Position numbers and translations under genes: made by a program. The notes beneath the pieces were generated by a model that was given only the letters and a program-made list of their open reading frames with translations, was not told the DNA's origin and did not search any database. From positions 62,001-126,000 of the forward strand of contig JAGPCY010000019.1 in assembly GCA_018057825.1 (NCBI GenBank): a stretch of DNA of 64,000 bases. Reading direction: 5' to 3'. The first letter of the stretch is position 1, and every line of letters begins with the position of its first letter. This DNA comes from Kofleriaceae bacterium (GTDB taxonomy: Bacteria > Myxococcota_A > Polyangia > Haliangiales > Haliangiaceae). Shown here one piece after another: positions 1 to 64,000 of the stretch.

Positions 1-2
1 AG

Positions 3-992
3 GTCGACGACGCCGGCGTGGTCCACCACGTCGTCGACGGACCGCTGCCGGCGATCGGCGCCACCGTCGCCGGCGAGGTCGCGTGGCCGCGGCGCCGCTT
101 GCACATGGCGCTGCACACCGGCCAGCACCTCTTGTCGCGCGCGCTGATCGAGGCCGCGGGCGCGCCCACAGTGTCGGCCCGCCTCGGCGCCGAGGCCACG
201 ATCGACGTCACCCGCGACGCGATCCCCGAGCGCGAGCTGGCCGCGGCCGAGGCCCTGGCCAACCAGATCATCGACGACGACGTCGACGTGCGCGCCTGGT
301 TCCCGGAGCCCGACGAGCTGGCCGCGCTGCCGCTGCGCCGCGAGCCCAAGGTCGAGCGCGAGATCCGCGTGGTGGCGATCGGCGACTTCGACGTGTCGCC
401 GTGCGGCGGCACCCACTGCACGCGGACCGGCCAGCTCGGCGCGATCCGGATCGTCGCGACCGAGCGCTACAAGGGCATGACCCGCGTGACCTTCGCGGCC
501 GGGGCGCGGACCCGCGAGCTCTTGGGCAGCCAGGCCACCGCCCTCGGCGAGGTGGCGCGGGCGCTGTCGTGTGGGCCCCTCGACGTGCCGGCGGTGGTCG
601 ACAAGCTGCGGCGCTCGCTGACCGAGGCCCGCGCCGACGCCGTCGCCGTGCGCGAGCGCCTGGCCCTTGCCTTGGCCGCGGTCCACGCGCCGGTCGCCGG
701 GCCGGGCCGGGTCGCGCTCACCGTCGACGAGGTCGCGCTCTTGCGACCGCTGGCCGCCGCCCTCGGACGCCGCGGGCGCGATGCGCTCCTCGCCGCCGCC
801 ACCGCCGACGGCTGGCAGGTGCTCCTGGCCCGCGCCGACGGCTCGGCCCTCGACTGCGGCGCGCTGTGGAAGCGCCTGGCCGCGGCGGCCGGCGGACGCG
901 GCGGTGGCAAGCCGACCCACGCCGAGGGCCGGCTCCCGGCCGGCCTCGACTGGACCGCGGCGCTGACCGCCGCCCTCGGTGAGGCCGGATGA
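3..992 (+). CDS. Alanyl-tRNA editing protein (AlaX-like), 5' partial
   Basis: The reading frame is open to the left edge, so the N-terminus lies outside the window. The visible part starts in the end of the AlaRS-like N-terminal region, followed by the HxxxH motif HTGQH and the later SPCGGTHC motif. Together these give the zinc site of the alanyl/threonyl-tRNA synthetase second additional domain. The family hydrolyses Ser-tRNA(Ala) and Gly-tRNA(Ala) in trans, protecting translation fidelity. The roughly 150 residues after the editing domain resemble a DHHA1-type C-terminal extension, as in the longer AlaX forms. There is no aminoacylation domain in the visible part, although the missing N-terminus leaves that formally open. 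The stop overlaps the start of the next gene by four bases. Confidence 0.82.
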   Translation, partial: VDDAGVVHHVVDGPLPAIGATVAGEVAWPRRRLHMALHTGQHLLSRALIEAAGAPTVSARLGAEATIDVTRDAIPERELAAAEALANQIIDDDVDVRAWFPEPDELAALPLRREPKVEREIRVVAIGDFDVSPCGGTHCTRTGQLGAIRIVATERYKGMTRVTFAAGARTRELLGSQATALGEVARALSCGPLDVPAVVDKLRRSLTEARADAVAVRERLALALAAVHAPVAGPGRVALTVDEVALLRPLAAALGRRGRDALLAAATADGWQVLLARADGSALDCGALWKRLAAAAGGRGGGKPTHAEGRLPAGLDWTAALTAALGEAG

Positions 993-1396
993 CCTCGCCC
1001 GCGCCGCCGCAGCCGATCGTCCTCTACGACGGCACCTGCGGGCTGTGCCATCGCTCGGTGCGCTGGCTCCTGCGCCGCGATCGCGGTCGGCTGTGGTACG
1101 CGCCGCTCCAGGGCGAGACCGCGGCCGCCCTGCGCGCGCGCTTGCCGATCCCCACCGACCTGGCGTCGGTGGTGCTGGTCGACGGCGATCGCGTCCACCT
1201 GCGCAGCAAGGTCTTCCTCCACGCCGCGCGCCACCTGACCCGCCCGTGGCGCTGGGCCTACGCGCTGCGCTGGCTCCCCGCGTGGCCCCTCGACCTCGGC
1301 TACCGGCTGGTCGCCCGCGTGCGCTACCGGCTGTTCGGCCGCTACGACACCTGCCAGCGCCCGACCGCCGACGAGCGCGCCCAGCTCTTGCCGTAG
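989..1396 (+). CDS. DCC family thiol-disulfide oxidoreductase (DUF393)
   Basis: This 135-residue protein opens with the family signature YDGTCGLC, with the two cysteines at residues 17 and 20 in a CxxC arrangement. The DCC family is thioredoxin-like and predicted to act in thiol-disulfide exchange; natural substrates are mostly unknown. No signal peptide is visible, so it is probably cytoplasmic. The ATG overlaps the stop of the AlaX-like gene (ATGA), so the two are likely translated together. It converges on the vWA lipoprotein gene with only eight bases between the two stop codons. Confidence 0.85.
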   Translation: MTSPAPPQPIVLYDGTCGLCHRSVRWLLRRDRGRLWYAPLQGETAAALRARLPIPTDLASVVLVDGDRVHLRSKVFLHAARHLTRPWRWAYALRWLPAWPLDLGYRLVARVRYRLFGRYDTCQRPTADERAQLLP

Positions 1397-1404
1397 CGCC
1401 GCGC

Positions 1405-3060
1405 TCAGCGCGCGACCGCGGCGGCGGTCGTGACGCCCTCGCCGCGCAGCGCCCGGGCCCGCTCGATCATCGCGACCAGCTCGCGCCGCGCCGGATCGCC
1501 GCCGGCGTTGGCGCGCGCGACCGCGGCGATCTCGGCCAGCGACCAGCGCGCCGCGTCCTCGCCACCGCGCAGGACGTCGGCGAACGCCGCCACCGCCACC
1601 GCGAACCGCAGATCGGCCGGCGCGGTGTCGAAGCGATCGGCCGGGCCGCCCTTCATCGCGAAGCTCGCCTCGGTGGCGGCCGACGCCGGGCCCGCCTCGG
1701 GCCGCTTGTGCCGGACCTGCACCCGCCCGAGCGGCGTGGCCGGCGTGGCCGCGGCGGTGAGCTGCACCTCGTAGAGCGCGGTCACCTGGTGGCCGGCGCC
1801 GACCTCGCCGGCGTCGACCGCGTCGACCCGGAAGTCGTCGTCCGCGATCGCGCGGTTCTCGTAGCCGAGCAGGCGGTAGCGCGCGACCACCGCCGGATCG
1901 AACTCGACCTGGAGCTTCACGTCGCGCGCCACCAGCTCCACCATCGCCACCAGATCGGTGGTGAACAGCCGGGTCGCCGCAGCCGCGCTGTCGACGTAGA
2001 AGTTGTTGCCGTCGCCGCGATCGCCGAGCTGCTCCATCAGGTCGGCGCGGTAGTTGCCCATGCCGAAGCCGATGGTCGAGAGCGTGATCCCAGCCCGACG
2101 ACCGTCATCGATGATCGCCAGCATCTCGTCGAGCGACGTCGGACCGACGTTGGCGTCGCCGTCGGACAGGACCACCACGCGACTGCCGACGCCGGGCCGG
2201 CGCGCCGCCATCGCCTGCTGGTACGCCAGGGCCAACCCCGAGCCCATCGCGGTCGAGCCGTCGGCGCGCAGCCGCTTGATCGCCGACGCGATGCGCGCGC
2301 GCTCGCGCCCCGAGGTCGGCGGCAGCACGACCTCGGTCCACCCGGCGTAGGTCACGAGCGCGATCGTGTCGTCGGCACGGAGCTCGCCGACCATCGCGGT
2401 CAGCGCGGCGCGCGCGAGCCCGAGCTTGTCGGGCGAGTCCATCGAGCCCGACACGTCGACCAGGAACACCAGGTTCATCGGCGCCCGAGTCGCCGCGGTC
2501 TTGCCGGCGGTCGCGACCCCGACCCGCACGATGTGATGGCGCGCCACCAGGGGCGATGGCGCGGCGTCCATCACCACCGCGAAGGGCTGCCCAGGGGCCG
2601 GCGCCGGGAAGCGGTAGCGGAACGCGTTCACGAACTCCTCGACGCGGACCGCGGCCCGGGGCGGCAGGTTGCCGCCGTCGAGGGACCGGCGCGTATAGGT
2701 GTACGACGCGGTGTCGACGTCGGCGGCGAAGGTCGAGCGCGGGTCGAGCGCGGTCTCGACCCACGGGTTGGGCGCATAGACCGCGTGGCTATCCCCATCC
2801 GGCGTCGGCGCCGCACCCCCGACGTCGGTGGCGACCGCTGGCGTGGGAGCGACCGCGACCGGAGCGACCACCGTCGGCGCCACGGTCGGCGACGGCGCGG
2901 TCGGCGGCGGCGCCGACGCCGTGGACTCCGCGGCGACCGCGACCGGGGGCGGCAAGGGCAGCGGGCCGGCGATCCGTTGGACCGAGCGACCAGGGGCGTG
3001 GCGGCCGGCGCAAGCCGACACGAGGACAGACGTAGCCAGAACCAGAGCGCGGGCGCGCAT
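1405..3060 (-). CDS. von Willebrand factor A domain lipoprotein (YfbK-like)
   Basis: This 551-residue protein begins with a lipoprotein signal peptide ending LVSAC (Cys17). A low-complexity Ala/Pro/Thr linker of about 70 residues follows. Next come the vWA-associated N-terminal region (VDTASYTYTRR) and a vWA domain with an intact MIDAS motif DVSGSMD starting near residue 202. A C-terminal region resembles the DUF3520 part of E. coli YfbK. Such proteins bind metal-dependent ligands at the cell envelope; the ligand is unknown. A GGAGG Shine-Dalgarno sequence lies seven bases before the ATG. It is 126 bases downstream of the KamA gene on the same strand. Confidence 0.85.
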   Translation of the reverse strand: MRARALVLATSVLVSACAGRHAPGRSVQRIAGPLPLPPPVAVAAESTASAPPPTAPSPTVAPTVVAPVAVAPTPAVATDVGGAAPTPDGDSHAVYAPNPWVETALDPRSTFAADVDTASYTYTRRSLDGGNLPPRAAVRVEEFVNAFRYRFPAPAPGQPFAVVMDAAPSPLVARHHIVRVGVATAGKTAATRAPMNLVFLVDVSGSMDSPDKLGLARAALTAMVGELRADDTIALVTYAGWTEVVLPPTSGRERARIASAIKRLRADGSTAMGSGLALAYQQAMAARRPGVGSRVVVLSDGDANVGPTSLDEMLAIIDDGRRAGITLSTIGFGMGNYRADLMEQLGDRGDGNNFYVDSAAAATRLFTTDLVAMVELVARDVKLQVEFDPAVVARYRLLGYENRAIADDDFRVDAVDAGEVGAGHQVTALYEVQLTAAATPATPLGRVQVRHKRPEAGPASAATEASFAMKGGPADRFDTAPADLRFAVAVAAFADVLRGGEDAARWSLAEIAAVARANAGGDPARRELVAMIERARALRGEGVTTAAAVAR

Positions 3061-3186
3061 GGAGGAACCTCCGACGAGGGGTGGGCCACGCGCGGGCGCG
3101 CGTGGGGCGGGCGCAGCGAGCGCCGCAGCCGTCGCCGAAGAAACGCCACACCCCGGCGCCGCTTACACGGCCGCCGCGCCGCTGCG

Positions 3187-4620
3187 CTACAGGTTGTGGC
3201 CGAGCTTGATCGAGCTGGCGTGAGCGCTGGCTGCCGCCGCGCCTCGCGCCGCCGCCACCGCCGCCGCGACCATCGCGTCCTGCTCGGCCGGGATCTTCCA
3301 CCGCGCCTGGATCTCCGGCGCCAGGGTGTCGATCGGATCGTAGTACAGGAAGTAGCCCGGCTTCACCGACGGCGCGGCGTACACCGAGATGCCGGAGTCG
3401 CGGTCGTAGTGCTCGAAGCTGTGGACCACGCGCTTGCCGCCGCCGCCCGGCGCGTCGCACACGAAGGTCGGGGTGTGGAAGCCCGCCGTCGAGCCGCGCA
3501 CGCACTTCTCGAGATCGACCGCGGTCTGCACCGTGGTCCGCAGGTCCTCGACGCCCTTCACCAGATCGTGGACGTAGACGTAGTACGGGTGGACGTTGCA
3601 GTAGCCCAGGCGCTTGACCAGGAGCTGCATGGTCGCGATGGTGTCGTTGACCCCGCGCTGCAAGACCGCCTGGTTGCGCACGATCACGCCGCGCTCGAAC
3701 AGCCGGTTGAGGCCGCGCCGGGTGATCGCGGTCAGCTCGCGCGGGTGGTTGAAGTGGGTGTGCAGCACCACCTCTTTGTGGAGCTTGCGGCCGCGCTCGA
3801 CGATCGCGGTCAGCGCGTCGACCCACTCGTCGTCGGTGATGAGCTTCATCGGCATCACCGCCGGCCCCTTGGTCGCGAAGCGGATGCGCCGGACGTTGTC
3901 GCAGTCGAGCAGCGCGTTGCCGATCAGCGTGATCTGCCGGGCCTTGAGCTGATAGCTGTCGCCGCCCGACACCACGATGTCCTCGAGCTCGGGCCGGCTC
4001 TTGATATAGGTGAAGGCCCTGGCCCAGCGATCCTCCGTCGCCTTGAGCGAGACCTTCTCGACCTCGTCGGTGTCGACCCCGACCGCGTAGCTGCGGGTGC
4101 AGAACCGGCAGTACACCGGGCAGGTGTCGAGGGCCAAAAACAGCGCCTTGTCGGGATAGCGGTGGGTCAGCCCCGGCACCGGCGCGTCGGCCTGCTCGTG
4201 CAGCGAGTCGAGGGTCAGCTTGGGGTGATCGGGCAGGAGCCGCGACGCCACCGGCACGAACTGCCGGCGCAGCGGATCGCCGTAGGGATCATCCCAGTCG
4301 ATCAGCGACAGGAGGTACGGCGAGACCCGGAGCGACATCGGCGCCCGGCGGAAGCCCTCGGCGACGTCGTCGATGAAGCTCTGCGGCACCAGGTCCTGGA
4401 CCGCGGCCAGGAGCTTGGCCGGGTTGGTGATCGAGCTCTTGGCCTGCCACTGGTGATCGAGGAAGGTCGCGGCGTCGATCCCGCGGTAGGCCGGGATGCG
4501 TTGCCAGAACTCACCGTCCTGCAGGTCCTTGTAGGCGAGCGAGGACGGATCGACGGCCGGCTTCAGGTGGACGATGGCATCATCGGCAGGCGCGCGGCCG
4601 ATGGTCTTGAGCGTATCCAT
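3187..4620 (-). CDS. kamA: KamA family radical SAM aminomutase
   Basis: This 477-residue protein matches lysine 2,3-aminomutase/glutamate 2,3-aminomutase relatives. The radical SAM cysteines are C167, C171 and C174 (CPVYCRFC). The PLP lysine is probably K396 in the PGGGGK motif, followed by a conserved C-terminal FEHYDR segment. The family moves the alpha-amino group to the beta carbon using SAM, a 4Fe-4S cluster and PLP. The substrate (lysine, glutamate or another amino acid) cannot be decided from the sequence alone. No partner genes for lysine fermentation or for the EF-P beta-lysylation system are adjacent. A GGAG motif lies five bases before the ATG. Confidence 0.88.
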   Translation of the reverse strand: MDTLKTIGRAPADDAIVHLKPAVDPSSLAYKDLQDGEFWQRIPAYRGIDAATFLDHQWQAKSSITNPAKLLAAVQDLVPQSFIDDVAEGFRRAPMSLRVSPYLLSLIDWDDPYGDPLRRQFVPVASRLLPDHPKLTLDSLHEQADAPVPGLTHRYPDKALFLALDTCPVYCRFCTRSYAVGVDTDEVEKVSLKATEDRWARAFTYIKSRPELEDIVVSGGDSYQLKARQITLIGNALLDCDNVRRIRFATKGPAVMPMKLITDDEWVDALTAIVERGRKLHKEVVLHTHFNHPRELTAITRRGLNRLFERGVIVRNQAVLQRGVNDTIATMQLLVKRLGYCNVHPYYVYVHDLVKGVEDLRTTVQTAVDLEKCVRGSTAGFHTPTFVCDAPGGGGKRVVHSFEHYDRDSGISVYAAPSVKPGYFLYYDPIDTLAPEIQARWKIPAEQDAMVAAAVAAARGAAAASAHASSIKLGHNL

Positions 4621-4792
4621 GGGGGCTCCGAGGTCGCGAGGCGGTGGCGTGCGGTCGTGAGATCAGGGTCTCACGCCCGGACGTCAGGCATGTGCGGGAC
4701 CGAGCCGTTGCAGTACCACATGGCGCGCGCATCATATGCGGCCTTCCCGGTTGCGCAAGCCCCAACCGCCGCGAGCGGCGGCCCGCCGGCCC

Positions 4793-4798
4793 TATAGT
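4793..4798 (+). promoter_or_regulatory. Candidate -10 element (TATAGT), AraC-type gene
   Basis: TATAGT ends six bases before the GTG chosen for the AraC-type gene. No good -35 hexamer is visible at 16-18 bases. The geometry would give a leaderless or nearly leaderless transcript, a pattern also seen before several other first genes in this window. Confidence 0.45.
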
Positions 4799-4804
4799 CG
4801 CGCC

Positions 4805-5695
4805 GTGTACGAGCTGCGCGCCCCGGCCCCGGACCTCGCCCGCTTCATCGACACCTACTGGTTCGTCGGCGCCGACCGGCCCGAGCCCTTCGACCTGCGG
4901 GTCGACGTCTTCGTCGACGGCCGCGCCGATCTGATCTTCAACTTCGGCGCCCCGTACCACCGCGAGGTGATCGGCGGGCCCCGGCGGCGGCTGACCCGCA
5001 GCAACCTCGACGCCCAGCGCCTGGTGCCGATCCGCATCCTCCAGGCCGGCCGGCTGCGCCTCGCCGGGGTGCGGTTCCACCTCGGCGGGCTCGGCCGCTT
5101 CGCCCGCACGCCCCTGGCCGCGTCGACCGGCACCACCCGGGCGCCCCAGGTCGCCCTCGGCCGCGCCGCCGTCGAGCTGGAGGCCGCGCTGCGCGACGCG
5201 GTCGGCGCCGACGCGCAGGCTCGGCTCCTCGACGGGTTCTTCCGCGCCCAGCTCACCGATCGCCCGGGCTACGACGCCTTCGCCCGGAGCCTGGCGCGCG
5301 CGGTCGCCGATCGAGGCGCAGCCCGCCTCGGCGCCCTGGCCGACGCCGCCGGCACCAGCGGGCGCCAGGTCGAGCGGCTGTTCGCGCGCTACCTCGGCCT
5401 GTCGCCGCGGGCCCTGGCCCGGGTGCTGCGCTTCCAGGACGCGCTGCGGATGCTCATGCGCGACGACGCGCGGACCCTGGCCGCGGTCGCCGCCGACGCC
5501 GGCTACTTCGATCAGGCCCACTTCATCCGCGACTTCCGGCAGATGACCGGCGGCGTGCCGCGCGGCTACCGCGGCTACTTCCCCGTCGATGGCCCGGCGG
5601 ACTTCGCGCCCAACGTGGTCGCGTTCGTACAAGATCGCGCGGACCGCCCGCGGTACCAGCGTCGTCGCACGGGGCGCGCCGCCCCACGACGATGA
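4805..5695 (+). CDS. AraC family transcriptional regulator
   Basis: The C-terminal part carries a two-helix-turn-helix AraC DNA-binding domain. Its second helix region reads LAAVAADAGYFDQAHFIRDFRQMTGGVPRGY, a typical AraC signature shown here only as a description of the segment ending near residue 270. The N-terminal ~150 residues resemble the sensor domain of DUF6597-type regulators (YELRAPAPDLARFIDTYWFV). The GTG at 4805 is preferred over an upstream ATG at 4736, because the homologous part starts here and a TATAGT hexamer sits six bases upstream. The next gene begins nine bases after the stop, so it probably heads a three-gene operon. Confidence 0.83.
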   Translation: MYELRAPAPDLARFIDTYWFVGADRPEPFDLRVDVFVDGRADLIFNFGAPYHREVIGGPRRRLTRSNLDAQRLVPIRILQAGRLRLAGVRFHLGGLGRFARTPLAASTGTTRAPQVALGRAAVELEAALRDAVGADAQARLLDGFFRAQLTDRPGYDAFARSLARAVADRGAARLGALADAAGTSGRQVERLFARYLGLSPRALARVLRFQDALRMLMRDDARTLAAVAADAGYFDQAHFIRDFRQMTGGVPRGYRGYFPVDGPADFAPNVVAFVQDRADRPRYQRRRTGRAAPRR

Positions 5696-5704
5696 GAGGT
5701 CCCG

Positions 5705-6142
5705 ATGGCAACTCCACGCTCCACGCGCGCCGCGCAAGGCGCCGGCACCGCGGCCGATCCCTGGCGGCTCAAGACCCCGCCCCACACCGCCGACTTCACC
5801 GCGTACCTCGATCGCGAGGCCACGCCGCCGGTCCTGGTCTGTCAGGTCGGCACCACGCGCCTGACCTACCTGGCCCGGATCCTCGACGATCTGCACGCCA
5901 TGCTGGTCGCCCACGGCGACTGGATGCCGCTCGGCGCCGCCGATGAACAGAAGCCCGCCGCCGCCGGCACCGTCGAGGCCTGGGGCCGCGCGCCGACCAA
6001 CCCCGTCGGCGGCTGGTACGGCCAGCGCAAGGGCTACCGCGGCCGCGTCGGCATGTACGTGCCGCCGATCCTCGAGGCCCTCGGCCGAGTCGAGCTCGAG
6101 CATCTGCCGCGCAACAACCGCGTGCGGGCGGTCGCGCGATGA
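5705..6142 (+). CDS. Conserved protein of unknown function, 145 aa
   Basis: This small soluble protein has a recognisable conserved pattern: DPWRLKTPPHTADF near the N-terminus, a central CQVGTT segment and a long motif around HGDWMPLGAADEQKPA followed by NPVGGWYG. I recall this pattern from widespread uncharacterised bacterial proteins but cannot name a biochemical role. A GAGAGG Shine-Dalgarno sequence lies just before the ATG. It is nine bases after the AraC-type gene and overlaps the SRPBCC gene by four bases, so the three are probably co-transcribed. Confidence 0.75.
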   Translation: MATPRSTRAAQGAGTAADPWRLKTPPHTADFTAYLDREATPPVLVCQVGTTRLTYLARILDDLHAMLVAHGDWMPLGAADEQKPAAAGTVEAWGRAPTNPVGGWYGQRKGYRGRVGMYVPPILEALGRVELEHLPRNNRVRAVAR

Positions 6143-6615
6143 GCGGCCCCACGAGCCCTCGCGCGGTGTGCGAGCGCCAGGCCACGACGTTCTCGCTGCG
6201 CTACGCCGTCGCGATCGAGCTGGCCGCGCCGCCCGCCGCGGTGTGGGCGCGCCTCACCGACCTCGACGCGTTCCCACGCTGGAACTCCACCGTCACCCGC
6301 ATCGCCGGCCAGCTCGCCGTCGGGCAGCGCCTGACGATCGAGGTGCCGATCGCCCCCGGCCGCCGCTTCCGGCCCAAGGTCGTCGAGCTCGTCCCCGGCG
6401 AGCGCATGGTCTGGCGCGACGGGTTCTTCCCGATGTTCCAGGGCACCCGGACCTTCACCCTCACCCCGGGCGGCGCCGGCACGCGCTTCGCCATGGCGGA
6501 GGTCTTTCGCGGCCTGATGCTGCCGCTGGCCCGACGCGCCCTGCCCGACTTCGGGCCGGTGTTCGATCGCTACGCCGCCGACCTCAAGGCCGCGTGCGAG
6601 GTCCCCGATCGCTGA
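6139..6615 (+). CDS. SRPBCC family protein (START-like ligand-binding fold)
   Basis: This 158-residue protein has the SRPBCC layout: an early strand (AVAIELAAPPAAVWARLTDLDAFPRWNS cannot be given in full; the key features are AAVW and FPRWNS), then alternating beta strands and a C-terminal amphipathic helix. Members bind hydrophobic ligands, or act as cyclases or co-chaperones; the ligand here is unknown. The start overlaps the preceding stop (ATGA), so it is translationally coupled to the AraC-headed operon. Confidence 0.78.
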   Translation: MSGPTSPRAVCERQATTFSLRYAVAIELAAPPAAVWARLTDLDAFPRWNSTVTRIAGQLAVGQRLTIEVPIAPGRRFRPKVVELVPGERMVWRDGFFPMFQGTRTFTLTPGGAGTRFAMAEVFRGLMLPLARRALPDFGPVFDRYAADLKAACEVPDR

Positions 6616-6640
6616 CGGCGAGCGGGCCGGCCCCGGGGGC

Positions 6641-6892
6641 TCACTCGGTCTCGTGGACGTGGGCCGCCTGGGCCGCGCCCAGGAGCACCGGCGGCAGCTT
6701 CTTGGCGTCGAGCCGGACCTTGCCATCGTGGGCCGCGGCGATCTCCGGCCCGGTCAGGGTGAAGTCCCCCGCGCCCTCGATGTAGATCACGATGTGGTCC
6801 TTGGCGACCGCGCGCACCGCGCCGATCTCCTCCCCGCCCTCGTCGAGGAACACCTGATCGCCAACTTCGATGTAGAAGGTGCGTAGCGGCAT
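6641..6892 (-). CDS. Small unknown protein, 83 aa
   Basis: The ATG at 6892 gives a compact acidic-basic 83-residue protein beginning MPLRTFYIEVGDQVF. Alternating short strands (FYIEVGDQVFLDE, AVRAVAKDHIVIYIE, FTLTGPEI) suggest a small beta-barrel fold, perhaps PRC-barrel-like, but no family motif is certain. Codon use fits a real gene better than the longer upstream extension of the same frame. It converges on the SRPBCC operon. Confidence 0.6.
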   Translation of the reverse strand: MPLRTFYIEVGDQVFLDEGGEEIGAVRAVAKDHIVIYIEGAGDFTLTGPEIAAAHDGKVRLDAKKLPPVLLGAAQAAHVHETE

Positions 6893-7027
6893 ACCCCGAC
6901 GGTGCCACGGCCCCGCCCCGCGCGCGAGCGCCTCCGGCGTGGGCCCTTGCCGCAGGCCCCACGTCCCCCGATGATCGACGTGCGCGCACCTGTCGCGACG
7001 GCCGGCGAGGTGAGGCACCCTAGGGTC

Positions 7028-7336
7028 ATGGCTCGCAAGACTGCCCGCGCTCCCGCGCCGGTCCAGACCGAACGCTCCGATTGGCTGCGGTCGCTGACCG
7101 ATCACATGCGCTACGAGGTCCCGGTCGGCTGCCAGTGGCTCATCCACTACGTCAAGCTGGGCGACATCGTCAGCCCGCGGCGTCACTTCCGCGGTCCGGG
7201 CCTCGACTATCGCCTCACCGAGGCCGAGTTCCTGCGGCGGTTCGAGACCCCCGGCCGTTACTGGTTTGCGCCGCTCACCGCCGCGGGCAAGCGCATGCGC
7301 CGCGTGATGGCGTACTACGACCGCCCGGCGACGTGA
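7028..7336 (+). CDS. Small unknown protein, 102 aa
   Basis: The ATG at 7028 gives a 102-residue basic protein with a coherent central part (EVPVGCQWLIHYVKLGD and YRLTEAEFLRRFE). No known domain is recognised. The preferred start removes a Pro/Arg-rich N-terminal extension typical of spurious upstream sequence. It stands alone between a divergent small gene and the lipase gene. The 206 bases after it contain a short direct repeat, GGCGCCGGCGATCAC, twice near 7384-7412. Confidence 0.55.
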   Translation: MARKTARAPAPVQTERSDWLRSLTDHMRYEVPVGCQWLIHYVKLGDIVSPRRHFRGPGLDYRLTEAEFLRRFETPGRYWFAPLTAAGKRMRRVMAYYDRPAT

Positions 7337-7542
7337 CCGCCGGGGCGCCGACCCCGGGGGCCGGGCACGGGCCCGCGCACGAGGGCGCCGGCGATCACGG
7401 CGCCGGCGATCACCGACGAAACGACTTGTTCAGACTCTGAACAGATCGCTCAACGCTCGTTCGCTCTGCGCAGCCGACCGCGAGCGCAAGACCGCGATCG
7501 CAGTGAGCCTCGCGTGGCGCTGGCTTTGCAAAGTCGGGAGCC

Positions 7543-8871
7543 ATGACCAACGCTCTCCGTCTCTCGGTCCCCTCCCGCGCGACGCGCTTGGCCTGGCTCG
7601 GCTGCGCGGCGGCGCTCCTCACCGCCTGTGTCGAGCCTGGCGACGACCCCGAGGCGCTCGAGGTCGCCGAGCGCGCGACCTTGGCCGGACCGATCCTGTC
7701 GCTGTCGACCACGATCGGCGAGGTCGGCGTGGCCGTCGGCGTCCGCCCCGACGCGACCGCGACCGGCGAGACCCACGGGGCGGTGTACGCCACGGTCGAC
7801 GAGATCAACCTGAACCAGCCGGGACAGCCCCTCTTGGCGGCGCTGCGCGACGCGGTGACCAAGCGGCGCCCGATCTTCCTCGAGTCCCACCACTGGAACC
7901 ACAAGAAGCTCGACGCCCTCGCGCGCTCCTTGTTCGGCCAGGCGGCGCTCGAGCCCGGCCCGAGCGCGCTCCTTCTGGCCGAATGGCGCGGCGCCGGCTG
8001 GGTGATCGTGCGCGACCACGCTCGGATCGCCGCGCGGCTCGGCGTCGCGACGCTCGACGAGCTCGCGCCGCGCTGGGAGCAGCCGGCCGAGCGGTTGACC
8101 CCGCCGACGCCGGTGAAGGCGGACGACCTCACCGACCTCGACGAGCGCGGCGCGCCGCCTCCGGCCCCGGATGCGACCGCGCGGCTGGGCGGCAGCACCA
8201 CGATCAGCTTCCTGGTGCCGTTCGCGCGCGCCGCCTACAACGACGACGCGATCGCCGGCTGGCGCCGCGGGTACCGGGCCGCCGACAAGGTCGTCACGAT
8301 CTGGGCCCGGACCGGCACCGACACCCCCGAGTGCGTCGTCGCGTGGCGAGGCTCGGCCACCGCGGGCGACTGGCTCGGCAACGTCGCCAACCAGCTCACC
8401 GCGCTCGGCATCGGCCTGCACAACCTGCCCTACGACTACGTCGACGTGCCGGTCGTCGGCGACTTCTATCACCACCGCTACACGAACCACGCCGACCAGC
8501 TCGACCAGGCCCTCACCAACCTCCGCTGCACCACCATCCACATGACCGGCCACAGCCTCGGCGGCGCCATGGCGATCTACACCGCGTACGCGTGGTACTG
8601 GACCGAGCCGCAGCTCTTCCGCCGCCTGGGCTGGCTGCGCGCGTTCAACCCGGCCCGCGTCGGCAACCAGCAGTTCGTGAATGACTACAACGCGCGCGTC
8701 GGCGGCGACACGTACACCGCGCTGTGCCGCGACGGCGACCCGGTCCAGCTCCTGCCCCTCGGCTTCGCGTCGCAGTGCTCGTATAACGGCGCCGCCGCGT
8801 CGTGGCTCATCCCGATCAAGAACCACCTGATGAAGTACTGGACCCAGTGCCAGAGCGGGACGAGCTGCTAG
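7543..8871 (+). CDS. Class 3 lipase-like lipoprotein
   Basis: This 442-residue protein begins with a lipoprotein signal peptide ending LLTAC, so it is probably exported and lipid-anchored. The C-terminal half is an alpha/beta hydrolase of the fungal lipase-like class 3 family. The nucleophile elbow is GHSLGGA with Ser338, preceded by a FVVAWRG-like strand (ECVVAWRGS). A late Asp (DGDPV) and the His of KNHLMKYW near the C-terminus could complete the triad. The ~180-residue N-terminal region is not a recognised domain. The likely role is extracellular ester or lipid hydrolysis, which suits a predatory or saprophytic lifestyle. Confidence 0.85.
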   Translation: MTNALRLSVPSRATRLAWLGCAAALLTACVEPGDDPEALEVAERATLAGPILSLSTTIGEVGVAVGVRPDATATGETHGAVYATVDEINLNQPGQPLLAALRDAVTKRRPIFLESHHWNHKKLDALARSLFGQAALEPGPSALLLAEWRGAGWVIVRDHARIAARLGVATLDELAPRWEQPAERLTPPTPVKADDLTDLDERGAPPPAPDATARLGGSTTISFLVPFARAAYNDDAIAGWRRGYRAADKVVTIWARTGTDTPECVVAWRGSATAGDWLGNVANQLTALGIGLHNLPYDYVDVPVVGDFYHHRYTNHADQLDQALTNLRCTTIHMTGHSLGGAMAIYTAYAWYWTEPQLFRRLGWLRAFNPARVGNQQFVNDYNARVGGDTYTALCRDGDPVQLLPLGFASQCSYNGAAASWLIPIKNHLMKYWTQCQSGTSC

Positions 8872-8888
8872 TCGAGCACGCGGCAGGC

Positions 8889-8905
8889 GGCGTCCCATCG
8901 ACGCC
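8889..8905. terminator. Possible hairpin between convergent genes
   Basis: GGCGTC and GACGCC form a 6-bp stem with a 5-base loop in the 36-base gap between the convergent lipase and unknown genes. There is no T-run on either side, so this is only a weak terminator candidate. Confidence 0.25.
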
Positions 8906-8907
8906 CG

Positions 8908-9474
8908 CTAGGCGTCCGGGGCCTTGGTGATCGTGAGCTTCAGGACGAAGTCGAAGCCGCCATGCTTCGCCTCGACCTTCGCGACCTGCGAGACATCGTA
9001 GCGGCCGTTCGCGCACGGGATCACGACCATCGTCTTGCCGAGCTGGACCGGCCCCGCCGGCACGTCATTCGGGATCGTCGCCCGCGTCGGATCGGCGGTG
9101 CTCGTGCCCTCGACCGGCGTCGCGCAGTCGGCGCAGGTCAGCACCATCGCGCCGTGCGCGACGTCGAAGCTGCCCCACACCTGCGTCGACCCCGGCGCGT
9201 CGAGGGCGCTCGCGAGCGTGGCCTCGTCGACGTTCGCCGTACCCTTGCCGTCGAGGCTCGCGACGAGCTGGATGCGCCCCTCGTCCAAAAAGACGGTCGG
9301 TCCCACCAGGTTCAGGTCGAAGACCATCACGGTCCCGGCGTCGAGCTCGTACTCGTCCTCTGGGTACCCCGCGGCTTCCGCACCGGGCCAGCCGGCCATG
9401 ACCGCGATGTCGCCGGCCACGACGGCGACGTGATTGTAGAGCGGTCGGATATCACCGAGCTTCGTCCATGCCAT
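8908..9474 (-). CDS. Unknown protein, 188 aa
   Basis: This acidic soluble protein (MAWTKLGDIRPLYN at the start) has two CxxC-type cysteines in TCADCATP and no signal peptide or membrane segment. The C-terminal segment KHGGFDFVLKLTITK looks like a closing beta strand. No family is recognised. The start is supported by TAAGGT ending six bases upstream. It is the last gene before the TIR-SLOG-CHAT operon and points away from it. Confidence 0.6.
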   Translation of the reverse strand: MAWTKLGDIRPLYNHVAVVAGDIAVMAGWPGAEAAGYPEDEYELDAGTVMVFDLNLVGPTVFLDEGRIQLVASLDGKGTANVDEATLASALDAPGSTQVWGSFDVAHGAMVLTCADCATPVEGTSTADPTRATIPNDVPAGPVQLGKTMVVIPCANGRYDVSQVAKVEAKHGGFDFVLKLTITKAPDA

Positions 9475-9480
9475 CGGGGG

Positions 9481-9486
9481 ACCTTA
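9481..9486 (-). promoter_or_regulatory. Candidate -10 element (TAAGGT), leaderless
   Basis: On the minus strand TAAGGT ends six bases before the ATG at 9474. No convincing -35 box is seen. It belongs to the recurring TANNNT-6/7-start pattern of this window. Confidence 0.45.
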
Positions 9487-9982
9487 CCCGAACGCGTCGA
9501 CCGGCGTCGCGCCGACGATGCCGGGCATGCACGCGCGGCAGCATCCTGATATGCGCTTCGAGGATCTCTGGTGCCGGTCGCCTTCCGGCGCCATCGTTCG
9601 GCTCGGCGCCGCCGTGCCGGTCAGGGCCCGGGCCCTCGGCCCGTCCGGCGCCGACGCCCCGAGGTCCGGCCCGGTCCCGGGCGACTGCGCCCTTTGCGCT
9701 GACGCGCCACGCCAGCACGCTCCCTCGCTTCTACCAGCCTGATCACCTCACCCCCTGGCGGTTGGACTCCCGGCGCTCTCACTGCGCGCCCACCGCCGGT
9801 TCTGCGGCACCGGCCGCGACGCCCACCGCCCGGGGAGTGGTCCCGGTGGTCCCGGTGGTCCCGGTGATGTCGGCCTGCCTACGGAGCCACGACGGCCAAA
9901 GTGCGTTCACGCTGTTCGATCGCGCATCGCCGCCTCGTCTCACCCGCATGCCGGCGCTCTTGCCGGTCACCAAGGAACGCTC
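9487..9982. other. Non-coding stretch upstream of the TIR operon
   Basis: About 500 bases with no supportable gene. A 63-codon frame starting near 9553 and several longer Arg/Ala/Pro-rich frames have the composition of chance reading frames. Positions 9839-9865 carry three tandem copies of the 9-mer GGTCCCGGT. The promoter of the TIR operon should lie in this stretch, probably in its less GC-rich last ~100 bases, but no clear -35/-10 pair stands out. Confidence 0.5.
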
Positions 9983-10459
9983 ATGGCCCGTCGAGTCTTC
10001 TTCAGCTTCCACTTCGAACGCGACATCTTCCGCGTCAATCAGGTCCGCAACTCGAACGTCGTCCACGGTGTCGAACGCGCCGGGTTCTTCGACCAGTCCG
10101 AGTACGAGGAGGCCAAGCGGAAGGGGCAGTCTACGATCGACAAGATGATCCGCGACAAGCTCACGGGGACCACCGTCACCGTGGTCCTCATTGGCGCGGA
10201 GACAGCGCAGCGCCCGTGGGTTAAGCGCGAGATAGAGCTGTCGCTTGCCCAGCGCAACGGCCTGCTCGGAATCCACATCCACCACCTCGACCCCGTCAAG
10301 AAGGGGCAGCCAAAGGTCGACCCGCGTGGACCAGCGCCGAATGTGCCCGCCGACGTGCTCTTTCCCACCTACGACTGGGACGGTGACGTGAAACGGTTCG
10401 CCACCGCGATCGAGGCGGCCGGCAAGCGCGCTGACGCGTGGCGAGACTCCAAGTCGTAG
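9983..10459 (+). CDS. ThsB-like TIR domain protein
   Basis: The whole 158-residue protein is a TIR-like (MTH538/DUF1863-type) domain. It resembles Thoeris ThsB: an N-terminal RRVFFSFHFERD strand, FRVNQVRN, then TVTVVLIGAETAQRPWVKREIELS with candidate catalytic Glu83, followed by LLGIHIHHL. ThsB-type TIRs make an NAD-derived cyclic ADP-ribose signal after phage recognition. Here that role is inferred, because no classical ThsA is present. AAGGA lies seven bases before the ATG. It is the first gene of a six-gene same-strand operon, 30 bases before the next TIR gene. Confidence 0.87.
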   Translation: MARRVFFSFHFERDIFRVNQVRNSNVVHGVERAGFFDQSEYEEAKRKGQSTIDKMIRDKLTGTTVTVVLIGAETAQRPWVKREIELSLAQRNGLLGIHIHHLDPVKKGQPKVDPRGPAPNVPADVLFPTYDWDGDVKRFATAIEAAGKRADAWRDSKS

Positions 10460-10489
10460 CGGCACGCTCCTCCCACGAAAGGAACCGGC

Positions 10490-10870
10490 ATGTCCCAGTC
10501 TCTGTTCGTTAGCTACGTGTATGAAGACAAGAGATTCTTCGACGAAGTTCGCGCCTGGGCCACTCGCGGCGCGCTCGGCGACGTCACGGTGACCGGCGAG
10601 GCCGCCGACGTGCGTCAAGACGGCGCCGCCGCCATCGAGGCCCATCTCAAGCCGAAGATCCAGGGCGCCACCGCGGTGCTCGTGCTGGTCGGCAACGACA
10701 CCCACAACCACGACTGGGTCCGGCGCGAGCTCGCGTGGGCCACATCGGCCAACAAGCGCGTCCTCGCCGCCCGGCTGCCAGGCACCACAGGCGCACTACC
10801 CCTCGGCTTCACCCACCTCCACCTTCTGCCCTTCGATCCCAGCTCGATCCGCAAGGTGCTTGGTACTTGA
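10490..10870 (+). CDS. Second small TIR-like protein
   Basis: This 126-residue protein is also a single TIR-like domain: SLFVSYVYEDKRFFDEV at the N-terminus, a middle strand ATAVLVLVGNDT, then HDWVRRELAWA with candidate catalytic Glu80. It is clearly divergent from its neighbour, so it is not a recent duplicate. It could be a second signal producer with a different trigger or product, or a non-catalytic partner. An AAGGA Shine-Dalgarno sequence lies six bases before the ATG, and the next gene starts 15 bases after its stop. Confidence 0.82.
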   Translation: MSQSLFVSYVYEDKRFFDEVRAWATRGALGDVTVTGEAADVRQDGAAAIEAHLKPKIQGATAVLVLVGNDTHNHDWVRRELAWATSANKRVLAARLPGTTGALPLGFTHLHLLPFDPSSIRKVLGT

Positions 10871-10885
10871 AGCTAGGAGTCGACG

Positions 10886-12049
10886 ATGCCCGTCCGCGTC
10901 CTCGAACATCCTGGCACCACCAGCCGTGGCTGGACCAGTGACTTCCTGGCCCAGCTCGCCGCGCAATACGCGCGGCTGGGGATGCCGTGCCCGCCAACGA
11001 CCACAGACCTCGCGTCCGCTCGCGAGCACCCTGAGCTCCTGGTCTACTTCGCAACCAACCCGTGGGACGCCACCGCCGCCTCCACCTTTGGCGACCAGCT
11101 CCAGAGGTACGCTGACGAGTCGCTGCACCTACTCCCGGTCGTCGACCGGGAGACCGACGCATCGACCCACCTTGCGCCAGCGCTCATGCGGTTCAACGCC
11201 TTCATCGCCGCCCGACATGCGCAGGTCTTCGCCAAGGCGCTCGTCGATGAAGCCCTGACGCTGCTGTGGCAGCGGCGACGGCAGCGCCGCATCTTCATCA
11301 GCTACCGGCGCAACGAGTCGCAGGCGATGGCGCGGCAGCTCCACGAACACTTCTCGACAAGATCGTTCGATGTCTTCCTCGATGAGCGTTCGATCGAGCC
11401 AGCCGTGGACTTCCAGCACGAACTGCGACGACGCCTCGACGACAGCGACGCGGTGCTGGTCCTCGTCACGCCGGGCCTCGCCGACTCGCGCTGGGTTCGC
11501 GAAGAGCTCAGCTTCGCGCAAGTGCGCCGCATCGGACTACTTGGGGTCGTCTGGCCGACGAATGCGACAACGCCCACATCGTCCGTGGTCGCACAGCTCG
11601 ATCGCGATCAGCAGGTGGTGCTGACCGGTGGCGTCGGTGGCCTCCCCGACCGCGTCCTCGATGCCGGCGAACTCGCACAGGTCGACCGTATGATGTTCGA
11701 GGGTCGGTCTCAAGCGATCGCACGCCGCACGACCAGCCTGATCGACGATGCCAGCCAGAGCTTGGCTCCGGCCTTCATAGTGGTCGCCAGTCGCATCGAC
11801 GGTGACCTCGACCTCGTGCGCCACGGCCAGCCCTGGCTTGGACGGATCGCGCCATTCCGCCCATCGCCGTACGACCTCTGGCGCTGGTGGGACGAGATCC
11901 GCCAGCGCCCGCAGTCACCGGAGGGGATGATCGTCCTCTATCCGCACGTCGACCAACACGATCCGGCGGAGCGGGCCTTCCGCACCATCTGCGACGCCTG
12001 GGGCCGGAGTGCCCGGCCACGGGTCGAGCTGCAGCCGGTGCACCTGTGA
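10886..12049 (+). CDS. TIR domain protein with unknown flanking regions
   Basis: This 387-residue protein has a central TIR domain of the classical type at about residues 132-230: RRIFISYRRNES, a DVFLDERSIEPA loop, then SRWVREELSFAQ with candidate catalytic Glu206 or Glu207. The first ~130 residues contain LLVYFATNPW and LHLLPVVDRETD segments and could be a degenerate Rossmann or TIR-like domain. The C-terminal ~150 residues end in a MIVLYPHVDQHD segment and are unassigned. AGGAG lies six bases before the ATG. The stop overlaps the next start (GTGA), coupling it to the SLOG gene. Confidence 0.8.
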   Translation: MPVRVLEHPGTTSRGWTSDFLAQLAAQYARLGMPCPPTTTDLASAREHPELLVYFATNPWDATAASTFGDQLQRYADESLHLLPVVDRETDASTHLAPALMRFNAFIAARHAQVFAKALVDEALTLLWQRRRQRRIFISYRRNESQAMARQLHEHFSTRSFDVFLDERSIEPAVDFQHELRRRLDDSDAVLVLVTPGLADSRWVREELSFAQVRRIGLLGVVWPTNATTPTSSVVAQLDRDQQVVLTGGVGGLPDRVLDAGELAQVDRMMFEGRSQAIARRTTSLIDDASQSLAPAFIVVASRIDGDLDLVRHGQPWLGRIAPFRPSPYDLWRWWDEIRQRPQSPEGMIVLYPHVDQHDPAERAFRTICDAWGRSARPRVELQPVHL

Positions 12050-12756
12050 GGCGGGTGTTCCTGTCGGCGAGCGTGCCCACGGGAAGGAAGCGATATCCAC
12101 GGGCGGCCGATCACTTGCTGACGGCACAGCCGGTGCTGATCCGCGACGCCGTGCTCGCGATGGTGCGCGAAGGGCTGAGGTCCGGCTTCGACTTCGTCTT
12201 CGGGGCCCATCCCAGCATCGCACCCATCGTGCTGACCGTGGCCCGCGAGTTCCCATCGGACCGACCACGGATCGAGGTCTTCCAGTCGCGCCTCTTTGAA
12301 GCCGTGTTTCCCCAAGAGACGCTGGAGCTTGCCGATGGCGTGCTCGGGCTCCTCACCCCCGTGCCGGCCGAGCCGCCGCCCCCAGCCGCACCCGACCGCG
12401 AGCAGAGCCTGGCCGCGATGCGGATGGCCATCATCACCAGCAGGGAGCTGGTCGCCGCCATCGTGATCGGGGGCATGGACGGGGTGACTGACGAGGCGAC
12501 CATGTTCCTCTCGCACCACCGGCGTTCTCTGCCGCTCTACGCCCTTGGATCGACCGGGGGCGCAGCTCTCGATCTCTTCGACCGCCCGCCTCCGGGCTTC
12601 TCCGCCGATGACTTTTGCGGCGGCGCGGCCGCTCCGGTGGAGCGCGACCTGTTGTGCGAGCAGGTTCCCGGCTACGCGCGCGTGGCGCGGGCGATCTTCC
12701 GGGCCGTGGCGGCTGCAGGCGCGCCGCCCATGCCACCGCTCACCTCGCGAGCGTGA
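12046..12756 (+). CDS. SLOG domain protein (predicted nucleotide-ligand sensor)
   Basis: This 236-residue protein has the Rossmann-like SLOG layout: RRVFLSASVP at the start, a GFDFVFGAHPS strand-loop, and a GGMDGVTDEATMF motif near residue 145 that matches the glycine-rich, acidic ligand-binding pattern of SLOG proteins. In Thoeris, the SLOG domain of ThsA binds the TIR-made ADP-ribose cycle. By analogy, this protein may sense or store a signal made by one of the three upstream TIRs; that is inference. The GTG start at 12046 overlaps the preceding stop. There is no Sir2 domain, unlike ThsA. Confidence 0.78.
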   Translation: MRRVFLSASVPTGRKRYPRAADHLLTAQPVLIRDAVLAMVREGLRSGFDFVFGAHPSIAPIVLTVAREFPSDRPRIEVFQSRLFEAVFPQETLELADGVLGLLTPVPAEPPPPAAPDREQSLAAMRMAIITSRELVAAIVIGGMDGVTDEATMFLSHHRRSLPLYALGSTGGAALDLFDRPPPGFSADDFCGGAAAPVERDLLCEQVPGYARVARAIFRAVAAAGAPPMPPLTSRA

Positions 12757-12916
12757 CCGGAACGCGGCGAGGCAGCGCGGAACGCAGCTCGGCGAGCGTC
12801 GGCTCGTGCGCGATTCGGCTGGGTCACGACGACTGTCTGCGCGGCTACGAGCGTCTCGAAGGCGACGACGGTTCGCGCGGCCGGGTGGCGTTACTCTTGA
12901 GCCAAGTTGCCGAGGG

Positions 12917-12946
12917 TTGCCGGAGGCGGAGCATCTAGAGTATCGT
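12917..12946 (+). promoter_or_regulatory. Possible internal promoter before the CHAT-STAND gene
   Basis: TTGCCG (12917-12922) and TATCGT (12941-12946) are separated by 18 bases, 15 bases before the ATG at 12962. They lie in the 205-base gap between the SLOG and CHAT genes, the only large gap in this operon. A second promoter here would let the effector be set independently of the TIR genes. Confidence 0.35.
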
Positions 12947-12961
12947 CGACGGACGGTCCGA

Positions 12962-15900
12962 ATGGTGCCATTCACGGTGGAGCTGACGATCGAGCCGGGG
13001 CCGGTGGAGCCCGGCGGTGTGCGTGACGGGTTCGGCGAGAGTAACGTGATCGTGAGTCCCATCGACAAGGCGCCCATGAGCCGCGCCGCCGACCTGCGGT
13101 GGGGTTCCGAGCGCCTCGCCACTGGTACCACGGTCGCCACGTTCCTCGACACCTTCTGGAACGGACGTTCGGTCAGTCACCCGGACGCGCTCGACTTCGG
13201 ACGAGCGCTGTCCCGCCGGCTGTTGGGTCACCCGGCGCTGCGCGAGCGCTGGCGCGAGATCCGCGCCTGGCGCGGAGAGCGGCCGCTCCGACTGGAGCTG
13301 GTCCTGCCGCCTGCGCGGACGTCTGCGATTGGCGCCGTCCCCTTCGAGCTCCTCGCGGATGAGGACGGCTTCTGGTTCTACGGTGGGCAGTCTTCGCTCG
13401 TGCGGTGCATCGCCGACCTGGAGCCGAGACCAGCGAGGATCCCGACCAACGCGCGGCTGCAGGTCGCCTGGGCCAATCCTCTAGACATTGCTTCGCGCGT
13501 CGACGACAGCGTGTTCGAGGACCACGGGGCACTCCTGACGCGCGCGGGCAAAAGAGCCGGGCTCGACGTCCAGACAACCCTGCCGCGGGTCGGGCTCGAG
13601 GAGCTCCAGGATTCGCTCGCGGCTCGCCGCCCGGTCGCGGTCGTGTCGATCGTCGCTCACGGCTCGCAGAGTGGCGGCAGCCTCGCCCTGGAAGCGCCGG
13701 GCCGTGTGTCCTGTATGGTGCCGGCGTCCACGGTCGCTGCCGCGTTGCGAGCCGCCGATGCGCAGGTCGCACTGCTGTGGACCTGCCACGCGGCCCGCCA
13801 ACACGAGGACCTGGGCTCGATCGCCGAAAGACTCCTGCACCCGGAGGGCGGCGATCTGTCGGCCGTCCTCGCAGCGCACGGCGCGGTGCGGGCGAGCTGG
13901 ACCCCTCGCGCCGCCAAGCTGATCTTCGACGCGCTGACGGGCGTGGCCGCCAACGACCTCGAGCGCGCGGTCACGTGCGCTCGCCAGGCCGTACGTGAGG
14001 AAGATCCGGCGTGGGCCACCCTCTCGTACTACGCACGGCCGCGGGACGGCCGCAGCGTGAGCCTCGAGGGCGCCGGCACTGTCGTGATCGCTGCGCTGAC
14101 GGAGAGCGCCGTCGCAGGCGATCGCATCATGGGCGTCCCGCCGCGCCCGTACTACTGGGTCGATCGCCCGCGCGAGGTGGCCGAGATTCTTGCGAAGCTC
14201 CGCGCCCACCGGCTGGTGACGGTTCGCGGCATGCCGGGCATCGGCAAGACCGAGGTGGCGCGCGCGGCCGCGGAACAGGTGAGCGGCGAGCCCGCGGTGG
14301 GCGTGGACCAGGTGCTCTGGGTCGCCCTCGACGACGTTCGCTCCGTCGAGCACCTCCGGGCGCGCGCCGCCGACTGGGTTGGGCTCGCTGACCCGGACGC
14401 TCCCGACTGGCGCATCGCTCGGGCCATCGGCGATCGCCGGGCGCTATGGATCCTGGACAACGCCGAGAACTTGCTCCACGGCCAAGGCGCCACGCTGCGG
14501 GGCTTTCTGACTGCGCTAATCGAGCACTGTCCGGGGCTCCGGCTGCTCGTCACCTCGCAGCGCCCGGTGGGAGACCTGCGGAGCCTGCGCGAGGAGACCG
14601 TCGTGGTCCGCCGAATCGGCGATCCGGCGACCTGCGAGCGGTTGTTCGCCGCGGCGTCCGGGAGCCCGCTCGACGAACGCGCAAGCAGCGACGAGGCGCG
14701 GGACCTGGTCGGGTTGCTCGACGGACACCCTCGCTCGCTCGTGCTCGTGGCCAGCCAGGTTCGCGATGGGGGCTCCAACCTCGGAGAGCTGGCCAGCGCG
14801 CTACGGCAGCGCGGCAGTGACGCGATCATGGCACGCGCGCTCCTCGAGAGCGGAACCGACTGGACCGACGACGATCACCGGCGTGCGGAACACCTGGTGG
14901 CGAGCTTGCACCTGGCCTACCTCCCGCTCCTCGAGCGCTCCCCAGCGGCGGCCGAGCTGTTCGCCTGGCTGGGCCTCTTGCCGGCCGGGTTGCCCCTCGC
15001 CCTCACGCGCGCCGTCTTCGGTGATGACGCGCGGGCGTACGTCGCCACGCTCGACCGGCACAGCCTCGTGGAGGTGCGCGGCGCCGACGAGCGACTCGAC
15101 CTGCCGGCGCCGGTGCGCTGGTACGCGGCACAACGCCTCGCGACCGACGTGCCGGTGGCGCGCCAGGCGGAGCTGCTGGCGCGCACCTTCGACGCCCTCG
15201 CCTCCCTGCTCGCCAGTGCATACACGCGCCTCGGCAAGCCCGGCGCCAGCGTCGTGATCGAGATGAGCCGCCGCGAGTCGTTGAACCTCGAGGCGCTCCT
15301 CGATCATGCGACACGGCTGACGTCGACGGCCGGGGTCGCGAACCTGGCGGCGAAGGCGCTCTGGCGGTGGAGCGACGTCCGCGTGCACGGCGGCCGTCTC
15401 GGCGAGCCCCTCGCGCTCCTCGAACGGGGGCACGCGTTCGTAATCTCTCACGGCGGCGATGGCGAGCACGAGGCGAACACGCAGAAGGCGCTGGGCGACC
15501 TGTACGTGCGCACCGCTCGCCTGACGGAGGCGGAGGCCGCGTTCGAGGCGGCGCTGACGGCGTACCGGGCGATCGACGACCGGCTCGGCGAGGCGAACAC
15601 GCGGAGGGCGCAGGGCGCCCTGTACCTGCGCACGGCTCGCCTGACCGAGGCGGAGGCCGCCTTCGAGGCGGCGCTGACGGCGTACCGGGCGATCGACGCC
15701 CAGCTCGGCGAGGCGAACACGCGGCAGGCGCTGGGCGACCTGTACGTACGCACGGCTCGCCCGACCGAGGCGGAGGCCGCGTTCGGGGGGGCGCTGACAG
15801 CGTACCGGGCGATCGACGACCGGCTCGGCGAGGCAAACACGCGGAAGGCGCTGGGCGACCTGTACGTGCGCACGGCTCGCCTGACGGAGGCGGAGGACGC

Positions 15901-16870
15901 GTACGCGGCGGCGCTGACCGCGTACCGGGCGATCGACGACAAGCTCGGCGAGGCGAACACGCGGCTGGCGCTGGGCGACCTGTACGTGCGCACGGCTCGC
16001 CTGACAGGGGCGGAGACCGCGTACGACGCGGCGCTGACGGCGTACCGGGCGCTCGACGAACGGCTCGGCGAGGCGAACACGCGGCTGGCGCTGGGCGACC
16101 TGTACGTGCACACGGCTCGCCGGACGGAGGCGGAGGCCGCCTACGACGCGGCGCTGACGGCGTACCGGGCGATCGACGCCCGGCTCGGCGAGGCGAACAC
16201 GCGGCAGGCGCTGGGCGACCTGTACGTGCGCACGGCTCGCCTGACCGAGGCGGAGGCCGCGTTCGAGGCGGCGCTGACGGCGTACCGGGCGATCGACGGC
16301 CGGCTCGGCGAGGCGAACACGCGATCAGGGCTCGGCGTGGTCGCGCTGAAGAGAGGTCACGCGCTCGACGCATTCGAGGCGTTCCGGCAAGCGCGCGTCG
16401 CACTGCTGCGACTGGAAGAGCGTCTTGGCGCCGCGGGCCAGCTTGGGTACATGGCTCGCGCTGCAGCGGCGCTGGGTGACCACGACCGCGCGCTCGTCCT
16501 GGGTGGGATGGCATGGTCAGAACTGCACGCGCTCGCCGATCGATACGGCGAGATGGTGGTGGCGACCGACCTCGTGGGGCCCGCCTTGGCCAGCGGCGAC
16601 GAAGCGCTGGCAGTGCTCGCCGTCGTCATCGCGCTTCATCACGCGCGCGAGCTCGACCCTCCTCGCGCTGCCCGGCTTGGAACAGTTGCAGCGGAGATCC
16701 TCGGCCCGGAGAAGGCGGCCGCCGGGCTGTCCCCGCCGGAGCTCGAGGAACTCCAGGAGGCGTTCGTCGCGGCTCTCGCAGCGGTGAAGCAGCGACTCAC
16801 CGACCGAGGGGAGGACCCGCTGTCCGCTCCACGCCCTGCTCCGCCCAGCCTTCCCCCCGAGGATCCGTGA
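12962..16870 (+). CDS. CHAT protease-STAND ATPase-TPR protein
   Basis: This 1302-residue protein has three parts. Residues ~1-390 form a CHAT (caspase-like) domain with the expected dyad His233 (VAHGSQSGG) and Cys275 (LLWTCHAA). Residues ~405-830 form a STAND/NB-ARC-type ATPase with P-loop GMPGIGKT (Lys429), a Walker B-like WILDN and a TSQRP sensor, followed by a winged-helix-like region. From residue 840 come seven 40-residue TPR units plus a diverged tail. In known STAND systems, target binding by the repeats opens the ATPase and activates the N-terminal effector, here probably a protease. ATG 12962 is preferred because the upstream frame is Arg-rich and overlaps the SLOG gene. Its stop overlaps the next start (GTGA). 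Confidence 0.87.
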   Translation: MVPFTVELTIEPGPVEPGGVRDGFGESNVIVSPIDKAPMSRAADLRWGSERLATGTTVATFLDTFWNGRSVSHPDALDFGRALSRRLLGHPALRERWREIRAWRGERPLRLELVLPPARTSAIGAVPFELLADEDGFWFYGGQSSLVRCIADLEPRPARIPTNARLQVAWANPLDIASRVDDSVFEDHGALLTRAGKRAGLDVQTTLPRVGLEELQDSLAARRPVAVVSIVAHGSQSGGSLALEAPGRVSCMVPASTVAAALRAADAQVALLWTCHAARQHEDLGSIAERLLHPEGGDLSAVLAAHGAVRASWTPRAAKLIFDALTGVAANDLERAVTCARQAVREEDPAWATLSYYARPRDGRSVSLEGAGTVVIAALTESAVAGDRIMGVPPRPYYWVDRPREVAEILAKLRAHRLVTVRGMPGIGKTEVARAAAEQVSGEPAVGVDQVLWVALDDVRSVEHLRARAADWVGLADPDAPDWRIARAIGDRRALWILDNAENLLHGQGATLRGFLTALIEHCPGLRLLVTSQRPVGDLRSLREETVVVRRIGDPATCERLFAAASGSPLDERASSDEARDLVGLLDGHPRSLVLVASQVRDGGSNLGELASALRQRGSDAIMARALLESGTDWTDDDHRRAEHLVASLHLAYLPLLERSPAAAELFAWLGLLPAGLPLALTRAVFGDDARAYVATLDRHSLVEVRGADERLDLPAPVRWYAAQRLATDVPVARQAELLARTFDALASLLASAYTRLGKPGASVVIEMSRRESLNLEALLDHATRLTSTAGVANLAAKALWRWSDVRVHGGRLGEPLALLERGHAFVISHGGDGEHEANTQKALGDLYVRTARLTEAEAAFEAALTAYRAIDDRLGEANTRRAQGALYLRTARLTEAEAAFEAALTAYRAIDAQLGEANTRQALGDLYVRTARPTEAEAAFGGALTAYRAIDDRLGEANTRKALGDLYVRTARLTEAEDAYAAALTAYRAIDDKLGEANTRLALGDLYVRTARLTGAETAYDAALTAYRALDERLGEANTRLALGDLYVHTARRTEAEAAYDAALTAYRAIDARLGEANTRQALGDLYVRTARLTEAEAAFEAALTAYRAIDGRLGEANTRSGLGVVALKRGHALDAFEAFRQARVALLRLEERLGAAGQLGYMARAAAALGDHDRALVLGGMAWSELHALADRYGEMVVATDLVGPALASGDEALAVLAVVIALHHARELDPPRAARLGTVAAEILGPEKAAAGLSPPELEELQEAFVAALAAVKQRLTDRGEDPLSAPRPAPPSLPPEDP
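15481..16320 (+). repeat. Seven 120-bp tandem repeats encoding TPR units
   Basis: Seven in-phase 120-base units run head to tail; each ends with a CTCGGCGAGGC/AAACAC-type segment and encodes a 40-residue TPR-like unit containing ALGDLYVRTARLTEAEAAF with few changes. Nucleotide conservation is close to complete over long stretches, including third positions. This points to recent expansion or gene conversion rather than old duplicated domains. Confidence 0.92.
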
Positions 16871-18174
16871 CCACGATCGCCGTCCTGTCCGATCTGCACA
16901 TCGCTCCACCGGGGCCGCTCGCGAGCTTTCATGCCGGCGCCGAACTCGCCGGGTTGCTCGGGCGCCTGCGAGCGAAGCACGACGTGGACACCCTCCTCCT
17001 CGCTGGAGACATCGTCGACCTGCTGGCGCTGCCTGACAGCACCGCAACGCTCGACCCCGCGACGATCCCGGCGCGCCTCACGGACCTGTTTCACGAGATC
17101 GGCGATACCCCCTGGGGGGCGCAGGTGCTCGGTGCCCTCGGCGACCTTGCAACCGCTGGCGTTCGCGTCGTCGTGCTACCGGGCAACCACGACCCCGAGC
17201 TGGCGCACCCCGAGGCGATGTCGATCCTGCGGAAGGCGTGTGGCCTTGACTCCGACGACCGGCGCATCGCGTCCCATCTTGGACCCGGCCCGTGGCGACA
17301 CCACTGCGGGCCCCTCGAGGTCGTGGTCGGCCACGGCCATCGCGGCGATCCGTGGAATGACATCGACCCTGCGCAGGTCCTGCATCGCTCGACGACCAAT
17401 CCACCCCTCGTGATGGAGCTACCGCTCGGGTCCCGCCTCGTGGTCGGTGCGATGCGGGCGTTTCGCAAGACCCACGCGTTCGTCGATGCGCTCAAGCCCG
17501 AGACGCCGGCGGTGCCTTTGCTGCTCCTGTACCTGGACCCGGTCCTGGCGATGCAGCACCTACCAGGAGTGGCGAACCTCAGCGTGCGTGCGCTGGTGGG
17601 TGGCCTCAAGCGCCGGCTGGTGCACGGGCCCACCCTCGGCGCCGCGTCGCACCAAGCCGCAGCCCCAACCGACGCCGACCGCCTCTCCGACGCCCTCTTC
17701 GATGCGCTCGCGCCCGAGGAGCGAACCGAGGCGACGGTCAGCGCGATCGAGGACTGGCTCCGCGGACACACCGCCCCCGGGAGCGGCACGCTCGCGACCC
17801 ACGGTGGCGCAAAGTTCCTGCTCCGAGCGGCCTTGCGCCTGCTGAGCGGAGCCGGTTCGTTCTTCGACCCCACGCACCTGTCAGACGACGACCAGGCGAT
17901 CGTGCGCGAGCACCTGCCGGCCGGAGGTGGACCGCGCGTGGTCATCGCCGGCCACACCCACGCCGCGCGCAGGGTCCAGCTCGCACATGGCGACTACATC
18001 AACACCGGGACCTGGACCGATCTGATCCCCTGGCCGTCGCCCGCGTCCGACGCCGACGCCAAGGCCTTCATTGACCAGCTCGACGCCGGCCAGGTCCGTC
18101 CGCTCCGACGGTTGACCTGGGCTCTGGTCGACGAGAGCGGCGCCCGCCTCGTGACCGAGCCGACCGAGACGTGA
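16867..18174 (+). CDS. Calcineurin-like metallophosphoesterase
   Basis: This 435-residue protein shows the metallophosphoesterase metal-binding series in order: SDLHIAPP, LAGDIVDL, LPGNHDPE, a GHGHRG segment and the final AGHTHAARR. The GTG start overlaps the stop of the CHAT-STAND gene (GTGA), so it belongs to the same operon. In conflict systems such enzymes act as nucleases, as nucleotide phosphodiesterases or as enzymes that switch off a signal; which one applies here is not known. The extra ~170 residues between the GHG and GHTH motifs are longer than a minimal domain and could bind the substrate or a partner. Confidence 0.86.
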   Translation: MTTIAVLSDLHIAPPGPLASFHAGAELAGLLGRLRAKHDVDTLLLAGDIVDLLALPDSTATLDPATIPARLTDLFHEIGDTPWGAQVLGALGDLATAGVRVVVLPGNHDPELAHPEAMSILRKACGLDSDDRRIASHLGPGPWRHHCGPLEVVVGHGHRGDPWNDIDPAQVLHRSTTNPPLVMELPLGSRLVVGAMRAFRKTHAFVDALKPETPAVPLLLLYLDPVLAMQHLPGVANLSVRALVGGLKRRLVHGPTLGAASHQAAAPTDADRLSDALFDALAPEERTEATVSAIEDWLRGHTAPGSGTLATHGGAKFLLRAALRLLSGAGSFFDPTHLSDDDQAIVREHLPAGGGPRVVIAGHTHAARRVQLAHGDYINTGTWTDLIPWPSPASDADAKAFIDQLDAGQVRPLRRLTWALVDESGARLVTEPTET

Positions 18175-18201
18175 CGACGACGACAAGGACGCGCGGCTCC
18201 G

Positions 18202-18615
18202 CTACGGCCGCAGGCAGAGGGCCTGGGCGCGGACCATGGCGGTCCCGAGGTCCGAGGCGTTGCCGTAGTTGCAGTACCAGCCGTCGGCGGGGGCCGAGGC
18301 CGGCTCGGGCGTGATCGCGGCCTCGCGCAGGTAGACCTGGCGCACCGACTCGTCGACGTCGATGTAGCAACTGCCGCCGAGGAGCAGCTCGCCGGCGGGG
18401 CACGCGACGGCGGCCTCGGCGCGGGACAGGATCGGGACGACGACGGTGCCGCTGTCGACGCGATGGAGGCGGCTCGCGGTGATGGGCGCCTCGGCCGGGG
18501 GACAGGTGCAGACGCCGGCGTCGGCGTCGGCGGGGCGGGGCGCGTCGTCGCTGCACGCGACGACGACGAGGGCGCCCGCGAGGGCCGAGGCGGCGATGGT
18601 GACGAGGGTCTTCAT
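18202..18615 (-). CDS. Small lipoprotein, 137 aa
   Basis: The signal peptide ends VVVAC (Cys21), followed by a short acidic linker (DADAG) common in lipoproteins of this genome. The mature part has six further cysteines (for example CTCPP, GSCYID and WYCNYG), suggesting disulfides outside the cytoplasm. No domain is recognised. It starts two bases after the stop of the large Ig-like lipoprotein gene, so the two form an operon and may act together at the cell surface. Confidence 0.72.
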   Translation of the reverse strand: MKTLVTIAASALAGALVVVACSDDAPRPADADAGVCTCPPAEAPITASRLHRVDSGTVVVPILSRAEAAVACPAGELLLGGSCYIDVDESVRQVYLREAAITPEPASAPADGWYCNYGNASDLGTAMVRAQALCLRP

Positions 18616-18617
18616 GG

Positions 18618-21600
18618 TCAGTTCTCCGCGGTGGACCAGGTGAACGTGAGGCGACGTCGACGGTCGTCGACGAGGTTGACGGTCGAGGGCGAGCCCACGC
18701 TCGCGGTCGGTCGCGCGGCCGAGGTCCAGCGCGCCTCGAGGGTGGTCGGCTCGGCGGCCGACAACGGCGACAAGGTCAGCCCGGCGCTCGCGAGATAGCG
18801 GTGCTGCTCGTAGGTGGTGACCTCGCGACAGCTCGGGACGCTGCGGGGACCGAAGGGCACCCAGCGCGTGCAGCGCTCGCTGTCGACGCCGGCGTAGCTG
18901 CCGATGACGCTGCGAAACGTCGGGGACGCGCCGGCGACGGTGATCAGCTCGACGTAGGGACCGGGCGACTCGGGGCGCAGATCGGGCAGCCCGCGCAGGC
19001 CGAGGACCAGCGCGCGGCGCACGCCGGGGCCGAGCTCGTACTCGTCGGGGTCGCAGCCGGCGCACGGCAGGACGGCGGCGTCCGTGACGCCCGAGGTCGT
19101 GACCTCGAAGACGCCGAGGTACGGGACCCAGCCGTCGGCGACGCGGGGTGGGCCGTCGGCGCCGACGGTGAGGAGCTGATCGGTGCGGACCGCGTCGGCC
19201 GGGAGCGCGGGCACGTAGCCGCCGCCGCAAAGCGGATCGAGGGGACCGGCGAGGGGATCGCAGGTGGGGCCGGCGACGACGCGGCTGGCGATGGCGTGGG
19301 CGTGGGTGCGGAACGTGCGGCTCACCGTCGGCACCGGCGGCCGCGGCGCCGCGAACGTGACGTAGGCGGGGTCGGCGGTGACGTTTTCGACCCAGAGCTC
19401 GAGGACGCCGGCGCGGGCGGTGCCGTTCACCAGCTCGGCGACGCGAGCGTCGGGCGCGGTGTTGTCGAGGCGGTAGTCATCGCGCAGCGTGGCGACGGCG
19501 CTACTGCGCACGGCCTCGCGCGCGGCCAGCACGACCTTGAGCGGCGGACCGAGGGGGCGATAGGTGAAGCAGCGCGCGACCGAGGCGGCGAGGCCGAGGC
19601 GATCGCGGGCGGTGAAGGTGACGGTGAAGACGCCCTCGGACACCGCGCCGGGCAGACCGATCGGCGCGATCGCCGCCGGCCCATCGCGGCGCAGCTCGGT
19701 CAGGTGATCGAAGGCGCCAGGGGCGCCGACCGCCGGCGTGGCGACGACCGGGAACGGGCCGAAGACCTGGCCGCCGGGCGCGGTGACCGTGAACGTCGAC
19801 GCGGTGGGGTCGACGCCGATGCCGGTGTCGGCGGCGCGGAACGCCAGGGCGACCGGGTTGGGCGCGCGCTCGCTGGCGACCGGGGTGACCGCGGTGAGAT
19901 AGGCGTACTTGTGGATGGTGGGGCAGCTCGGCGGCGCGCTCGCGCCCAGCGTGACGGCGCCGGCGGCCGCGTGATCGTGGACCGGACCGGAGGGCGAGAA
20001 CGCGACGGCGTCGTGGAGCTCGTCGAGGAAGGCGCGGGCCAGGCCGTCGACGGCGGGGGGCGAGCCGTCGACCTTGACGAAGGGCGAGGTCGCGGCGGTG
20101 ACGGCGGAGACGTTGCCGACGGCGTCGGTGGCGCGCACCGCGATCGCGGCGCCGCTTCCGGGGAGCGCGGTGGCCGGCACGGTGAGGCTCCAACCGCCGG
20201 GGCCGGCGACGGTCGCCGCGACCTCGGCGCCCAGGACGTAGGCGCGGACGGTGATGGGGGCGTGGAGATCGCTGGCGGTCCCGGTGAGCGACGGCGCGGC
20301 GGCGGTGGTCCACCAGGTGGCGCCGTCGACGAGGAAGCCGGTGGCGCTGACGGTGACCACGGGCGGCGTGTTGTCGGCGACCAGCGGCAAGGTGGCGGTG
20401 GCGCGATTGCCCGCGGCGTCCTGGGCGGTGGCGGTGATCGCAAAGGGGCCGTCGGGGCCGGACGGAAGGGCATCGGGGGCGCTGGTGTCGACGAGGGCGG
20501 CGGCCGACGCCGGGGCGCCGTCGGTGTCGGTGAGCTCGAGCAGCGTGAGGACGGGCGCGGGATCGAGTTCGTCGGTGGCGACCGCGGTGATCTCGACGGC
20601 GCCGCGGACCAGGGCGCCGGGAGCCGGCGTCGCGCCGAAGGTGATGCGCGGCGGGGTCTGATCGAGGACCGGGGCGCAGGCGTCGCCGAAGAGGAGCGGA
20701 TCCTCGGCGTCGGCGAGGGCGCGGGCGAAGCGCAGGGCGTCGGCGACCGACAGCCCGGTCTGGTTGCGACCGCCGGGGCCGTGGTCGTTGATCAGGCGCG
20801 TGACGGCGGCGGCGAGGGCCGTGCGCGGCGTGCCGGCGTAGGCGTCGCACGCCGTGCGGCAGGCGGCGAGGGTGCAGCCCCCGTCGGGGGACGGCGCGCA
20901 GCCCGGGTCGACGGGTGCGCACAGCGCGAGCTGGATCCCGGAGCCGGCGGCGCGATCGTTTTGGTCGTTGCCGTCGAAGGGCGGGACCGCGAGGTCGCGG
21001 CCGAGATCGCGGGCCAGGGTGAACGGATTGACCTGCTGCGCGGTGGCCCCGGCGGCCTCGGCGATGTCCTGGGCGAGGAGCGACCAGGCGCCGAGGATCA
21101 GCGCCGCGCGGACCTCGGCGGTCGGGGACGCCTGGGGCTGGGTCAACGCGGCGGGCGCGATGCGCTCCCAGGGCAGCCCGCCGAAGTGGCGATCGAGGTG
21201 GTCCGTGACCAGGGCGTGGGACGAGACGAGGTCGGCGTCGGCGCCGGCGCGGGTGCGCGCGTCGATGAGCGCGTGGGCGAGGTGGGTGACCGGGCTGACC
21301 AGGCCGGTGGTCAGATCTTCGAGGGGATCGGTGTAGAGCAGCGCGGTGAGGCCATCGGCGTCGTCGAGGACGACGAGGTCGCCGGAGGCGTAGTCGCGGA
21401 AGGCGCCGCCGCGGGTCGTGATGCGGAAGTAGCCCGAGAGCTGGCCGGTGGCGGTCGAGAAGTGGCCGTCGGCGTCGGTGGTCAGCTCGGCGACGCGGCT
21501 GCGGACGGCGATGGCCTGGCCCAGGTACTCGAGGTGATCGACGGTGACCGTGGCGCCGACGAGGGGGCCGTCGAGGGAGAGGAGGACTCGCCCACCGACG

Positions 21601-21704
21601 GTGCCGTTTTGATCGATCGGCGCGTCGGGACCGCCATCGTCGGCGCAGGCGACCAGCGCCGCGACGGCGGCGACGGCGGCGAAGAGCGTGGCGCGAGAGA
21701 CCAT
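18618..21704 (-). CDS. Large surface lipoprotein with Ig-like repeats
   Basis: This 1028-residue protein has a lipoprotein signal ending ALVAC. Early residues ~30-120 look like a carboxypeptidase-regulatory/Ig-like fold (GGRVLLSLDGPLVGATV). The middle (~370-600) has repeated bacterial Ig-like motifs of the type DQTPPRITFGATPAPG, DNTPPVVTVSATG and VKVDGSPPAVDG. The C-terminal ~350 residues are unassigned. It is probably a surface adhesin or matrix component. The ATG at 21704 has GAGGAGG eight bases upstream; the longer frame to 21821 lacks this support. It is followed closely by the small lipoprotein gene. Confidence 0.75.
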   Translation of the reverse strand: MVSRATLFAAVAAVAALVACADDGGPDAPIDQNGTVGGRVLLSLDGPLVGATVTVDHLEYLGQAIAVRSRVAELTTDADGHFSTATGQLSGYFRITTRGGAFRDYASGDLVVLDDADGLTALLYTDPLEDLTTGLVSPVTHLAHALIDARTRAGADADLVSSHALVTDHLDRHFGGLPWERIAPAALTQPQASPTAEVRAALILGAWSLLAQDIAEAAGATAQQVNPFTLARDLGRDLAVPPFDGNDQNDRAAGSGIQLALCAPVDPGCAPSPDGGCTLAACRTACDAYAGTPRTALAAAVTRLINDHGPGGRNQTGLSVADALRFARALADAEDPLLFGDACAPVLDQTPPRITFGATPAPGALVRGAVEITAVATDELDPAPVLTLLELTDTDGAPASAAALVDTSAPDALPSGPDGPFAITATAQDAAGNRATATLPLVADNTPPVVTVSATGFLVDGATWWTTAAAPSLTGTASDLHAPITVRAYVLGAEVAATVAGPGGWSLTVPATALPGSGAAIAVRATDAVGNVSAVTAATSPFVKVDGSPPAVDGLARAFLDELHDAVAFSPSGPVHDHAAAGAVTLGASAPPSCPTIHKYAYLTAVTPVASERAPNPVALAFRAADTGIGVDPTASTFTVTAPGGQVFGPFPVVATPAVGAPGAFDHLTELRRDGPAAIAPIGLPGAVSEGVFTVTFTARDRLGLAASVARCFTYRPLGPPLKVVLAAREAVRSSAVATLRDDYRLDNTAPDARVAELVNGTARAGVLELWVENVTADPAYVTFAAPRPPVPTVSRTFRTHAHAIASRVVAGPTCDPLAGPLDPLCGGGYVPALPADAVRTDQLLTVGADGPPRVADGWVPYLGVFEVTTSGVTDAAVLPCAGCDPDEYELGPGVRRALVLGLRGLPDLRPESPGPYVELITVAGASPTFRSVIGSYAGVDSERCTRWVPFGPRSVPSCREVTTYEQHRYLASAGLTLSPLSAAEPTTLEARWTSAARPTASVGSPSTVNLVDDRRRRLTFTWSTAEN

Positions 21705-22134
21705 GACGACGACCTCCTCGGGGGACGGGCTGCCGGCGGGCAGCGTGCAGGGAGCAGCGAGCAGGGGCGCGAGACGCGAGACGCGAGCCCGACCGAACCC
21801 CTCGCCTGCCGACCGATCCATCTCTGACAGGATCCAGCTCGGAATTCAAGCGCAGACGCCGATAGACACCCTCCCCTGCCACGGAAAGCACCACGAAGCG
21901 CTGGAGTGCGACACGCGAGGGGTGAAGATCAGAAATGCGCAACTGACCCCTTCATGACAGGCCCTCAAGCCTCGAATTCCATCGGTTCTTCCCAGAGCGC
22001 CTGACCGCGAGTCGGCGAATTCGGGCGCTCGAGACGAGGCCTCGGGTGTCGCAGGGGCCGAGCGACCGCGATCGCCCCCGAACGATCCAGAACGAGCCGC
22101 GATCGAGCCGGAGCGCCCCGGACCGCCCCGGTCG
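21705..22134. other. Intergenic region, 430 bases
   Basis: No gene can be supported. The part near 21830-21990 is visibly less GC-rich than its surroundings and probably holds the promoter of the large lipoprotein operon. One weak -35-like TTGAAT can be read on the minus strand near 21845. The part nearest 22134 is GC-rich with repeated CGAGC/CGATC words. Confidence 0.4.
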
Positions 22135-22836
22135 CTACCAGGCCGGCGCCTGCCAGCGGGGATACCCGTAGTGATCGAGGCGGAGGTGCAGGCCGACGAT
22201 ATCGATCGGCGCGGCGCCGGCGAGGGGCTGGGCCCGCTCGAAGTGGAGGCCGAGGCCCACGACGCGGTGTCGGCCGAGGCGCAGGTCGACGCCGAGGCGG
22301 AGAGAGACCGCGACATCGACGGTGAGCTCGGCCGGAATGGCGCCGGTGAGGGCGCCGAGGTCCGAGGCGCTGCGGTGGCGGAGCTGCGGCCCGAGGCCGA
22401 GGCGCACGGTGGGGATGAAGCGCGGGCCCAGGCGCAGCTCGCCGCCGAACGTGAGGGACGCGGCGACGGTGCGGCGGGTGGCGGCGCCGCGCGCCGGGCG
22501 ACCGTTCGCCGTGCGCGCGAGATCGGCGTACGTGACGGGCTCGGTGACGACGGTGGCGAGCTCGAGGTCGTAGGCCCAGCGGTTGTCGGTGGCGTAGCTG
22601 GCGCGGGCGCCCAGGCCGACGGCGCCGGTCCAGCGCGCGGTGGCCCCGGGCTCGCCGACCCGGGCGGCGGCGAGCTGCGCGCCCAGGCCGAGGGAGGCCT
22701 CGTAGCGATCGGCGCGGGCCGCGGGCGCAAGCGCGACGAGCGCGACGGCGAGCGCGACGAGCGCGACGAGCGCGACGGCGAGCGCGACAGCGACGGCGGC
22801 GAGCGACCGACCGCGGGCGCGGGCGCCGCGGCTCAT
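22135..22836 (-). CDS. Outer-membrane beta-barrel protein
   Basis: This 233-residue protein has a very long hydrophobic signal peptide of repeating Ala-Val-Ala-Leu units ending APAARA. About ten alternating amphipathic strands with aromatic ends follow (for example ASLGLGAQLAAARV, WTGAVGLGARASYA and HRVVGLGLHFERA), typical of a small outer-membrane barrel. No specific family is identified. The start overlaps the DUF2381-like gene stop by four bases (ATGA), so it is translated with it downstream of the Ser/Thr kinase. The signal-peptide DNA at about 22735-22800 is itself a GCGACGAGC-type short repeat and could vary in length. Confidence 0.7.
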   Translation of the reverse strand: MSRGARARGRSLAAVAVALAVALVALVALAVALVALAPAARADRYEASLGLGAQLAAARVGEPGATARWTGAVGLGARASYATDNRWAYDLELATVVTEPVTYADLARTANGRPARGAATRRTVAASLTFGGELRLGPRFIPTVRLGLGPQLRHRSASDLGALTGAIPAELTVDVAVSLRLGVDLRLGRHRVVGLGLHFERAQPLAGAAPIDIVGLHLRLDHYGYPRWQAPAW

Positions 22837-23738
22837 CGGATCCCCAGGTCGCGCACCGTGACCTCGCGGCGGCGATCGGCGGTGCGCACGGTCAGGGTCG
22901 CGGCGCGCTCGGGCGCGGTGGCGCCGCCCACCACGACCGCGATGCCCCGGACGGTGGCGCCGGGGGCGACGGAGCCGAGGAGGCCCGCGGTCGGGGTGGC
23001 CCCGGCGAGGCGCGCGGCGGTGGCGCGGGGCGCCCCGGCGCGGTCGCGGACGTCGAGGTCGGCGACGCGGAGGACCGCGCCGGAGCGGTTCTCGATCTCG
23101 ACGTTGACCAACAGGTCCGGACCGAGGGCGACGGCGCGCAGGACCCAGACGACGACGCCGGCGTCGTTGCGGGCGACCGCCTTCAGGCGCTGGACCTCGA
23201 GGCGGGTCATCGCGCGCTCCGCGAGAGTGGCGGCCAGCGCGGCGGCGACGCGGGCGGCCTCTGCGGCGCGCACGGCGGCCAGCTCGGCCTCGAGCGCGGC
23301 GGTGCGCTGGGCGACCGCGTCGGCGATCTGGCGCGCGACGGCCTCCTCCACGGTGGTGGCCTTGAACGTGACCAGGGCGCAGGCCGCCTTGGGATCGCGC
23401 TCGGTGTGAAGGAGCGCGCTTATCCGCGCGGGCCCGACCTGGATATTGACGTTGGCGTCGCCGGGGTCGGGCGCCTTGGGGCGGACCAGGAGCCCGTCGG
23501 GCCCGTCGGCGCGGATCTCGTAGTCCTTATCCATCATCGCCGAGGTGTTGGCACTGGCGATCTTTCCGGCGAAGCGCAGGCTGGTGACATAGGCGGGATG
23601 CACCGGCACCGCGTAGGCGCCGCCGTGGGGCGGCACCAGGTACTCGCAGGCCTTCTGGGCCTGGGCCGAGGCCGCGGCGGTGGCGACGGTCGCGAGCGTG
23701 ACGACGATGGTGAGAGTGGCGAAACGCGCGAGTTGCAT
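22833..23738 (-). CDS. DUF2381-like secreted protein
   Basis: This 301-residue protein has a signal peptide (MQLARFATLTIVV...ending near ASAQA) and the layout of the myxobacterial DUF2381 paralogous family. A first beta-rich domain (YAVPVHPAYVTSLRF) binds or packs a core, then an Ala/Glu helix of ~50 residues (residues ~140-190) leads to a second beta-rich domain. In Myxococcus these genes lie beside Ser/Thr kinase genes, as here. The function is unknown; it may be a periplasmic partner of the kinase. It starts 64 bases after the kinase gene and overlaps the outer-membrane protein gene. Confidence 0.68.
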   Translation of the reverse strand: MQLARFATLTIVVTLATVATAAASAQAQKACEYLVPPHGGAYAVPVHPAYVTSLRFAGKIASANTSAMMDKDYEIRADGPDGLLVRPKAPDPGDANVNIQVGPARISALLHTERDPKAACALVTFKATTVEEAVARQIADAVAQRTAALEAELAAVRAAEAARVAAALAATLAERAMTRLEVQRLKAVARNDAGVVVWVLRAVALGPDLLVNVEIENRSGAVLRVADLDVRDRAGAPRATAARLAGATPTAGLLGSVAPGATVRGIAVVVGGATAPERAATLTVRTADRRREVTVRDLGIR

Positions 23739-23802
23739 CGACGTGTGGTCCTTTCGCGAATGAGGTCGTGGCGGACGCGATCGCGCGCGGGCGAGCGCGC
23801 GG

Positions 23803-25152
23803 TCACGGTCGAGGGGCGGGCAGCGCGGGGCGCGCGGCGGTGGCGCCGTAGCTCGCCGCGCCGAGGGCCAAGACGGTCGCGGCGAGGCCGAGGGCGACCA
23901 AGGCGACCAAGACGACGAGGACGACCACGCCGACCGAGCGCCGCGGCCGCAGGCGCCGGCGCGGTGGACGACGCGCGGAGCTGGTGGAGCGAGCGGCGCG
24001 CGGCGAGGGCGGCCGCGACGCCGGCGCGAGGGGCTCGGTGATCGGCCCAACGGGCGACGCGGGTGACGCGGGCGACGCCGGCGACGCGGGCCACGCGGAC
24101 AGCGCGGGTCGCGCGCGCGCTGCCGGCGGCGCGGGCCAGGCCGCCGACGCCGGCTCGTCGACCAGGGCGGGCGCGACCTCGGTGAGGATCGTGGCGCCGT
24201 CGGGGACCGCGGCCGCGAAGGCGCGCGCGAAGGCGTCGATCGTGGGCCAGCGCTCGTGGCGGTCGCCGGCCAGGGCGCGCACGACGACGGCGGCGAGGTC
24301 GGGCGACAGCGCGGGGCGGAGCGCGCGCGGATCGGGTGGGGGCGCTTCGAGCTGGGCGCGGTGGATCTCGACGAGCGAGCGGCCGGCCCACGGCAACGGT
24401 CGGCCGGTGAGGGCCTCCCACGCGACGGCGCCGAGGGCGTAGACGTCGGCGCGGCCGTCGACGTCGGCCGCGTCCTCGAGCTGCTCGGGAGGCATGAAGG
24501 CCGGCGTGCCGAGGGCGAACCCGGGGCGCGGGCCCGCGCTGTCGGCGAGCTTGGCAATCCCGAAGTCGAGGACCTTGACGAAGAGCGCGGTCGGCAACCC
24601 GGCGAGGCGCAGGCGCGCGGCGAGGTGGAGCGGCGCGTCGGTGAGGAAGAGGTTCTCGGGCTTGAGGTCGCGATGGACGATGCCTGCGGCGTGCGCGCCG
24701 ACGAGGGCGCTGGCGACCTGGGCGACGATCAGCGCGACCAGGCGCGGGTCGGCCGCGCCCGTGGTGGCCAGCCACGCGTGGAGCGTCTGGCCGCGCAGGT
24801 ACTCGAGCACGAGATACGGAGCGCCGTCGGGCGCGAGGGCGCAGTCGAGCACCTCGACGACGTTGGGGTGGCGCAGGCGAGCGGCGGCCCGGGCCTCGGC
24901 GACGAAGCGGTGGACGAGATCGGGGCGGACCGCGAGGTGGGGCCGGATCTGCTTGATGACGACCTCGCGCTCGAGCACCTCGTGCCGCGCGAGGAAGACG
25001 CGGCCCATCCCACCTTCGCCGAGGAGGCGAAGGACGGTGTAGCCGCCGATGGAGGGGGCGAGATCGCGACCGCGGGCCATGGACGCCATGAACCTTGGCA
25101 CAACCCCACGCGTTTTGTGAAATCCGGGCGAAGGGGTCAAGACTGTTTTCAT
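23803..25152 (-). CDS. Membrane Ser/Thr protein kinase
   Basis: This 449-residue protein is a Hanks-type kinase: glycine loop GEGGMG at 45-50, catalytic Lys67, HRDLKPEN with Asp162, and DFG at 196-198. After the kinase domain come an Ala/Pro-rich linker, an Arg-rich stretch and a single membrane helix (VVVLVVLVALVALGLAA) near residue 415, with a very short external tail. The ATG at 25152 is chosen because GGAAGGGG lies eight bases upstream; ATGs at 25089 and 25080 are alternatives closer to the domain. It is divergent from an FHA gene, whose domain type binds phosphothreonine, so the two may form a signalling pair. Confidence 0.87.
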   Translation of the reverse strand: MKTVLTPSPGFHKTRGVVPRFMASMARGRDLAPSIGGYTVLRLLGEGGMGRVFLARHEVLEREVVIKQIRPHLAVRPDLVHRFVAEARAAARLRHPNVVEVLDCALAPDGAPYLVLEYLRGQTLHAWLATTGAADPRLVALIVAQVASALVGAHAAGIVHRDLKPENLFLTDAPLHLAARLRLAGLPTALFVKVLDFGIAKLADSAGPRPGFALGTPAFMPPEQLEDAADVDGRADVYALGAVAWEALTGRPLPWAGRSLVEIHRAQLEAPPPDPRALRPALSPDLAAVVVRALAGDRHERWPTIDAFARAFAAAVPDGATILTEVAPALVDEPASAAWPAPPAARARPALSAWPASPASPASPASPVGPITEPLAPASRPPSPRAARSTSSARRPPRRRLRPRRSVGVVVLVVLVALVALGLAATVLALGAASYGATAARPALPAPRP

Positions 25153-25277
25153 GTGTTCTACCCCTTCCTTTGAAGCCTTAACCGCGCGAAATCCAAATCA
25201 CCCCCTCTGGGGATCTCCCAAACAAATCCACATAGGGGTTTACAGCTCTCCACCAAATAGGTGAGTGGTTGACCATT
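25153..25277. promoter_or_regulatory. Divergent promoter region, kinase / FHA protein
   Basis: This 116- to 125-base gap between divergent genes is markedly AT-richer than its surroundings and must hold both promoters. A CCCC-CTCT-GGGG inverted repeat near 25202-25213 could be an operator. No clear -35/-10 pair can be assigned to either gene. Confidence 0.45.
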
Positions 25278-26453
25278 ATGTCGAAGGCGGCGCCCGCGAA
25301 GACGACCGATGAACTAGGTGGACCGCAGCTACCGCTGGCGTCCTTCGGGACGCCGTGTGCGCTGCGGATCGTCGGCGAGCCGATCGAGGTGCCGCTGTCG
25401 CCCGGGGCCGGGCGCTTCACGCTGGGGTCGGCGCCGCCGGCCGAGTGCCTGGTGCCGCGGCGCCACGTCTCGCGGACGCACGCGCGCATCGCCCGCGACG
25501 GAGCCTGGCTGGGCATCGAGGACGTCTCGCGCAACGGCTGCCGGTTCCGGGGCGAGCTGGCGCGCCGCTTCTTCGTCCGCGCCGGGGACGTCTTCGTCGC
25601 CGGAGACACGCCGCTCCTGGTCCTCGACGAGCGCTTGCAGCAGCTACGCGAGCACCTGCGCTGGCAGCTCGGCTACACGGCCCACGCGGCGGTCGACGCG
25701 GCGCTGATCGCGGCCGCGGGCCCGATGCAGACGCCGCTGCTCTTGAGCGGGCCGGCCGGATATGGGCCCGTGCACCTGGCGCGCACGCTCCACGAGTACT
25801 CGGGGCGGCGAGCGTTGCCCCTGGTGACGGTAGAGGTCCGCGCCTCGGATCGGGTGGCGATGAACCAGCTCGCGCGGGCCGGGGCGGGTTCGGTCTGCGT
25901 GGATCTGCGCGGCGTGCGGCGGGCGAGCCGAGCGCTGGCCCGGGCCCTGGCGCGCGCGCCGACGCGAATCATCGCCTTTGGCCTCGACCTGCGGTCGATG
26001 CGACACGCGCTCGACTGGCATGGTCCTGTCGAGGAGATCGCGACGCCACCCTTGGCCGAGCGCCCGCCGGGCGAGGTGATCGCGATGCTGGATGTGGTGC
26101 TCGCCGAGCAGGGCAGCGCGCATCGGGTCGGCGAGCCCGGCGTGCTCCGCGACCTCTTGGGGAGTCGCATCGCCGAACTGGCTGCCTTCGAGTGGCCCGA
26201 GAACCACGACGATCTGCGCCGGGCGGCGACCCGCCTGGCGGCCTGGGCCGAGGCCGACGGCGTGCTGCGGGTCGGGGCGCTGATCCTCGGCGTGCATCCG
26301 ACGACGCTGCGCGAGGCGCTCCTGCGGCTGGGCGTCTGGGAGGTGGTGACGTCGGGACCGGTGCGCCGGTCCCGCGCGGCGCGCTCGGCGCGGACGCGGA
26401 TGACGAGGTTGGCGCGCCTGGCGCGCTCGAGCCGGCTGACGCGCCGGGACTAG
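25278..26453 (+). CDS. FHA domain fused to a degenerate NtrC-like ATPase
   Basis: Residues ~20-115 form an FHA domain (GRFTLGS, then RRHVSRTHARI with the phosphothreonine-binding Arg/Ser/His set, and VSRNGCRF). The remainder follows the layout of a sigma-54 activator: a P-loop position (LLSGPAGYGPVHLARTLH), strands, an EWPENHDDLRRAATRL segment and a C-terminal Fis-like helix pair (HPTTLREALLRLG). However, the P-loop lacks the GxGKE lysine and no GAFTGA loop is seen, so ATP hydrolysis and sigma-54 remodelling are unlikely. It may read kinase output as a DNA-binding adaptor. A TTG start at 25269 is an alternative. Confidence 0.75.
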   Translation: MSKAAPAKTTDELGGPQLPLASFGTPCALRIVGEPIEVPLSPGAGRFTLGSAPPAECLVPRRHVSRTHARIARDGAWLGIEDVSRNGCRFRGELARRFFVRAGDVFVAGDTPLLVLDERLQQLREHLRWQLGYTAHAAVDAALIAAAGPMQTPLLLSGPAGYGPVHLARTLHEYSGRRALPLVTVEVRASDRVAMNQLARAGAGSVCVDLRGVRRASRALARALARAPTRIIAFGLDLRSMRHALDWHGPVEEIATPPLAERPPGEVIAMLDVVLAEQGSAHRVGEPGVLRDLLGSRIAELAAFEWPENHDDLRRAATRLAAWAEADGVLRVGALILGVHPTTLREALLRLGVWEVVTSGPVRRSRAARSARTRMTRLARLARSSRLTRRD

Positions 26454-26550
26454 GCGCGACGGTGCTTGGGTGGCGTCCCGCCTCGGTCACCCGCGGGGCG
26501 CGCCGATGTGTTTCGGGTGACTGGAGTCGAACTGACTGATCGGGGGGTGC

Positions 26551-27162
26551 ATGAGTCTGCAGATCGAAGAGACGTCCAAGATCGTCGCCCACAACGGGTC
26601 GACGGACTACGCGATGACGGCGGCGCACGCGCGCCTGGCGGCGGCGTCGTGGCGACCGCCAGAGGCGCGCCGCGTGCTGGCCTACGCCGAAGGGGTCGGG
26701 CTGGTGCTCGGCGAGCTGGTGCCGCGGGTCGACGCGCTGTGGTGCGCGCGCCGCGGCGTCGAGTCCATCATCCTCGGGGTGCGGCCGTGGGACCCGCCGG
26801 GAGAGACGCGGTTCGCGTCGGCGGTGTGCGAGGCCATCCGCTGGGACTGGCGCTTCCGGGTGGCGCAGCGGCGCCGCGAGCGCGGGCGCGATCGCCTGAG
26901 CGACGCGCAGCTCGGCGACCTCGACGGGGTGCTGCAGATCGCCCACGTCGCGGGGCGCGGGGCGGCGGTGGTGCGGCACCGGCGCGGCCGCGCCGACTTC
27001 GCCGAGCTGGCCGCGGTGTACTTCGCCGAGGTGCGCGACTGGCTGGCGCTGATCGCGAGCGGCGCGACGCGCGGCGTGGTGCCGCCGTCGGCGCCGCTGT
27101 TCGTGGAAGGCGCGGTGTTCGAGCGGCCGCTGCTCGGCGCGACGCGGCGGGTGACGCCATGA
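26551..27162 (+). CDS. Unknown protein, 203 aa
   Basis: This protein is mainly helical with no recognised domain. Notable segments are KIVAHNGSTDYAMTAAHARLA near the start and a Trp-rich middle (IRWDWRFRVAQRR). It lies 97 bases after the FHA gene and overlaps the next gene by four bases (ATGA). A G-run before the ATG could serve as a ribosome-binding site. The grouping with FHA and kinase genes suggests a role in the same signalling unit, but nothing in the sequence fixes it. Confidence 0.6.
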   Translation: MSLQIEETSKIVAHNGSTDYAMTAAHARLAAASWRPPEARRVLAYAEGVGLVLGELVPRVDALWCARRGVESIILGVRPWDPPGETRFASAVCEAIRWDWRFRVAQRRRERGRDRLSDAQLGDLDGVLQIAHVAGRGAAVVRHRRGRADFAELAAVYFAEVRDWLALIASGATRGVVPPSAPLFVEGAVFERPLLGATRRVTP

Positions 27163-27749
27163 ACACCCGCGGCGTGGCGGTCGACGCGGCGGGGCCGGCG
27201 GAGGAGCGCGCGGCGGCGGCGCGGGCGATCCTGGTCGAGGCCACGGCCGCGGAGCTGGCTCGGGCGGTGGCGGCGGTGACGGCGCTGGTCGGCGGGCCAC
27301 ACTGCGCGATCGACGGTCGAGGGCCCGACGAGTGGGTGCTGATCGCGGTGGCGGAGCTCCTGGCCGAGGGGCGGCGCCTGCCCTTGGGCCTGCCGCTGTG
27401 GGTGGCGCTGCGCGACCGCGCGGTCGAGAGGATCATCGCGGCGCGGGCGGCGCGAGAGGCCGCGGCGGGTCGTTCCGCGACCGGGGGCGCGGCGACGGGG
27501 GACGCGGCGACCGAGGCCGCGATGTACGGGGCCCTCGAGCGGCGGGTGATCGCGCGGATGGTGCCGCAGCGCCTCGACGCGCGTGGCGTGGCGGTCCTGC
27601 GCGCGCTGTGCGACGGGGTGACGCGGACCGAGCAGCTCGCGGCAGCGGTCGGCGCGTCGGTGGCCGAGGTCCTGGCGACGCGTCGGACCATCGCGGCCAC
27701 GGCGCAAGCGGTCGCGACCGAGCTGCGAGGAGCGCCGCGCCGTGGCTAG
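27159..27749 (+). CDS. Unknown Ala-rich protein with a possible HTH
   Basis: This 196-residue protein ends in a helical segment (LDARGVAVLRALCDGVTRTEQLAAAVG, described by its parts LRALCDGVTRTEQ and AAAVGASVAEVLATRR). This segment resembles the helix-turn-helix of sigma region 4 or similar regulators. The middle has an Ala/Gly/Thr-rich low-complexity linker (GRSATGGAATGDAATEAA). It overlaps both neighbours, so it is part of one operon with them. The DNA-binding proposal is weak. Confidence 0.58.
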   Translation: MNTRGVAVDAAGPAEERAAAARAILVEATAAELARAVAAVTALVGGPHCAIDGRGPDEWVLIAVAELLAEGRRLPLGLPLWVALRDRAVERIIAARAAREAAAGRSATGGAATGDAATEAAMYGALERRVIARMVPQRLDARGVAVLRALCDGVTRTEQLAAAVGASVAEVLATRRTIAATAQAVATELRGAPRRG

Positions 27750-28044
27750 GACGCCGCTGTGGATCTACGTCGACATCGAGCGACTCGCCGAGGCGATCGA
27801 TCGCGAGCGGGTGCTCGAGCGACCCGCGACCCGCGACGCCGAGCTGGGCGCCGTCGAGCTGTTCGCCGTCGTGCGGCGCTCGGCCGGCCTCCACGCGCGC
27901 ATCTCGCCCCTGCCCCCGGCGGCCGTCGCGCGGATGACCCGCAGCGAGCTGCGGCGCATCCTCGGCCCGATCGTCGAGGTGCTCGACGACGACGCCCTGC
28001 GCAGACACGCGTTGCGCGTGCTGGCCGGCTACGCGCCCAACTGA
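27742..28044 (+). CDS. Small unknown protein, 100 aa
   Basis: The GTG start at 27742 overlaps the preceding stop by eight bases. The protein starts with a clear strand (PLWIYVDIERLAEAI) and is mostly helical after that. No family is recognised. As the last gene of the FHA operon it may be a small partner of the upstream proteins. Confidence 0.55.
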   Translation: MARTPLWIYVDIERLAEAIDRERVLERPATRDAELGAVELFAVVRRSAGLHARISPLPPAAVARMTRSELRRILGPIVEVLDDDALRRHALRVLAGYAPN

Positions 28045-28083
28045 CCAGCGCGCCTGCCCCCGCGAGCGGCTGGCCCCGTCGCT

Positions 28084-28101
28084 GCACCTATATATAGGTG
28101 C
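28084..28101. repeat. Perfect 18-bp AT-centred palindrome
   Basis: GCACCTATATATAGGTGC reads the same on both strands and stands out in GC-rich surroundings. It is 40 bases after the FHA operon and about 100 bases before the 5' end of a truncated gene. It has the symmetry of a dimeric repressor site, and it also borders the conflict island. No second copy was noticed in the window. Confidence 0.7.
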
Positions 28102-28188
28102 GACCAGGCTAGGCGAGACGGGCGGGACTGGGCGGGACTGGGTTGTGGGGGGGATCGCCCCTGCCGCTACCACCTGCCGCGGCCGTGA

Positions 28189-28194
28189 TAGCGT
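28189..28194 (+). promoter_or_regulatory. Candidate -10 element (TAGCGT), truncated gene
   Basis: TAGCGT ends seven bases before the ATG at 28202, the same geometry as the other leaderless candidates. It suggests that the following fragment was once an expressed gene. Confidence 0.4.
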
Positions 28195-28201
28195 CATCCC
28201 C

Positions 28202-28453
28202 ATGGTGGAAGCAGGGGTCTCCCAGATCGCACGGATGGCGTCCGAGGTCGCAGTCGACGAGGCGCGGGGTCCAACCCAGGAGCAGGACCTGTCGGCCCCT
28301 ACCCTCGATGCCTTGGCGTGGATTCGCGCCAGGCCGGATCAGTTCTTCGGGGTCGAGCACCCGGATGCGGATCTGATGGCAGTGGTCCTGGCCCCTGGCG
28401 GAGGGCAGGCACGCTCGGAGACGCCGGCAGCGCGGGCGAGGCGATCGCTACCG
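28202..28453 (+). pseudogene. 5' fragment of an unknown gene
   Basis: From the ATG, about 65 residues look like real protein: MVEAGVSQIARMASEV, then TLDALAWIRARPDQFFG and DADLMAVVLA. After about 28400 the frame becomes Arg/Ala-rich and runs antisense into the genuine minus-strand gene at 28454, so the 3' part appears lost. The WIRARPDQFFG-type pattern reminds me of conserved short proteins with a WIRxRPxMF motif, but I cannot name a function. The truncation point sits exactly at the edge of the second conflict island, consistent with an insertion or deletion. The end coordinate is approximate. Confidence 0.5.
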
Positions 28454-29170
28454 CTACCGCGCGCTTCGTCCGCGGTCGCGCCAGGCGCTCGCGACCTGCG
28501 CCGCGAGGGTGGGCAGCTCGTCGGGCGCCACGCTCCACAGCGACTTGACGATCGGCGGCGTCGCGACGTCGAACGCGAGGGCCGTGCGCTGCTTCTTGGG
28601 GCCCTCGAGCGTGGCGGTCCCCTTCGGCTGCACCGACTCGGCGCTCGCGCCGTCGGCCGCGCGCACGATGCGACGGAACAGGCTACGCCGGACCCGGAAC
28701 GCCGCGTCGGCGGCCACGTCTTGGCTGGCGGCCCGACAGTTGCTCAGCACGGTGACCCGCAGGTTCGGCTCGAAGCCCTCGGCCTGATCGGGGTCGTAGA
28801 TCGCGACTCGCGTGACGACCAGGCTGCCGCCCGTCGGCACGATGACCACCTTGGTCGGCCGCTCCTCGCCTTCGTCCTCCTCGCTGTCGTCGTCGTCGTC
28901 GTCGCCAGCGTCACCGAGCACCTCGTCGTCGGCCGTGCTGGGCGCCAGCACGGTCGCCAGGTAGCTGCGCAGGTACCGCGCGTCGGGGCTCCTGCGGCTC
29001 ACACCAGGCGTGATGCGCTTGGCCACCACGCCGAAGGACGCCTCGGTCGCTGCGAAGGCCTCGGCCAGCTCACGCAACAACGCGTCGGCCTCGCGATACA
29101 CGTTCAACACCCCCCTGACCGCCGCCGCCACCGCCTGCCGAAACTCGAGCTCCGTCATCGATTCGCTCAC
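28454..29170 (-). CDS. Unknown protein, partner of the nuclease-like gene
   Basis: This 238-residue soluble protein has a helical N-terminus (MTELEFRQAVAAAVRGVLNV), an acidic patch of consecutive Asp/Glu residues near residue 100, then a beta-rich part containing TKVVIVPTGGSLVVTRVAIY. No family is recognised. The GTG at 29170 overlaps the stop of the PD-(D/E)XK-like gene (GTGA), so both are made from one message. The acidic patch could mimic DNA or bind a basic partner; that is a guess. A start at the ATG at 29158 is equally possible. Confidence 0.65.
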   Translation of the reverse strand: MSESMTELEFRQAVAAAVRGVLNVYREADALLRELAEAFAATEASFGVVAKRITPGVSRRSPDARYLRSYLATVLAPSTADDEVLGDAGDDDDDDSEEDEGEERPTKVVIVPTGGSLVVTRVAIYDPDQAEGFEPNLRVTVLSNCRAASQDVAADAAFRVRRSLFRRIVRAADGASAESVQPKGTATLEGPKKQRTALAFDVATPPIVKSLWSVAPDELPTLAAQVASAWRDRGRSAR

Positions 29171-30060
29171 CGTGGCCTCCGTTGTGACATGCCGCCGTCG
29201 CGAAAGCGCAGCGGGCGGCGCGCGAGCGCCGACAACAGCGGAACGACGTGGGCTGGAAACGCTCGCCGCACGCGCGACGCGGGCCGCCAGCTCCGTCGCC
29301 AGGCCACGAGCTGGCCGAGGTCGGCGACGCGGTCGCGATCGATCGCGGCGCCGACGCCGCGAAAGGCCGCGATGCCGCGGTGATAGAGGAGCGCTCGGAG
29401 CTCCTGCTGCCATCGCGGCACGACGCCGACCGACGACGCCGCCGTCAGCACCTCGTCCAGGTGCTCCCAGTGCAACAGGTAGAAGGCCGGGCGCGGCGCC
29501 AGCGCGCCGGCCGAGGCCAGCGACGCCGCCAGCTCGTGCTCGGCCTTCACCGCATGGCTCCGCTTGACCAGATACACGAGCACCCGGCGCGAGCACCGCG
29601 CGATCGCTGGCGCGAGACCGTCACGGCGCGCGGTCCCGGGCGGGGCCGAGGCAGCGCCGGGCACGGGCACAACCGACCGCCACTCGCGCACGAGCTGGTC
29701 GGCGATCGCGCCCTGCGGGTCCTCGCGCTCGGCGGCGCGGCCGCTCTTGCCGCTCAGGAACTTCGCCTCGATGACGACCAGCAGGCCGTCGCACTCGATC
29801 ACGAGATCCGGTTCGACCTCGCCGCCCGCATCGCCGGCCGCGCGCAGCCGCGGCCAGAACCAGTAGTCGTCCACCCCAGCGAGCGTCGGCCACGCGGGGG
29901 TGGCCTCGTCGGCTGGCCGGGCCTTGGCCAACCACGCGCGCAGCACCGGCATCGCCGCCTCTCCCACGGCGAACAACGTGCCGAACACGGTCGAGGTCAG
30001 CGCGTCCTCCGCGTAGGTGTCCTCGGGCGACGCCTTCCCCCGCAGCTCGGCGTGCAGCAT
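29167..30060 (-). CDS. PD-(D/E)XK nuclease-like protein
   Basis: This 297-residue protein has a clear nuclease-fold core near residues 82-102. EPDLVIECDG is followed by VVIEAKFLSG, giving the Asp and the ExK of the PD-(D/E)XK superfamily, with an upstream helix able to supply a further acid. Such enzymes cut DNA in restriction and other defence systems. Here the DNA target and partner are unknown. The C-terminal part (RRVLVYLVKRSHAVKAE and YLLHWEHLDEVL) is consistent with the same fold. The start is supported by a TCGACT-17-TAGGAT promoter-like pair six bases upstream. Confidence 0.75.
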   Translation of the reverse strand: MLHAELRGKASPEDTYAEDALTSTVFGTLFAVGEAAMPVLRAWLAKARPADEATPAWPTLAGVDDYWFWPRLRAAGDAGGEVEPDLVIECDGLLVVIEAKFLSGKSGRAAEREDPQGAIADQLVREWRSVVPVPGAASAPPGTARRDGLAPAIARCSRRVLVYLVKRSHAVKAEHELAASLASAGALAPRPAFYLLHWEHLDEVLTAASSVGVVPRWQQELRALLYHRGIAAFRGVGAAIDRDRVADLGQLVAWRRSWRPASRVRRAFPAHVVPLLSALARRPLRFRDGGMSQRRPR

Positions 30061-30066
30061 CGGCCC

Positions 30067-30095
30067 ATCCTAGGCCGAAGGCCTGGCGAAGTCGA
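30067..30095 (-). promoter_or_regulatory. Candidate promoter of the nuclease operon
   Basis: On the minus strand TCGACT (30095-30090) and TAGGAT (30072-30067) are separated by 17 bases; TAGGAT ends six bases before the ATG at 30060. The transcript would be leaderless or nearly so. Confidence 0.5.
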
Positions 30096-30178
30096 TCGAC
30101 GCCCGCGCGCGCGGGACGAGGCCCCCCGCCGAGCCGTGCCCCCCCGTGGCGACCGCCCGGCGTGCGGCCTTGGCGGCC

Positions 30179-30739
30179 TCAGGCCCGGTTGCGCCCGAAG
30201 GACGGATAGGAGTTGTCGGGCAGGATGCTGGCCTTGCGCTGGTAGGCCGCGTGGATCCACCCCTGGACGTCGTCGGGATCCTCGGACCACAAGTGCAGGG
30301 TCGCGTAGCCACACGCGACGTTGTCGTGGAGCCGCGGGGGGATCGAGTCGTGGATGTAGGCCAAGACTGAACCTTCGCGCCCGACTCGCAGCGACGACGC
30401 ATGCACCCGCTGGTAGGAGGGCAGCAGGATCCCGAGAAGACCGCCGCGCGGGTTCCGCGCGGTGTCGCGGATCGTCGCGCCGATCTCCCAGTCGACGTGC
30501 TTGCGCCGCCAGGTATCGACGCCGACCAGGACCACCGTCACGCTGCAGTCGCGGAGGTACTCATCCCGGATCTTCTGCCGGATCGTGTCGGTCTGGAGGT
30601 TCGGATCGATGTCCCCGAGGTCGACCGAGCCGCGCTCGAGGATGTCGAAACGGTTCCCGAAGCGCAGGTCGAAAATCTGCTTGTAGTTCTGGTCGTTGGC
30701 GTGGTGGTAGCTGACGAACGTCTTATGGCGTGGTGGCAT
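30179..30739 (-). CDS. ThsB-like TIR domain protein, isolated
   Basis: This 186-residue protein is another MTH538/ThsB-type TIR: KTFVSYHHANDQNYKQIF at the N-terminus, CSVTVVLVGVDTWRRKHVDWEIGATI with candidate catalytic Glu85, then a GGLLGILLPSY strand. It lies between the nuclease operon and a SanA/YdcF-like gene on the same strand, but is not coupled to either. No SLOG or Sir2 effector is adjacent. It may be a solitary NADase, or supply its signal to an effector elsewhere, such as the membrane protein at 33692. It is clearly different from the three TIRs at 10-12 kb. Confidence 0.82.
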   Translation of the reverse strand: MPPRHKTFVSYHHANDQNYKQIFDLRFGNRFDILERGSVDLGDIDPNLQTDTIRQKIRDEYLRDCSVTVVLVGVDTWRRKHVDWEIGATIRDTARNPRGGLLGILLPSYQRVHASSLRVGREGSVLAYIHDSIPPRLHDNVACGYATLHLWSEDPDDVQGWIHAAYQRKASILPDNSYPSFGRNRA

Positions 30740-30812
30740 GTCGGCACAGACGACGCGACCCGGCGTAACCGAACACGTGGAGCGACCGAGGGCGACCCGT
30801 GCCCCGGACTGG

Positions 30813-31511
30813 TCAGCGCGCCGCGGTGGCGGTCCAGGGGTCGTGGGTGGCGGTGGCGGGGCCGTGGAGGTCGATGGGCGGGCCGAGGTGGGTGGGGTCG
30901 CGGTCGGTGGTGGCGTCGAAGACGGCGAGGAGCGCGGCGGCGCGTTCGCGGAGCCAGTTGGTGGCGGCGAGCTGGCGGCGGTCGCAGCGGATGCCGGTGG
31001 CCCGGAGGCCGGCGTGGCGAGCGAGGTAGAGGGTGCGATCCATGAACACGTCCTGGGTGCAGACCAGAGCCGCGGACGCGCCGAAGACGCGGGTCGCGCG
31101 CTGCATGGTGTCGTGGGTGCGCAGCCCGGCGTGATCCATGAACACCGCGTCGGACGGCACGCCGCGGGCGACGAGCCACGCGCGCATGGCGTTGACCTCG
31201 TCGTACGCAGGCCGAGCGTGATCGCCGGAGACCAGCACGACCTGGGCCTTGCCGAGGCGATAGACCTCGAGGGCGCAGGCCAGCCGGTCGTGCAAGGCAT
31301 CACTCGGACGGCCGTCGGGGTGGACCAGGGCGCCCGGGACGATCACGACGTGGGCGGTCGGCGCGGCGGCCGGATCGTCGACGACCGTCAGGCCGTGGCG
31401 CGAGACCAGCCACGACGCGAGCCACAGCGCGAACACGCCCACGCCCACGCCGACCGCTGCGATCGTACGAAGTCGGGGCCACCGTCGACGTCGCTTGCTC
31501 GGGTCGGCCAT
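30813..31511 (-). CDS. SanA/YdcF-like membrane protein (DUF218)
   Basis: This 232-residue protein has a basic N-terminus, one membrane helix at about residues 17-35 and a DUF218 domain outside the membrane. The domain reads HVVIVPGALVHPDGRPSD, then VVLVSGDHA and ALVCTQDVFMDRTLYLA. E. coli SanA and relatives act in envelope barrier function and undecaprenyl-lipid carrier use. It looks like an ordinary envelope gene lying between two conflict genes. It is divergent from the TIR-Nudix gene, with a 207-base gap between them. Confidence 0.8.
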   Translation of the reverse strand: MADPSKRRRRWPRLRTIAAVGVGVGVFALWLASWLVSRHGLTVVDDPAAAPTAHVVIVPGALVHPDGRPSDALHDRLACALEVYRLGKAQVVLVSGDHARPAYDEVNAMRAWLVARGVPSDAVFMDHAGLRTHDTMQRATRVFGASAALVCTQDVFMDRTLYLARHAGLRATGIRCDRRQLAATNWLRERAAALLAVFDATTDRDPTHLGPPIDLHGPATATHDPWTATAAR

Positions 31512-31718
31512 GGGACCGGGTGTGACGCCCGGGCCGCCGGGTTCATTCCCCGGACCTGTCCGCCGGTACCCTCCGTCGAAGATGCGCTGGGCGCCGTCGG
31601 CGCGACCGGGCGGCGAGCCATGGTGCCGCTATGCGTCAATGCCGGTGACACGCCGCGGGCCGATGCGACCGAGGCCTGGCATGCGTTCGGTTCACGGCCG
31701 CCGCAGCGTCCCAAGAGC

Positions 31719-33695
31719 ATGAGCCCCAAGTACGCCGTGGCGATCTCGTACCGCACCAGCGACCATCGCGACTACGTCACGAGGGTCGCGGACAGGCTGC
31801 GGGAACACCTCGGCGACGAGACCGTCTTCTATGACCTCTTCTGTCCCGAAGAGCTCGCAAGGCTCAACTGCGACAACTACCTCGTCGAGCTGTTCACGGA
31901 GGGCTGCACGCTGGCGGTCGCCATCATCAGCGACAACTACGGAAGGCACGGTCACGAGTGGACGGGAACCGAGTGGCGTAGCATCAAGGAGAAACTTAAG
32001 CGCGACCCCAACGCGGTCATGCTCATCGGCAGCGCCGACCTCAAGGCGCGCCGACGCCTCGGGCTCACAGACTGTGATGTCATCGTCCCCCTTACGTCCT
32101 TTCATACGAGCGAGCACCTCGCAGCCGGGATCGTAAGTCGACTACGAGACCTTCAGCGCCACAGCAGCGCCGCCATCGCCAGGGAGCTGCAACCACCCTC
32201 CTTGCCCGAGGTCCAGACCGAAGCGATCGCCAGCGCCATGAGCGCCTTTCATGACAATCATCGACACCTCGCGCGTCTCGGCAGACTTCTCTGCCGCTAC
32301 TTGGTCGGCCTCGTCGAGCGTCACCTTGGCATCAGCGCGACGCATGTCCTAGACCACAGAACTAGCGAAGTGCTCGTCGCCGAACTGGTCAAGAAGGACC
32401 TAGAACGACAGGCCTGGGAGGACCCGACGAACTCGCCCACCTTGTGGAAGGTCAAGGGCCTCGTGGTCGCACGCCTGGTCTTCTTCTGCGCAGAGCATCT
32501 CGACAAGGTGATCGCGAGCCCGGCCTCATTGCGCGGAGCGCTCGGGGCCGACAGCGTGGCGCCAACCGACATCCCCCCCTCGGCCAGCGGCGACGCATCG
32601 CCGTGGACGCGGAGCGTCAACATCTGCCGCGGCACTGAGCTGTATCGAGACCTCGCCCCCGATGACCAAGCCAGGGTTGACGCCCTCGAGGACCTACGTG
32701 TGGAGGTGCACTTGCGAACCCTGCGCCAACATGCCGAACTTTGCCGGGGCCATCAGGCTCCCCCTATCTCGTCGCGCGCGGGCCTGCACCCGCCGCAGAC
32801 CGAGCCAGGTGACGATCCGAACACGCACTACTCGCTACTCGCTGACTTCGAGTCTCCCCCACTGTACATCAAACCGATCCTCCAGCTCTTCTCCATCGAC
32901 GAGACCATGGGCAGCGGGTACCGCGCACACGTCTGGTCGTCATTGCCGAGCCGCTTCAAGGAGAGCCTGACCACGAACGGTTTGGTCGCGCGCCTCCAAC
33001 ACTGGGACGCCGCGAAGCGCACGCTGCACCTTCAGCCGGCCCGGTACAAGGACCAGATGGTGAGCAACCACGCCCCAGCCCACGACGTCATCTTCCAGGG
33101 GCGACGCGTGCGTGAGTGCGCCGGCACGAGCCCCGACTGGCTGCCCTTTGAGGACTCGCCACTGGGCAACAACGTCGGAGTCGCCGCCATGGTCTTCACG
33201 AGTGACAAGCGATGGGTGCTCTCGGTCCGGGCCTCGCATCCGGCGTACGAGCCGAACAAGCTCGGATGCTCCGTATCGGGCGGCCTCGAGTGGTGTGACT
33301 CCCTTGATCGTGGACCGACTGCCGAAGCCTGGTGGCGGGATCGGATCATCTCCGAAAGCTCAGAGGAACTGGGGTTTCGACCCAGGCCCGAGGAAGTACA
33401 CTTCCTCGCCCTCGCGAGAGAGCACCAGAGACTGGGCAAGCCGCAGGTCTTTCTCCTCATCGAGCTTCGCGATATCTCCTTCGAGGCCGTCGCCCGTTTC
33501 TGGTACCTGAACGGGGACGGGGAACATGTACACCTACTCGAGGTGGGAGAACTGGACGCCCACCACCTTACGACTGCCAGCCGATACAACGGGCACGACG
33601 TCGCCGCAGAGCTGCGAATGAACCTGCGCCTCGCGTTGCACTACATGAACAGGAATAGGCGGCCTCGCGCGCCGATCCGTTCCGGAGTAGGGTGA
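31719..33695 (+). CDS. TIR-Nudix fusion protein
   Basis: This 658-residue protein starts with a TIR domain at residues ~4-145: KYAVAISYRTSDHRDYV, then TLAVAIISDNYG and HEWTGTEWRSI with candidate catalytic Glu85 (or Glu80). A ~360-residue middle region, mostly helical, is unassigned. Residues ~505-600 look like a Nudix fold: GVAAMVFTSDKRWVLSVR, a VSGGLEW glycine turn, then SESSEELGF at 545-553. That segment matches the Nudix box except that the usual Arg of REUxEExGU is Ser545. TIR enzymes cleave NAD, and Nudix domains bind or cleave ADP-ribose compounds, so the fusion could make and read or destroy the same signal. Start ATG 31719 is chosen by domain fit; ATG 31620 is possible. GC content is lower than in neighbouring genes. 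Confidence 0.78.
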   Translation: MSPKYAVAISYRTSDHRDYVTRVADRLREHLGDETVFYDLFCPEELARLNCDNYLVELFTEGCTLAVAIISDNYGRHGHEWTGTEWRSIKEKLKRDPNAVMLIGSADLKARRRLGLTDCDVIVPLTSFHTSEHLAAGIVSRLRDLQRHSSAAIARELQPPSLPEVQTEAIASAMSAFHDNHRHLARLGRLLCRYLVGLVERHLGISATHVLDHRTSEVLVAELVKKDLERQAWEDPTNSPTLWKVKGLVVARLVFFCAEHLDKVIASPASLRGALGADSVAPTDIPPSASGDASPWTRSVNICRGTELYRDLAPDDQARVDALEDLRVEVHLRTLRQHAELCRGHQAPPISSRAGLHPPQTEPGDDPNTHYSLLADFESPPLYIKPILQLFSIDETMGSGYRAHVWSSLPSRFKESLTTNGLVARLQHWDAAKRTLHLQPARYKDQMVSNHAPAHDVIFQGRRVRECAGTSPDWLPFEDSPLGNNVGVAAMVFTSDKRWVLSVRASHPAYEPNKLGCSVSGGLEWCDSLDRGPTAEAWWRDRIISESSEELGFRPRPEEVHFLALAREHQRLGKPQVFLLIELRDISFEAVARFWYLNGDGEHVHLLEVGELDAHHLTTASRYNGHDVAAELRMNLRLALHYMNRNRRPRAPIRSGVG

Positions 33696-34165
33696 TGCGT
33701 GTGAACCATGAGTCCTTCAGCCCACCGGAGCACGCGTGGGCGGTCAACGACGCGAACGTCCAGAGCTACCGCGCGTTCGGCGTGACCTCCCAGTCGTTGC
33801 TCCTTGTCTGTGGCGTCGTGGCGGCAGCTTCGTCCCTCGCCGAATGGGCGGTGTGTGGGTTGGCGGCCATCGGCCTAGCACAGCTGCTGCTCGTTTGGTG
33901 CCAGCCGGTGTGGGCGCGCGTAAAGATCGTCGACTACTACAAACTTCAATGTGGCTTGACGGAAGCCGAGCAGCGACAGTTTCAACGAAGCTGCCGGGAA
34001 GCAGAGTACGTACGCGATCCAGTGGCGCGCGCGCGGGCGAACGAGGCACTTGGTCGACCAGGGCTATCGTGGCTGCGTGAGACTCGCAGACGCTTCGACG
34101 TTCTGCTCCCGTTGATGTACGCAACCGCTTGGGCCGTCGTCATCGGCGCACGACTGGCGAAGTGA
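33692..34165 (+). CDS. Small three-helix membrane protein, TIR-Nudix partner
   Basis: This 157-residue protein has a helical hairpin at ~35-52 and ~53-70, a conserved-looking cytoplasmic part (KIVDYYKLQCGLTEAEQ, EYVRDPVARARANEALG, RETRRRFD) and a third helix at ~137-154. The topology resembles small predicted pore or membrane effectors (SLATT/RipA-like in outline), but no family is certain. Its GTG or ATG start (33692 or 33695) overlaps the TIR-Nudix stop, so the two are translationally coupled. It has the same low GC as that gene. A likely reading is a membrane effector triggered by the TIR-Nudix product; this is inference. Confidence 0.72.
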   Translation: MMRVNHESFSPPEHAWAVNDANVQSYRAFGVTSQSLLLVCGVVAAASSLAEWAVCGLAAIGLAQLLLVWCQPVWARVKIVDYYKLQCGLTEAEQRQFQRSCREAEYVRDPVARARANEALGRPGLSWLRETRRRFDVLLPLMYATAWAVVIGARLAK

Positions 34166-34187
34166 TCACACGCGGCGCCGGCGCCAC

Positions 34188-34652
34188 TCAGGTGAAGATG
34201 ATCTGGGCGCCGTCGGCGAGATCGTAGAAGTCGCCGGCGGTGATGATCTCCTTGACCTGGGGGACGAGCTCTTCTTTCTTGCGCTTGAACATCTGCATGG
34301 CGAGCTCGCAGCCGTAGAGCTCGGCGCCGGCCTCGTCGAGGATCTGCAACATCTCGCGGACGCTGGGCAGCGACAGCTCGGTCATCTGCTTGCGCATCAT
34401 GCGGCCGGCGAGGCTCTCCATGCCGGGGAGGCCGGCGAGCATGGTGGGCATGCCGGAGGCGGGGTTGCCGGCGAGGTTGACGTGGAGGTGATCGACCTTG
34501 CTCTCGGTGACGACGTCGAGGCCCCAGAAGGTGAAGAACACGAAGGCGTCGATGCCGGACTGGCGCGCGGCGTTGGCCAGGATGAGGGCGGGATAGGCCT
34601 CGTCGAGACCGGCCTTGGAGCAGATGATCGCGACCTTACGATTGGCAGTCAT
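34188..34652 (-). CDS. DsrE2-like sulfur carrier protein
   Basis: This 154-residue protein matches the DsrE/DsrF/DrsH superfamily: VAIICSKAGLDEAYPALILANAA at the start, then FVFFTFWGLDV and the conserved YGCELAMQMF with its cysteine near residue 114. DsrE2-type proteins move persulfide sulfur between partners such as TusA and DsrC. It starts 12 bases after the DUF1641-DsrC gene, placing it in a sulfur operon with that gene and the SQR-like gene. Confidence 0.86.
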   Translation of the reverse strand: MTANRKVAIICSKAGLDEAYPALILANAARQSGIDAFVFFTFWGLDVVTESKVDHLHVNLAGNPASGMPTMLAGLPGMESLAGRMMRKQMTELSLPSVREMLQILDEAGAELYGCELAMQMFKRKKEELVPQVKEIITAGDFYDLADGAQIIFT

Positions 34653-34664
34653 GGGAGAACGCTC

Positions 34665-35633
34665 CTATAGGCACCCGGCGGGCTTGGGCAGCCCGGCGAG
34701 CTTGGCGATGGCGCGCCCGGGCGCCTTGGGGAACAGGGCGTAGATGTCTTTGGTCGCGACGTTGGCGACCTGGGTCAACCGGCGGATGTTGGGCGACACG
34801 CCGGTGGTGGCGAAGTCGGCGCGGGCGACGTCGATGAGGGCCCAGTGGGCGTCGGTCAAGGTCAGGCCCTCGGCGGCGGCGATGGCGACGCCGAGCTCGC
34901 GGGTCCAGGCCTTGGCGTCGACGAGATAGCCGTCGGCGGTGACGGCGACGCCGTCGATGGTGCCGGCGGCGACGGCGGGCTTGGTCGATGGCACGGCGCA
35001 GGCGGCGGCGGGCGGCGGGGCCTTGGCGGCGGGGGCCGGCAGGCGCTTGGGCGGCGGCGCGGCGCGCTCGGTGCCGAGCACCTTGCGGTTGCGCTTGGGC
35101 CCGAGGATCTCGGCCAGCTTGGCCTGGCGATCGTCGGCGCGCTGCTGCTTGGCGGTCATGGCGTTGACGCCGTGACCGACCCGGCGCAGGACCTCGAGCA
35201 TCACCGCCATGCCGCGCTGGACGTCGTCGTCCTTGGTCGCGCGCATCATGCCGAACAGGCCGACCGGCTTGGTCTCTTCGGCGTGCTCGATGGCCTCGGC
35301 GGCGTCGGCGGCGAGGCGCAGGGTGTCGGGCTGGGTCAAGGCGCGGACGGTCTCGAGGATCGCGACGGTGGCGTCGCCGAGCTGACGGACGTCGTCGGCG
35401 CTGAAGTGCGCGAGCACCTTTTGGCCGATGCCGCCGAGCTCGCGGACGAAGGCCAGGGTGCCGTCCTTCTCGAGGCCATCGAGCTTGGTGATGGCGCTGC
35501 CCAGGGCGGCCCGGGCGATGGGCGCGAACTCGTCGTACAGCTCGCCGCGGCGGGCGTCGCGCTCAACCAGGATGGCGAGCTGCGCCGACATCGCGTCGAG
35601 ACGGGCGGTCAGGGCTTGCAGGTCGGTGGTCAT
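34665..35633 (-). CDS. DUF1641-DsrC/TusE fusion protein
   Basis: Residues ~1-185 contain a DUF1641-like helical domain (KLDGLEKDGTLAFVRELG, KPVGLFGMMRATKDDDV). After an Ala/Pro linker of ~50 residues, the last ~105 residues form a DsrC/TusE domain: DGYLVDAKAWTRELG, DAHWALIDVARADF, and the end AGLPKPAGCL. The penultimate Cys321 of DsrC is present. The second cysteine, ten residues upstream in true DsrC, is missing, so it cannot form the DsrC disulfide and is more TusE-like. ATG 35633 is preferred to 35639 because GAGGAG is then seven bases away. It is followed 12 bases later by the DsrE2-like gene and preceded closely by the SQR-like gene. Confidence 0.84.
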   Translation of the reverse strand: MTTDLQALTARLDAMSAQLAILVERDARRGELYDEFAPIARAALGSAITKLDGLEKDGTLAFVRELGGIGQKVLAHFSADDVRQLGDATVAILETVRALTQPDTLRLAADAAEAIEHAEETKPVGLFGMMRATKDDDVQRGMAVMLEVLRRVGHGVNAMTAKQQRADDRQAKLAEILGPKRNRKVLGTERAAPPPKRLPAPAAKAPPPAAACAVPSTKPAVAAGTIDGVAVTADGYLVDAKAWTRELGVAIAAAEGLTLTDAHWALIDVARADFATTGVSPNIRRLTQVANVATKDIYALFPKAPGRAIAKLAGLPKPAGCL

Positions 35634-35644
35634 GGTCATCCTCC

Positions 35645-36874
35645 TCACGCGACCTGCTTGCCGGCCAGGAGCATGCGGTGGTCGAGGGGCAGCTCTTTGC
35701 CGGCCAGGAGCAGGTTCCAGTAGATCCACTTGAAGGCCAGCTTGCCCCAGTGGTTCACCTCGCTCTCGCCGAGCAGGGTGAAGGGCCCGAGGCCGGGCAG
35801 CGGGAACTTCCCGGGCAGCGGTTCGGTGGTGTAGTTGAAGTCGATCAACATCGCCTTGCCGTGACCGGTCTCGATGAAGCAGTTGGCGTGGCCGTCGAAC
35901 TCCGGCACCAGGGGCCGACCGGCGATCGCGCGCAGGAGGTTGTCGACCAGGACGTCGCTCTGGAAGTGAGCGACCGCGCCGGCCTTCGACGCCGGCAGAT
36001 CGGTGGCGTCGCCGATGACGAAGACCCGGTCGAGGCCGCGGGCGGCCAGGGTGTGCTTGTCGGTCGGCATCCAGCCGCCGAGGTCGCCGAGCTTGGAGTC
36101 GGTGATGACCTGGGCGCCGCCGTGGATGGGGATGGTGACCAGGAGATCGTAGGGCTCCTCGCGGCCGTCGTAGGCCTTGACGACGCGGCGCTGGCCGTCG
36201 ACCTCGGCGATCGCGAAGTCGCCGACCACGCCGATGCCGCGCTCGGCCAGCATGCCGCCGAGGTGGGCCGACGCCACCGGCTTGGTGAACGCGCCCTCGA
36301 GCGGCGTGGTGTAGACGATCTCGACCTTGTCGCGCAGACCGCGCTCGGTGAAGAAGGCCTCGGCGAGGAACAGGAACTCGAGCGGCGCGACCGGGCACTT
36401 GATCGGCATCTCGGCGACGTTGACCACCAGCCGGCCGCCGGTGAAGCGGTCGAGGGCGGCGCGCAGGGCGCGGGCGCCGTCGAGGGTGTAGAAGTCCGAC
36501 GCGGTGTCGTGCCAGCCGGGGCCGGTCAGGCCGGGGGTGGACTCGGGCAGGATCCGGCTGCCGGTGGCGACGATCAGCCAGTCGTAGGCGATGCGCTCGC
36601 CGCCGAGGAGGCTGACGGTGCGGGCCGCGGGATCGATGCGATCGATCTCGGCCAGGCGCAGCTCGACCCGGGGATCGACGGTGCGATGGCGCGGCCGGGT
36701 CAGCTCGTCGTCGCGGTACATGCCGAAGGGCAGGAACAGGAGGCCGGGTTGGTAGACGTGCTCGTCGTCGCGGTCGAGGACCGTGACCCGCCAGCTCGCG
36801 GGCAGGACCTTGACCAGGCGATTGGCCATCATCGTGCCGGCGGTCCCGGCGCCCAGGATCAAGATGCGCTGCAT
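35645..36874 (-). CDS. Sulfide:quinone oxidoreductase-like flavoprotein
   Basis: This 409-residue protein has the FAD-binding GxGxxG motif (LILGAGTAGTMMANR), a second ATGSR FAD loop and the RVFVIGDATDLP dinucleotide motif. Only two cysteines are present, Cys160 (MPIKCPVAP) and Cys332. Both lie in positions that resemble the paired catalytic cysteines of sulfide:quinone reductases, while the third one seen in some members is absent. The C-terminal amphipathic region (LAFKWIYWNLLLAG) may attach it to the membrane. It begins the sulfur operon with the DsrC fusion and DsrE2-like genes; sulfide or persulfide oxidation to quinone is the likely reaction. GGAGG lies before the ATG. Confidence 0.86.
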   Translation of the reverse strand: MQRILILGAGTAGTMMANRLVKVLPASWRVTVLDRDDEHVYQPGLLFLPFGMYRDDELTRPRHRTVDPRVELRLAEIDRIDPAARTVSLLGGERIAYDWLIVATGSRILPESTPGLTGPGWHDTASDFYTLDGARALRAALDRFTGGRLVVNVAEMPIKCPVAPLEFLFLAEAFFTERGLRDKVEIVYTTPLEGAFTKPVASAHLGGMLAERGIGVVGDFAIAEVDGQRRVVKAYDGREEPYDLLVTIPIHGGAQVITDSKLGDLGGWMPTDKHTLAARGLDRVFVIGDATDLPASKAGAVAHFQSDVLVDNLLRAIAGRPLVPEFDGHANCFIETGHGKAMLIDFNYTTEPLPGKFPLPGLGPFTLLGESEVNHWGKLAFKWIYWNLLLAGKELPLDHRMLLAGKQVA

Positions 36875-37113
36875 GGCTCCTCCGCCTCGCTGGCGAGGCG
36901 ATGAGCGGTAGTGCAAGGGCCGTGACAGGCCGTGGGCCGGGCCCGCAGCGGCCCCCGGACCAGCGCGGGACGGGATCCGGCCGTGCGCTCGGCCCGGCGC
37001 CGCGCAGGGCGTGCGTGGCGATGCGCGACCGCCGCAGCGGGTGCGGAGATCCGACGGTCAATCGATCGATTGAAGGTCGGCGAGGTCCGCGCGGTCGGCG
37101 AGCCCGGGCGCGC

Positions 37114-37566
37114 TCAGCGCCGGCGGCCGAGGGTGGTCAGGCCGATGGGCGCGGCGATCTCGGTGGCGTTGGCGGTCTGGGTGTGGTTGCAGTCGGAGGT
37201 CGGGTCGGCGGTGACCTGGGCCCGGAGCGCGCGGTTGTGGCGCAAGAGCACCTCCTGGGCGGCCGGCGGCAGGTCGTGATCGACCATGGCCTGGCGCCAC
37301 AGCTCGAGGCGGCGATCGAAGTGACCGCCGAGGATCGGCGAGCGGCGGTGAGCCTCGCGGAGCGGTCGGCCGGCGTAGGCGACGTCACCGCCGAGCATGC
37401 GCGCGGCCAGCTCCCACTCGCGCTCGATCAGGTGCGCGCGGTCCTTGCCGACGAACAGAAAGCCGATCATGACGTCGGCGAAGACCCGCTCGTAGAAGTC
37501 GGCGACCATGGCGCGCAGCCGCGCGGCGCCGACCTGGTCGAAGAGCGACGGCTCGGCCGCGGTCAC
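37114..37566 (-). CDS. Truncated haemoglobin-like globin
   Basis: This 150-residue protein has a short globin fold (about 110 residues): MVADFYERVFADVMIGFLF early, then GRPLREAHRRSPILGGHFDRRL with probable proximal His82. A C-terminal extension of ~40 residues is rich in Thr/Asn/His and contains Cys. The group II/III assignment is uncertain. Its GTG at 37566 overlaps the stop of the molybdopterin oxidoreductase gene (GTGA), so it is made together with that enzyme. Oxygen protection or NO chemistry is plausible, but the sequence does not fix it. Confidence 0.78.
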   Translation of the reverse strand: MTAAEPSLFDQVGAARLRAMVADFYERVFADVMIGFLFVGKDRAHLIEREWELAARMLGGDVAYAGRPLREAHRRSPILGGHFDRRLELWRQAMVDHDLPPAAQEVLLRHNRALRAQVTADPTSDCNHTQTANATEIAAPIGLTTLGRRR

Positions 37567-39683
37567 GCGGCGGCTCCGGCGGCGGTGACGGTGACCGGCT
37601 GGCCCGACAAGATCGCGGTGCCGGTCAGGGGATCGACCGCGGCGGGATCGAGGACGTCATTAACGCTGACCCCGGCGTGAGCGCCCGCGATCGCCAGGCG
37701 GATGCCGGGGCGGTGGTGGCCCCAGCCGTGGGGCAGGCTGACGACGCCGGGGGCCAGCTCGTCGGTCACCTCGACCGGGGCCACGACCGCGCCGACCGGG
37801 CTGGCGATCTGGGCCAGGGCGCCGTCGGTGAGCCCGCGGGCCGCGGCGTCGGTCGGGTGGATCTTGAGGGTGCAGCGCGCCGGCCCCTTCACCAGGCGGG
37901 CGCTGTTGTGCATCCACGAGTTGTTGCTGCGCAGATCGCGGCGACCGATCAGGACGAGCTGATCGTCGACAGGCGCGGACAGAGCGGCGCGCAGGCGCGC
38001 GAGATCGCGCTCGTAGATCGGCGGGACCAGGACGATCCGCCGGTCGCGGGTGCGCAGGCGCCCGGGCAGGCGCGGCTCGAGGGGCCCGAGGTCGAGGCCG
38101 TGCTCGGCGGCGGCGAGCTTGGCCAGGGACAGCTTGTGCGGGCCGACCCGCAACCCGAGGTCGAGGATGCGCTCGGGCGGCACGGCCCGGGCCGCGCGCA
38201 CGGCGAGGTCGCGGACCAGGCGCGGCGCGAACAGCCGCGCCGCCAGCTCGGCGTAGATCTCCCAGTCGTGGCGCTGCTCGGGACCGCGGGCGAAGACCGC
38301 CTTCGAGTAGCGGGCGACGTTGCGGACCGCGAAGGCGGCGAAGGCGAGATCGTAGTCAGTGCGCTCGAGGATCGAGGTCGGCGGCAGGATGACGTGAGCC
38401 AGGCGCGTGGTCTCGTTCAGGTGCGGATCGATCGAGACCATGAACTCGAGGCCGGCCAGGGCGCGCTCGAGGCGCGGCCCGCCCGGCGCCGACAGGACCG
38501 GGTTGCCGGCGCTGGTGATGAGGGCGCGGACCTGCCCCGGCCCCGGGGTCTCGATCTCGTCGACCAGGGTCACGGCCGGCAGCTCTCCGCCAAACTCCGG
38601 CAGGCCGCGGACCCGGCTGCGCCAGCGATCGAAGCCGCCGTCGAAGCCGAGGGTGCGGGCCAGGGGCACGACGTCGACCGCCGGGGTCGAGAACATCAAC
38701 CCGCCCGGCGCGTCGAGGGAACCCAGGACGACGTTGGCGGCGTAACACAGCCACGCGGCCAGGCCGCCGAAGCGCTGCGTGCACACGCCGAGACGACCGT
38801 AGATGACCGGGCGCTGGGCGGCGATCAGGCGACCGGCCAGCGCGACCAGGGTCGCGGTCGGCACGCCGGTCATCGCCGCGGTGCGCTCGGGCGGGAAGTC
38901 GGCGGCGATCGCGGCCAAGCGGTCGAGCCCGTCGGTGATGGCGGCCAGACGCCCCGGGCGCGCCAGCTTGCTGCCGAACCAGACGTGGAGGAGCGAGAGC
39001 AGGAACGCGGCGTCACCGCCGGGCCGGATCGCGACGTGTTGATCGGCGAGCGCGGCGGTCTCGGTGCGGCGCGGATCGACGACGATCACCGCGCCGCCGC
39101 GCGCCCGCACCGCCTTGAGCCGGGCCTTGACGTCGGGCGCGGTCATGATGCTGCCGTTGGACGCGAGCGGGTTGGCGCCCAGGGCCAGGAAGCAATCGGT
39201 GCGATCGAGATCCGGCACCGGCAGGAGGACCTGCTCGCCGAACATCGTCAGCGCCGCCAGCATGTGCGGGAGCTGATCGAGCGACGTCGACGAGTAGGCG
39301 TTCTTGGTGCCGAGCTTGCGCAGGAAGAGCTGGCCGTAGGTCAGGAGCCCGAGGTTGTGGACGGTGGGGTTGCCCTGGTAGACCGCGACGGCGTCGTGGC
39401 CGTGGCGGGTCCGGATATCGCGCAGGCGATCGGCGACCAGGGCCAGGGCGTCGTCCCACGGCACCTCGCGCCAGGTCGCGCCATCGCGCACAAGCGGCCG
39501 GCGCAGGCGATCGGGATCGTGGTGCAGGTCGGCCAGGGCGGTGCCCTTGGGGCACAGGTAGCCGCGCGACAGCGGGTCGGCGTCATCGCCGCGGATCCCG
39601 GTGACCCGGTCGCCGTCGACCTCGATCGCCACGCCGCAGGTAGCCTCGCACAGCGGACAACTGCGATAATGCGTCGTGGCCAT
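37563..39683 (-). CDS. Molybdopterin-dependent oxidoreductase
   Basis: This 706-residue protein has an N-terminal 4Fe-4S site (CPLCEATC, then YLCPKG), the molybdopterin domain (for example GNPTVHNLG and FLALGANPLASNGS) and a C-terminal MGD-binding domain ending near IASPVGAVVAP. It belongs to the formate dehydrogenase/nitrate reductase-like superfamily; the substrate is unclear, and the active-site metal ligand is not a visible Cys or Sec in the usual position. There is no TAT signal, so it is probably cytoplasmic. ATG 39683 is supported by a TTGGGC-17-TAGACT pair upstream. It is coupled to the globin gene. Confidence 0.84.
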   Translation of the reverse strand: MATTHYRSCPLCEATCGVAIEVDGDRVTGIRGDDADPLSRGYLCPKGTALADLHHDPDRLRRPLVRDGATWREVPWDDALALVADRLRDIRTRHGHDAVAVYQGNPTVHNLGLLTYGQLFLRKLGTKNAYSSTSLDQLPHMLAALTMFGEQVLLPVPDLDRTDCFLALGANPLASNGSIMTAPDVKARLKAVRARGGAVIVVDPRRTETAALADQHVAIRPGGDAAFLLSLLHVWFGSKLARPGRLAAITDGLDRLAAIAADFPPERTAAMTGVPTATLVALAGRLIAAQRPVIYGRLGVCTQRFGGLAAWLCYAANVVLGSLDAPGGLMFSTPAVDVVPLARTLGFDGGFDRWRSRVRGLPEFGGELPAVTLVDEIETPGPGQVRALITSAGNPVLSAPGGPRLERALAGLEFMVSIDPHLNETTRLAHVILPPTSILERTDYDLAFAAFAVRNVARYSKAVFARGPEQRHDWEIYAELAARLFAPRLVRDLAVRAARAVPPERILDLGLRVGPHKLSLAKLAAAEHGLDLGPLEPRLPGRLRTRDRRIVLVPPIYERDLARLRAALSAPVDDQLVLIGRRDLRSNNSWMHNSARLVKGPARCTLKIHPTDAAARGLTDGALAQIASPVGAVVAPVEVTDELAPGVVSLPHGWGHHRPGIRLAIAGAHAGVSVNDVLDPAAVDPLTGTAILSGQPVTVTAAGAAA

Positions 39684-39690
39684 CGGCGGC

Positions 39691-39719
39691 AGTCTACTCG
39701 AACCCACCGAGGGGCCCAA
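39691..39719 (-). promoter_or_regulatory. Candidate promoter of the molybdopterin gene
   Basis: On the minus strand TTGGGC (39719-39714) and TAGACT (39696-39691) are 17 bases apart, and TAGACT ends seven bases before the ATG at 39683. A leaderless or nearly leaderless transcript is predicted. Confidence 0.5.
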
Positions 39720-39758
39720 GCAGCGGCTATCCTCGGGGCGCCCCGCGGGCGCACGGTC

Positions 39759-41645
39759 ATGACCACGCTCACCCTCGACGAGTTCCACGCGCTGCACCCG
39801 TGGCCGAGCCGCTTTGGCGACGGCAAGCGGGTCGAGTTCCTGTGGCCCTTCGATCTGGCGGCGCCGCCCGACGCGGTGTGGCGCGCGACCAGCGACACCT
39901 CGCGGCTCAACCGCGCGCTCGGCACGTCCGAGATGCGGTTCACCGAGAAGGACGGTCAGCGCTTCGGGTGGTCGAAGAGCGGCGGTCGCGTCCACACCTG
40001 GCGCGAGGTGCCGTGGAGCTGGGTCGCCGGGCAGTGGCTCGAGTGCGTGCGGATCTACGATCGCGGCTATCCCCGGCTCCTGCACGCGGTCCAGCGGGTC
40101 GAGCCGCGCGGCGACGGCAGCCGGTTCTACGCCTATTTCGGGTTCGTGCCGCGGGGCGCGGTCGGCGCGGCGGCGCTGCGCCTCGGCTTCGGCGCGCTGC
40201 ACAAGGACTACCGCCGGGTGCTGGCCGAGCTCGACCGCCAGCTCACGAGCGCGGCCGGCGCGATCCTGCCGGCGGCGCCGCCGACCCTGCCCGACGACAC
40301 CCGGGCCCGCCTCGACGCGATCGCCCGCGAGCTGCGCGGCAAGGGGCTCGACGGCGACGGCGTCGATCGGCTGGTCGGGTTCGTGGCCACCGGCGACGAG
40401 CTCGAGGTCGGGCGGATCCAGGTGCGCGAGCGGGCCCGGGCCTGGGGCCTCGACGAGGATCGCCTGCTGGCGGTGTGCCTGCACGCGACCCGGGCCGGCC
40501 TGCTCGAGCTGTCGTGGGACATCGTGTGTCCGCACTGCCGGGGTAGCGAGGGCGTGCCGACCCTGGGCGACCTGCCGACCGCGGCGCGATGCGAGACCTG
40601 CCTGCTCGACTTCGGCACCGATCGCGAGCACGCGGTCGAGATCACCTTTCGCGTCCACCGTTCGATCCGCGAGGTCCCGGAGCGGCACTTCTGTTCGGCC
40701 GAGCCGGCGCGCAAGCACCACATCGCGGTGCAGTGGCTGGTGCCACCGGGCGAGCGGATCGAGCTGGCGCCGCGGCTGGCCCGGCGACGTTACCGGACCC
40801 GGGTCGAGGGCGAGGAGCGCTACGGCTACCTCGACGTCGACGACCGCGGCGCCGAGCAGGTGGCGTGGACCGCGACCGCGACGCCGACGATCCAGGCGGT
40901 GGCGCCGGCGCCGCGCCTGGCCCTGGCCAACGACACCGCGGCCGACGCGTTGTTCGTGGTCGAGGACGGCCAGTGGTCCGACGTCGCGCTGCGCCCGGGG
41001 CGGCTGTTGTCGTTCCAGGAGTTCCGCGACCTGTTCAGCGAGGAGTACCTGGGGGCCGACGTCCAGCTCGCGATCGGCGAGCAGACGATCTTGTTCACCG
41101 ACATGGTCGGCTCGACCTCGCTGTACGCGACCCGCGGCGATCCGGCGGCCTTCGTCGAGGTCCGCCGCCACTTCACCGAGGTGTTCCGGTTGATCGCCGC
41201 CCACCGCGGCGCGGTCGTGAAGACGATCGGCGACGCGGCGATGGGGACGTTCGGCGATCCGCTCGACGCGGTCCGGTGCGCCAAGGCGCTCCACGATCGG
41301 TTCCCGCCGGGCTGCGCCGACTCGGTCGCGGTCCTGCGGATCTCGATCAACACCGGGCCGTGCATCGCCGTGCGGTTGAACGCCAACATCGACTACTTCG
41401 GCGGCACGGTGAACATCGCGGCCAAGCTCCAGGCCCTGGCCGAGGGCTGGCAGATCGCGATGAGCGCGGCGACCTACGAAGCGCCCGGGGTGGCGGCCTG
41501 GCTCGACGAGCACGGCGCCGCGGTCGAGCGCCTGGCCTACCGCTCGGCGGCGTTGCCCGACGAGATCGCGGTCCGGCGCTGGACGGTCTACCCGGCGCCG
41601 GCGTCGGCGGCGCGGCCCGACGAGCCAGGCCTCACGCCCGGGTGA
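39759..41645 (+). CDS. SRPBCC / zinc-ribbon / class III nucleotide cyclase
   Basis: This 628-residue protein has an SRPBCC-like N-terminus (WPFDLAAPPDAVWRATSDTSRLNRA in part), then a segment with CPHC and CETC (residues ~255-290) that looks like a four-Cys zinc ribbon as in DUF5939 proteins. It ends in a class III nucleotidyl cyclase domain from residue ~445. The metal Asp is in FTDMVGST, and the second one is in VVKTIGDAAMG, where the Lys suits adenine over guanine. The product is therefore probably cAMP; cGMP is not excluded. There is no membrane helix. Its last 14 bases overlap the convergent CFA-like gene. Confidence 0.85.
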   Translation: MTTLTLDEFHALHPWPSRFGDGKRVEFLWPFDLAAPPDAVWRATSDTSRLNRALGTSEMRFTEKDGQRFGWSKSGGRVHTWREVPWSWVAGQWLECVRIYDRGYPRLLHAVQRVEPRGDGSRFYAYFGFVPRGAVGAAALRLGFGALHKDYRRVLAELDRQLTSAAGAILPAAPPTLPDDTRARLDAIARELRGKGLDGDGVDRLVGFVATGDELEVGRIQVRERARAWGLDEDRLLAVCLHATRAGLLELSWDIVCPHCRGSEGVPTLGDLPTAARCETCLLDFGTDREHAVEITFRVHRSIREVPERHFCSAEPARKHHIAVQWLVPPGERIELAPRLARRRYRTRVEGEERYGYLDVDDRGAEQVAWTATATPTIQAVAPAPRLALANDTAADALFVVEDGQWSDVALRPGRLLSFQEFRDLFSEEYLGADVQLAIGEQTILFTDMVGSTSLYATRGDPAAFVEVRRHFTEVFRLIAAHRGAVVKTIGDAAMGTFGDPLDAVRCAKALHDRFPPGCADSVAVLRISINTGPCIAVRLNANIDYFGGTVNIAAKLQALAEGWQIAMSAATYEAPGVAAWLDEHGAAVERLAYRSAALPDEIAVRRWTVYPAPASAARPDEPGLTPG

Positions 41646-42858
41646 AGACGAGCTGGTGATCGGCGAGCGTGCGCTCGGCGAAGGCGGCCTCGGAGAAGGC
41701 GAGGTAGAGGTTCCAAGCGCGGACGAAGGTGTCGTCGAAGCCGAGCCGACGCACGGTCGGCAGCGCGGCGTTGAACCGCGACCGCCAGGCCGCCAGGGTC
41801 GGCGCGTAGTCGGGCCCGATGTCGTCGGCCGAGGTCCAGGTCAGGCCGGTGCCGGTGAGCCCGGCGCGGATCGCGCCGAGCGACGGGATCAGCGACCCGG
41901 GGAAGATATAGGTCTGCATCCAGTCGACCGAGCGGCGGTAGGCGTCGAAGCGATCGTCGGGCATCGTGATCGACTGGATGACGGCGCGCCGCCCCGGGCG
42001 GAGGGCCCGGCCGACGACCGCGAAGTAGCGCGGCAGGAACTCGTAGCCGACGGCCTCGAGCATCTCGCACGACAGGACGGCGTCGTAGCGGCCGGTGACG
42101 TCGCGGTAGTCGCGCAGCTCGATCGACACCCGATCGGCCAGGCCGAGGGCCGCGACCCGCGCGGTGGCGTAAGCGTGCTGGGCCGGCGAGACCGTGATGC
42201 CGGTGACCCGGCAGCCGCGGGTCTGGGCGGCGTGGATCGCGAGCGCGCCCCAGCCGCAGCCGATCTCGAGGACGTGATCGCGCGGGCCGAGGTCAGCCAG
42301 GGCGCACAGCCGCTCGAGCTTGGCGCGCTGGGCCGAGGCCAGGTCGGCGCCCGGCTCCCAGATCGCGCACGAGTAGCACAGCTCGTCGTCGAGGAACTCG
42401 CGGTAGAAGGCGTTGCCGAGATCGTAGTGGGCGGCGATGTTGCGCGCGCTGCCGCGGCGATCGTTGGCGGCCCGACGGTGGCGCAGGAGCGTCGGCAGCC
42501 GGGCCAGGACGGTCAGCGGCGACTCGACGCCGCGGGCGGCGGTGACGCGCAGGAACCAGCGCAGCGCGGCCGGGAGATCGTCGGCGTCCCAGTCGCCGGC
42601 GGTGTAGGCCTCGCCGGCGCCGAGCTCGCCGCGTAGGAGCATGCGGACGAAGGCGCGGTCGTGGTGGACGCGGATGGTCGCGACCTGGGCGCCGCGGCCA
42701 AGGCGCAGGCGCTCGCCGTCGGGCAGGTGCAAGAGGACGCCGCCGTCGACGTCGGGGCGCCCCAGGCCGCCGAGCACCGCGCGCCGCGCCAGGCTGGCGA
42801 CCGGCGAGGTCCACCGCGGCACCGGCGCGTACAGCGGATGGACCGGTTCATCGGCCAT
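41632..42858 (-). CDS. Cyclopropane-fatty-acid synthase-like methyltransferase
   Basis: This 408-residue protein matches the CFA synthase family: an N-terminal lipid-binding region, the SAM-binding VLEIGCGWGALAIHAA, and later SCEMLEAVGYEFLPRYF with the family Glu. The family transfers a methyl group from SAM to a double bond of membrane lipid chains. With the FAD and DUF1365 genes just upstream it may make a modified acyl chain such as a furan or methylated fatty acid, as in the comparable alphaproteobacterial neighbourhoods that I recall; this product is inference. It starts 84 bases after the DUF1365 gene. Confidence 0.86.
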   Translation of the reverse strand: MADEPVHPLYAPVPRWTSPVASLARRAVLGGLGRPDVDGGVLLHLPDGERLRLGRGAQVATIRVHHDRAFVRMLLRGELGAGEAYTAGDWDADDLPAALRWFLRVTAARGVESPLTVLARLPTLLRHRRAANDRRGSARNIAAHYDLGNAFYREFLDDELCYSCAIWEPGADLASAQRAKLERLCALADLGPRDHVLEIGCGWGALAIHAAQTRGCRVTGITVSPAQHAYATARVAALGLADRVSIELRDYRDVTGRYDAVLSCEMLEAVGYEFLPRYFAVVGRALRPGRRAVIQSITMPDDRFDAYRRSVDWMQTYIFPGSLIPSLGAIRAGLTGTGLTWTSADDIGPDYAPTLAAWRSRFNAALPTVRRLGFDDTFVRAWNLYLAFSEAAFAERTLADHQLVFTRA

Positions 42859-42942
42859 GGCGCGATCCGTGGGGGCCGGGTCGGGGTGAGACGGCGAGGC
42901 GAACGACTCCACGACGACTTGGATGCATCGGCGACCTCGACG

Positions 42943-43710
42943 TTACAGCGGCCGCGGCCGGTGAGTGGCGTCGGGCCGCGCGAACCGGACGCCGCGGGCG
43001 TGGTTCCACAGCGCCTCGGCGTAGATGAGGGCGATGGTCTGGACGCTCATGAGCGGGTAACGCACCGCGGCCACCGCCAGCGCGCGGTCGGTGAGCGCCG
43101 TCCGGGTTCCGGACAGGTGGGCGACGAAGACCGGCGCGCCGTCGGGGCGGGTGACGTCCATGTGGACGTCCTGGCGCGCGGGATCGCGGCCGGCGTCGAA
43201 CTCGAAGTCGTAGCGGACGTCGCCGTGGAGAAACGGCGAGACGAAGAAGCAGCGCTCGACCCGGTAGCGGACCCGCCCGGCGCGGGCGGCGACCTGCTGG
43301 GCCGGGCCGAGCAGGTACGGGTGGCGGCCGCCGTAGGTGTTGCGGACGTCGGCGATGGCGGCGGTGAGCTGGCCGGCGGCGTCGTAGGCGAGGAAGAAGC
43401 TGACCGGGTTGAAGACCCAGTGGGCGGTGCGGAGCTGGGTGACCAGGCGCGCCGAGGCCGGGGCCGGCAGCCCGGCGGCGGCGAGCTGGGCGTGGTAGTG
43501 CGCGGCGACGGCGACCGCCGGATCGTAGTCGCGATCGTAGAGCGACCACAGGTTGGGGCGGTTGTACGAGAACAGCCGACGACCGCGATCGAGGGCGGGC
43601 AGCTCGTCGAGGTCGAGGGCGGCGGTGACGATCGGATAGCGGAAGGTGCGGCGATGGCGATCGCGACGGACGTGGACCAGGTGACCGGGGTAGAGCGCCG
43701 AGGCGATCAC
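42943..43710 (-). CDS. DUF1365 protein
   Basis: This 255-residue protein has the DUF1365 pattern: HVRRDRHRRTFRYP, then PVSFFLAYD and the Arg-rich middle with NTYGGRHPYLLG. The family occurs with CFA-like methyltransferases and FAD amine-oxidase-like proteins, and has been linked to acyl-chain modification; its own reaction is not known. The GTG at 43710 overlaps the FAD gene stop (GTGA). One or more weakly hydrophobic helices suggest membrane association but no clear transmembrane segment. Confidence 0.84.
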   Translation of the reverse strand: MIASALYPGHLVHVRRDRHRRTFRYPIVTAALDLDELPALDRGRRLFSYNRPNLWSLYDRDYDPAVAVAAHYHAQLAAAGLPAPASARLVTQLRTAHWVFNPVSFFLAYDAAGQLTAAIADVRNTYGGRHPYLLGPAQQVAARAGRVRYRVERCFFVSPFLHGDVRYDFEFDAGRDPARQDVHMDVTRPDGAPVFVAHLSGTRTALTDRALAVAAVRYPLMSVQTIALIYAEALWNHARGVRFARPDATHRPRPL

Positions 43711-44951
43711 GCGCCCTCGTCGGCGAGGAGGCGCGCGGCGGCGACCTGCCCCGAGCGCAGGCCGTCCTCGTGGAAGCCGAACCCGGTCCAGGCGCCGGCG
43801 AAGTAGGTGCGGGCCACGCCCTGGAGGCGCGGCAGCGCGGCGTGGGCGTCCAGGGCGGCGAAGTCGAACTGCGGGTGGTGGAAGACCGCCTCGGTGTGGA
43901 CCTGGGCCAGCGGCCGCGACGGGTTGAGCGTGACGAAGTACGGCGGCGCGGTGGGCAGGCCCATCAGGCGGTTCATCCAGTAGGTCACCGCGACCGGGGC
44001 CGCGGGATCGTCGCGCCGGTAGTTCCACGACGCCCAGGCCCGCGGCGCCTGCGGCATGACCGACGGGTCGCTGTGCAGGACCGTCCGGTTTTCGGACGTC
44101 GCGAGCGGGCCGAGGGCGGCGGCCTCGGCCGCGGTGGGGGCGGCGAGCAGGGCCAGGGCGCGCGGCGCCGAGGTCGCGACGACGACCCGGGCGAACCGGT
44201 GCTCGCGGCCGCCGACGACGACGGTGACGCCGGTCGGATCGCGGTGGATCGCGGTGACCGCGGCCCCGGTGGCGACCGTGAAGCCACCGCGGGCCAGGAG
44301 CGCGTCGACGTAGCGCCGGCTGCCGCCGATCACGGTGCGCCACGGGTGCGGGCGCGTGGCGCGCAGCATGCCGTGGTGGTTGAGGAACCGCAGGTAGGTC
44401 TCGGCCGGGAACTGGCCGCAGCGCGCCGGGGCCAGCGACCACAACGCGGCCGCCAGCGGCACGACGAAGCGATCGCGCAGATCGTCGCTGAACCCGCGAT
44501 CGCGCAGCCATTCATCGAGGGTGGCGCGCCGGGTCCGCTCGCTGCCGAGATCGGCGCGCCCGACCTTGAGCAAGCGCACGACCTCGGCGAGGAAGCGCCA
44601 GTGCCGCGGCCGCACCAGGTTGCGCGGCTGGGCGAACCATCCGCCGGGGTCGGCGCTCGACCACTCGAAGCGCTCGTCGCCGTCGGGCAGCGTGACCGAA
44701 AACGACATCGCGGTCGGGCGCGACGCGATGCCCAGCTCGGCGAACAGCGCGGTCAGCCGCGGGTAGCTCGGGGTCGAGAAGACGATGAAGCCCATATCGA
44801 CCGCGGTGCCGTCGACCATCGCGGTGTGGACGTGGCCGCCGGCGGTGGGCGAGGCCTCGAAGACCGTGACCTCGGCCCGGCCGGCCAGGGCGTGGGCGGC
44901 GCCCAGCCCGGCGATGCCGGCGCCGATGACTGCGACCGCGGGCGGGCTCAC
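43707..44951 (-). CDS. FAD-dependent amine-oxidase-like oxidoreductase
   Basis: This 414-residue protein starts with the FAD motif VAVIGAGIAGLGAAHAL and an ERG-type second strand (VTVFEASPTAGGHVH), and ends with TYFAGAWTGFGFHEDGLRSG, where GAWTGFGFHEDG is the FAD-contacting end. It resembles COG2907-type flavoproteins, which often lie beside DUF1365 and CFA genes, as here. It may dehydrogenate a methylated acyl chain; that reaction is inferred from context. Both ends overlap neighbours (GTGA), so it is part of a tightly coupled operon. Confidence 0.86.
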   Translation of the reverse strand: MSPPAVAVIGAGIAGLGAAHALAGRAEVTVFEASPTAGGHVHTAMVDGTAVDMGFIVFSTPSYPRLTALFAELGIASRPTAMSFSVTLPDGDERFEWSSADPGGWFAQPRNLVRPRHWRFLAEVVRLLKVGRADLGSERTRRATLDEWLRDRGFSDDLRDRFVVPLAAALWSLAPARCGQFPAETYLRFLNHHGMLRATRPHPWRTVIGGSRRYVDALLARGGFTVATGAAVTAIHRDPTGVTVVVGGREHRFARVVVATSAPRALALLAAPTAAEAAALGPLATSENRTVLHSDPSVMPQAPRAWASWNYRRDDPAAPVAVTYWMNRLMGLPTAPPYFVTLNPSRPLAQVHTEAVFHHPQFDFAALDAHAALPRLQGVARTYFAGAWTGFGFHEDGLRSGQVAAARLLADEGA

Positions 44952-46045
44952 GATCCGGTTCGTAGCACCACGCCGCGGAAGCGCACGGGCGTGCTCGGGG
45001 CCAGGCCGTGGGCGTCGCGGACCAGGAGCGCGATCATGAAGCCGGCGCCGGCGACCGCGCGCTCGGCCTCGGGCGACAGCGGGATGTCGGCGATCAGCTC
45101 GGCGCTGGCGCCGGCCGGCAGGTGGCCGAGGTAGACGACGCGCCCGTCGAGCTCGGGGTTCGACGACGCGACCACGGCGCGCAGGCCGAAGCCGGGACCG
45201 GGGCCGACGTTGGCGAGCGGCAGGGCCAGGCGCAGGCGGCCGGGCGCGAGGACGACGCCCAGGCGACCGGGCTCGAACTGCGGGAGCTTCTCGAGGGTCT
45301 GGACCGGCGGGATCGCGGCGTCGATGCCCCGGGCGGCGAAGAACCCGGCGCGCGCGCCGGCCAGGACGCTGGGGTCGACGATGTGATCGAGGCGGAGCTT
45401 GCCGTCGGGGCCGGTCAGATCGATCGCCAGATCGAGGGGCGGCAGGCGCGGCTCGAAGGCGTCGACGAAGTCGAAGGCGGCGACGGAGAAGCGCCCGTCG
45501 TCATCGACCGCGCCCTCGACGTGGAGGCCGTTCCACAAGAGGACGGCGTGGCGGGCCGCGACCGCGCGCTCGCCGCACGGCACCGCCGGGCCGGGACGAG
45601 ACACGACCTGGGTGCCGGTGGGGTGACGCGCGGTGCGAGTGCCGATGAACGGGCCGATCGTGAGCGGCAGGCCGACCGCGAGCCCGGCGGCGCCGACGTA
45701 GGTCAGCGGTGAGCCGGCCGGTTCGTCGGTGGACAGGCCGCGGACCGCGGCGACCGCGCCCAGGGCGGTGGCGACCACCCCGACCACGACCGCGGCGGCG
45801 TTGGGACGGACCTGTTCGACGTCGAAGCCGGCGACGTCGGTCTCGACGACCGAGGTGCAGGTCAGCGGGGTGACGAAGCGCAGGCGGCCGTCGGGCTCGA
45901 CCTGCGCGGTCGGGGGCCGGGCCGAGGCGACGGTGCCAGCGACGGTGCGGGTCTCGCCGTTGCGGGTGTCCTGGGAGCGCACCGAGACGTGGCAGGCGGC
46001 GGCGGCGAGCGTGACGGCGAGGACCCGGCGAGACACCGCGGCCAT
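44948..46045 (-). CDS. Putative lipoprotein, first gene of the lipid operon
   Basis: This 365-residue protein has a probable lipoprotein signal (VTLAAAAC, Cys18) and a hydrophobic pair of segments at ~80-100 and ~115-135. A beta-rich C-terminal domain contains PLPLDLAIDLTGPDG-type strands (FEPRLPPLDLAIDL in part). No family is recognised. It overlaps the FAD gene by four bases and so may load or anchor that enzyme set. The ATG at 46045 is chosen because it starts the signal peptide; the frame upstream is Arg-rich. Confidence 0.62.
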   Translation of the reverse strand: MAAVSRRVLAVTLAAAACHVSVRSQDTRNGETRTVAGTVASARPPTAQVEPDGRLRFVTPLTCTSVVETDVAGFDVEQVRPNAAAVVVGVVATALGAVAAVRGLSTDEPAGSPLTYVGAAGLAVGLPLTIGPFIGTRTARHPTGTQVVSRPGPAVPCGERAVAARHAVLLWNGLHVEGAVDDDGRFSVAAFDFVDAFEPRLPPLDLAIDLTGPDGKLRLDHIVDPSVLAGARAGFFAARGIDAAIPPVQTLEKLPQFEPGRLGVVLAPGRLRLALPLANVGPGPGFGLRAVVASSNPELDGRVVYLGHLPAGASAELIADIPLSPEAERAVAGAGFMIALLVRDAHGLAPSTPVRFRGVVLRTGS

Positions 46046-46168
46046 CGTACGCGAGTCGGTCGGGCGTTTGTGAGGCAGGGCCGGTCGGACCGGCGGCGGC
46101 GCGCGGTAACCGATCGACCGGGCGGTGCATCCAAAATCGTCAGGCCAGCGAACCCCTGAGGTAGCCCT

Positions 46169-47524
46169 GTGACCGTCGACCCGCCCTGCGAGACCACCTC
46201 CGAGCTCGATGACCCGGAGCTCCTGCCGCCCGGCACGGCGGTCGGGGAGTACGTGCTCGACGAGCTGCTCGGGGCTGGCGGGTTCGCGCGGGTCTATCGG
46301 GCCCACCACGCGGTGCTGTCGGCGGAGGTGGCGATCAAGGTGATCACCCGGGCCCTGGCCCTCGACGCCGACGCCAGCGCGCGGTTCGTGCGCGAGGCCC
46401 GGGCGGCCAGCGCGATCGCCCACCCCGGGATCGTGCGGGTGCTGGGGTTCGGCAAGCTGGCCGACGGCCGCGCGTACCAGGTGATGGAGCTGATCGCCGG
46501 GCCAGCCCTCGACGATCACCTGGCGGAGGTCGGCCGCCTGCCGCGGGCCGAGGCGCTGCGCCTGCTCGACGCGATCGCCGCCGCCCTCGACGCCGCCCAC
46601 GCCGCCGGGATCGTGCACCGCGATCTCAAGCCGGCGAACGTGCTCCTGGCCCCGGGGCCATCGGGCCCGATGCCACGGCTGGCGGACTTCGGGATCGCCA
46701 AGGCCCTCGAGGGCGAGACCAACCCGCAGCTCACGCGGACCGGCACGACGCTCGGCACGCCGACGTACATGTCGCCGGAGCAGGCCCTGGGGCGGCCGGT
46801 CGGGCCGGCCAGCGACGTCTACTCGTTCGGGGTGGTGGCCTTCGAGCTCTTGACCGGCGAGGTGCCGTTCCCGTCGGAGTCGCCGCTCGAGACGATGATG
46901 CACCACGTGCAGACCGCGGCCCCGGCGCCGTCGTCGGTGGCGCCCGACCTGGGCCCGGGCTTCGACGCGGCGATGGCGGCGCTGCTGGCCAAGCGACCGG
47001 AGGAGCGACCGGCCTCGGCGGCGGCGGCGATGGCGGCGCTGCGGGCGGCGGGCGCGGTGGCGCGGCGGGAGCGTGGCCGCGCGCGCCGATGGCTCGCGGC
47101 GGGGCTGGGGGTCGGGATGCTGGCGGGTGCGGCGGCGATCGGGCTGGCGCTCCTGCGGGGCGAGGGACCGGCGCGCGCGGCGACGTCGGCCGGGGTGACC
47201 ATCGAGGAGCCGGGCGGCGCGGCGGCGGGGACGGCGGCGGCGACGGTGCCAGCGGAGCGCGCGGCGGCCGGGAACGTGGCGGCGCCGGTCGCGGTCGCGG
47301 CCGGGCCCGATGCGGCGGTCGCGCCCGCGGACAGCGACAGTGCGGCGGCGCGCGCGGCGACCGCGCGACCGTCTCGCCCGGCGGCCTCGGCCCCGCGCCG
47401 ATCGCCCGCGCCCGCGCCCTCGCCCACCCCGCCGCCGACCTCGACGTCGACCCCGCCGACGTCGACCCCGCCGGCCCCGCCGCCGGCCGATACCCTCGAG
47501 ATCCCTCCCGACTACCAACCCTGA
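46169..47524 (+). CDS. Membrane Ser/Thr protein kinase
   Basis: This 451-residue protein is a Hanks-type kinase with glycine loop GAGGFA (35-40), Lys57, HRDLKPAN (Asp152) and DFG (173-175), and GTPTYMSPEQ in the activation segment. One membrane helix lies near residues 310-328 (LAAGLGVGMLAGAAAIGLALL in part), followed by an exported tail rich in Ala and Pro. The GTG start has GAGG a few bases upstream. The FG-GAP lipoprotein gene follows after 12 bases, so both probably belong to one unit with the PEGA protein. Confidence 0.87.
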   Translation: MTVDPPCETTSELDDPELLPPGTAVGEYVLDELLGAGGFARVYRAHHAVLSAEVAIKVITRALALDADASARFVREARAASAIAHPGIVRVLGFGKLADGRAYQVMELIAGPALDDHLAEVGRLPRAEALRLLDAIAAALDAAHAAGIVHRDLKPANVLLAPGPSGPMPRLADFGIAKALEGETNPQLTRTGTTLGTPTYMSPEQALGRPVGPASDVYSFGVVAFELLTGEVPFPSESPLETMMHHVQTAAPAPSSVAPDLGPGFDAAMAALLAKRPEERPASAAAAMAALRAAGAVARRERGRARRWLAAGLGVGMLAGAAAIGLALLRGEGPARAATSAGVTIEEPGGAAAGTAAATVPAERAAAGNVAAPVAVAAGPDAAVAPADSDSAAARAATARPSRPAASAPRRSPAPAPSPTPPPTSTSTPPTSTPPAPPPADTLEIPPDYQP

Positions 47525-47536
47525 CTGGAGCTGGTC

Positions 47537-49447
47537 ATGTCTTCGCCTCGTCCGTTCTTGCTTCGCGCCCTGGTGCTCGCGGTCGCGCCGTGGCTCGCCG
47601 CGGCGTGCGCCGAACCGACCGAGGTCACCCCTGGCGTCTGCGGCAACCTCGTGACCGAGGCCGGCGAGCAGTGTGATGGCCAGGACGACTGCGGCGTCGA
47701 TGGCGCGGCGGCGTGCCGCTACACCTGCGCGCAGGGCGAGCGGGCGTGCCCGGGCGACCTGGCGTGTTCGGTCGACGGCGTGTGCGTGGCCAGCGCCGGG
47801 CGCTTCGTGCCGTTCGACGTCGGGCGCCGCTACGAGCTGGCGGCCGATCGCATCGTCGTCGGTGACCTCGACGGCGATCGCCGCGATGATCTGATCGGCG
47901 TCGGCGACGCGGTGCGGGTGCGGTTCGGCTCGCCCGATGAGCCGCTCCTGGCCTCCTACGAGAAGGCGATCCGACCGCCGACCGGGGCCGCGGCCTTCGG
48001 TGAGCTCGACGATCGCCCCGGCCTCGATCTGGTGTTCCCGACGGCGACCGGGGTGTTCACGCTCCTGGCCCGCGGCCGCGAGCTCGAGGCCGTGCCCTAC
48101 GCCAGCACCGCCGCGCTGCCCGACGATGGCGCCGCGGCGTGCGCGCCGTCGCCCGGATGGGCCATGTGTCGGACGATCGATCTCGATCGCGACGGGCGGC
48201 TCGATCGGGTCGGCTTCGTCGCCGATCGCGACAACCTCGCGATCGAGCTGGGCCGCGCGGCCGGGCCGTCGGTGGCGGTGACGATCGATACGCTCGACGT
48301 GATCACCGACGTCGCGGTCGGCGACTTCGACGGCGATGGCTACGGCGACATCGGCTTCGCGACCCGCTCCGTCGATGGCGCGGGCACCGAGTCGGCGGCG
48401 GTGGTCTATGGCGCACCGCAGCCGAGCGGCTTCACCCGCGCGCCGGTCCTGACCGCGGATCGGGTGCGCGGGGTCGCGGCGGCCGATCTCGACGCCCCGC
48501 CCGACGGCCTCGCCGACCTGGCGATCGATCGCGTCGACGGCGCCACCGCCGGGGTCGCGCTCTACCTGGGCGACGCCGCGCGCGATCTGTCGGCGCCGTT
48601 CCGCCTCGATGGCAGCCGCGCCGACCTCGACGTGCCGTACGCGGTGGTGGCGGGCGAGTTCGTCGGCGGCGTCGGCTCCGGCATCGACGTCATGGCCTAC
48701 GCGCGCAACCCGGCCGAGCCCGATCGCGCGTACCTGTGGTGGCTGCGCGGGGTCGGCGCGGCCCAGCTCGAGCTGGGCGCGGTCGATCCGGTCGACGTGA
48801 CCGACCTCGCCTTCGTCGACAACCAGTGGCGGGTCGCCGACCTGGTCACCGACGACACCACCGGCAACGGGCCCGACGAGGTGATCGGCCTGTCGCCGCG
48901 CGCCCCCGACTGCGCCGGCCCGGCCTTGACCGCGGCGGTGCCGAGCGCGCGCTTCACGCCAGGGCCGCTCTTGCGCAGCGCGTGCCTGGGCCTCGATGAG
49001 CCGGGCTGGTCGCCAGCGCTGATCGGGCTGGTCGAGGGCGTGGCCGGGCCGCGCGCGGTCGCCCTGGCGCAGCGGGCTGAGACCTGGTGGCTGGGCGAGG
49101 CCACCCGGCTCGACGACGCCACCATGACCGGGCGGCTGGGCGGCGCGACGGTGGCGTTGCCCGACGGCTGCCGCGATCCGCAGCTCTGGGCTCAGACGCC
49201 GGAGGCCGGGACCTTCGTGTCGTGGTTGTGCGATCGGCCCGACGGCAGCGAGGTGCTGGCGCTGCGCGCGACGGCGACCGGCGCCGCGACGCCGACGGCG
49301 ATCGCCACCGTGCCGCCGGGCGCGGCCCACCTGACCGGCGACTGGAACGGCGACGGCCTGACCGACGTCGTGATTCGCCAGGGCCGCGCGTTGACCGTCC
49401 TCTTGCAGTGCTCGACCGACATGGTGGGCACGACGCCGGGTTGCTGA
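47537..49447 (+). CDS. FG-GAP/VCBS-like repeat lipoprotein
   Basis: This 636-residue protein has a lipoprotein signal ending WLAAAC, a Cys-rich myxobacterial-type segment (CGNLVTEAGEQCDG and CSVDGVCV) and then a beta-propeller-like part. The propeller has repeated calcium-loop motifs GDLDGDRRDD, GDFDGDGYGD and DWNGDGLTD. Such proteins lie on the surface and bind carbohydrates or proteins in a calcium-dependent way. It is 12 bases after the kinase gene and nearly abuts the PEGA gene; all three may act in one envelope signalling or adhesion unit. Confidence 0.84.
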   Translation: MSSPRPFLLRALVLAVAPWLAAACAEPTEVTPGVCGNLVTEAGEQCDGQDDCGVDGAAACRYTCAQGERACPGDLACSVDGVCVASAGRFVPFDVGRRYELAADRIVVGDLDGDRRDDLIGVGDAVRVRFGSPDEPLLASYEKAIRPPTGAAAFGELDDRPGLDLVFPTATGVFTLLARGRELEAVPYASTAALPDDGAAACAPSPGWAMCRTIDLDRDGRLDRVGFVADRDNLAIELGRAAGPSVAVTIDTLDVITDVAVGDFDGDGYGDIGFATRSVDGAGTESAAVVYGAPQPSGFTRAPVLTADRVRGVAAADLDAPPDGLADLAIDRVDGATAGVALYLGDAARDLSAPFRLDGSRADLDVPYAVVAGEFVGGVGSGIDVMAYARNPAEPDRAYLWWLRGVGAAQLELGAVDPVDVTDLAFVDNQWRVADLVTDDTTGNGPDEVIGLSPRAPDCAGPALTAAVPSARFTPGPLLRSACLGLDEPGWSPALIGLVEGVAGPRAVALAQRAETWWLGEATRLDDATMTGRLGGATVALPDGCRDPQLWAQTPEAGTFVSWLCDRPDGSEVLALRATATGAATPTAIATVPPGAAHLTGDWNGDGLTDVVIRQGRALTVLLQCSTDMVGTTPGC

Positions 49448-49449
49448 GC

Positions 49450-50661
49450 GTGCGCGCGGCGACCTTGGCGCTCTTGGCGCTCTTGGTTTCGACCGGCGCG
49501 GCGGTGGCGCAACCCTCGACGACGCCCGCGCCGACGCCCGCGCGCGCGGTGAGCGCAGCCGATCGCGCCGCGGCCGAGGACGCGTTCCGGGTCGGCGCCC
49601 AGGCGTTCCGCGCCAACCTGTTCGCGGTCGCCGCCGACTCCTTCGAGGAGGCCCAGGCGCGCGACCCGCGGCCCGAGACCGCGTTCTCGCTGGGCCAGGC
49701 CAACCGGCTGGCGTACTTCGGCGATCGCGCGGCCTGGCGCGTGCAACGCGCGGTGCAGATGTATCAGTGGTACCTGAGCCAGCTCCCGTCGGGACCGCGG
49801 GCCCGCGACGCCAGCGATCACCTGGGAGTGCTCGAGCCGCTCCTGGCCGAGCTGCGGCGCCGCGGCGAGCTGGTGCCGTTCCAGCCGGTGGTCCGCACCC
49901 AGCTCGTGGTCGGCGCCGAGGTCGAACAGGCCGAGGTCACGATCGATGGCGCCAAGGTCGGGCTGTGGCAGCCGACCGAGGTCGCCCCCGGTCCCCACCA
50001 GATCGTCGTCGACGCGCCCGGCTACGAGATCGCGACTCGACGGGTGGTGATCGCGGCGGGCGCCTTCGTCCCGGTCGACGTGCCGCTGGTGGCCAAGCCC
50101 GGTCGGCTGCGGGTGCGCGCCGAGGCCGGGGCCCGCCTCTACATCGACGGCCGCGCCGCCGGCGCGGTCGGTGGCGCCCCGCGGCGGATCACGCCCGGCG
50201 AGCACTTCGTGAGCGTGACCCGGCGCGGCCGCACGTCGTGGAGCGGCGTGGTCGAGATCGCGCGCGATCAGGAGCTGGCCCTCGACGTCGAGCTGGCCCC
50301 GACCGGACAGCGCCGGGTGGCGCACTGGGTGCTCGGCTCGGCGGCCGCGCTGGCCGTGACCGCGGGCGGCGTCGAGCTCTGGGCGTGGTCGGCGCGGCGC
50401 GACGCCGAGGAGATCGATCAGGCGCGGCGCGATCTGACGGCGACCCCGGCCGATCTGGCGCGCTACAACCGCCTGGTCGACGACGCACAGACGCGGCGCG
50501 CGGTGGCGGTCGGCCTGGGCGCCGGGGCGCTGGCGATCGGCGCCCTGGGCGCGGGGATGTGGCTCTTCGATCACGAGCCGCCCGGGACGACCTCACGCCT
50601 CGAGCTGACGCCGGTCATCGGCAAGGACGGGAGCGGCGCGATGCTCCGCGGCGCGTTCTGA
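49450..50661 (+). CDS. PEGA domain protein with TPR-like region
   Basis: This 403-residue protein has a signal peptide (ATLALLALLVSTGAAVAQ), then a TPR-like helical region (residues ~35-130) and two PEGA-like beta domains (GAEVEQAEVTIDGAKVG and GARLYIDGRAAG). Two membrane-helix-like stretches near the C-terminus (VLGSAAALAVTAGGVELWAW and AVAVGLGAGALAIGALGAG) follow. PEGA domains occur in surface and secretion-related proteins. GTG 49450 is chosen; TTG 49441 would overlap the preceding stop. Confidence 0.78.
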   Translation: MRAATLALLALLVSTGAAVAQPSTTPAPTPARAVSAADRAAAEDAFRVGAQAFRANLFAVAADSFEEAQARDPRPETAFSLGQANRLAYFGDRAAWRVQRAVQMYQWYLSQLPSGPRARDASDHLGVLEPLLAELRRRGELVPFQPVVRTQLVVGAEVEQAEVTIDGAKVGLWQPTEVAPGPHQIVVDAPGYEIATRRVVIAAGAFVPVDVPLVAKPGRLRVRAEAGARLYIDGRAAGAVGGAPRRITPGEHFVSVTRRGRTSWSGVVEIARDQELALDVELAPTGQRRVAHWVLGSAAALAVTAGGVELWAWSARRDAEEIDQARRDLTATPADLARYNRLVDDAQTRRAVAVGLGAGALAIGALGAGMWLFDHEPPGTTSRLELTPVIGKDGSGAMLRGAF

Positions 50662-50686
50662 GCGCGACCGCCGGACGCGGCGCGCG

Positions 50687-51568
50687 CTACGGCGCGGCGC
50701 GCGCGACGACCCGGTCCTGGCTCGACACGACGACGCCGGCCGGGGTCTCGAGGGTGATCGCGAAGCCGGCGACCGCGCCGATCGGCAGCCGCGGCTCGAT
50801 CGTGATGACCTGCTCGCCGACGGCGCTGACGTCGAAGCGACCGCCGTCGACCGGGAAGCGCTCGTCGCGAGTGCGATCGACGATCCACACTTGGTAGCGC
50901 GCGACGGCGGGATCGTTGACGGCCAGGCCGGTCAGGCGCGCCTGCCCGCGCTGCCCGGTCGGGCTCCACACGACCTCGCCCGCGACCCCAGCGCCGGCGG
51001 CGTCGCCGCCCGGTCGCCAGCGCAGGGTGACCAGCTCCGACGCGGACGCGCCGGCGAAGGGCGCGGGACCGGCGACGCTCGGCGCGGTCGGGGGCGAGGC
51101 GGCTGGCCCGACGCCAGCGGGGCCACGGGTCAAGGCGACCGCGGCGACCGCCGCCGCCGCCAGCCAGCCCGAGGCCGCCAGGCCCCAGACCAGGCGGTTG
51201 CGACCCGCGCCGCCGCGCGGCGGGCGCGGCGCAGCCATCGAGCGGGTCGCGCGCGGGGCCGGCGCCGGAAGATCGGCCGCGACCGACGGCACCGACGGAG
51301 CGGTCGACAGCGCGCTGGTCGGCGGCGCGGCGACGGCGCGGGACCCCGGGGCGGCGGCGAGGAGCTTGGCGGCCAGCTCCGCCGGCAGCGGCTCGCGCGG
51401 GACCGCGGCGACCGCGACCGCGGCGGCCGCGAGGTCGAAGCTGTCGACGTCGGCGGCGCCCAGGCGCGCCAGCTCGGCGGTGGCCTCGGGGTCGAGGCCC
51501 TCGGTGGCGCGCTGCACTAGCAGCTCGTGGGCGCGCATGGTCTCGAGGTCAGTCAACGAGCGCTTCAT
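50687..51568 (-). CDS. RskA-like anti-sigma factor
   Basis: This 293-residue protein has an N-terminal helical region of the anti-sigma type (TDLETMRAHELLVQRATEGLDPEATAELARLG in part), a single membrane helix near residues 135-155, and a C-terminal domain with the RskA-type pattern YQVWIVD, FPVDGGRFDV and AGFAITLETPAG. RskA family proteins hold an ECF sigma factor at the membrane and release it by proteolysis. It starts four bases after the sigma gene and is divergent, as part of the sigma unit, from the fasciclin gene. Confidence 0.83.
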   Translation of the reverse strand: MKRSLTDLETMRAHELLVQRATEGLDPEATAELARLGAADVDSFDLAAAAVAVAAVPREPLPAELAAKLLAAAPGSRAVAAPPTSALSTAPSVPSVAADLPAPAPRATRSMAAPRPPRGGAGRNRLVWGLAASGWLAAAAVAAVALTRGPAGVGPAASPPTAPSVAGPAPFAGASASELVTLRWRPGGDAAGAGVAGEVVWSPTGQRGQARLTGLAVNDPAVARYQVWIVDRTRDERFPVDGGRFDVSAVGEQVITIEPRLPIGAVAGFAITLETPAGVVVSSQDRVVARAAP

Positions 51569-51572
51569 GACG

Positions 51573-52133
51573 TCACCGGACCTCGCCGTGATGACCGAGG
51601 AGCGCGGCGCGGATCGCCAGCAGTCCCCGCCGGAGGTGGGCCTTGACGGTGCCCAGGGGCATGCCCGTCTGGCTGGCGATCTCGCCGTGGGACAGGCCTT
51701 CGCAGGTCGACAGCACCAGCACCTGGCGCTGCTCGGGGCGGAGCTGGGCCAGGGCGCGCGACGCTTGGGCGGCCTCGGCCGCGACCTCGGGCCCGCTGCC
51801 ACCGTCGGCCACCGCCGGCCACTGGTCGACCGACTCGGCGGCGGGGTGGCGGCTGCGGCTGCGGCGCCGGTCGATCAGGCGGCGCCGCGCGATCATCGCC
51901 ACGAACGTGACCTCGGCGGCGACCGCGGGATCGAACCGGGCGGCGCTCTTCCAGAGATCGAGGAAGATCTCCTGGACCGCGTCGTCGGCGTCGGCCGGAT
52001 CGAAGCGGCGCGCCAGCGACCACACCAGGCTGCCGTACCGCTCGATCACGTCCTTGACCGCGGCGCGATCGCCGGCGGCCACCCGCGCGAGGAGCGCGGG
52101 CGCGGGCGGGTCGGCGTCGGGCTGGGCCACCAT
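51573..52133 (-). CDS. ECF sigma factor (SigK-like)
   Basis: This 186-residue protein has sigma region 2 (DADDAVQEIFLDLWKSAARFDP in part) and region 4 with LSHGEIASQTGMPLGTVKAHL. The ATG at 52133 removes a long Arg-rich extension seen in the same frame upstream. TACAGT lies 11 bases before this ATG and could be a -10 element. The neighbouring RskA-like gene and divergent fasciclin gene match the arrangement of the mycobacterial SigK-RskA-MPT70/MPT83 unit, which supports a SigK-type assignment. Confidence 0.82.
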   Translation of the reverse strand: MVAQPDADPPAPALLARVAAGDRAAVKDVIERYGSLVWSLARRFDPADADDAVQEIFLDLWKSAARFDPAVAAEVTFVAMIARRRLIDRRRSRSRHPAAESVDQWPAVADGGSGPEVAAEAAQASRALAQLRPEQRQVLVLSTCEGLSHGEIASQTGMPLGTVKAHLRRGLLAIRAALLGHHGEVR

Positions 52134-52508
52134 CGGACCGGCCGACTGTACCCGCAAAGGCGCCGCCGGGCCGAACCCGAACCGGGGGGCGGCGGAGGGC
52201 GCGACCGCGCGGATGACGTCGAGGCTGGCGGTGGCGGGAATCGTGACCTCCACCGATGGCTTCGCTGGCTGAGCGCGCTTGGATGCAGCGCGCCGGCGCG
52301 CCGTGGTCGATCGCGTGCGAGCGAGCCCGATCCGCGATCGATCGTGGACGATCCGCGGTCGATCTGCGCGATCGCGACGATCGCGTGCATCCAACCGGCG
52401 AGGTGCGGCGAAGTCCGCGGTGAACGTTTCGAATGATTTTCTTGCTCCTCTCTGCGGGCCACGGCCCCGGGGGCACGGAGCCAGCTCTAACCCACCGAGG
52501 ACCTACCG
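52134..52508. promoter_or_regulatory. Divergent control region, sigma factor / fasciclin lipoprotein
   Basis: This 375-base region has no supportable gene and contains many CGATC words and a repeated CGATCGCGTGC (two copies near 52309 and 52379). TGAAC at 52421-52425 followed by an AT-rich stretch ending in GATTTTCTTGC resembles an ECF-type promoter for the fasciclin gene, though the spacing was not checked by alignment. The GGATGCA/TGCATCC inverted pair near 52285 and 52386 is also notable. Confidence 0.45.
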
Positions 52509-53507
52509 ATGAACACGCTCACCTTGTCTCGCTTCGCCACCACCGCCGCCCTCGCTGTCACCCTCGTCGCGTGCGGCGACGACGGCGGCGACCTCAGCCC
52601 CGACGCGCCGGCCGGTCCGGTGTCGATCGTCGCCACCGCGCAGTCGACGCCGGAGCTGTCGACCCTGGTCGCCGCGGTGCAGTTCGCCAGCAACGACGGC
52701 GACCTGCTGAACCTGCTGTCGAGCCCCGGCACGCTCACCGTGTTCGCGCCGACCAACGCGGCCTTCGACGCCCTGGCGGTCGAGCTGACCGGCGTGCCGG
52801 GCACGACCGGCGCGGCGCTCCTCACCGAGGCAAATAAGCCGCTCCTGCGCGCCGTGCTCCAGTATCACGTGCTGACGTCGGAGGTCGCCTCGTCGGCGAT
52901 CCCGTTCGGGCTGCCGATCACCAGCGCGGAGGGCAGCGTCTTCAAGATCGACACCGGCACCCCGCCGGTCATCACCGACGGCCGCAACCGCACCGCCCGC
53001 ATCACCGCCACCGACATCGACGCGTCGAACGGCGTCGTGCACCTGATCGACAAGGTCATCCTGCCGGCCGACAAGAACGTCGTGCAGACGGCCCAGGCCC
53101 TGGCCGCAGCGAACCCGGCCGAGTTCACGATCCTCGTCGAGGCGGTGGTCGCGGCCGATCTGGCCGGGACGCTGAGCGGCGCCGGCCCGTTCACGGTGTT
53201 CGCGCCGACCGACGCCGCGTTCGCCGCGCTCCTCACCGAGCTCGGCGTGACCAAGGCCCAGCTCCTGGCCAACACCGCGCTCCTGACCCAGGTGCTGACC
53301 TACCACGTCGTCCCGGGCCGGGTGTTCAAGGCCGCGGTGCCGGTGGGCGCGGCGATCGCCACCGTCGAGACGGGCACGTTCACCGTCAACGCCAGCCTGC
53401 AGATCACCGACGAGCGCGGCCGCACCGCGCGGATCGTCGGCACCGACACCCTGACCTCGAACGGCGTCATCCACGTCCTCGACCGGGTCATCCTGCCGGC
53501 GCCGTGA
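52509..53507 (+). CDS. Two-domain fasciclin lipoprotein
   Basis: This 332-residue protein has a lipoprotein signal ending TLVAC (Cys22) and two fasciclin-like domains at about 45-185 and 190-330. Each holds a LTVFAPTNAAFDAL or FTVFAPTDAAFAAL segment and an IHVLDRVILP/VHLIDKVILP ending. Fasciclin domains mediate adhesion. Its position divergent from an ECF sigma/RskA-like pair suggests that this sigma factor controls it, as in the mycobacterial MPT70/MPT83 system. It is probably at the outer surface or periplasm. Confidence 0.88.
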   Translation: MNTLTLSRFATTAALAVTLVACGDDGGDLSPDAPAGPVSIVATAQSTPELSTLVAAVQFASNDGDLLNLLSSPGTLTVFAPTNAAFDALAVELTGVPGTTGAALLTEANKPLLRAVLQYHVLTSEVASSAIPFGLPITSAEGSVFKIDTGTPPVITDGRNRTARITATDIDASNGVVHLIDKVILPADKNVVQTAQALAAANPAEFTILVEAVVAADLAGTLSGAGPFTVFAPTDAAFAALLTELGVTKAQLLANTALLTQVLTYHVVPGRVFKAAVPVGAAIATVETGTFTVNASLQITDERGRTARIVGTDTLTSNGVIHVLDRVILPAP

Positions 53508-53551
53508 CGAGGTCGCGGCCGCGCCGGTTCGCGGCGAGCCTCGACTTGTCC

Positions 53552-53557
53552 TACCGT
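53552..53557 (+). promoter_or_regulatory. Candidate -10 element (TACCGT), hydrolase gene
   Basis: TACCGT ends six bases before the ATG of the hydrolase gene. The -35 region has only a weak TTCGCG near 53528. It matches the leaderless pattern. Confidence 0.42.
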
Positions 53558-53563
53558 CGGGCG

Positions 53564-54253
53564 ATGGTGAGCCCGATCGATCGAGCGACCGCGGTGACGA
53601 TCTCGAGCGAGGCGGGTCCGATCGCCGCGCGTCACTGGACGACCGAGACGTGCCACACGCTGTTCGTCCTCGGTCACGGCGCGGGCGCGGGCATGCACCA
53701 TCCGTTCATGGTCGCGATCGCGGCCGCGCTGGTCGAACGCGGCGTGGCGACCTTGCGGTGGGAGATGCCGGCCTTCACCGCCGGACGGCGGCTGGCGGAT
53801 CGGCCGGCGGTGGTGCGGCCCCTGGCGCGCGCGGCCTGCGCCTTCGCCCCGACCCTCGGCCCCGGCCTGCGCCTCATCGCGGGCGGCAAGTCGATGGGCG
53901 GGCGGATGACCTCCGAGGCCCAGGCGGCCGCGCCGATCCCGGGCCTCGCAGGGCTGGCGTTCCTCGGCTTCCCGCTCCACCCGGCCGGCGCGCCGGCGGT
54001 GACGCGCGCCGCCCACCTCGACGACGTCGCCGTCCCGATGCTGTTCGTCAGCGGCGACCGCGACGCCCTGGCGGAGCCCGGGCTCCTGGCCGGCGTGATC
54101 GCGCGGCTCGGGGCGCGCGCCACCCTGCGGACGATCCCCGGGGCCAACCACGGCCTCGAGGTCGGCCGGCGGGCCGGGCTCGATCCGATCGCGATCGCGG
54201 CGGGCGAGATCGCCACCTGGGCCGGCGCGCTCCCGGCCCCGCCGGTTCCTTGA
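53564..54253 (+). CDS. Alpha/beta hydrolase of the KANL3/Tex30-like type
   Basis: This 229-residue protein has the LGHGAGAGMHHP oxyanion/histidine motif, the nucleophile elbow GGKSMGGRM (Ser about residue 110), a VSGDRDALAEPG acid segment and a GANHGLE final histidine. KANL3/Tex30-type hydrolases have this order. The substrate is unknown; cytoplasmic esterase or dienelactone-hydrolase-like activity is plausible. The start is supported by TACCGT six bases upstream. The stop overlaps the -35 element of the next gene. Confidence 0.82.
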   Translation: MVSPIDRATAVTISSEAGPIAARHWTTETCHTLFVLGHGAGAGMHHPFMVAIAAALVERGVATLRWEMPAFTAGRRLADRPAVVRPLARAACAFAPTLGPGLRLIAGGKSMGGRMTSEAQAAAPIPGLAGLAFLGFPLHPAGAPAVTRAAHLDDVAVPMLFVSGDRDALAEPGLLAGVIARLGARATLRTIPGANHGLEVGRRAGLDPIAIAAGEIATWAGALPAPPVP

Positions 54254-54279
54254 CACGCCCGATCGGGCCGGCGAATCAT
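54250..54279 (+). promoter_or_regulatory. Candidate sigma-70-type promoter of the MerR-TPR gene
   Basis: TTGACA (54250-54255) and AATCAT (54274-54279) are 18 bases apart and AATCAT ends six bases before the GTG at 54286. TTGACA overlaps the stop codon of the hydrolase gene. This is the best -35/-10 pair in the window and again predicts a leaderless transcript. Confidence 0.55.
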
Positions 54280-54285
54280 CGCGCG

Positions 54286-55110
54286 GTGTGGTCGAGCTAC
54301 TCGCCCCGCCAGGCCGCGTCGCTGCTCGGGTTGCCCGAGTCGACGGTGCGCGGCCTCGCGCGGGCAGGGCTGATCAGCGGGCCGGCCGAACCGCCGCTGG
54401 CGCTGGGCTTCCGCGAGCTGGCCGCGCTGCGGGCGATCAAGGCCCTGCTCGACGCGGGCCTGACCCTGGCCCGGGTCCGGCGCGATCTGCGGACGCTGCG
54501 CCAGCGCCTCGGCCCGACCGCGTCGCTGGCCGAGCTGCCCCTCGAGGTCCAGGACGGCCGGGTCGCGGTCCGCGGTGAGCCGGCGCCGGTCAGCGGCCAG
54601 CTCTCGCTGCCGTTCGCGCCGCGCGTCGCCGCGCCCAACCCGGCCGGCGAGCTGCGCGATCTGCCGAGCCGTGGACCGATCGCCCCCGAGCCGGCGCCCG
54701 CGCTGACCGGCGACGACTGGTTCGAGCGCGCGATCGCCCTCGAGGAGCACGACGTCGAGGCCGCGATCGACGCCTACCGGCGCGCGATCCGCCTGCGCCC
54801 CGATCACGTCGAGGCGCTGATCAACCTGGGCCGCCTGCACGCCGAGGCCGGTCAGGCCGACGCCGCCAACGACTGCTTCGCCCAGGCCCTGGCCCTCGAC
54901 CCGGCCGACGCCACCGCGCTGTACAACCTGGGCGTCGTGGCCCAGGACAGCGGCCGCGAGGCCGACGCGATCATCTACTACACGCGGGCCCTCGAGCTCG
55001 ACGCCGGCCTGGCCGAGGCCCACTACAACCTGGCCACGCTGTTCGATCAGAGCGGCGACGCGCGCTCGGCGATCCGCCACATCAACGAGTACCGCAAGCT
55101 CACGCGATAG
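54286..55110 (+). CDS. MerR-like HTH protein with TPR repeats
   Basis: This 274-residue protein starts with a MerR-like helix-turn-helix ([27 protein letters not shown] in part), which reads as residues ~6-75, then an acidic linker. The C-terminal ~130 residues form three TPR-like units ([27 protein letters not shown] in part; then [24 protein letters not shown]). It may sense a partner protein through the TPR part and bind DNA through the first part. GTG 54286 fits both the MerR start and the upstream promoter. Confidence 0.8.
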
Positions 55111-55345
<235 letters not shown>

Positions 55346-55421
55346 TGGGTGCGCCGCGATCACAACAGGATCGCAACATCCGGGCAGGCCCAGGCGGCGT
55401 ACCAAGGACGCGAGGAGTCCC

Positions 55422-55715
55422 ATGTCTCGCATCCACGCCTTGATCGCCTCGCTCATGTCGCTCGCGCTGACCGCGGCCTGCGGCAGCACCACCGCCCCGG
55501 CGGCCGACGCCGGCGCTGACGCCGCGGTCGACGCCGCGGTCGACGCCGCGGTCGACGCCACCCCGGCCGGCCCGTCGCGGGCCGCGCTCACCGCGGGCGG
55601 CCGGCTCGCCGGCGGCAGCCTGGTGGTCGACGTCGCGATCGCTCCGCCGCCGGCCGCCGCGCCGCTGACTGGCGGCGCCGTGGTCGTCACCCCCGCTCAC
55701 CCCATCGCTCGCTGA
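55422..55715 (+). CDS. Small lipoprotein, 97 aa
   Basis: The signal peptide ends LTAAC (Cys20), followed by an acidic Ala/Asp-rich linker with three VDAA repeats that suits a surface lipoprotein. The last ~45 residues are Ala/Gly/Pro-rich and have no known domain. A GAGGAG Shine-Dalgarno sequence lies upstream. It ends 10 bases before the next gene, so the two are probably co-expressed. Confidence 0.62.
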
Positions 55716-55725
55716 AAGGAATCCC

Positions 55726-56967
55726 ATGCGCACGTCTTCGTCCTTGTCCCTCGCGGTCGCCGCCGCGGCGCTCGCCGTCGCCGGCTCCGCCCACGCCGTC
55801 CCCGAAACCCTCGGCTTGTCGGCCCGCATCGTCGACGGTGGCACCCCGGTCACCGGACCGCAGACCATCGTCGTTCGCATCCACGATCAAGCCAGCGGCG
55901 GCACCCCGGTGTGGACCGAGTCGGTGACCGCGACCGCGGCCGACGGCCTGGTCCACCTGACACTCGGCGCCACCAGCCCGCTGACCGACGCGGTGATCGA
56001 CGGTGGTCCGCTGTGGGTCGAGCTCCAGGTCGGCAGCACGGTCTTGGCCCCGCGCCTGGCGGTGACCAGCGCGCCGTACGCGCTGCGCGCCGGGGTCGCC
56101 GAGGACGCCGAGCGCCTGGCCGGCCAGCCGGCCACCGCGTTCGCCGCGGCCGCCCACGGTCACGCCGGCACCTACCTGCCGGTCGGCGCGGCGCTGGCCT
56201 GCACCGGCACCGCCAAGGTGATCGGCCTCGACGGCGCGACCGGCTCGGTGGTGTGTGGACCGGATGCCGTGGGCCCGAGCTACACCGCGGGGCTCGGGCT
56301 GACGATGCCGACCGCCACCAGCTTCGCGGTCAACTTCGGGACCAGCGGCACCGCGACCGCGGTGGCGCGGGCCGACCACAACCACGCCGGCGTCTACCTG
56401 CCCGTGGGCACGACCCTGGCGTGCCCGGCCGGGCAATACGCCACCGGCCTCCAGCCGAGCGGCAGCGTGAGCTGCGCGGCCGCGCCCGCCGCCGACATCA
56501 CCGACGTCACCGCCGGCGCCGGGTTGACCGGCGGTGGCTCGTCGGGCGCGGTCGCGCTGGCGGTGGCCTTCGGCGCCTCGGGCACCGCGACCACGGTCGC
56601 GCGCTCGGACCACAGCCACCCGGCGACCTGTCCGGTCGGGTACACGACCCACGCCGCGGCCGGCGCGACCTCGTCGCTGTGCTCGAAGCGCGTGGCCGCG
56701 CCCAACATCACCTGGAACAACGCGGCGACCGCTTGCTACGCCAACCACAACGGCGGCCACCTGTGCAGCTACAACGAGCTGCGCATCGCCGCGACGGTGT
56801 CGCCGACGCAGGTGCTGAGCGTCGGGTTCTGGATGGGCGACCGGGTCGCCGACGACTGGGTCCTGCGGGTCAACGGCAGCGACGCCAACAACTTCGACGA
56901 GGCGATCGAGATCGTCGCGACCCCGGTGGTCACCGGCGGCTACTACTGCTGCCAGCGCGCGCAGTGA
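55726..56967 (+). CDS. Exported surface protein of unknown family, 413 aa
   Basis: The signal peptide ends GSAHA. The N-terminal part (~30-120) is a beta-rich domain with a SAPYALRAGVAEDAE transition. The middle carries two or three glycine/threonine-rich segments around ADHNHAGVYLPVG and SDHSHPATCP, of the type common in tail-fibre-like and surface proteins. The Cys-rich C-terminus ends YYCCQRAQ. Such proteins are frequent in this kind of bacterium, but their ligands are unknown. GAAAGGA lies seven bases before the ATG. Confidence 0.7.
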   Translation: MRTSSSLSLAVAAAALAVAGSAHAVPETLGLSARIVDGGTPVTGPQTIVVRIHDQASGGTPVWTESVTATAADGLVHLTLGATSPLTDAVIDGGPLWVELQVGSTVLAPRLAVTSAPYALRAGVAEDAERLAGQPATAFAAAAHGHAGTYLPVGAALACTGTAKVIGLDGATGSVVCGPDAVGPSYTAGLGLTMPTATSFAVNFGTSGTATAVARADHNHAGVYLPVGTTLACPAGQYATGLQPSGSVSCAAAPAADITDVTAGAGLTGGGSSGAVALAVAFGASGTATTVARSDHSHPATCPVGYTTHAAAGATSSLCSKRVAAPNITWNNAATACYANHNGGHLCSYNELRIAATVSPTQVLSVGFWMGDRVADDWVLRVNGSDANNFDEAIEIVATPVVTGGYYCCQRAQ

Positions 56968-56974
56968 TCCGGCC

Positions 56975-57988
56975 TCACGCCGGCGCGCGCGGCACGGTGA
57001 CGGTGACGCGCAGCCCGCCCAGCGGCGAACGCGCGAAGGCCAACGTGCCGCCGTGGCGAGCCACGATCGAGCGCACGATCGCCAGGCCCAGGCCGTGACC
57101 ACCGGTGGTCCGGCTGCGCGACGGATCGAGGCGCGCCAGGCGGCGGCCCAGGAGGTCGAGCTCTCCGTCGGCCACTCCGGGCCCGGCGTCGTCGACGGTG
57201 ATCACGGCGTCGCGGTCGGCGGCGGCCAGCGTGACCTCGACCGCGCCGTCGCCGGCGTGGCGGCGGGCGTTCGACAGCAGGTTGTCGAGCACCTGCTCGA
57301 GGCGCATGGCGTCGACGGTGGCGGTCACCGCGGTCAGCCGACAGGTCGCGATCGGCCCGCCGGTCACCGCGGCCCGGGCCACCGCGGCCTCGACGAGCGG
57401 CGCCAGCTCGATCGGCGCGCGCTCCAGCTCGAGGTCGGGCTCATCGAGGGCGGCCAGGTCGCGCAGGTCGGCGGTCAGGCGCTCGAGGCGGGCCAGCTCG
57501 CGCTCGAGGAGCTCGAGCATGCGCGCGCGATCGCCGGTGCCGTGCTTGAGCGCCGCGCCCAGGCCGAGCAAGGTCGAGGTCGGGGTCGCCAGCTCGTGGG
57601 CCAGGTCGGCGAACAACCGGCGCCGCTCGCGATCGGCGCCGCGGATCTCGTCGAGCGAGCGGGCCAGGGCGTCGGCCATGGCTCGGAACCCGACGCGCAG
57701 CCCGAGGAAGTCCTTGCCCGCGGTGGCGGCCGGCAGCTCGGCGGAGAAGTCGCCGGCGGCCAGGCGGCGGTAGGCGTCGATCACCGGCACGGTCAAGCGC
57801 CCGACGACGAAGCGGGTGAGCAGGTAGACGATCGCGATCGGCACCGCGAGGAGCGCGAGCAACGCGACGGTGGCGCCTGGGCTCGGCCGGGCCAGGGCCA
57901 CGATCGCGAGCGCCAGCGCGAGCTGGGTCACGGCGGCGACCGCGGCCAGCTTGACCGGCAGCGACAGGCCGGCGCCGCGCGGGGTCAC
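56975..57988 (-). CDS. Membrane sensor histidine kinase
   Basis: This 337-residue protein has two N-terminal membrane helices (~12-32 and ~40-60), a HAMP-like region, the dimerization helix with phospho-acceptor His131 (LAHELATP), and an ATPase domain with the N box (NLLSNARRH), DAGPG and GGHGLGLAIV motifs. There is no large periplasmic domain, so the signal may be sensed in the membrane. The GTG at 57988 overlaps the response-regulator stop (GTGA); together they are a standard two-component pair. Confidence 0.9.
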   Translation of the reverse strand: MTPRGAGLSLPVKLAAVAAVTQLALALAIVALARPSPGATVALLALLAVPIAIVYLLTRFVVGRLTVPVIDAYRRLAAGDFSAELPAATAGKDFLGLRVGFRAMADALARSLDEIRGADRERRRLFADLAHELATPTSTLLGLGAALKHGTGDRARMLELLERELARLERLTADLRDLAALDEPDLELERAPIELAPLVEAAVARAAVTGGPIATCRLTAVTATVDAMRLEQVLDNLLSNARRHAGDGAVEVTLAAADRDAVITVDDAGPGVADGELDLLGRRLARLDPSRSRTTGGHGLGLAIVRSIVARHGGTLAFARSPLGGLRVTVTVPRAPA

Positions 57989-58668
57989 GCCGCCCCCAGG
58001 CGATACCCGGCGCCCGCGACCGCGTGGATCGGCGCGGCGGTGGCGGTCGCGGCCTCGAGCTTGCGCCGCAGGCGGGTGACGTGGCAGTCGACGTTGCGGG
58101 CGTAGCCGTCGTTGCTGGTGCCGAAGACGTCGCGCAGGAGCTGGCGGCGGGTCAGGACCACGCCGGGCTGGCGGACCAGCTCCCACAGGAGCGCGAACTC
58201 GGTCGGGGTCAGGGCCAGCCGACGCTCGCCGACCACCGCCTCGCGCCGCCCGCGATCGACGACGATCGCGCCCCAGCGCGCGATCGCGCCACCCGGCTCG
58301 CCCAGGCGGCGCGCGACCGCCGCCAGCCGGGCCAGGAGGATCGGCGGCGCGAAGGGCTTCACCACGTAGTCGTCGGCGCCGGCGTCGAGCCCGATCACGA
58401 CGTCGGCGTCGGCGCCGCGGGCGGTCACCATGACCACGCCCGGGGTCGGCTGGAACCGAGCGCGCAGCTCGCGGCACACCTCGAGGCCATCGCCGCCGGG
58501 CAGGTTCAGGTCGAGCACGACCAGCGCCGGGCGGGTCCGGGTGGCGGCGGCCAGGGCGGCGGCGCCGTCGCCGACCGCCTCGACGACGTAGCCGGCGGCG
58601 GCCAGGTGACAGGCCGTGACCTCGCGCAGGGCCAGATCGTCCTCGACCAGGAGGACCCGATGCGACAT
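57985..58668 (-). CDS. OmpR-family response regulator
   Basis: This 227-residue protein has a receiver domain with Asp10 and Asp11, phospho-acceptor Asp53 (VLDLNLPGG) and the conserved Lys of YVVKPF. A winged-helix DNA-binding domain follows (RRQLLRDVFG, then DCHVTRLRRKLE and GYRLG). It is coupled to the histidine kinase gene by a GTGA overlap. TACCGT seven bases before the ATG is the likely -10 element. Confidence 0.92.
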   Translation of the reverse strand: MSHRVLLVEDDLALREVTACHLAAAGYVVEAVGDGAAALAAATRTRPALVVLDLNLPGGDGLEVCRELRARFQPTPGVVMVTARGADADVVIGLDAGADDYVVKPFAPPILLARLAAVARRLGEPGGAIARWGAIVVDRGRREAVVGERRLALTPTEFALLWELVRQPGVVLTRRQLLRDVFGTSNDGYARNVDCHVTRLRRKLEAATATAAPIHAVAGAGYRLGAA

Positions 58669-58675
58669 CGGTGGG

Positions 58676-58681
58676 ACGGTA
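58676..58681 (-). promoter_or_regulatory. Candidate -10 element (TACCGT), two-component operon
   Basis: On the minus strand TACCGT ends seven bases before the ATG at 58668. No strong -35 box is visible. Confidence 0.45.
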
Positions 58682-58730
58682 CCATCGGTCGCGGCGCGGT
58701 CGGCGGTGGCGCGGCGGCGGGTCGATGCGC

Positions 58731-58736
58731 TACCAA
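58731..58736 (+). promoter_or_regulatory. Candidate -10 element (TACCAA), peptidase gene
   Basis: TACCAA ends six bases before the ATG at 58743. It departs from TANNNT at the last base but keeps the spacing, and it supports 58743 over the in-frame ATG at 58725. Confidence 0.35.
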
Positions 58737-58742
58737 CCGAGG

Positions 58743-60485
58743 ATGCGCCGCTCGCTCGCCCTCGCCGCCCTCGCCGTCGCCGCTTGCGCCTCCCGGGCCG
58801 CGGCGCCGCGCGACCTGACCACGACCAGCGAGCGCTCGGGCTGGGTGAAGACCGGTCGTCACGACGAGACCGTGCGGCTGTGCCACGACCTGGCCGCGGC
58901 CCACCCGCGCGAGGCCCGGTGCGAGGTGTTCGGCACGACGCCCTCGGGCCGGCCGATGGTCGCGGTGGTCCTCGGGCGCGCCGACCTGCCCGCCGACGCG
59001 CCGGTCCTGTTCGCGCTGGCCGGGATCCACGCCGGCGAGATCGACGGCAAGGACGCCGGGTTCGCGTTCGCCCGCGATCTGCTGACCGGCGCGGTGGCGC
59101 CCGGGGCCCTGGCGCGGATCCGCGTCGTGTTCGTCCCGACCTTCAACGTCGACGGCCACGAGCGGTTCGGCCCCAACCATCGGCCCAACCAGCGCGGCCC
59201 CGAGGAGATGGGGTTCCGCACCACCGCCACCGGCCTCAACCTGAACCGCGATTTCATCAAGGCCGACGCGCCCGAGATGCGCGCGCTCCTGGCGCTGTGG
59301 GCGCGGTGGGAACCGACGCTGTTCGTCGACCTGCACGCCACCGACGGCGCGAAGTTCGAGCACGACATCGCGGTGATGGTCGCGCCCAAGGCCGGGCGCG
59401 GCGATGACCTCGAGGCGGCGGCCCGGGCGCTGCAGGCCCGCGTCCTCGACCGCATGACCGCGCGCGGCCATCTGCCCCTCGGCTTCTACCCGTCCTTCGA
59501 CGAGCACGACGACCCGGCCTCGGGCTTCACCGACGGCGAGGCGCCGCCGCGGTTCTCGCACTTCTACGCCGCGGCCCGCGACCGCCTGGGCGTCCTGGTC
59601 GAGACCCACTCGTGGCGGCCGTACCGCGAGCGCGTCGCCTCGACCCGAGCGGTGCTCGAGGAGCTGGTGGCGGCGATGGTGACCGACGGCGCGGCCTGGC
59701 AGCGGGCCACGCGCACCGCCGAGACCACCACCCTGGCCGGCCGCCAGGTCGTGCTGCTGTCGCAAGGAGACCCGGCGCGACCGCGGGAGATCGAGTTCCG
59801 CGGCTACGCCTATCAGCGCGTGCCGTCGGAGGTGTCGGGCGGCTTGTGGACGCAGTACGACGAGACCACGCCGGCGATCTGGCGCGTGCCGCTGCGCGAT
59901 CAGCTCGTCGCCGCGGCCACGGTGACCGCGCCCAAGGCCGGCTACGTGATCGACGGCGGCTGGGCGGCGCAGGTCGCGCCGCTCCTCGAGCTGCACGGCA
60001 TCCGCTGGCGAGCGGTCGCCGACGGCGCGCGCCTCGACGCCGAGGTCTGGCGCCTGCCCAAGGCCGAGCTCGGCCGCACCGTCGAGGGTCGCACCACGGT
60101 CAAGGTGACCGGCGCGTGGACGCGCGAGCCGCGGGTCGTGACCCGGGGCGCGATCTACGTGCCGCTGGACCAGCCGCGCGCGCGCCTGATCCTGCACTTG
60201 CTCGAGCCGTCGGCGCCCGACGCGCTGGTGGCGTGGGGGATGTGGAACGCCGCCTTCGAGCAGAAGGAGTACATGGAGGGCTACGTCGCCGAGGAGCTCG
60301 CCCGCACGATGCTGGCCGATCCGGCGGTCAAGGCGGCCTTCGATCAGGCCCTCACCGATCCGGCGTTCGCCGCCAGCGCCGACCGCCGCCTCGACTGGTT
60401 CTACCGTCGCAGCCCGGCGTGGGACGAGCGGGTCGGGCTGATCCCGGTGTTCCGCGTCGACGCCGCGCCGCCAGCCGCGCCGTAG
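58743..60485 (+). CDS. M14 family metallopeptidase lipoprotein
   Basis: This 580-residue protein has a lipoprotein signal ending VAAC (Cys15). The M14 zinc site is HAGEIDGKD (His96, Glu99), with the third ligand in FVDLHATDG. An Arg/Asn segment NLNRDF and a later ETHSWRPY segment complete the active-site pattern; the usual catalytic Glu is likely in the last part. M14 carboxypeptidases remove C-terminal residues or trim peptidoglycan. Here it is probably periplasmic or surface-bound and digestive. ATG 58743 is chosen because it starts the signal peptide. Confidence 0.85.
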   Translation: MRRSLALAALAVAACASRAAAPRDLTTTSERSGWVKTGRHDETVRLCHDLAAAHPREARCEVFGTTPSGRPMVAVVLGRADLPADAPVLFALAGIHAGEIDGKDAGFAFARDLLTGAVAPGALARIRVVFVPTFNVDGHERFGPNHRPNQRGPEEMGFRTTATGLNLNRDFIKADAPEMRALLALWARWEPTLFVDLHATDGAKFEHDIAVMVAPKAGRGDDLEAAARALQARVLDRMTARGHLPLGFYPSFDEHDDPASGFTDGEAPPRFSHFYAAARDRLGVLVETHSWRPYRERVASTRAVLEELVAAMVTDGAAWQRATRTAETTTLAGRQVVLLSQGDPARPREIEFRGYAYQRVPSEVSGGLWTQYDETTPAIWRVPLRDQLVAAATVTAPKAGYVIDGGWAAQVAPLLELHGIRWRAVADGARLDAEVWRLPKAELGRTVEGRTTVKVTGAWTREPRVVTRGAIYVPLDQPRARLILHLLEPSAPDALVAWGMWNAAFEQKEYMEGYVAEELARTMLADPAVKAAFDQALTDPAFAASADRRLDWFYRRSPAWDERVGLIPVFRVDAAPPAAP

Positions 60486-61157
60486 CTAGGCGCCCGCCGC
60501 GAACTCGCGATCGTGCCAGGCCGGCAGCTCGCCGAGCCGATCGAAGACGACGTCGGCGCCGGCGGCCTCGAGGGTGGCGCGGTCGTCGCCGCCGGTGGTC
60601 ACCGCCACCACCCGCGCGCCACAGGCCCGCGCCGCCGCGACGTCATGGACGGTGTCGCCGACCACCACCGCGACGTCGCCCGGTCCGACGCCGGCCCGGG
60701 CCTTGGCCGCAGCGACCAGCGCCGGGCGCTCGAGGGCGTCGCAGCCGTAGCCGCCGAAACCGAAGTAGCCGTCGAGCCCGGCGACCGCCAGCTTGGCCCG
60801 GGCTCCGGCGGCGATGTTGCCGGTGGCGACGCCCAGGCGGACCTCGGGTCGGCCGGCCAACCAGCGCAGCACGTCGGCGACGTCGGGCAGGACCCGCAAC
60901 GACCCGGGCAGCCCGCGCTCGAGCTCGGCGACGTAGTCGGCCAGGACCGCGTCGGTCTCGCCGGGCTCCGGAGCCCTGCCGAGGGCGCGGTCGAACATGG
61001 TGGCGACGATCCAGCCGTCGGTGCGCCCGGCGAAGGCGATGCCGGCGGTGGCGTCGGCGACGCCGTAGCGGGCCGACATCACCGCGGTCAAGGCCCGACT
61101 GCCGGCGCCGCCGGCGCGGACCAAGGTCCCGTCGATGTCGAACAGGTAGGCGATCAC
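60486..61157 (-). CDS. HAD family phosphatase (phosphoglycolate phosphatase-like)
   Basis: This 223-residue protein starts with the HAD nucleophile motif FDIDGT (Asp8 and Asp10), has a helical cap region after it, a TGN motif (GVATGN) and a final VVVGDTVHDVAAA acidic motif. The closest type is phosphoglycolate phosphatase/Gph. Its start overlaps the protease gene by four bases, so the two are co-transcribed. Confidence 0.85.
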   Translation of the reverse strand: MIAYLFDIDGTLVRAGGAGSRALTAVMSARYGVADATAGIAFAGRTDGWIVATMFDRALGRAPEPGETDAVLADYVAELERGLPGSLRVLPDVADVLRWLAGRPEVRLGVATGNIAAGARAKLAVAGLDGYFGFGGYGCDALERPALVAAAKARAGVGPGDVAVVVGDTVHDVAAARACGARVVAVTTGGDDRATLEAAGADVVFDRLGELPAWHDREFAAGA

Positions 61158-62200
61158 GGCGTCGGGCGCCGCGCCCAGCGCTGGGCCACGGTCAAGAGGC
61201 CGTCGAAGGTGTCGCGCAAGGCCCAGGCCCGCTCGGCCGGGGTGGTCAACGAGCCGACGCGCAGGAGGCCGGCGCCGAACGCGTCGCGGATGCCGGCGCA
61301 GCTCGACGAGGCCTCGAGCTTGGTCGAGGTCGCCTGGTAGATCTTGAAGCAGCCCTCGTGATCGCCGCGGTTGTAGACCGGCGCGCCGATCGAGATCGCG
61401 GCGTCGATGGCCTGCACCGCCTCGGCCACCGCGGTCGGATCACAGCCGTCGAAGATCGCCACCGGGTGCTCGGGGACCTTGCGGACGATCGTGACGCCGT
61501 CGACGACGATCTCGGGGGCGCGCGGGCGGGTCAGCGCCGCGAACTCGCCGACCGCCATCGGCCGCGGTCGCTTGGCCAGCGCCGCGACGTCGTTGGACGG
61601 CACGCCGAAGTTGAGGTTCTGGCCCTCGGTGAACACCGCGGTCGACACGCCGATGACCTCGCCGGCGGCGTTGAACAGCGGGCCGCCGCTCGAGCCCTGG
61701 GAGATCGGCGCCGAGATCTGCAGCAGCGTCAGGCCGGGCGCGAGCTGGCGCACCGACGAGATCAGCCCGTCGGACACGGTGTAGTCGAGGACGCCCAGGG
61801 GGTTGCCGATCGCCAGCACCGGATCGCCGGCGGCGACCTGGGCGCTGTCGCCGAGCGGCAAGGCCGGCAGCGGCGTCGGCCGCGCGACCCGCAGGAGCGC
61901 CAGGTCGTGCTCGGGATCGAAGGCGACGATCTCGTCGACGGCGATGGTGGTGCCATCGAGGAGCTTGACCCGGATGACGTCCATGGCCGCGACGACGTGG
62001 AGGTTGGTCACGACCACGCCGGCCGGATCGATCACGAAGCCGGTGCCGACCCGCTCGTCGCCGGCCTCGATACGGACGATCGCCGGCTTGGAGCGCTCGA
62101 CGATCTGCTTGGGCGTCAACGCCGCGGGCGGCGCCGGCGCAGGGCGGCTCCCGGGACCACAGCCGAAGACCAGCAAGGCAGCGACGGCGAGACGGCGCAC
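61154..62200 (-). CDS. Trypsin-like serine protease lipoprotein
   Basis: This 348-residue protein has a lipoprotein signal ending VFGC (Cys14). The DegP/HtrA-like catalytic triad is His68 (TNLHVV), Asp99 (PEHDLALL) and Ser171 (GSSGGPLF). The C-terminal ~120 residues do not look like a PDZ domain, so it differs from full HtrA proteins. It is probably a periplasmic quality-control protease. The GTG start is supported by TAGGCT six bases upstream. It is followed by the HAD gene in the same operon. Confidence 0.86.
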   Translation of the reverse strand: MRRLAVAALLVFGCGPGSRPAPAPPAALTPKQIVERSKPAIVRIEAGDERVGTGFVIDPAGVVVTNLHVVAAMDVIRVKLLDGTTIAVDEIVAFDPEHDLALLRVARPTPLPALPLGDSAQVAAGDPVLAIGNPLGVLDYTVSDGLISSVRQLAPGLTLLQISAPISQGSSGGPLFNAAGEVIGVSTAVFTEGQNLNFGVPSNDVAALAKRPRPMAVGEFAALTRPRAPEIVVDGVTIVRKVPEHPVAIFDGCDPTAVAEAVQAIDAAISIGAPVYNRGDHEGCFKIYQATSTKLEASSSCAGIRDAFGAGLLRVGSLTTPAERAWALRDTFDGLLTVAQRWARRPTP

Positions 62201-62206
62201 CTGGCT

Positions 62207-62212
62207 AGCCTA
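62207..62212 (-). promoter_or_regulatory. Candidate -10 element (TAGGCT), protease-HAD operon
   Basis: On the minus strand TAGGCT ends six bases before the GTG at 62200; no clear -35 box is visible. Confidence 0.42.
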
Positions 62213-62260
62213 CCACCGACCGCCGTGCCGGCACGCGCTAGCCAACGACGGATCACGGCG

Positions 62261-63940
62261 TCACCACAGCGCCGCGCCGACCACGCGGGCCAGGCCACGC
62301 CAGGTCGGCGCCGCCTCCTGCTGGACCAGGCGCCGCGCGACCGCGACTGCCTTGGGGTTGCCGGTGAACCACAGCGGCTCGGGTCGCACCACCAGGGGGC
62401 CGCGCACGATCGCCTTGTCGATGCCCTCGAGCAGGTACGTGTTGTGGACCCAGCCCAGGCCGGACTGGATGTCGCGCAGGCTGGCCGATGGGTGACCGCC
62501 CCACGGCAGCGAGCCGACGCCGTAGCCCAGCGCCGGCCAGTGGTTGACCGCGACGGTGCCGTAGCGCAGCTCGGTGATCGCGCGCTCGAGGGCGGGCGCG
62601 ACCGCGGGATCGCGCTCGAGCCCGGGCGGCAGGAACAGCGCCGCGTTGAGCGTGCCCCACAGCCGATCGTTGCAGAAGCTGGTGGCGGCGGCCAGGAACT
62701 CGACCGGCTCGACGGCCGGCAGGACGACGTCGGACACCACGCCGCAGAACGGCTCGACGGTGAACACCGGGTCGGCGGCCGCCGGGTCGACGCCGCGCAG
62801 TATGGTCCACGGCAATTCGTCGGCGCCGGCGCTCCCGGGGATGAGCAGGTCGCGCCCGGCGGTCAGCCGGGCGTAGCGCTCGGCGGCGCCCGGGTAATAG
62901 GCGTAGCGCGGCGGGGTCGCGCCCAGCGCGCGCGCCACCAGGCCCCAGAACGCGTCGTGCTGGGCCCAGCCGCGCGCGGTGATCACGACCTTGGCGGCGT
63001 TGCAGTTGAACGACGCGTTGTTGGTGATCATGGTCGCCAGGTTGATCGCCATCGCCGCCAGCTCGCCGTCGCGGTAGTCGGCCGGGACGATCACCACCGG
63101 GCTGACGTTGCCGAGCTCGCTCGAGATCGGCTTGCCCAGGACCGGCTCGCCGGCGGCTCGGCGACGCTCGCGCTCGGGGCCGGGCGGCCCCCATACGATG
63201 CGATCGTGGGTCTCGGCCGAGCCGGTGAGGTGGACGTCGTCGACGGCGTCGTGCTCGACCAGGTACTGCCCGACCTCGGCGCCGCCGTAGACGATGCGCA
63301 GCACCCCGGCGTCGACCAGCGGCCCCAGGGCGCGCTCGAGGATCGGCCCGACCCACTCGTTGACCGGGTTCATCTTGAGCAGGCACACGTAGCCCTCGAC
63401 GACCAGCTTCGACAGCACGTCCATCGGCGGGATGGACGACACGTTGCCGGCGCCGAGGATGAGCGACACCCCACCCTCGGGCGCGCGCTGACGGTAGAAG
63501 CCGGCCTGGCGACGGACCGCGTCGGCGCGATCGATGCCCGGCGCCAAAAGGACGCTGCCGCGGAACCCGAGGAAGGCCAGGCGATCGAAGGCGCTGACCG
63601 GGAAGGCGTCGATCTCGACCCGGCCGTCGGCGCGCACGCAGCCGCCGGTGCCCAGGGGCGGCCGGCCGCTCCGGGCGATCGCGTCGAGGCTGTCGGCGTA
63701 GAGCCGGGCCAGCCGCACGGTCGGCAGCGGTCCGCTGATCCACTCCTCGGCCTGGTCGACGCCGCGCAGGCGCTTGGCGCGACAACCGGCGGCGACCCAG
63801 GCGTCGGCGCAGTCGGCGAGGCGCGGCAGGCAGGACCGGACCAGCGCGGCCTTGGCCGCCGGCGCGGTGCGCGCGAACCGGCGGGCGTTGTCGCGCAGCG
63901 CCGCCAGGGCGTGATCGAGGGCGCGGCGCTCGGTCGGCAT
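62261..63940 (-). CDS. Aldehyde dehydrogenase family protein
   Basis: This 559-residue protein has the aldehyde dehydrogenase catalytic residues Cys313 (SFNCNAAKV) and Glu275 (SSELGNVSP), with the cofactor-binding HLTGSAETHD segment before them. A ~130-residue N-terminal region is longer than in ordinary members and is not assigned. The substrate is unknown. The last ~60 bases of the window after its ATG contain no gene. Confidence 0.82.
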   Translation of the reverse strand: MPTERRALDHALAALRDNARRFARTAPAAKAALVRSCLPRLADCADAWVAAGCRAKRLRGVDQAEEWISGPLPTVRLARLYADSLDAIARSGRPPLGTGGCVRADGRVEIDAFPVSAFDRLAFLGFRGSVLLAPGIDRADAVRRQAGFYRQRAPEGGVSLILGAGNVSSIPPMDVLSKLVVEGYVCLLKMNPVNEWVGPILERALGPLVDAGVLRIVYGGAEVGQYLVEHDAVDDVHLTGSAETHDRIVWGPPGPERERRRAAGEPVLGKPISSELGNVSPVVIVPADYRDGELAAMAINLATMITNNASFNCNAAKVVITARGWAQHDAFWGLVARALGATPPRYAYYPGAAERYARLTAGRDLLIPGSAGADELPWTILRGVDPAAADPVFTVEPFCGVVSDVVLPAVEPVEFLAAATSFCNDRLWGTLNAALFLPPGLERDPAVAPALERAITELRYGTVAVNHWPALGYGVGSLPWGGHPSASLRDIQSGLGWVHNTYLLEGIDKAIVRGPLVVRPEPLWFTGNPKAVAVARRLVQQEAAPTWRGLARVVGAALW

Positions 63941-64000
63941 CGCGCTGGTGGTCGGCGGGATGGGCGCGGCGTCGTGCCGCGGACGCGCGGCGGGCGTGAT

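Follow-up and report, generated by a model that had tools for sequence, protein, structure and literature searches.

A putative autoregulated ECF sigma factor with an RskA-like partner, and its predicted fasciclin lipoprotein and kinase targets, in a Kofleriaceae bacterium

The window, the 64,000-nucleotide stretch of DNA analysed here, is part of contig 79 of its own genome (labelled G000; 8,892,834 bases in 84 contigs) and encodes an ECF sigma factor, SIG, which we consider, at a probability of roughly 0.8, to be an autoregulated sigma factor held by the adjacent RskA-like membrane protein ANTI and, judging from candidate promoter boxes, to drive its own operon, the gene of the fasciclin lipoprotein FAS and a kinase operon, in the manner of SigK-RskA-MPT83 though through a different ECF clade. 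We infer the following course of events: ANTI, probably encoded on the transcript of SIG, would hold SIG inactive until a signal from the envelope releases it, upon which the freed SIG would read boxes of the form TGCATCC-N15-GCGAA and would thereby transcribe its own operon (autoregulation), the two-domain fasciclin lipoprotein gene and the kinase/FG-GAP/PEGA operon. The genes, the boxes and their rarity, the co-variation of the boxes with SIG and the recurrence of the boxes in other phyla were all computed.

The gene of SIG (186 aa) occupies positions 51573..52133 of the minus strand, with its ATG at 52133, and its product contains sigma-70 regions 2 and 4 (Pfam, E 1.2e-15 and 6.1e-16), while the gene of ANTI (50687..51568, minus strand, 293 aa) begins 4 bases past the stop codon of SIG. 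On the plus strand, FAS (52509..53507, 332 aa) matches PF02469 twice (E 2.4e-53) downstream of a lipobox identified by eye, which makes it a fasciclin lipoprotein, presumably exposed at the cell surface, and its Cys22 is conserved in all seven aligned proteins. Exactly 375 bases (52134-52508) separate SIG from FAS. An ECF sigma and anti-sigma pair divergent from a two-domain fasciclin lipoprotein across 375 bases had been proposed in the first-pass annotation, and this is confirmed by the gene positions and by the Pfam domains of SIG and FAS; the span given there, 51573-53507, takes in SIG and FAS but leaves out ANTI at 50687-51568. The end of FAS is overlapped by an alpha/beta hydrolase gene (53504..54253, plus strand; PF20408, E 3.9e-35), possibly on the same transcript, and this hydrolase was not found in the searched loci of 22 relatives. 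Beyond ANTI lie three plus-strand genes that, with the box ahead of them, span 46126-50661: STK, a membrane Ser/Thr protein kinase of 451 aa (46169..47524; PF00069, E 9.9e-44), FGGAP, a cysteine-rich FG-GAP lipoprotein of 636 aa (47537..49447; PF13517, E 1.1e-7), and a PEGA-domain protein of 400 aa (49459..50661; PF08308, E 1.2e-14) whose gene is convergent with that of ANTI. Elsewhere in the window, Ser/Pro/Arg-rich repetitive reading frames at 55050-55700 on the minus strand, next to a lipoprotein-like reading frame at 55422, are probably simple repeats.

ANTI has no Pfam match, RskA_C (PF10099) being absent even at E <= 1, and the other five of the six aligned proteins match PF10099 (best E 3.9e-12). 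An AlphaFold2 model built from these 6 sequences (mean pLDDT 64.7) has four N-terminal helices and a C-terminal beta sandwich at a pLDDT of about 90, with an uncertain middle part, and a fold search with this model matched no solved structure at E <= 0.001. The membrane helix was read by eye in a part where confidence of the model is low, and inspection by eye revealed no zinc motif in ANTI.

Comparison by eye of the DNA upstream of FAS orthologues, regions which do not align over their full length, yielded the pattern GCATCC-N15-GCGAA, and a scan with this pattern located it in either orientation within the 375-base gap as well as upstream of the gene at 46169. The resulting predicted SIG boxes, TGCATCC-N15-GCGAA, are situated before FAS (52386..52412, plus strand), before SIG-ANTI (52261..52287, minus strand), where the box would serve autoregulation, and before the kinase operon (46126..46152, plus strand), with 16 bases between the end of the box and the start codon of STK. 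In its exact form TGCATCCR-N14-GCGAA the box occurs three times in the 8,892,834 bases of the genome, all three sites falling inside 6.3 kb and preceding SIG, FAS and STK; the looser GCATCC-N15-GCGAA occurs four times, three of these at this locus, as compared to one occurrence of the reversed control. Allowing the exact form one mismatch added 6 sites genome-wide, as against 7 for the reversed one-mismatch control, its own exact matches included, and rough gene calls placed no clear gene downstream of the one-mismatch sites. A weaker box-like motif is present at position 30065 of the plus strand. The possible ECF promoter that had been suspected in the gap has thus become a specific candidate box, present there on both strands and rare genome-wide, and the fasciclin gene and the sigma gene have this box in common, as in SigK-type systems, its function being predicted. 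The mycobacterial SigK box, CCATCC...CCGAATG, resembles the predicted SIG box.

Fifty-six genomes were compared, 30 of them members of the family including our own. SIG orthologues (59-70%) are present in 7 family genomes, ours included, as 8 copies of which one, in G020, is partial; when 35 genomes of the order were searched with a profile (E <= 1e-40), 6 were retrieved, the partial G020 copy scoring below the threshold. FAS orthologues (65-78%) were detected in 8 family genomes, again including our own, and across the 30 family genomes SIG and FAS co-occur (both in 5, SIG only in 2, FAS only in 3, neither in 20; Fisher p 0.0067), the absences being weakened by the incompleteness of several of these genomes. 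No FAS orthologue accompanies SIG in G026 and G027, and the second SIG copy of G017 has no FAS nearby. A box lies within 330 bases ahead of FAS in 5/5 family genomes that carry SIG (imperfect in G020, where it ends in CGAT) and in 0/3 of those without SIG, and ahead of SIG itself in 6 of the 7 copies with upstream DNA, our own included; the G020 copy, located at a contig edge, was excluded from the latter count, and for SIG of G027 no box was found in the 201 upstream bases examined. Among 16 relatives, whole-genome counts of the strict box fail to distinguish the genomes with SIG from those without it (G018 and G021, both without SIG, have 10 and 12), whereas the positional tests do so. Conservation of the gene order, on which the first-pass annotation had let its proposal depend, proved patchy, FAS being divergent from SIG in two of eight family copies (our own and G019) and some 4.5 kb distant in a third. 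On contig 161 of G017 the kinase, FG-GAP, PEGA, SIG and ANTI genes share one strand with FAS divergent from the kinase gene, and boxes precede FAS, SIG and this kinase gene, which is similar to STK. In G025 the FG-GAP, PEGA, ANTI and SIG genes retain the order of the window, and a contig other than that of SIG carries FAS, preceded by its box; the FG-GAP and PEGA genes have been kept beside SIG/ANTI in G017 as well as in G025.

When the SIG alignment was run against a collection of 84,980 species genomes, at least 396 relatives were confirmed, and the best 80 of them were kept (L129-L208); among these are the loci of G017 (L129) and G025 (L155), each recognised by a protein identical to that of the respective genome. 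Our own profiles identified an RskA-like gene in 74 of these best 80 of at least 396 loci, nearly always immediately downstream, and a FAS1 gene no more than 8 kb away in 28. In 21 of those 28 the FAS1 gene is collinear and immediately upstream, in 2 it is divergent at a distance of up to 450 bases and in 5 it is farther away; FAS1-SIG-RskA units occur in Planctomycetota, Acidobacteriota and Gammaproteobacteria. The proposal of a transferable unit is supported in that the unit is widespread and recombining. These loci also bear on whether SIG and FAS could be neighbours by chance and share no regulatory link, a notion to which the patchy gene order of the family lends itself and which we regard as barely credible, given the boxes before SIG and FAS and given that 26 of the best 80 of at least 396 loci have FAS1 in the interval from 1.5 kb ahead of the start of the SIG match to 2 kb beyond it, as compared to 1 of 24 other ECF loci (p 0.0065), the comparison loci having flanks of about 1.5 kb and the sole FAS1-bearing one being that of G003. 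The two other fasciclin genes of our own genome, on contigs 7 and 39, have no ECF gene in the flanks of about 1.5 kb that were read.

A DUF4397 gene is present in 9 of these best 80 of at least 396 loci, none of which has FAS1. In six of these nine, all from Myxococcota (L130, L132, L153, L160, L178 and L207), the DUF4397 gene is the immediate upstream neighbour of SIG and has the box in 6/6, with two DUF4397 stretches confirmed by Pfam in the four of them that were tested; a literature search found no paper joining DUF4397 with a sigma factor. CATCC-N16-CGAA occurs 42 times in the best 80 of at least 396 loci, and 23 of these boxes precede SIG (9), DUF4397 (7), FAS1 (6) or kinase (1) genes, as compared to 9/192 for 13 other spacings taken together (p 1.4e-13), DUF4397 and kinase genes having been picked as target classes after inspection of the loci; for SIG and FAS1 alone the figures are 15/42 and, over four other spacings, 3/44. 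As the spacing of 16 was taken from the family of the window, the other loci constitute a fair test of it. The strict form of the box stands before the tested genes in 22 loci and is lacking there in 58 of the best 80 of at least 396. L133 has a box 1441 bases beyond the point where the SIG match starts; a second ECF sigma gene follows it directly, which suggests a possible sigma cascade. Boxes in L163 and L165, from two different phyla, precede genes which by eye resemble those of SRPBCC proteins, and in L197, from another Myxococcota genome, a box accompanies a kinase gene located upstream on the minus strand and divergent from SIG.

As the box is known from its sequence alone, it might be bound by another regulator, of which SIG would be just one target. 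This we hold to be improbable, as a pair of short blocks at a constant distance of 16 bases has the form of an ECF promoter, as the box tracks SIG and not FAS among the relatives, and as it recurs beside SIG relatives of several phyla (among the best 80 of at least 396). Control of the fasciclin gene by SIG, as had been claimed, is likely on account of where the boxes fall in the window, in the genome, in the relatives and in the best 80 of at least 396 loci. The FAS, FG-GAP and DUF4397 proteins were all read by eye as lipoproteins, so that the unit would most likely remodel the cell surface, in answer to a signal that may be envelope damage, light or singlet oxygen.

It is also conceivable, though we rate it as rather unlikely, that the unit mainly mounts a photo-oxidative or membrane-lipid stress response rather than controlling the surface adhesion suggested in the first-pass annotation, FAS being one output among others, a view that is compatible with the proposed mechanism. 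An operon for a CFA synthase, a DUF1365 protein and an FAD amine oxidase (PF02353, PF07103 and PF01593) lies nearby at 41632..44951 on the minus strand, and in L157 the same trio is directly upstream of SIG; these are gene kinds of the mycobacterial sigK locus and of photo-oxidative clusters. The gene ahead of this row (44948-46045, minus strand) has no Pfam match. A fasciclin gene of R. sphaeroides is reported to be raised under photo-oxidative stress (PMC7074977), mpk83/mpk70 of M. kansasii to be induced by light (PMC9861118), and ufaA1 to be part of the SigK locus (PMC10540498). Against such a role, the box search placed no SIG box ahead of the operon in the window, and just one of the best 80 of at least 396 loci has the trio near SIG, while the searched loci of the other 22 relatives all lack it.

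The pair of regulators beside the fasciclin gene may be exchangeable. In G003, which belongs to the genus of the window, the FAS orthologue (76%) lies next to a different ECF/RskA-type pair (L043, 5025-6373) in divergent orientation: the product of the ECF gene is 39% identical to SIG and falls outside the SIG clade, and the RskA-type gene has no significant BLAST similarity to ANTI and scores 29.3 bits with PF10099 at a cut-off of 29.4. This one genome has neither a SIG nor an ANTI orthologue, and its FAS gene lacks an upstream SIG box. A two-strand repeat test of the divergent gaps was uninformative, as shuffled sequences gave as many repeats in 4/5 gaps, and no box was therefore assigned to the other sigma factor of G003. 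We tentatively propose a cross-phylum modular unit in which the ECF/RskA pair can be swapped, as in G003, as can the surface protein, DUF4397 for FAS1, with the box constant, and in which, in the lineage of the window, SIG would also transcribe its own membrane Ser/Thr kinase, a single feedback loop thereby linking ECF with kinase signalling.

The locus might be thought a true SigK-RskA-fasciclin cassette, acquired from or common with Actinobacteria, since its logic and kind of target match and since SigK ranks second for SIG among NCBIfam models (PRK09646, 103 bits) as well as among solved structures (4nqw, E 5e-15). We judge this to be quite unlikely. The best structural match is RpoE of R. 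sphaeroides (2q1z, E 7.9e-17), and the PRK09646 score is less than half of the cut-off of 226 bits. A tree of 113 proteins unites SIG with its orthologues and the best 80 of at least 396 relatives in one clade with support of 100/98, outside which fall SigK and SigE of M. tuberculosis, RpoE of R. sphaeroides and the sigma factor of G003, although their branching outside is unsure as the reference rows are long-branched and partial; the 80 relatives having been selected by similarity to SIG, the tree places SigK outside and leaves the extent of the clade undefined. Cysteines 133 and 183 of SigK, found in 94% of ECF18 and 56% of ECF19 members (PMC7509140), both align by eye to alanine in SIG, C133 having been placed via a primer sequence. 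On its tree position, its score and the absence of these cysteines, SIG was rejected as a SigK orthologue, and a reading of SIG as SigK itself, to which its first-pass description as SigK/RskA-like pointed, was not supported.

A named candidate box can now be tested in strains with members of the SIG clade, such as Hydrocarboniphaga daqingensis, Steroidobacter gossypii and Acanthopleuribacter pedis. The data suggest that the coupling of an RskA-type ECF system to a fasciclin-like protein has arisen more than once or been passed on between lineages, and the obscure signal of mycobacterial SigK might for this reason be approached outside pathogens.

The principle itself is already known: PMC7509140 describes an mpt83-sigK-rskA cassette that includes a SigK site and is conserved in Gram-negatives such as Yersinia. 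In that cassette and in SigK-RskA-MPT83/MPT70 of mycobacteria an RskA-type anti-sigma factor adjoins the ECF sigma factor and a fasciclin lipoprotein is the target, with a sigma site before its gene (PMC7509140, PMC10540498); the window has the RskA-like ANTI next to SIG, and FAS as a predicted target with a candidate box before its gene. The unit of the window differs from both in its ECF clade, in its divergent layout, in lacking the SigK cysteines and in having the kinase/FG-GAP/PEGA operon as a predicted third target. RpoE-ChrR of Rhodobacter is likewise an ECF/anti-sigma pair, with fasciclin and CFA synthase genes among the photo-oxidative stress genes, and the pair of R. capsulatus is itself described as closer to SigK-RskA (PMC7074977); however, ANTI has no zinc motif by eye and RpoE of R. 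sphaeroides is outside the SIG clade. The FAS1-SIG-RskA units of Planctomycetota, Acidobacteriota and Gammaproteobacteria share the SIG clade and the RskA-like gene, but their FAS1 gene is usually upstream and collinear whereas FAS of the window is divergent. The DUF4397-SIG-RskA rows of other Myxococcota share the box, a two-domain lipoprotein, SIG and the RskA-like gene, with DUF4397 replacing FAS1. What is added here, the regulation being predicted, is a distinct clade with its own box, a kinase operon, the exchange of FAS1 and DUF4397 as targets and, in G003, another ECF/RskA pair beside the same fasciclin gene.
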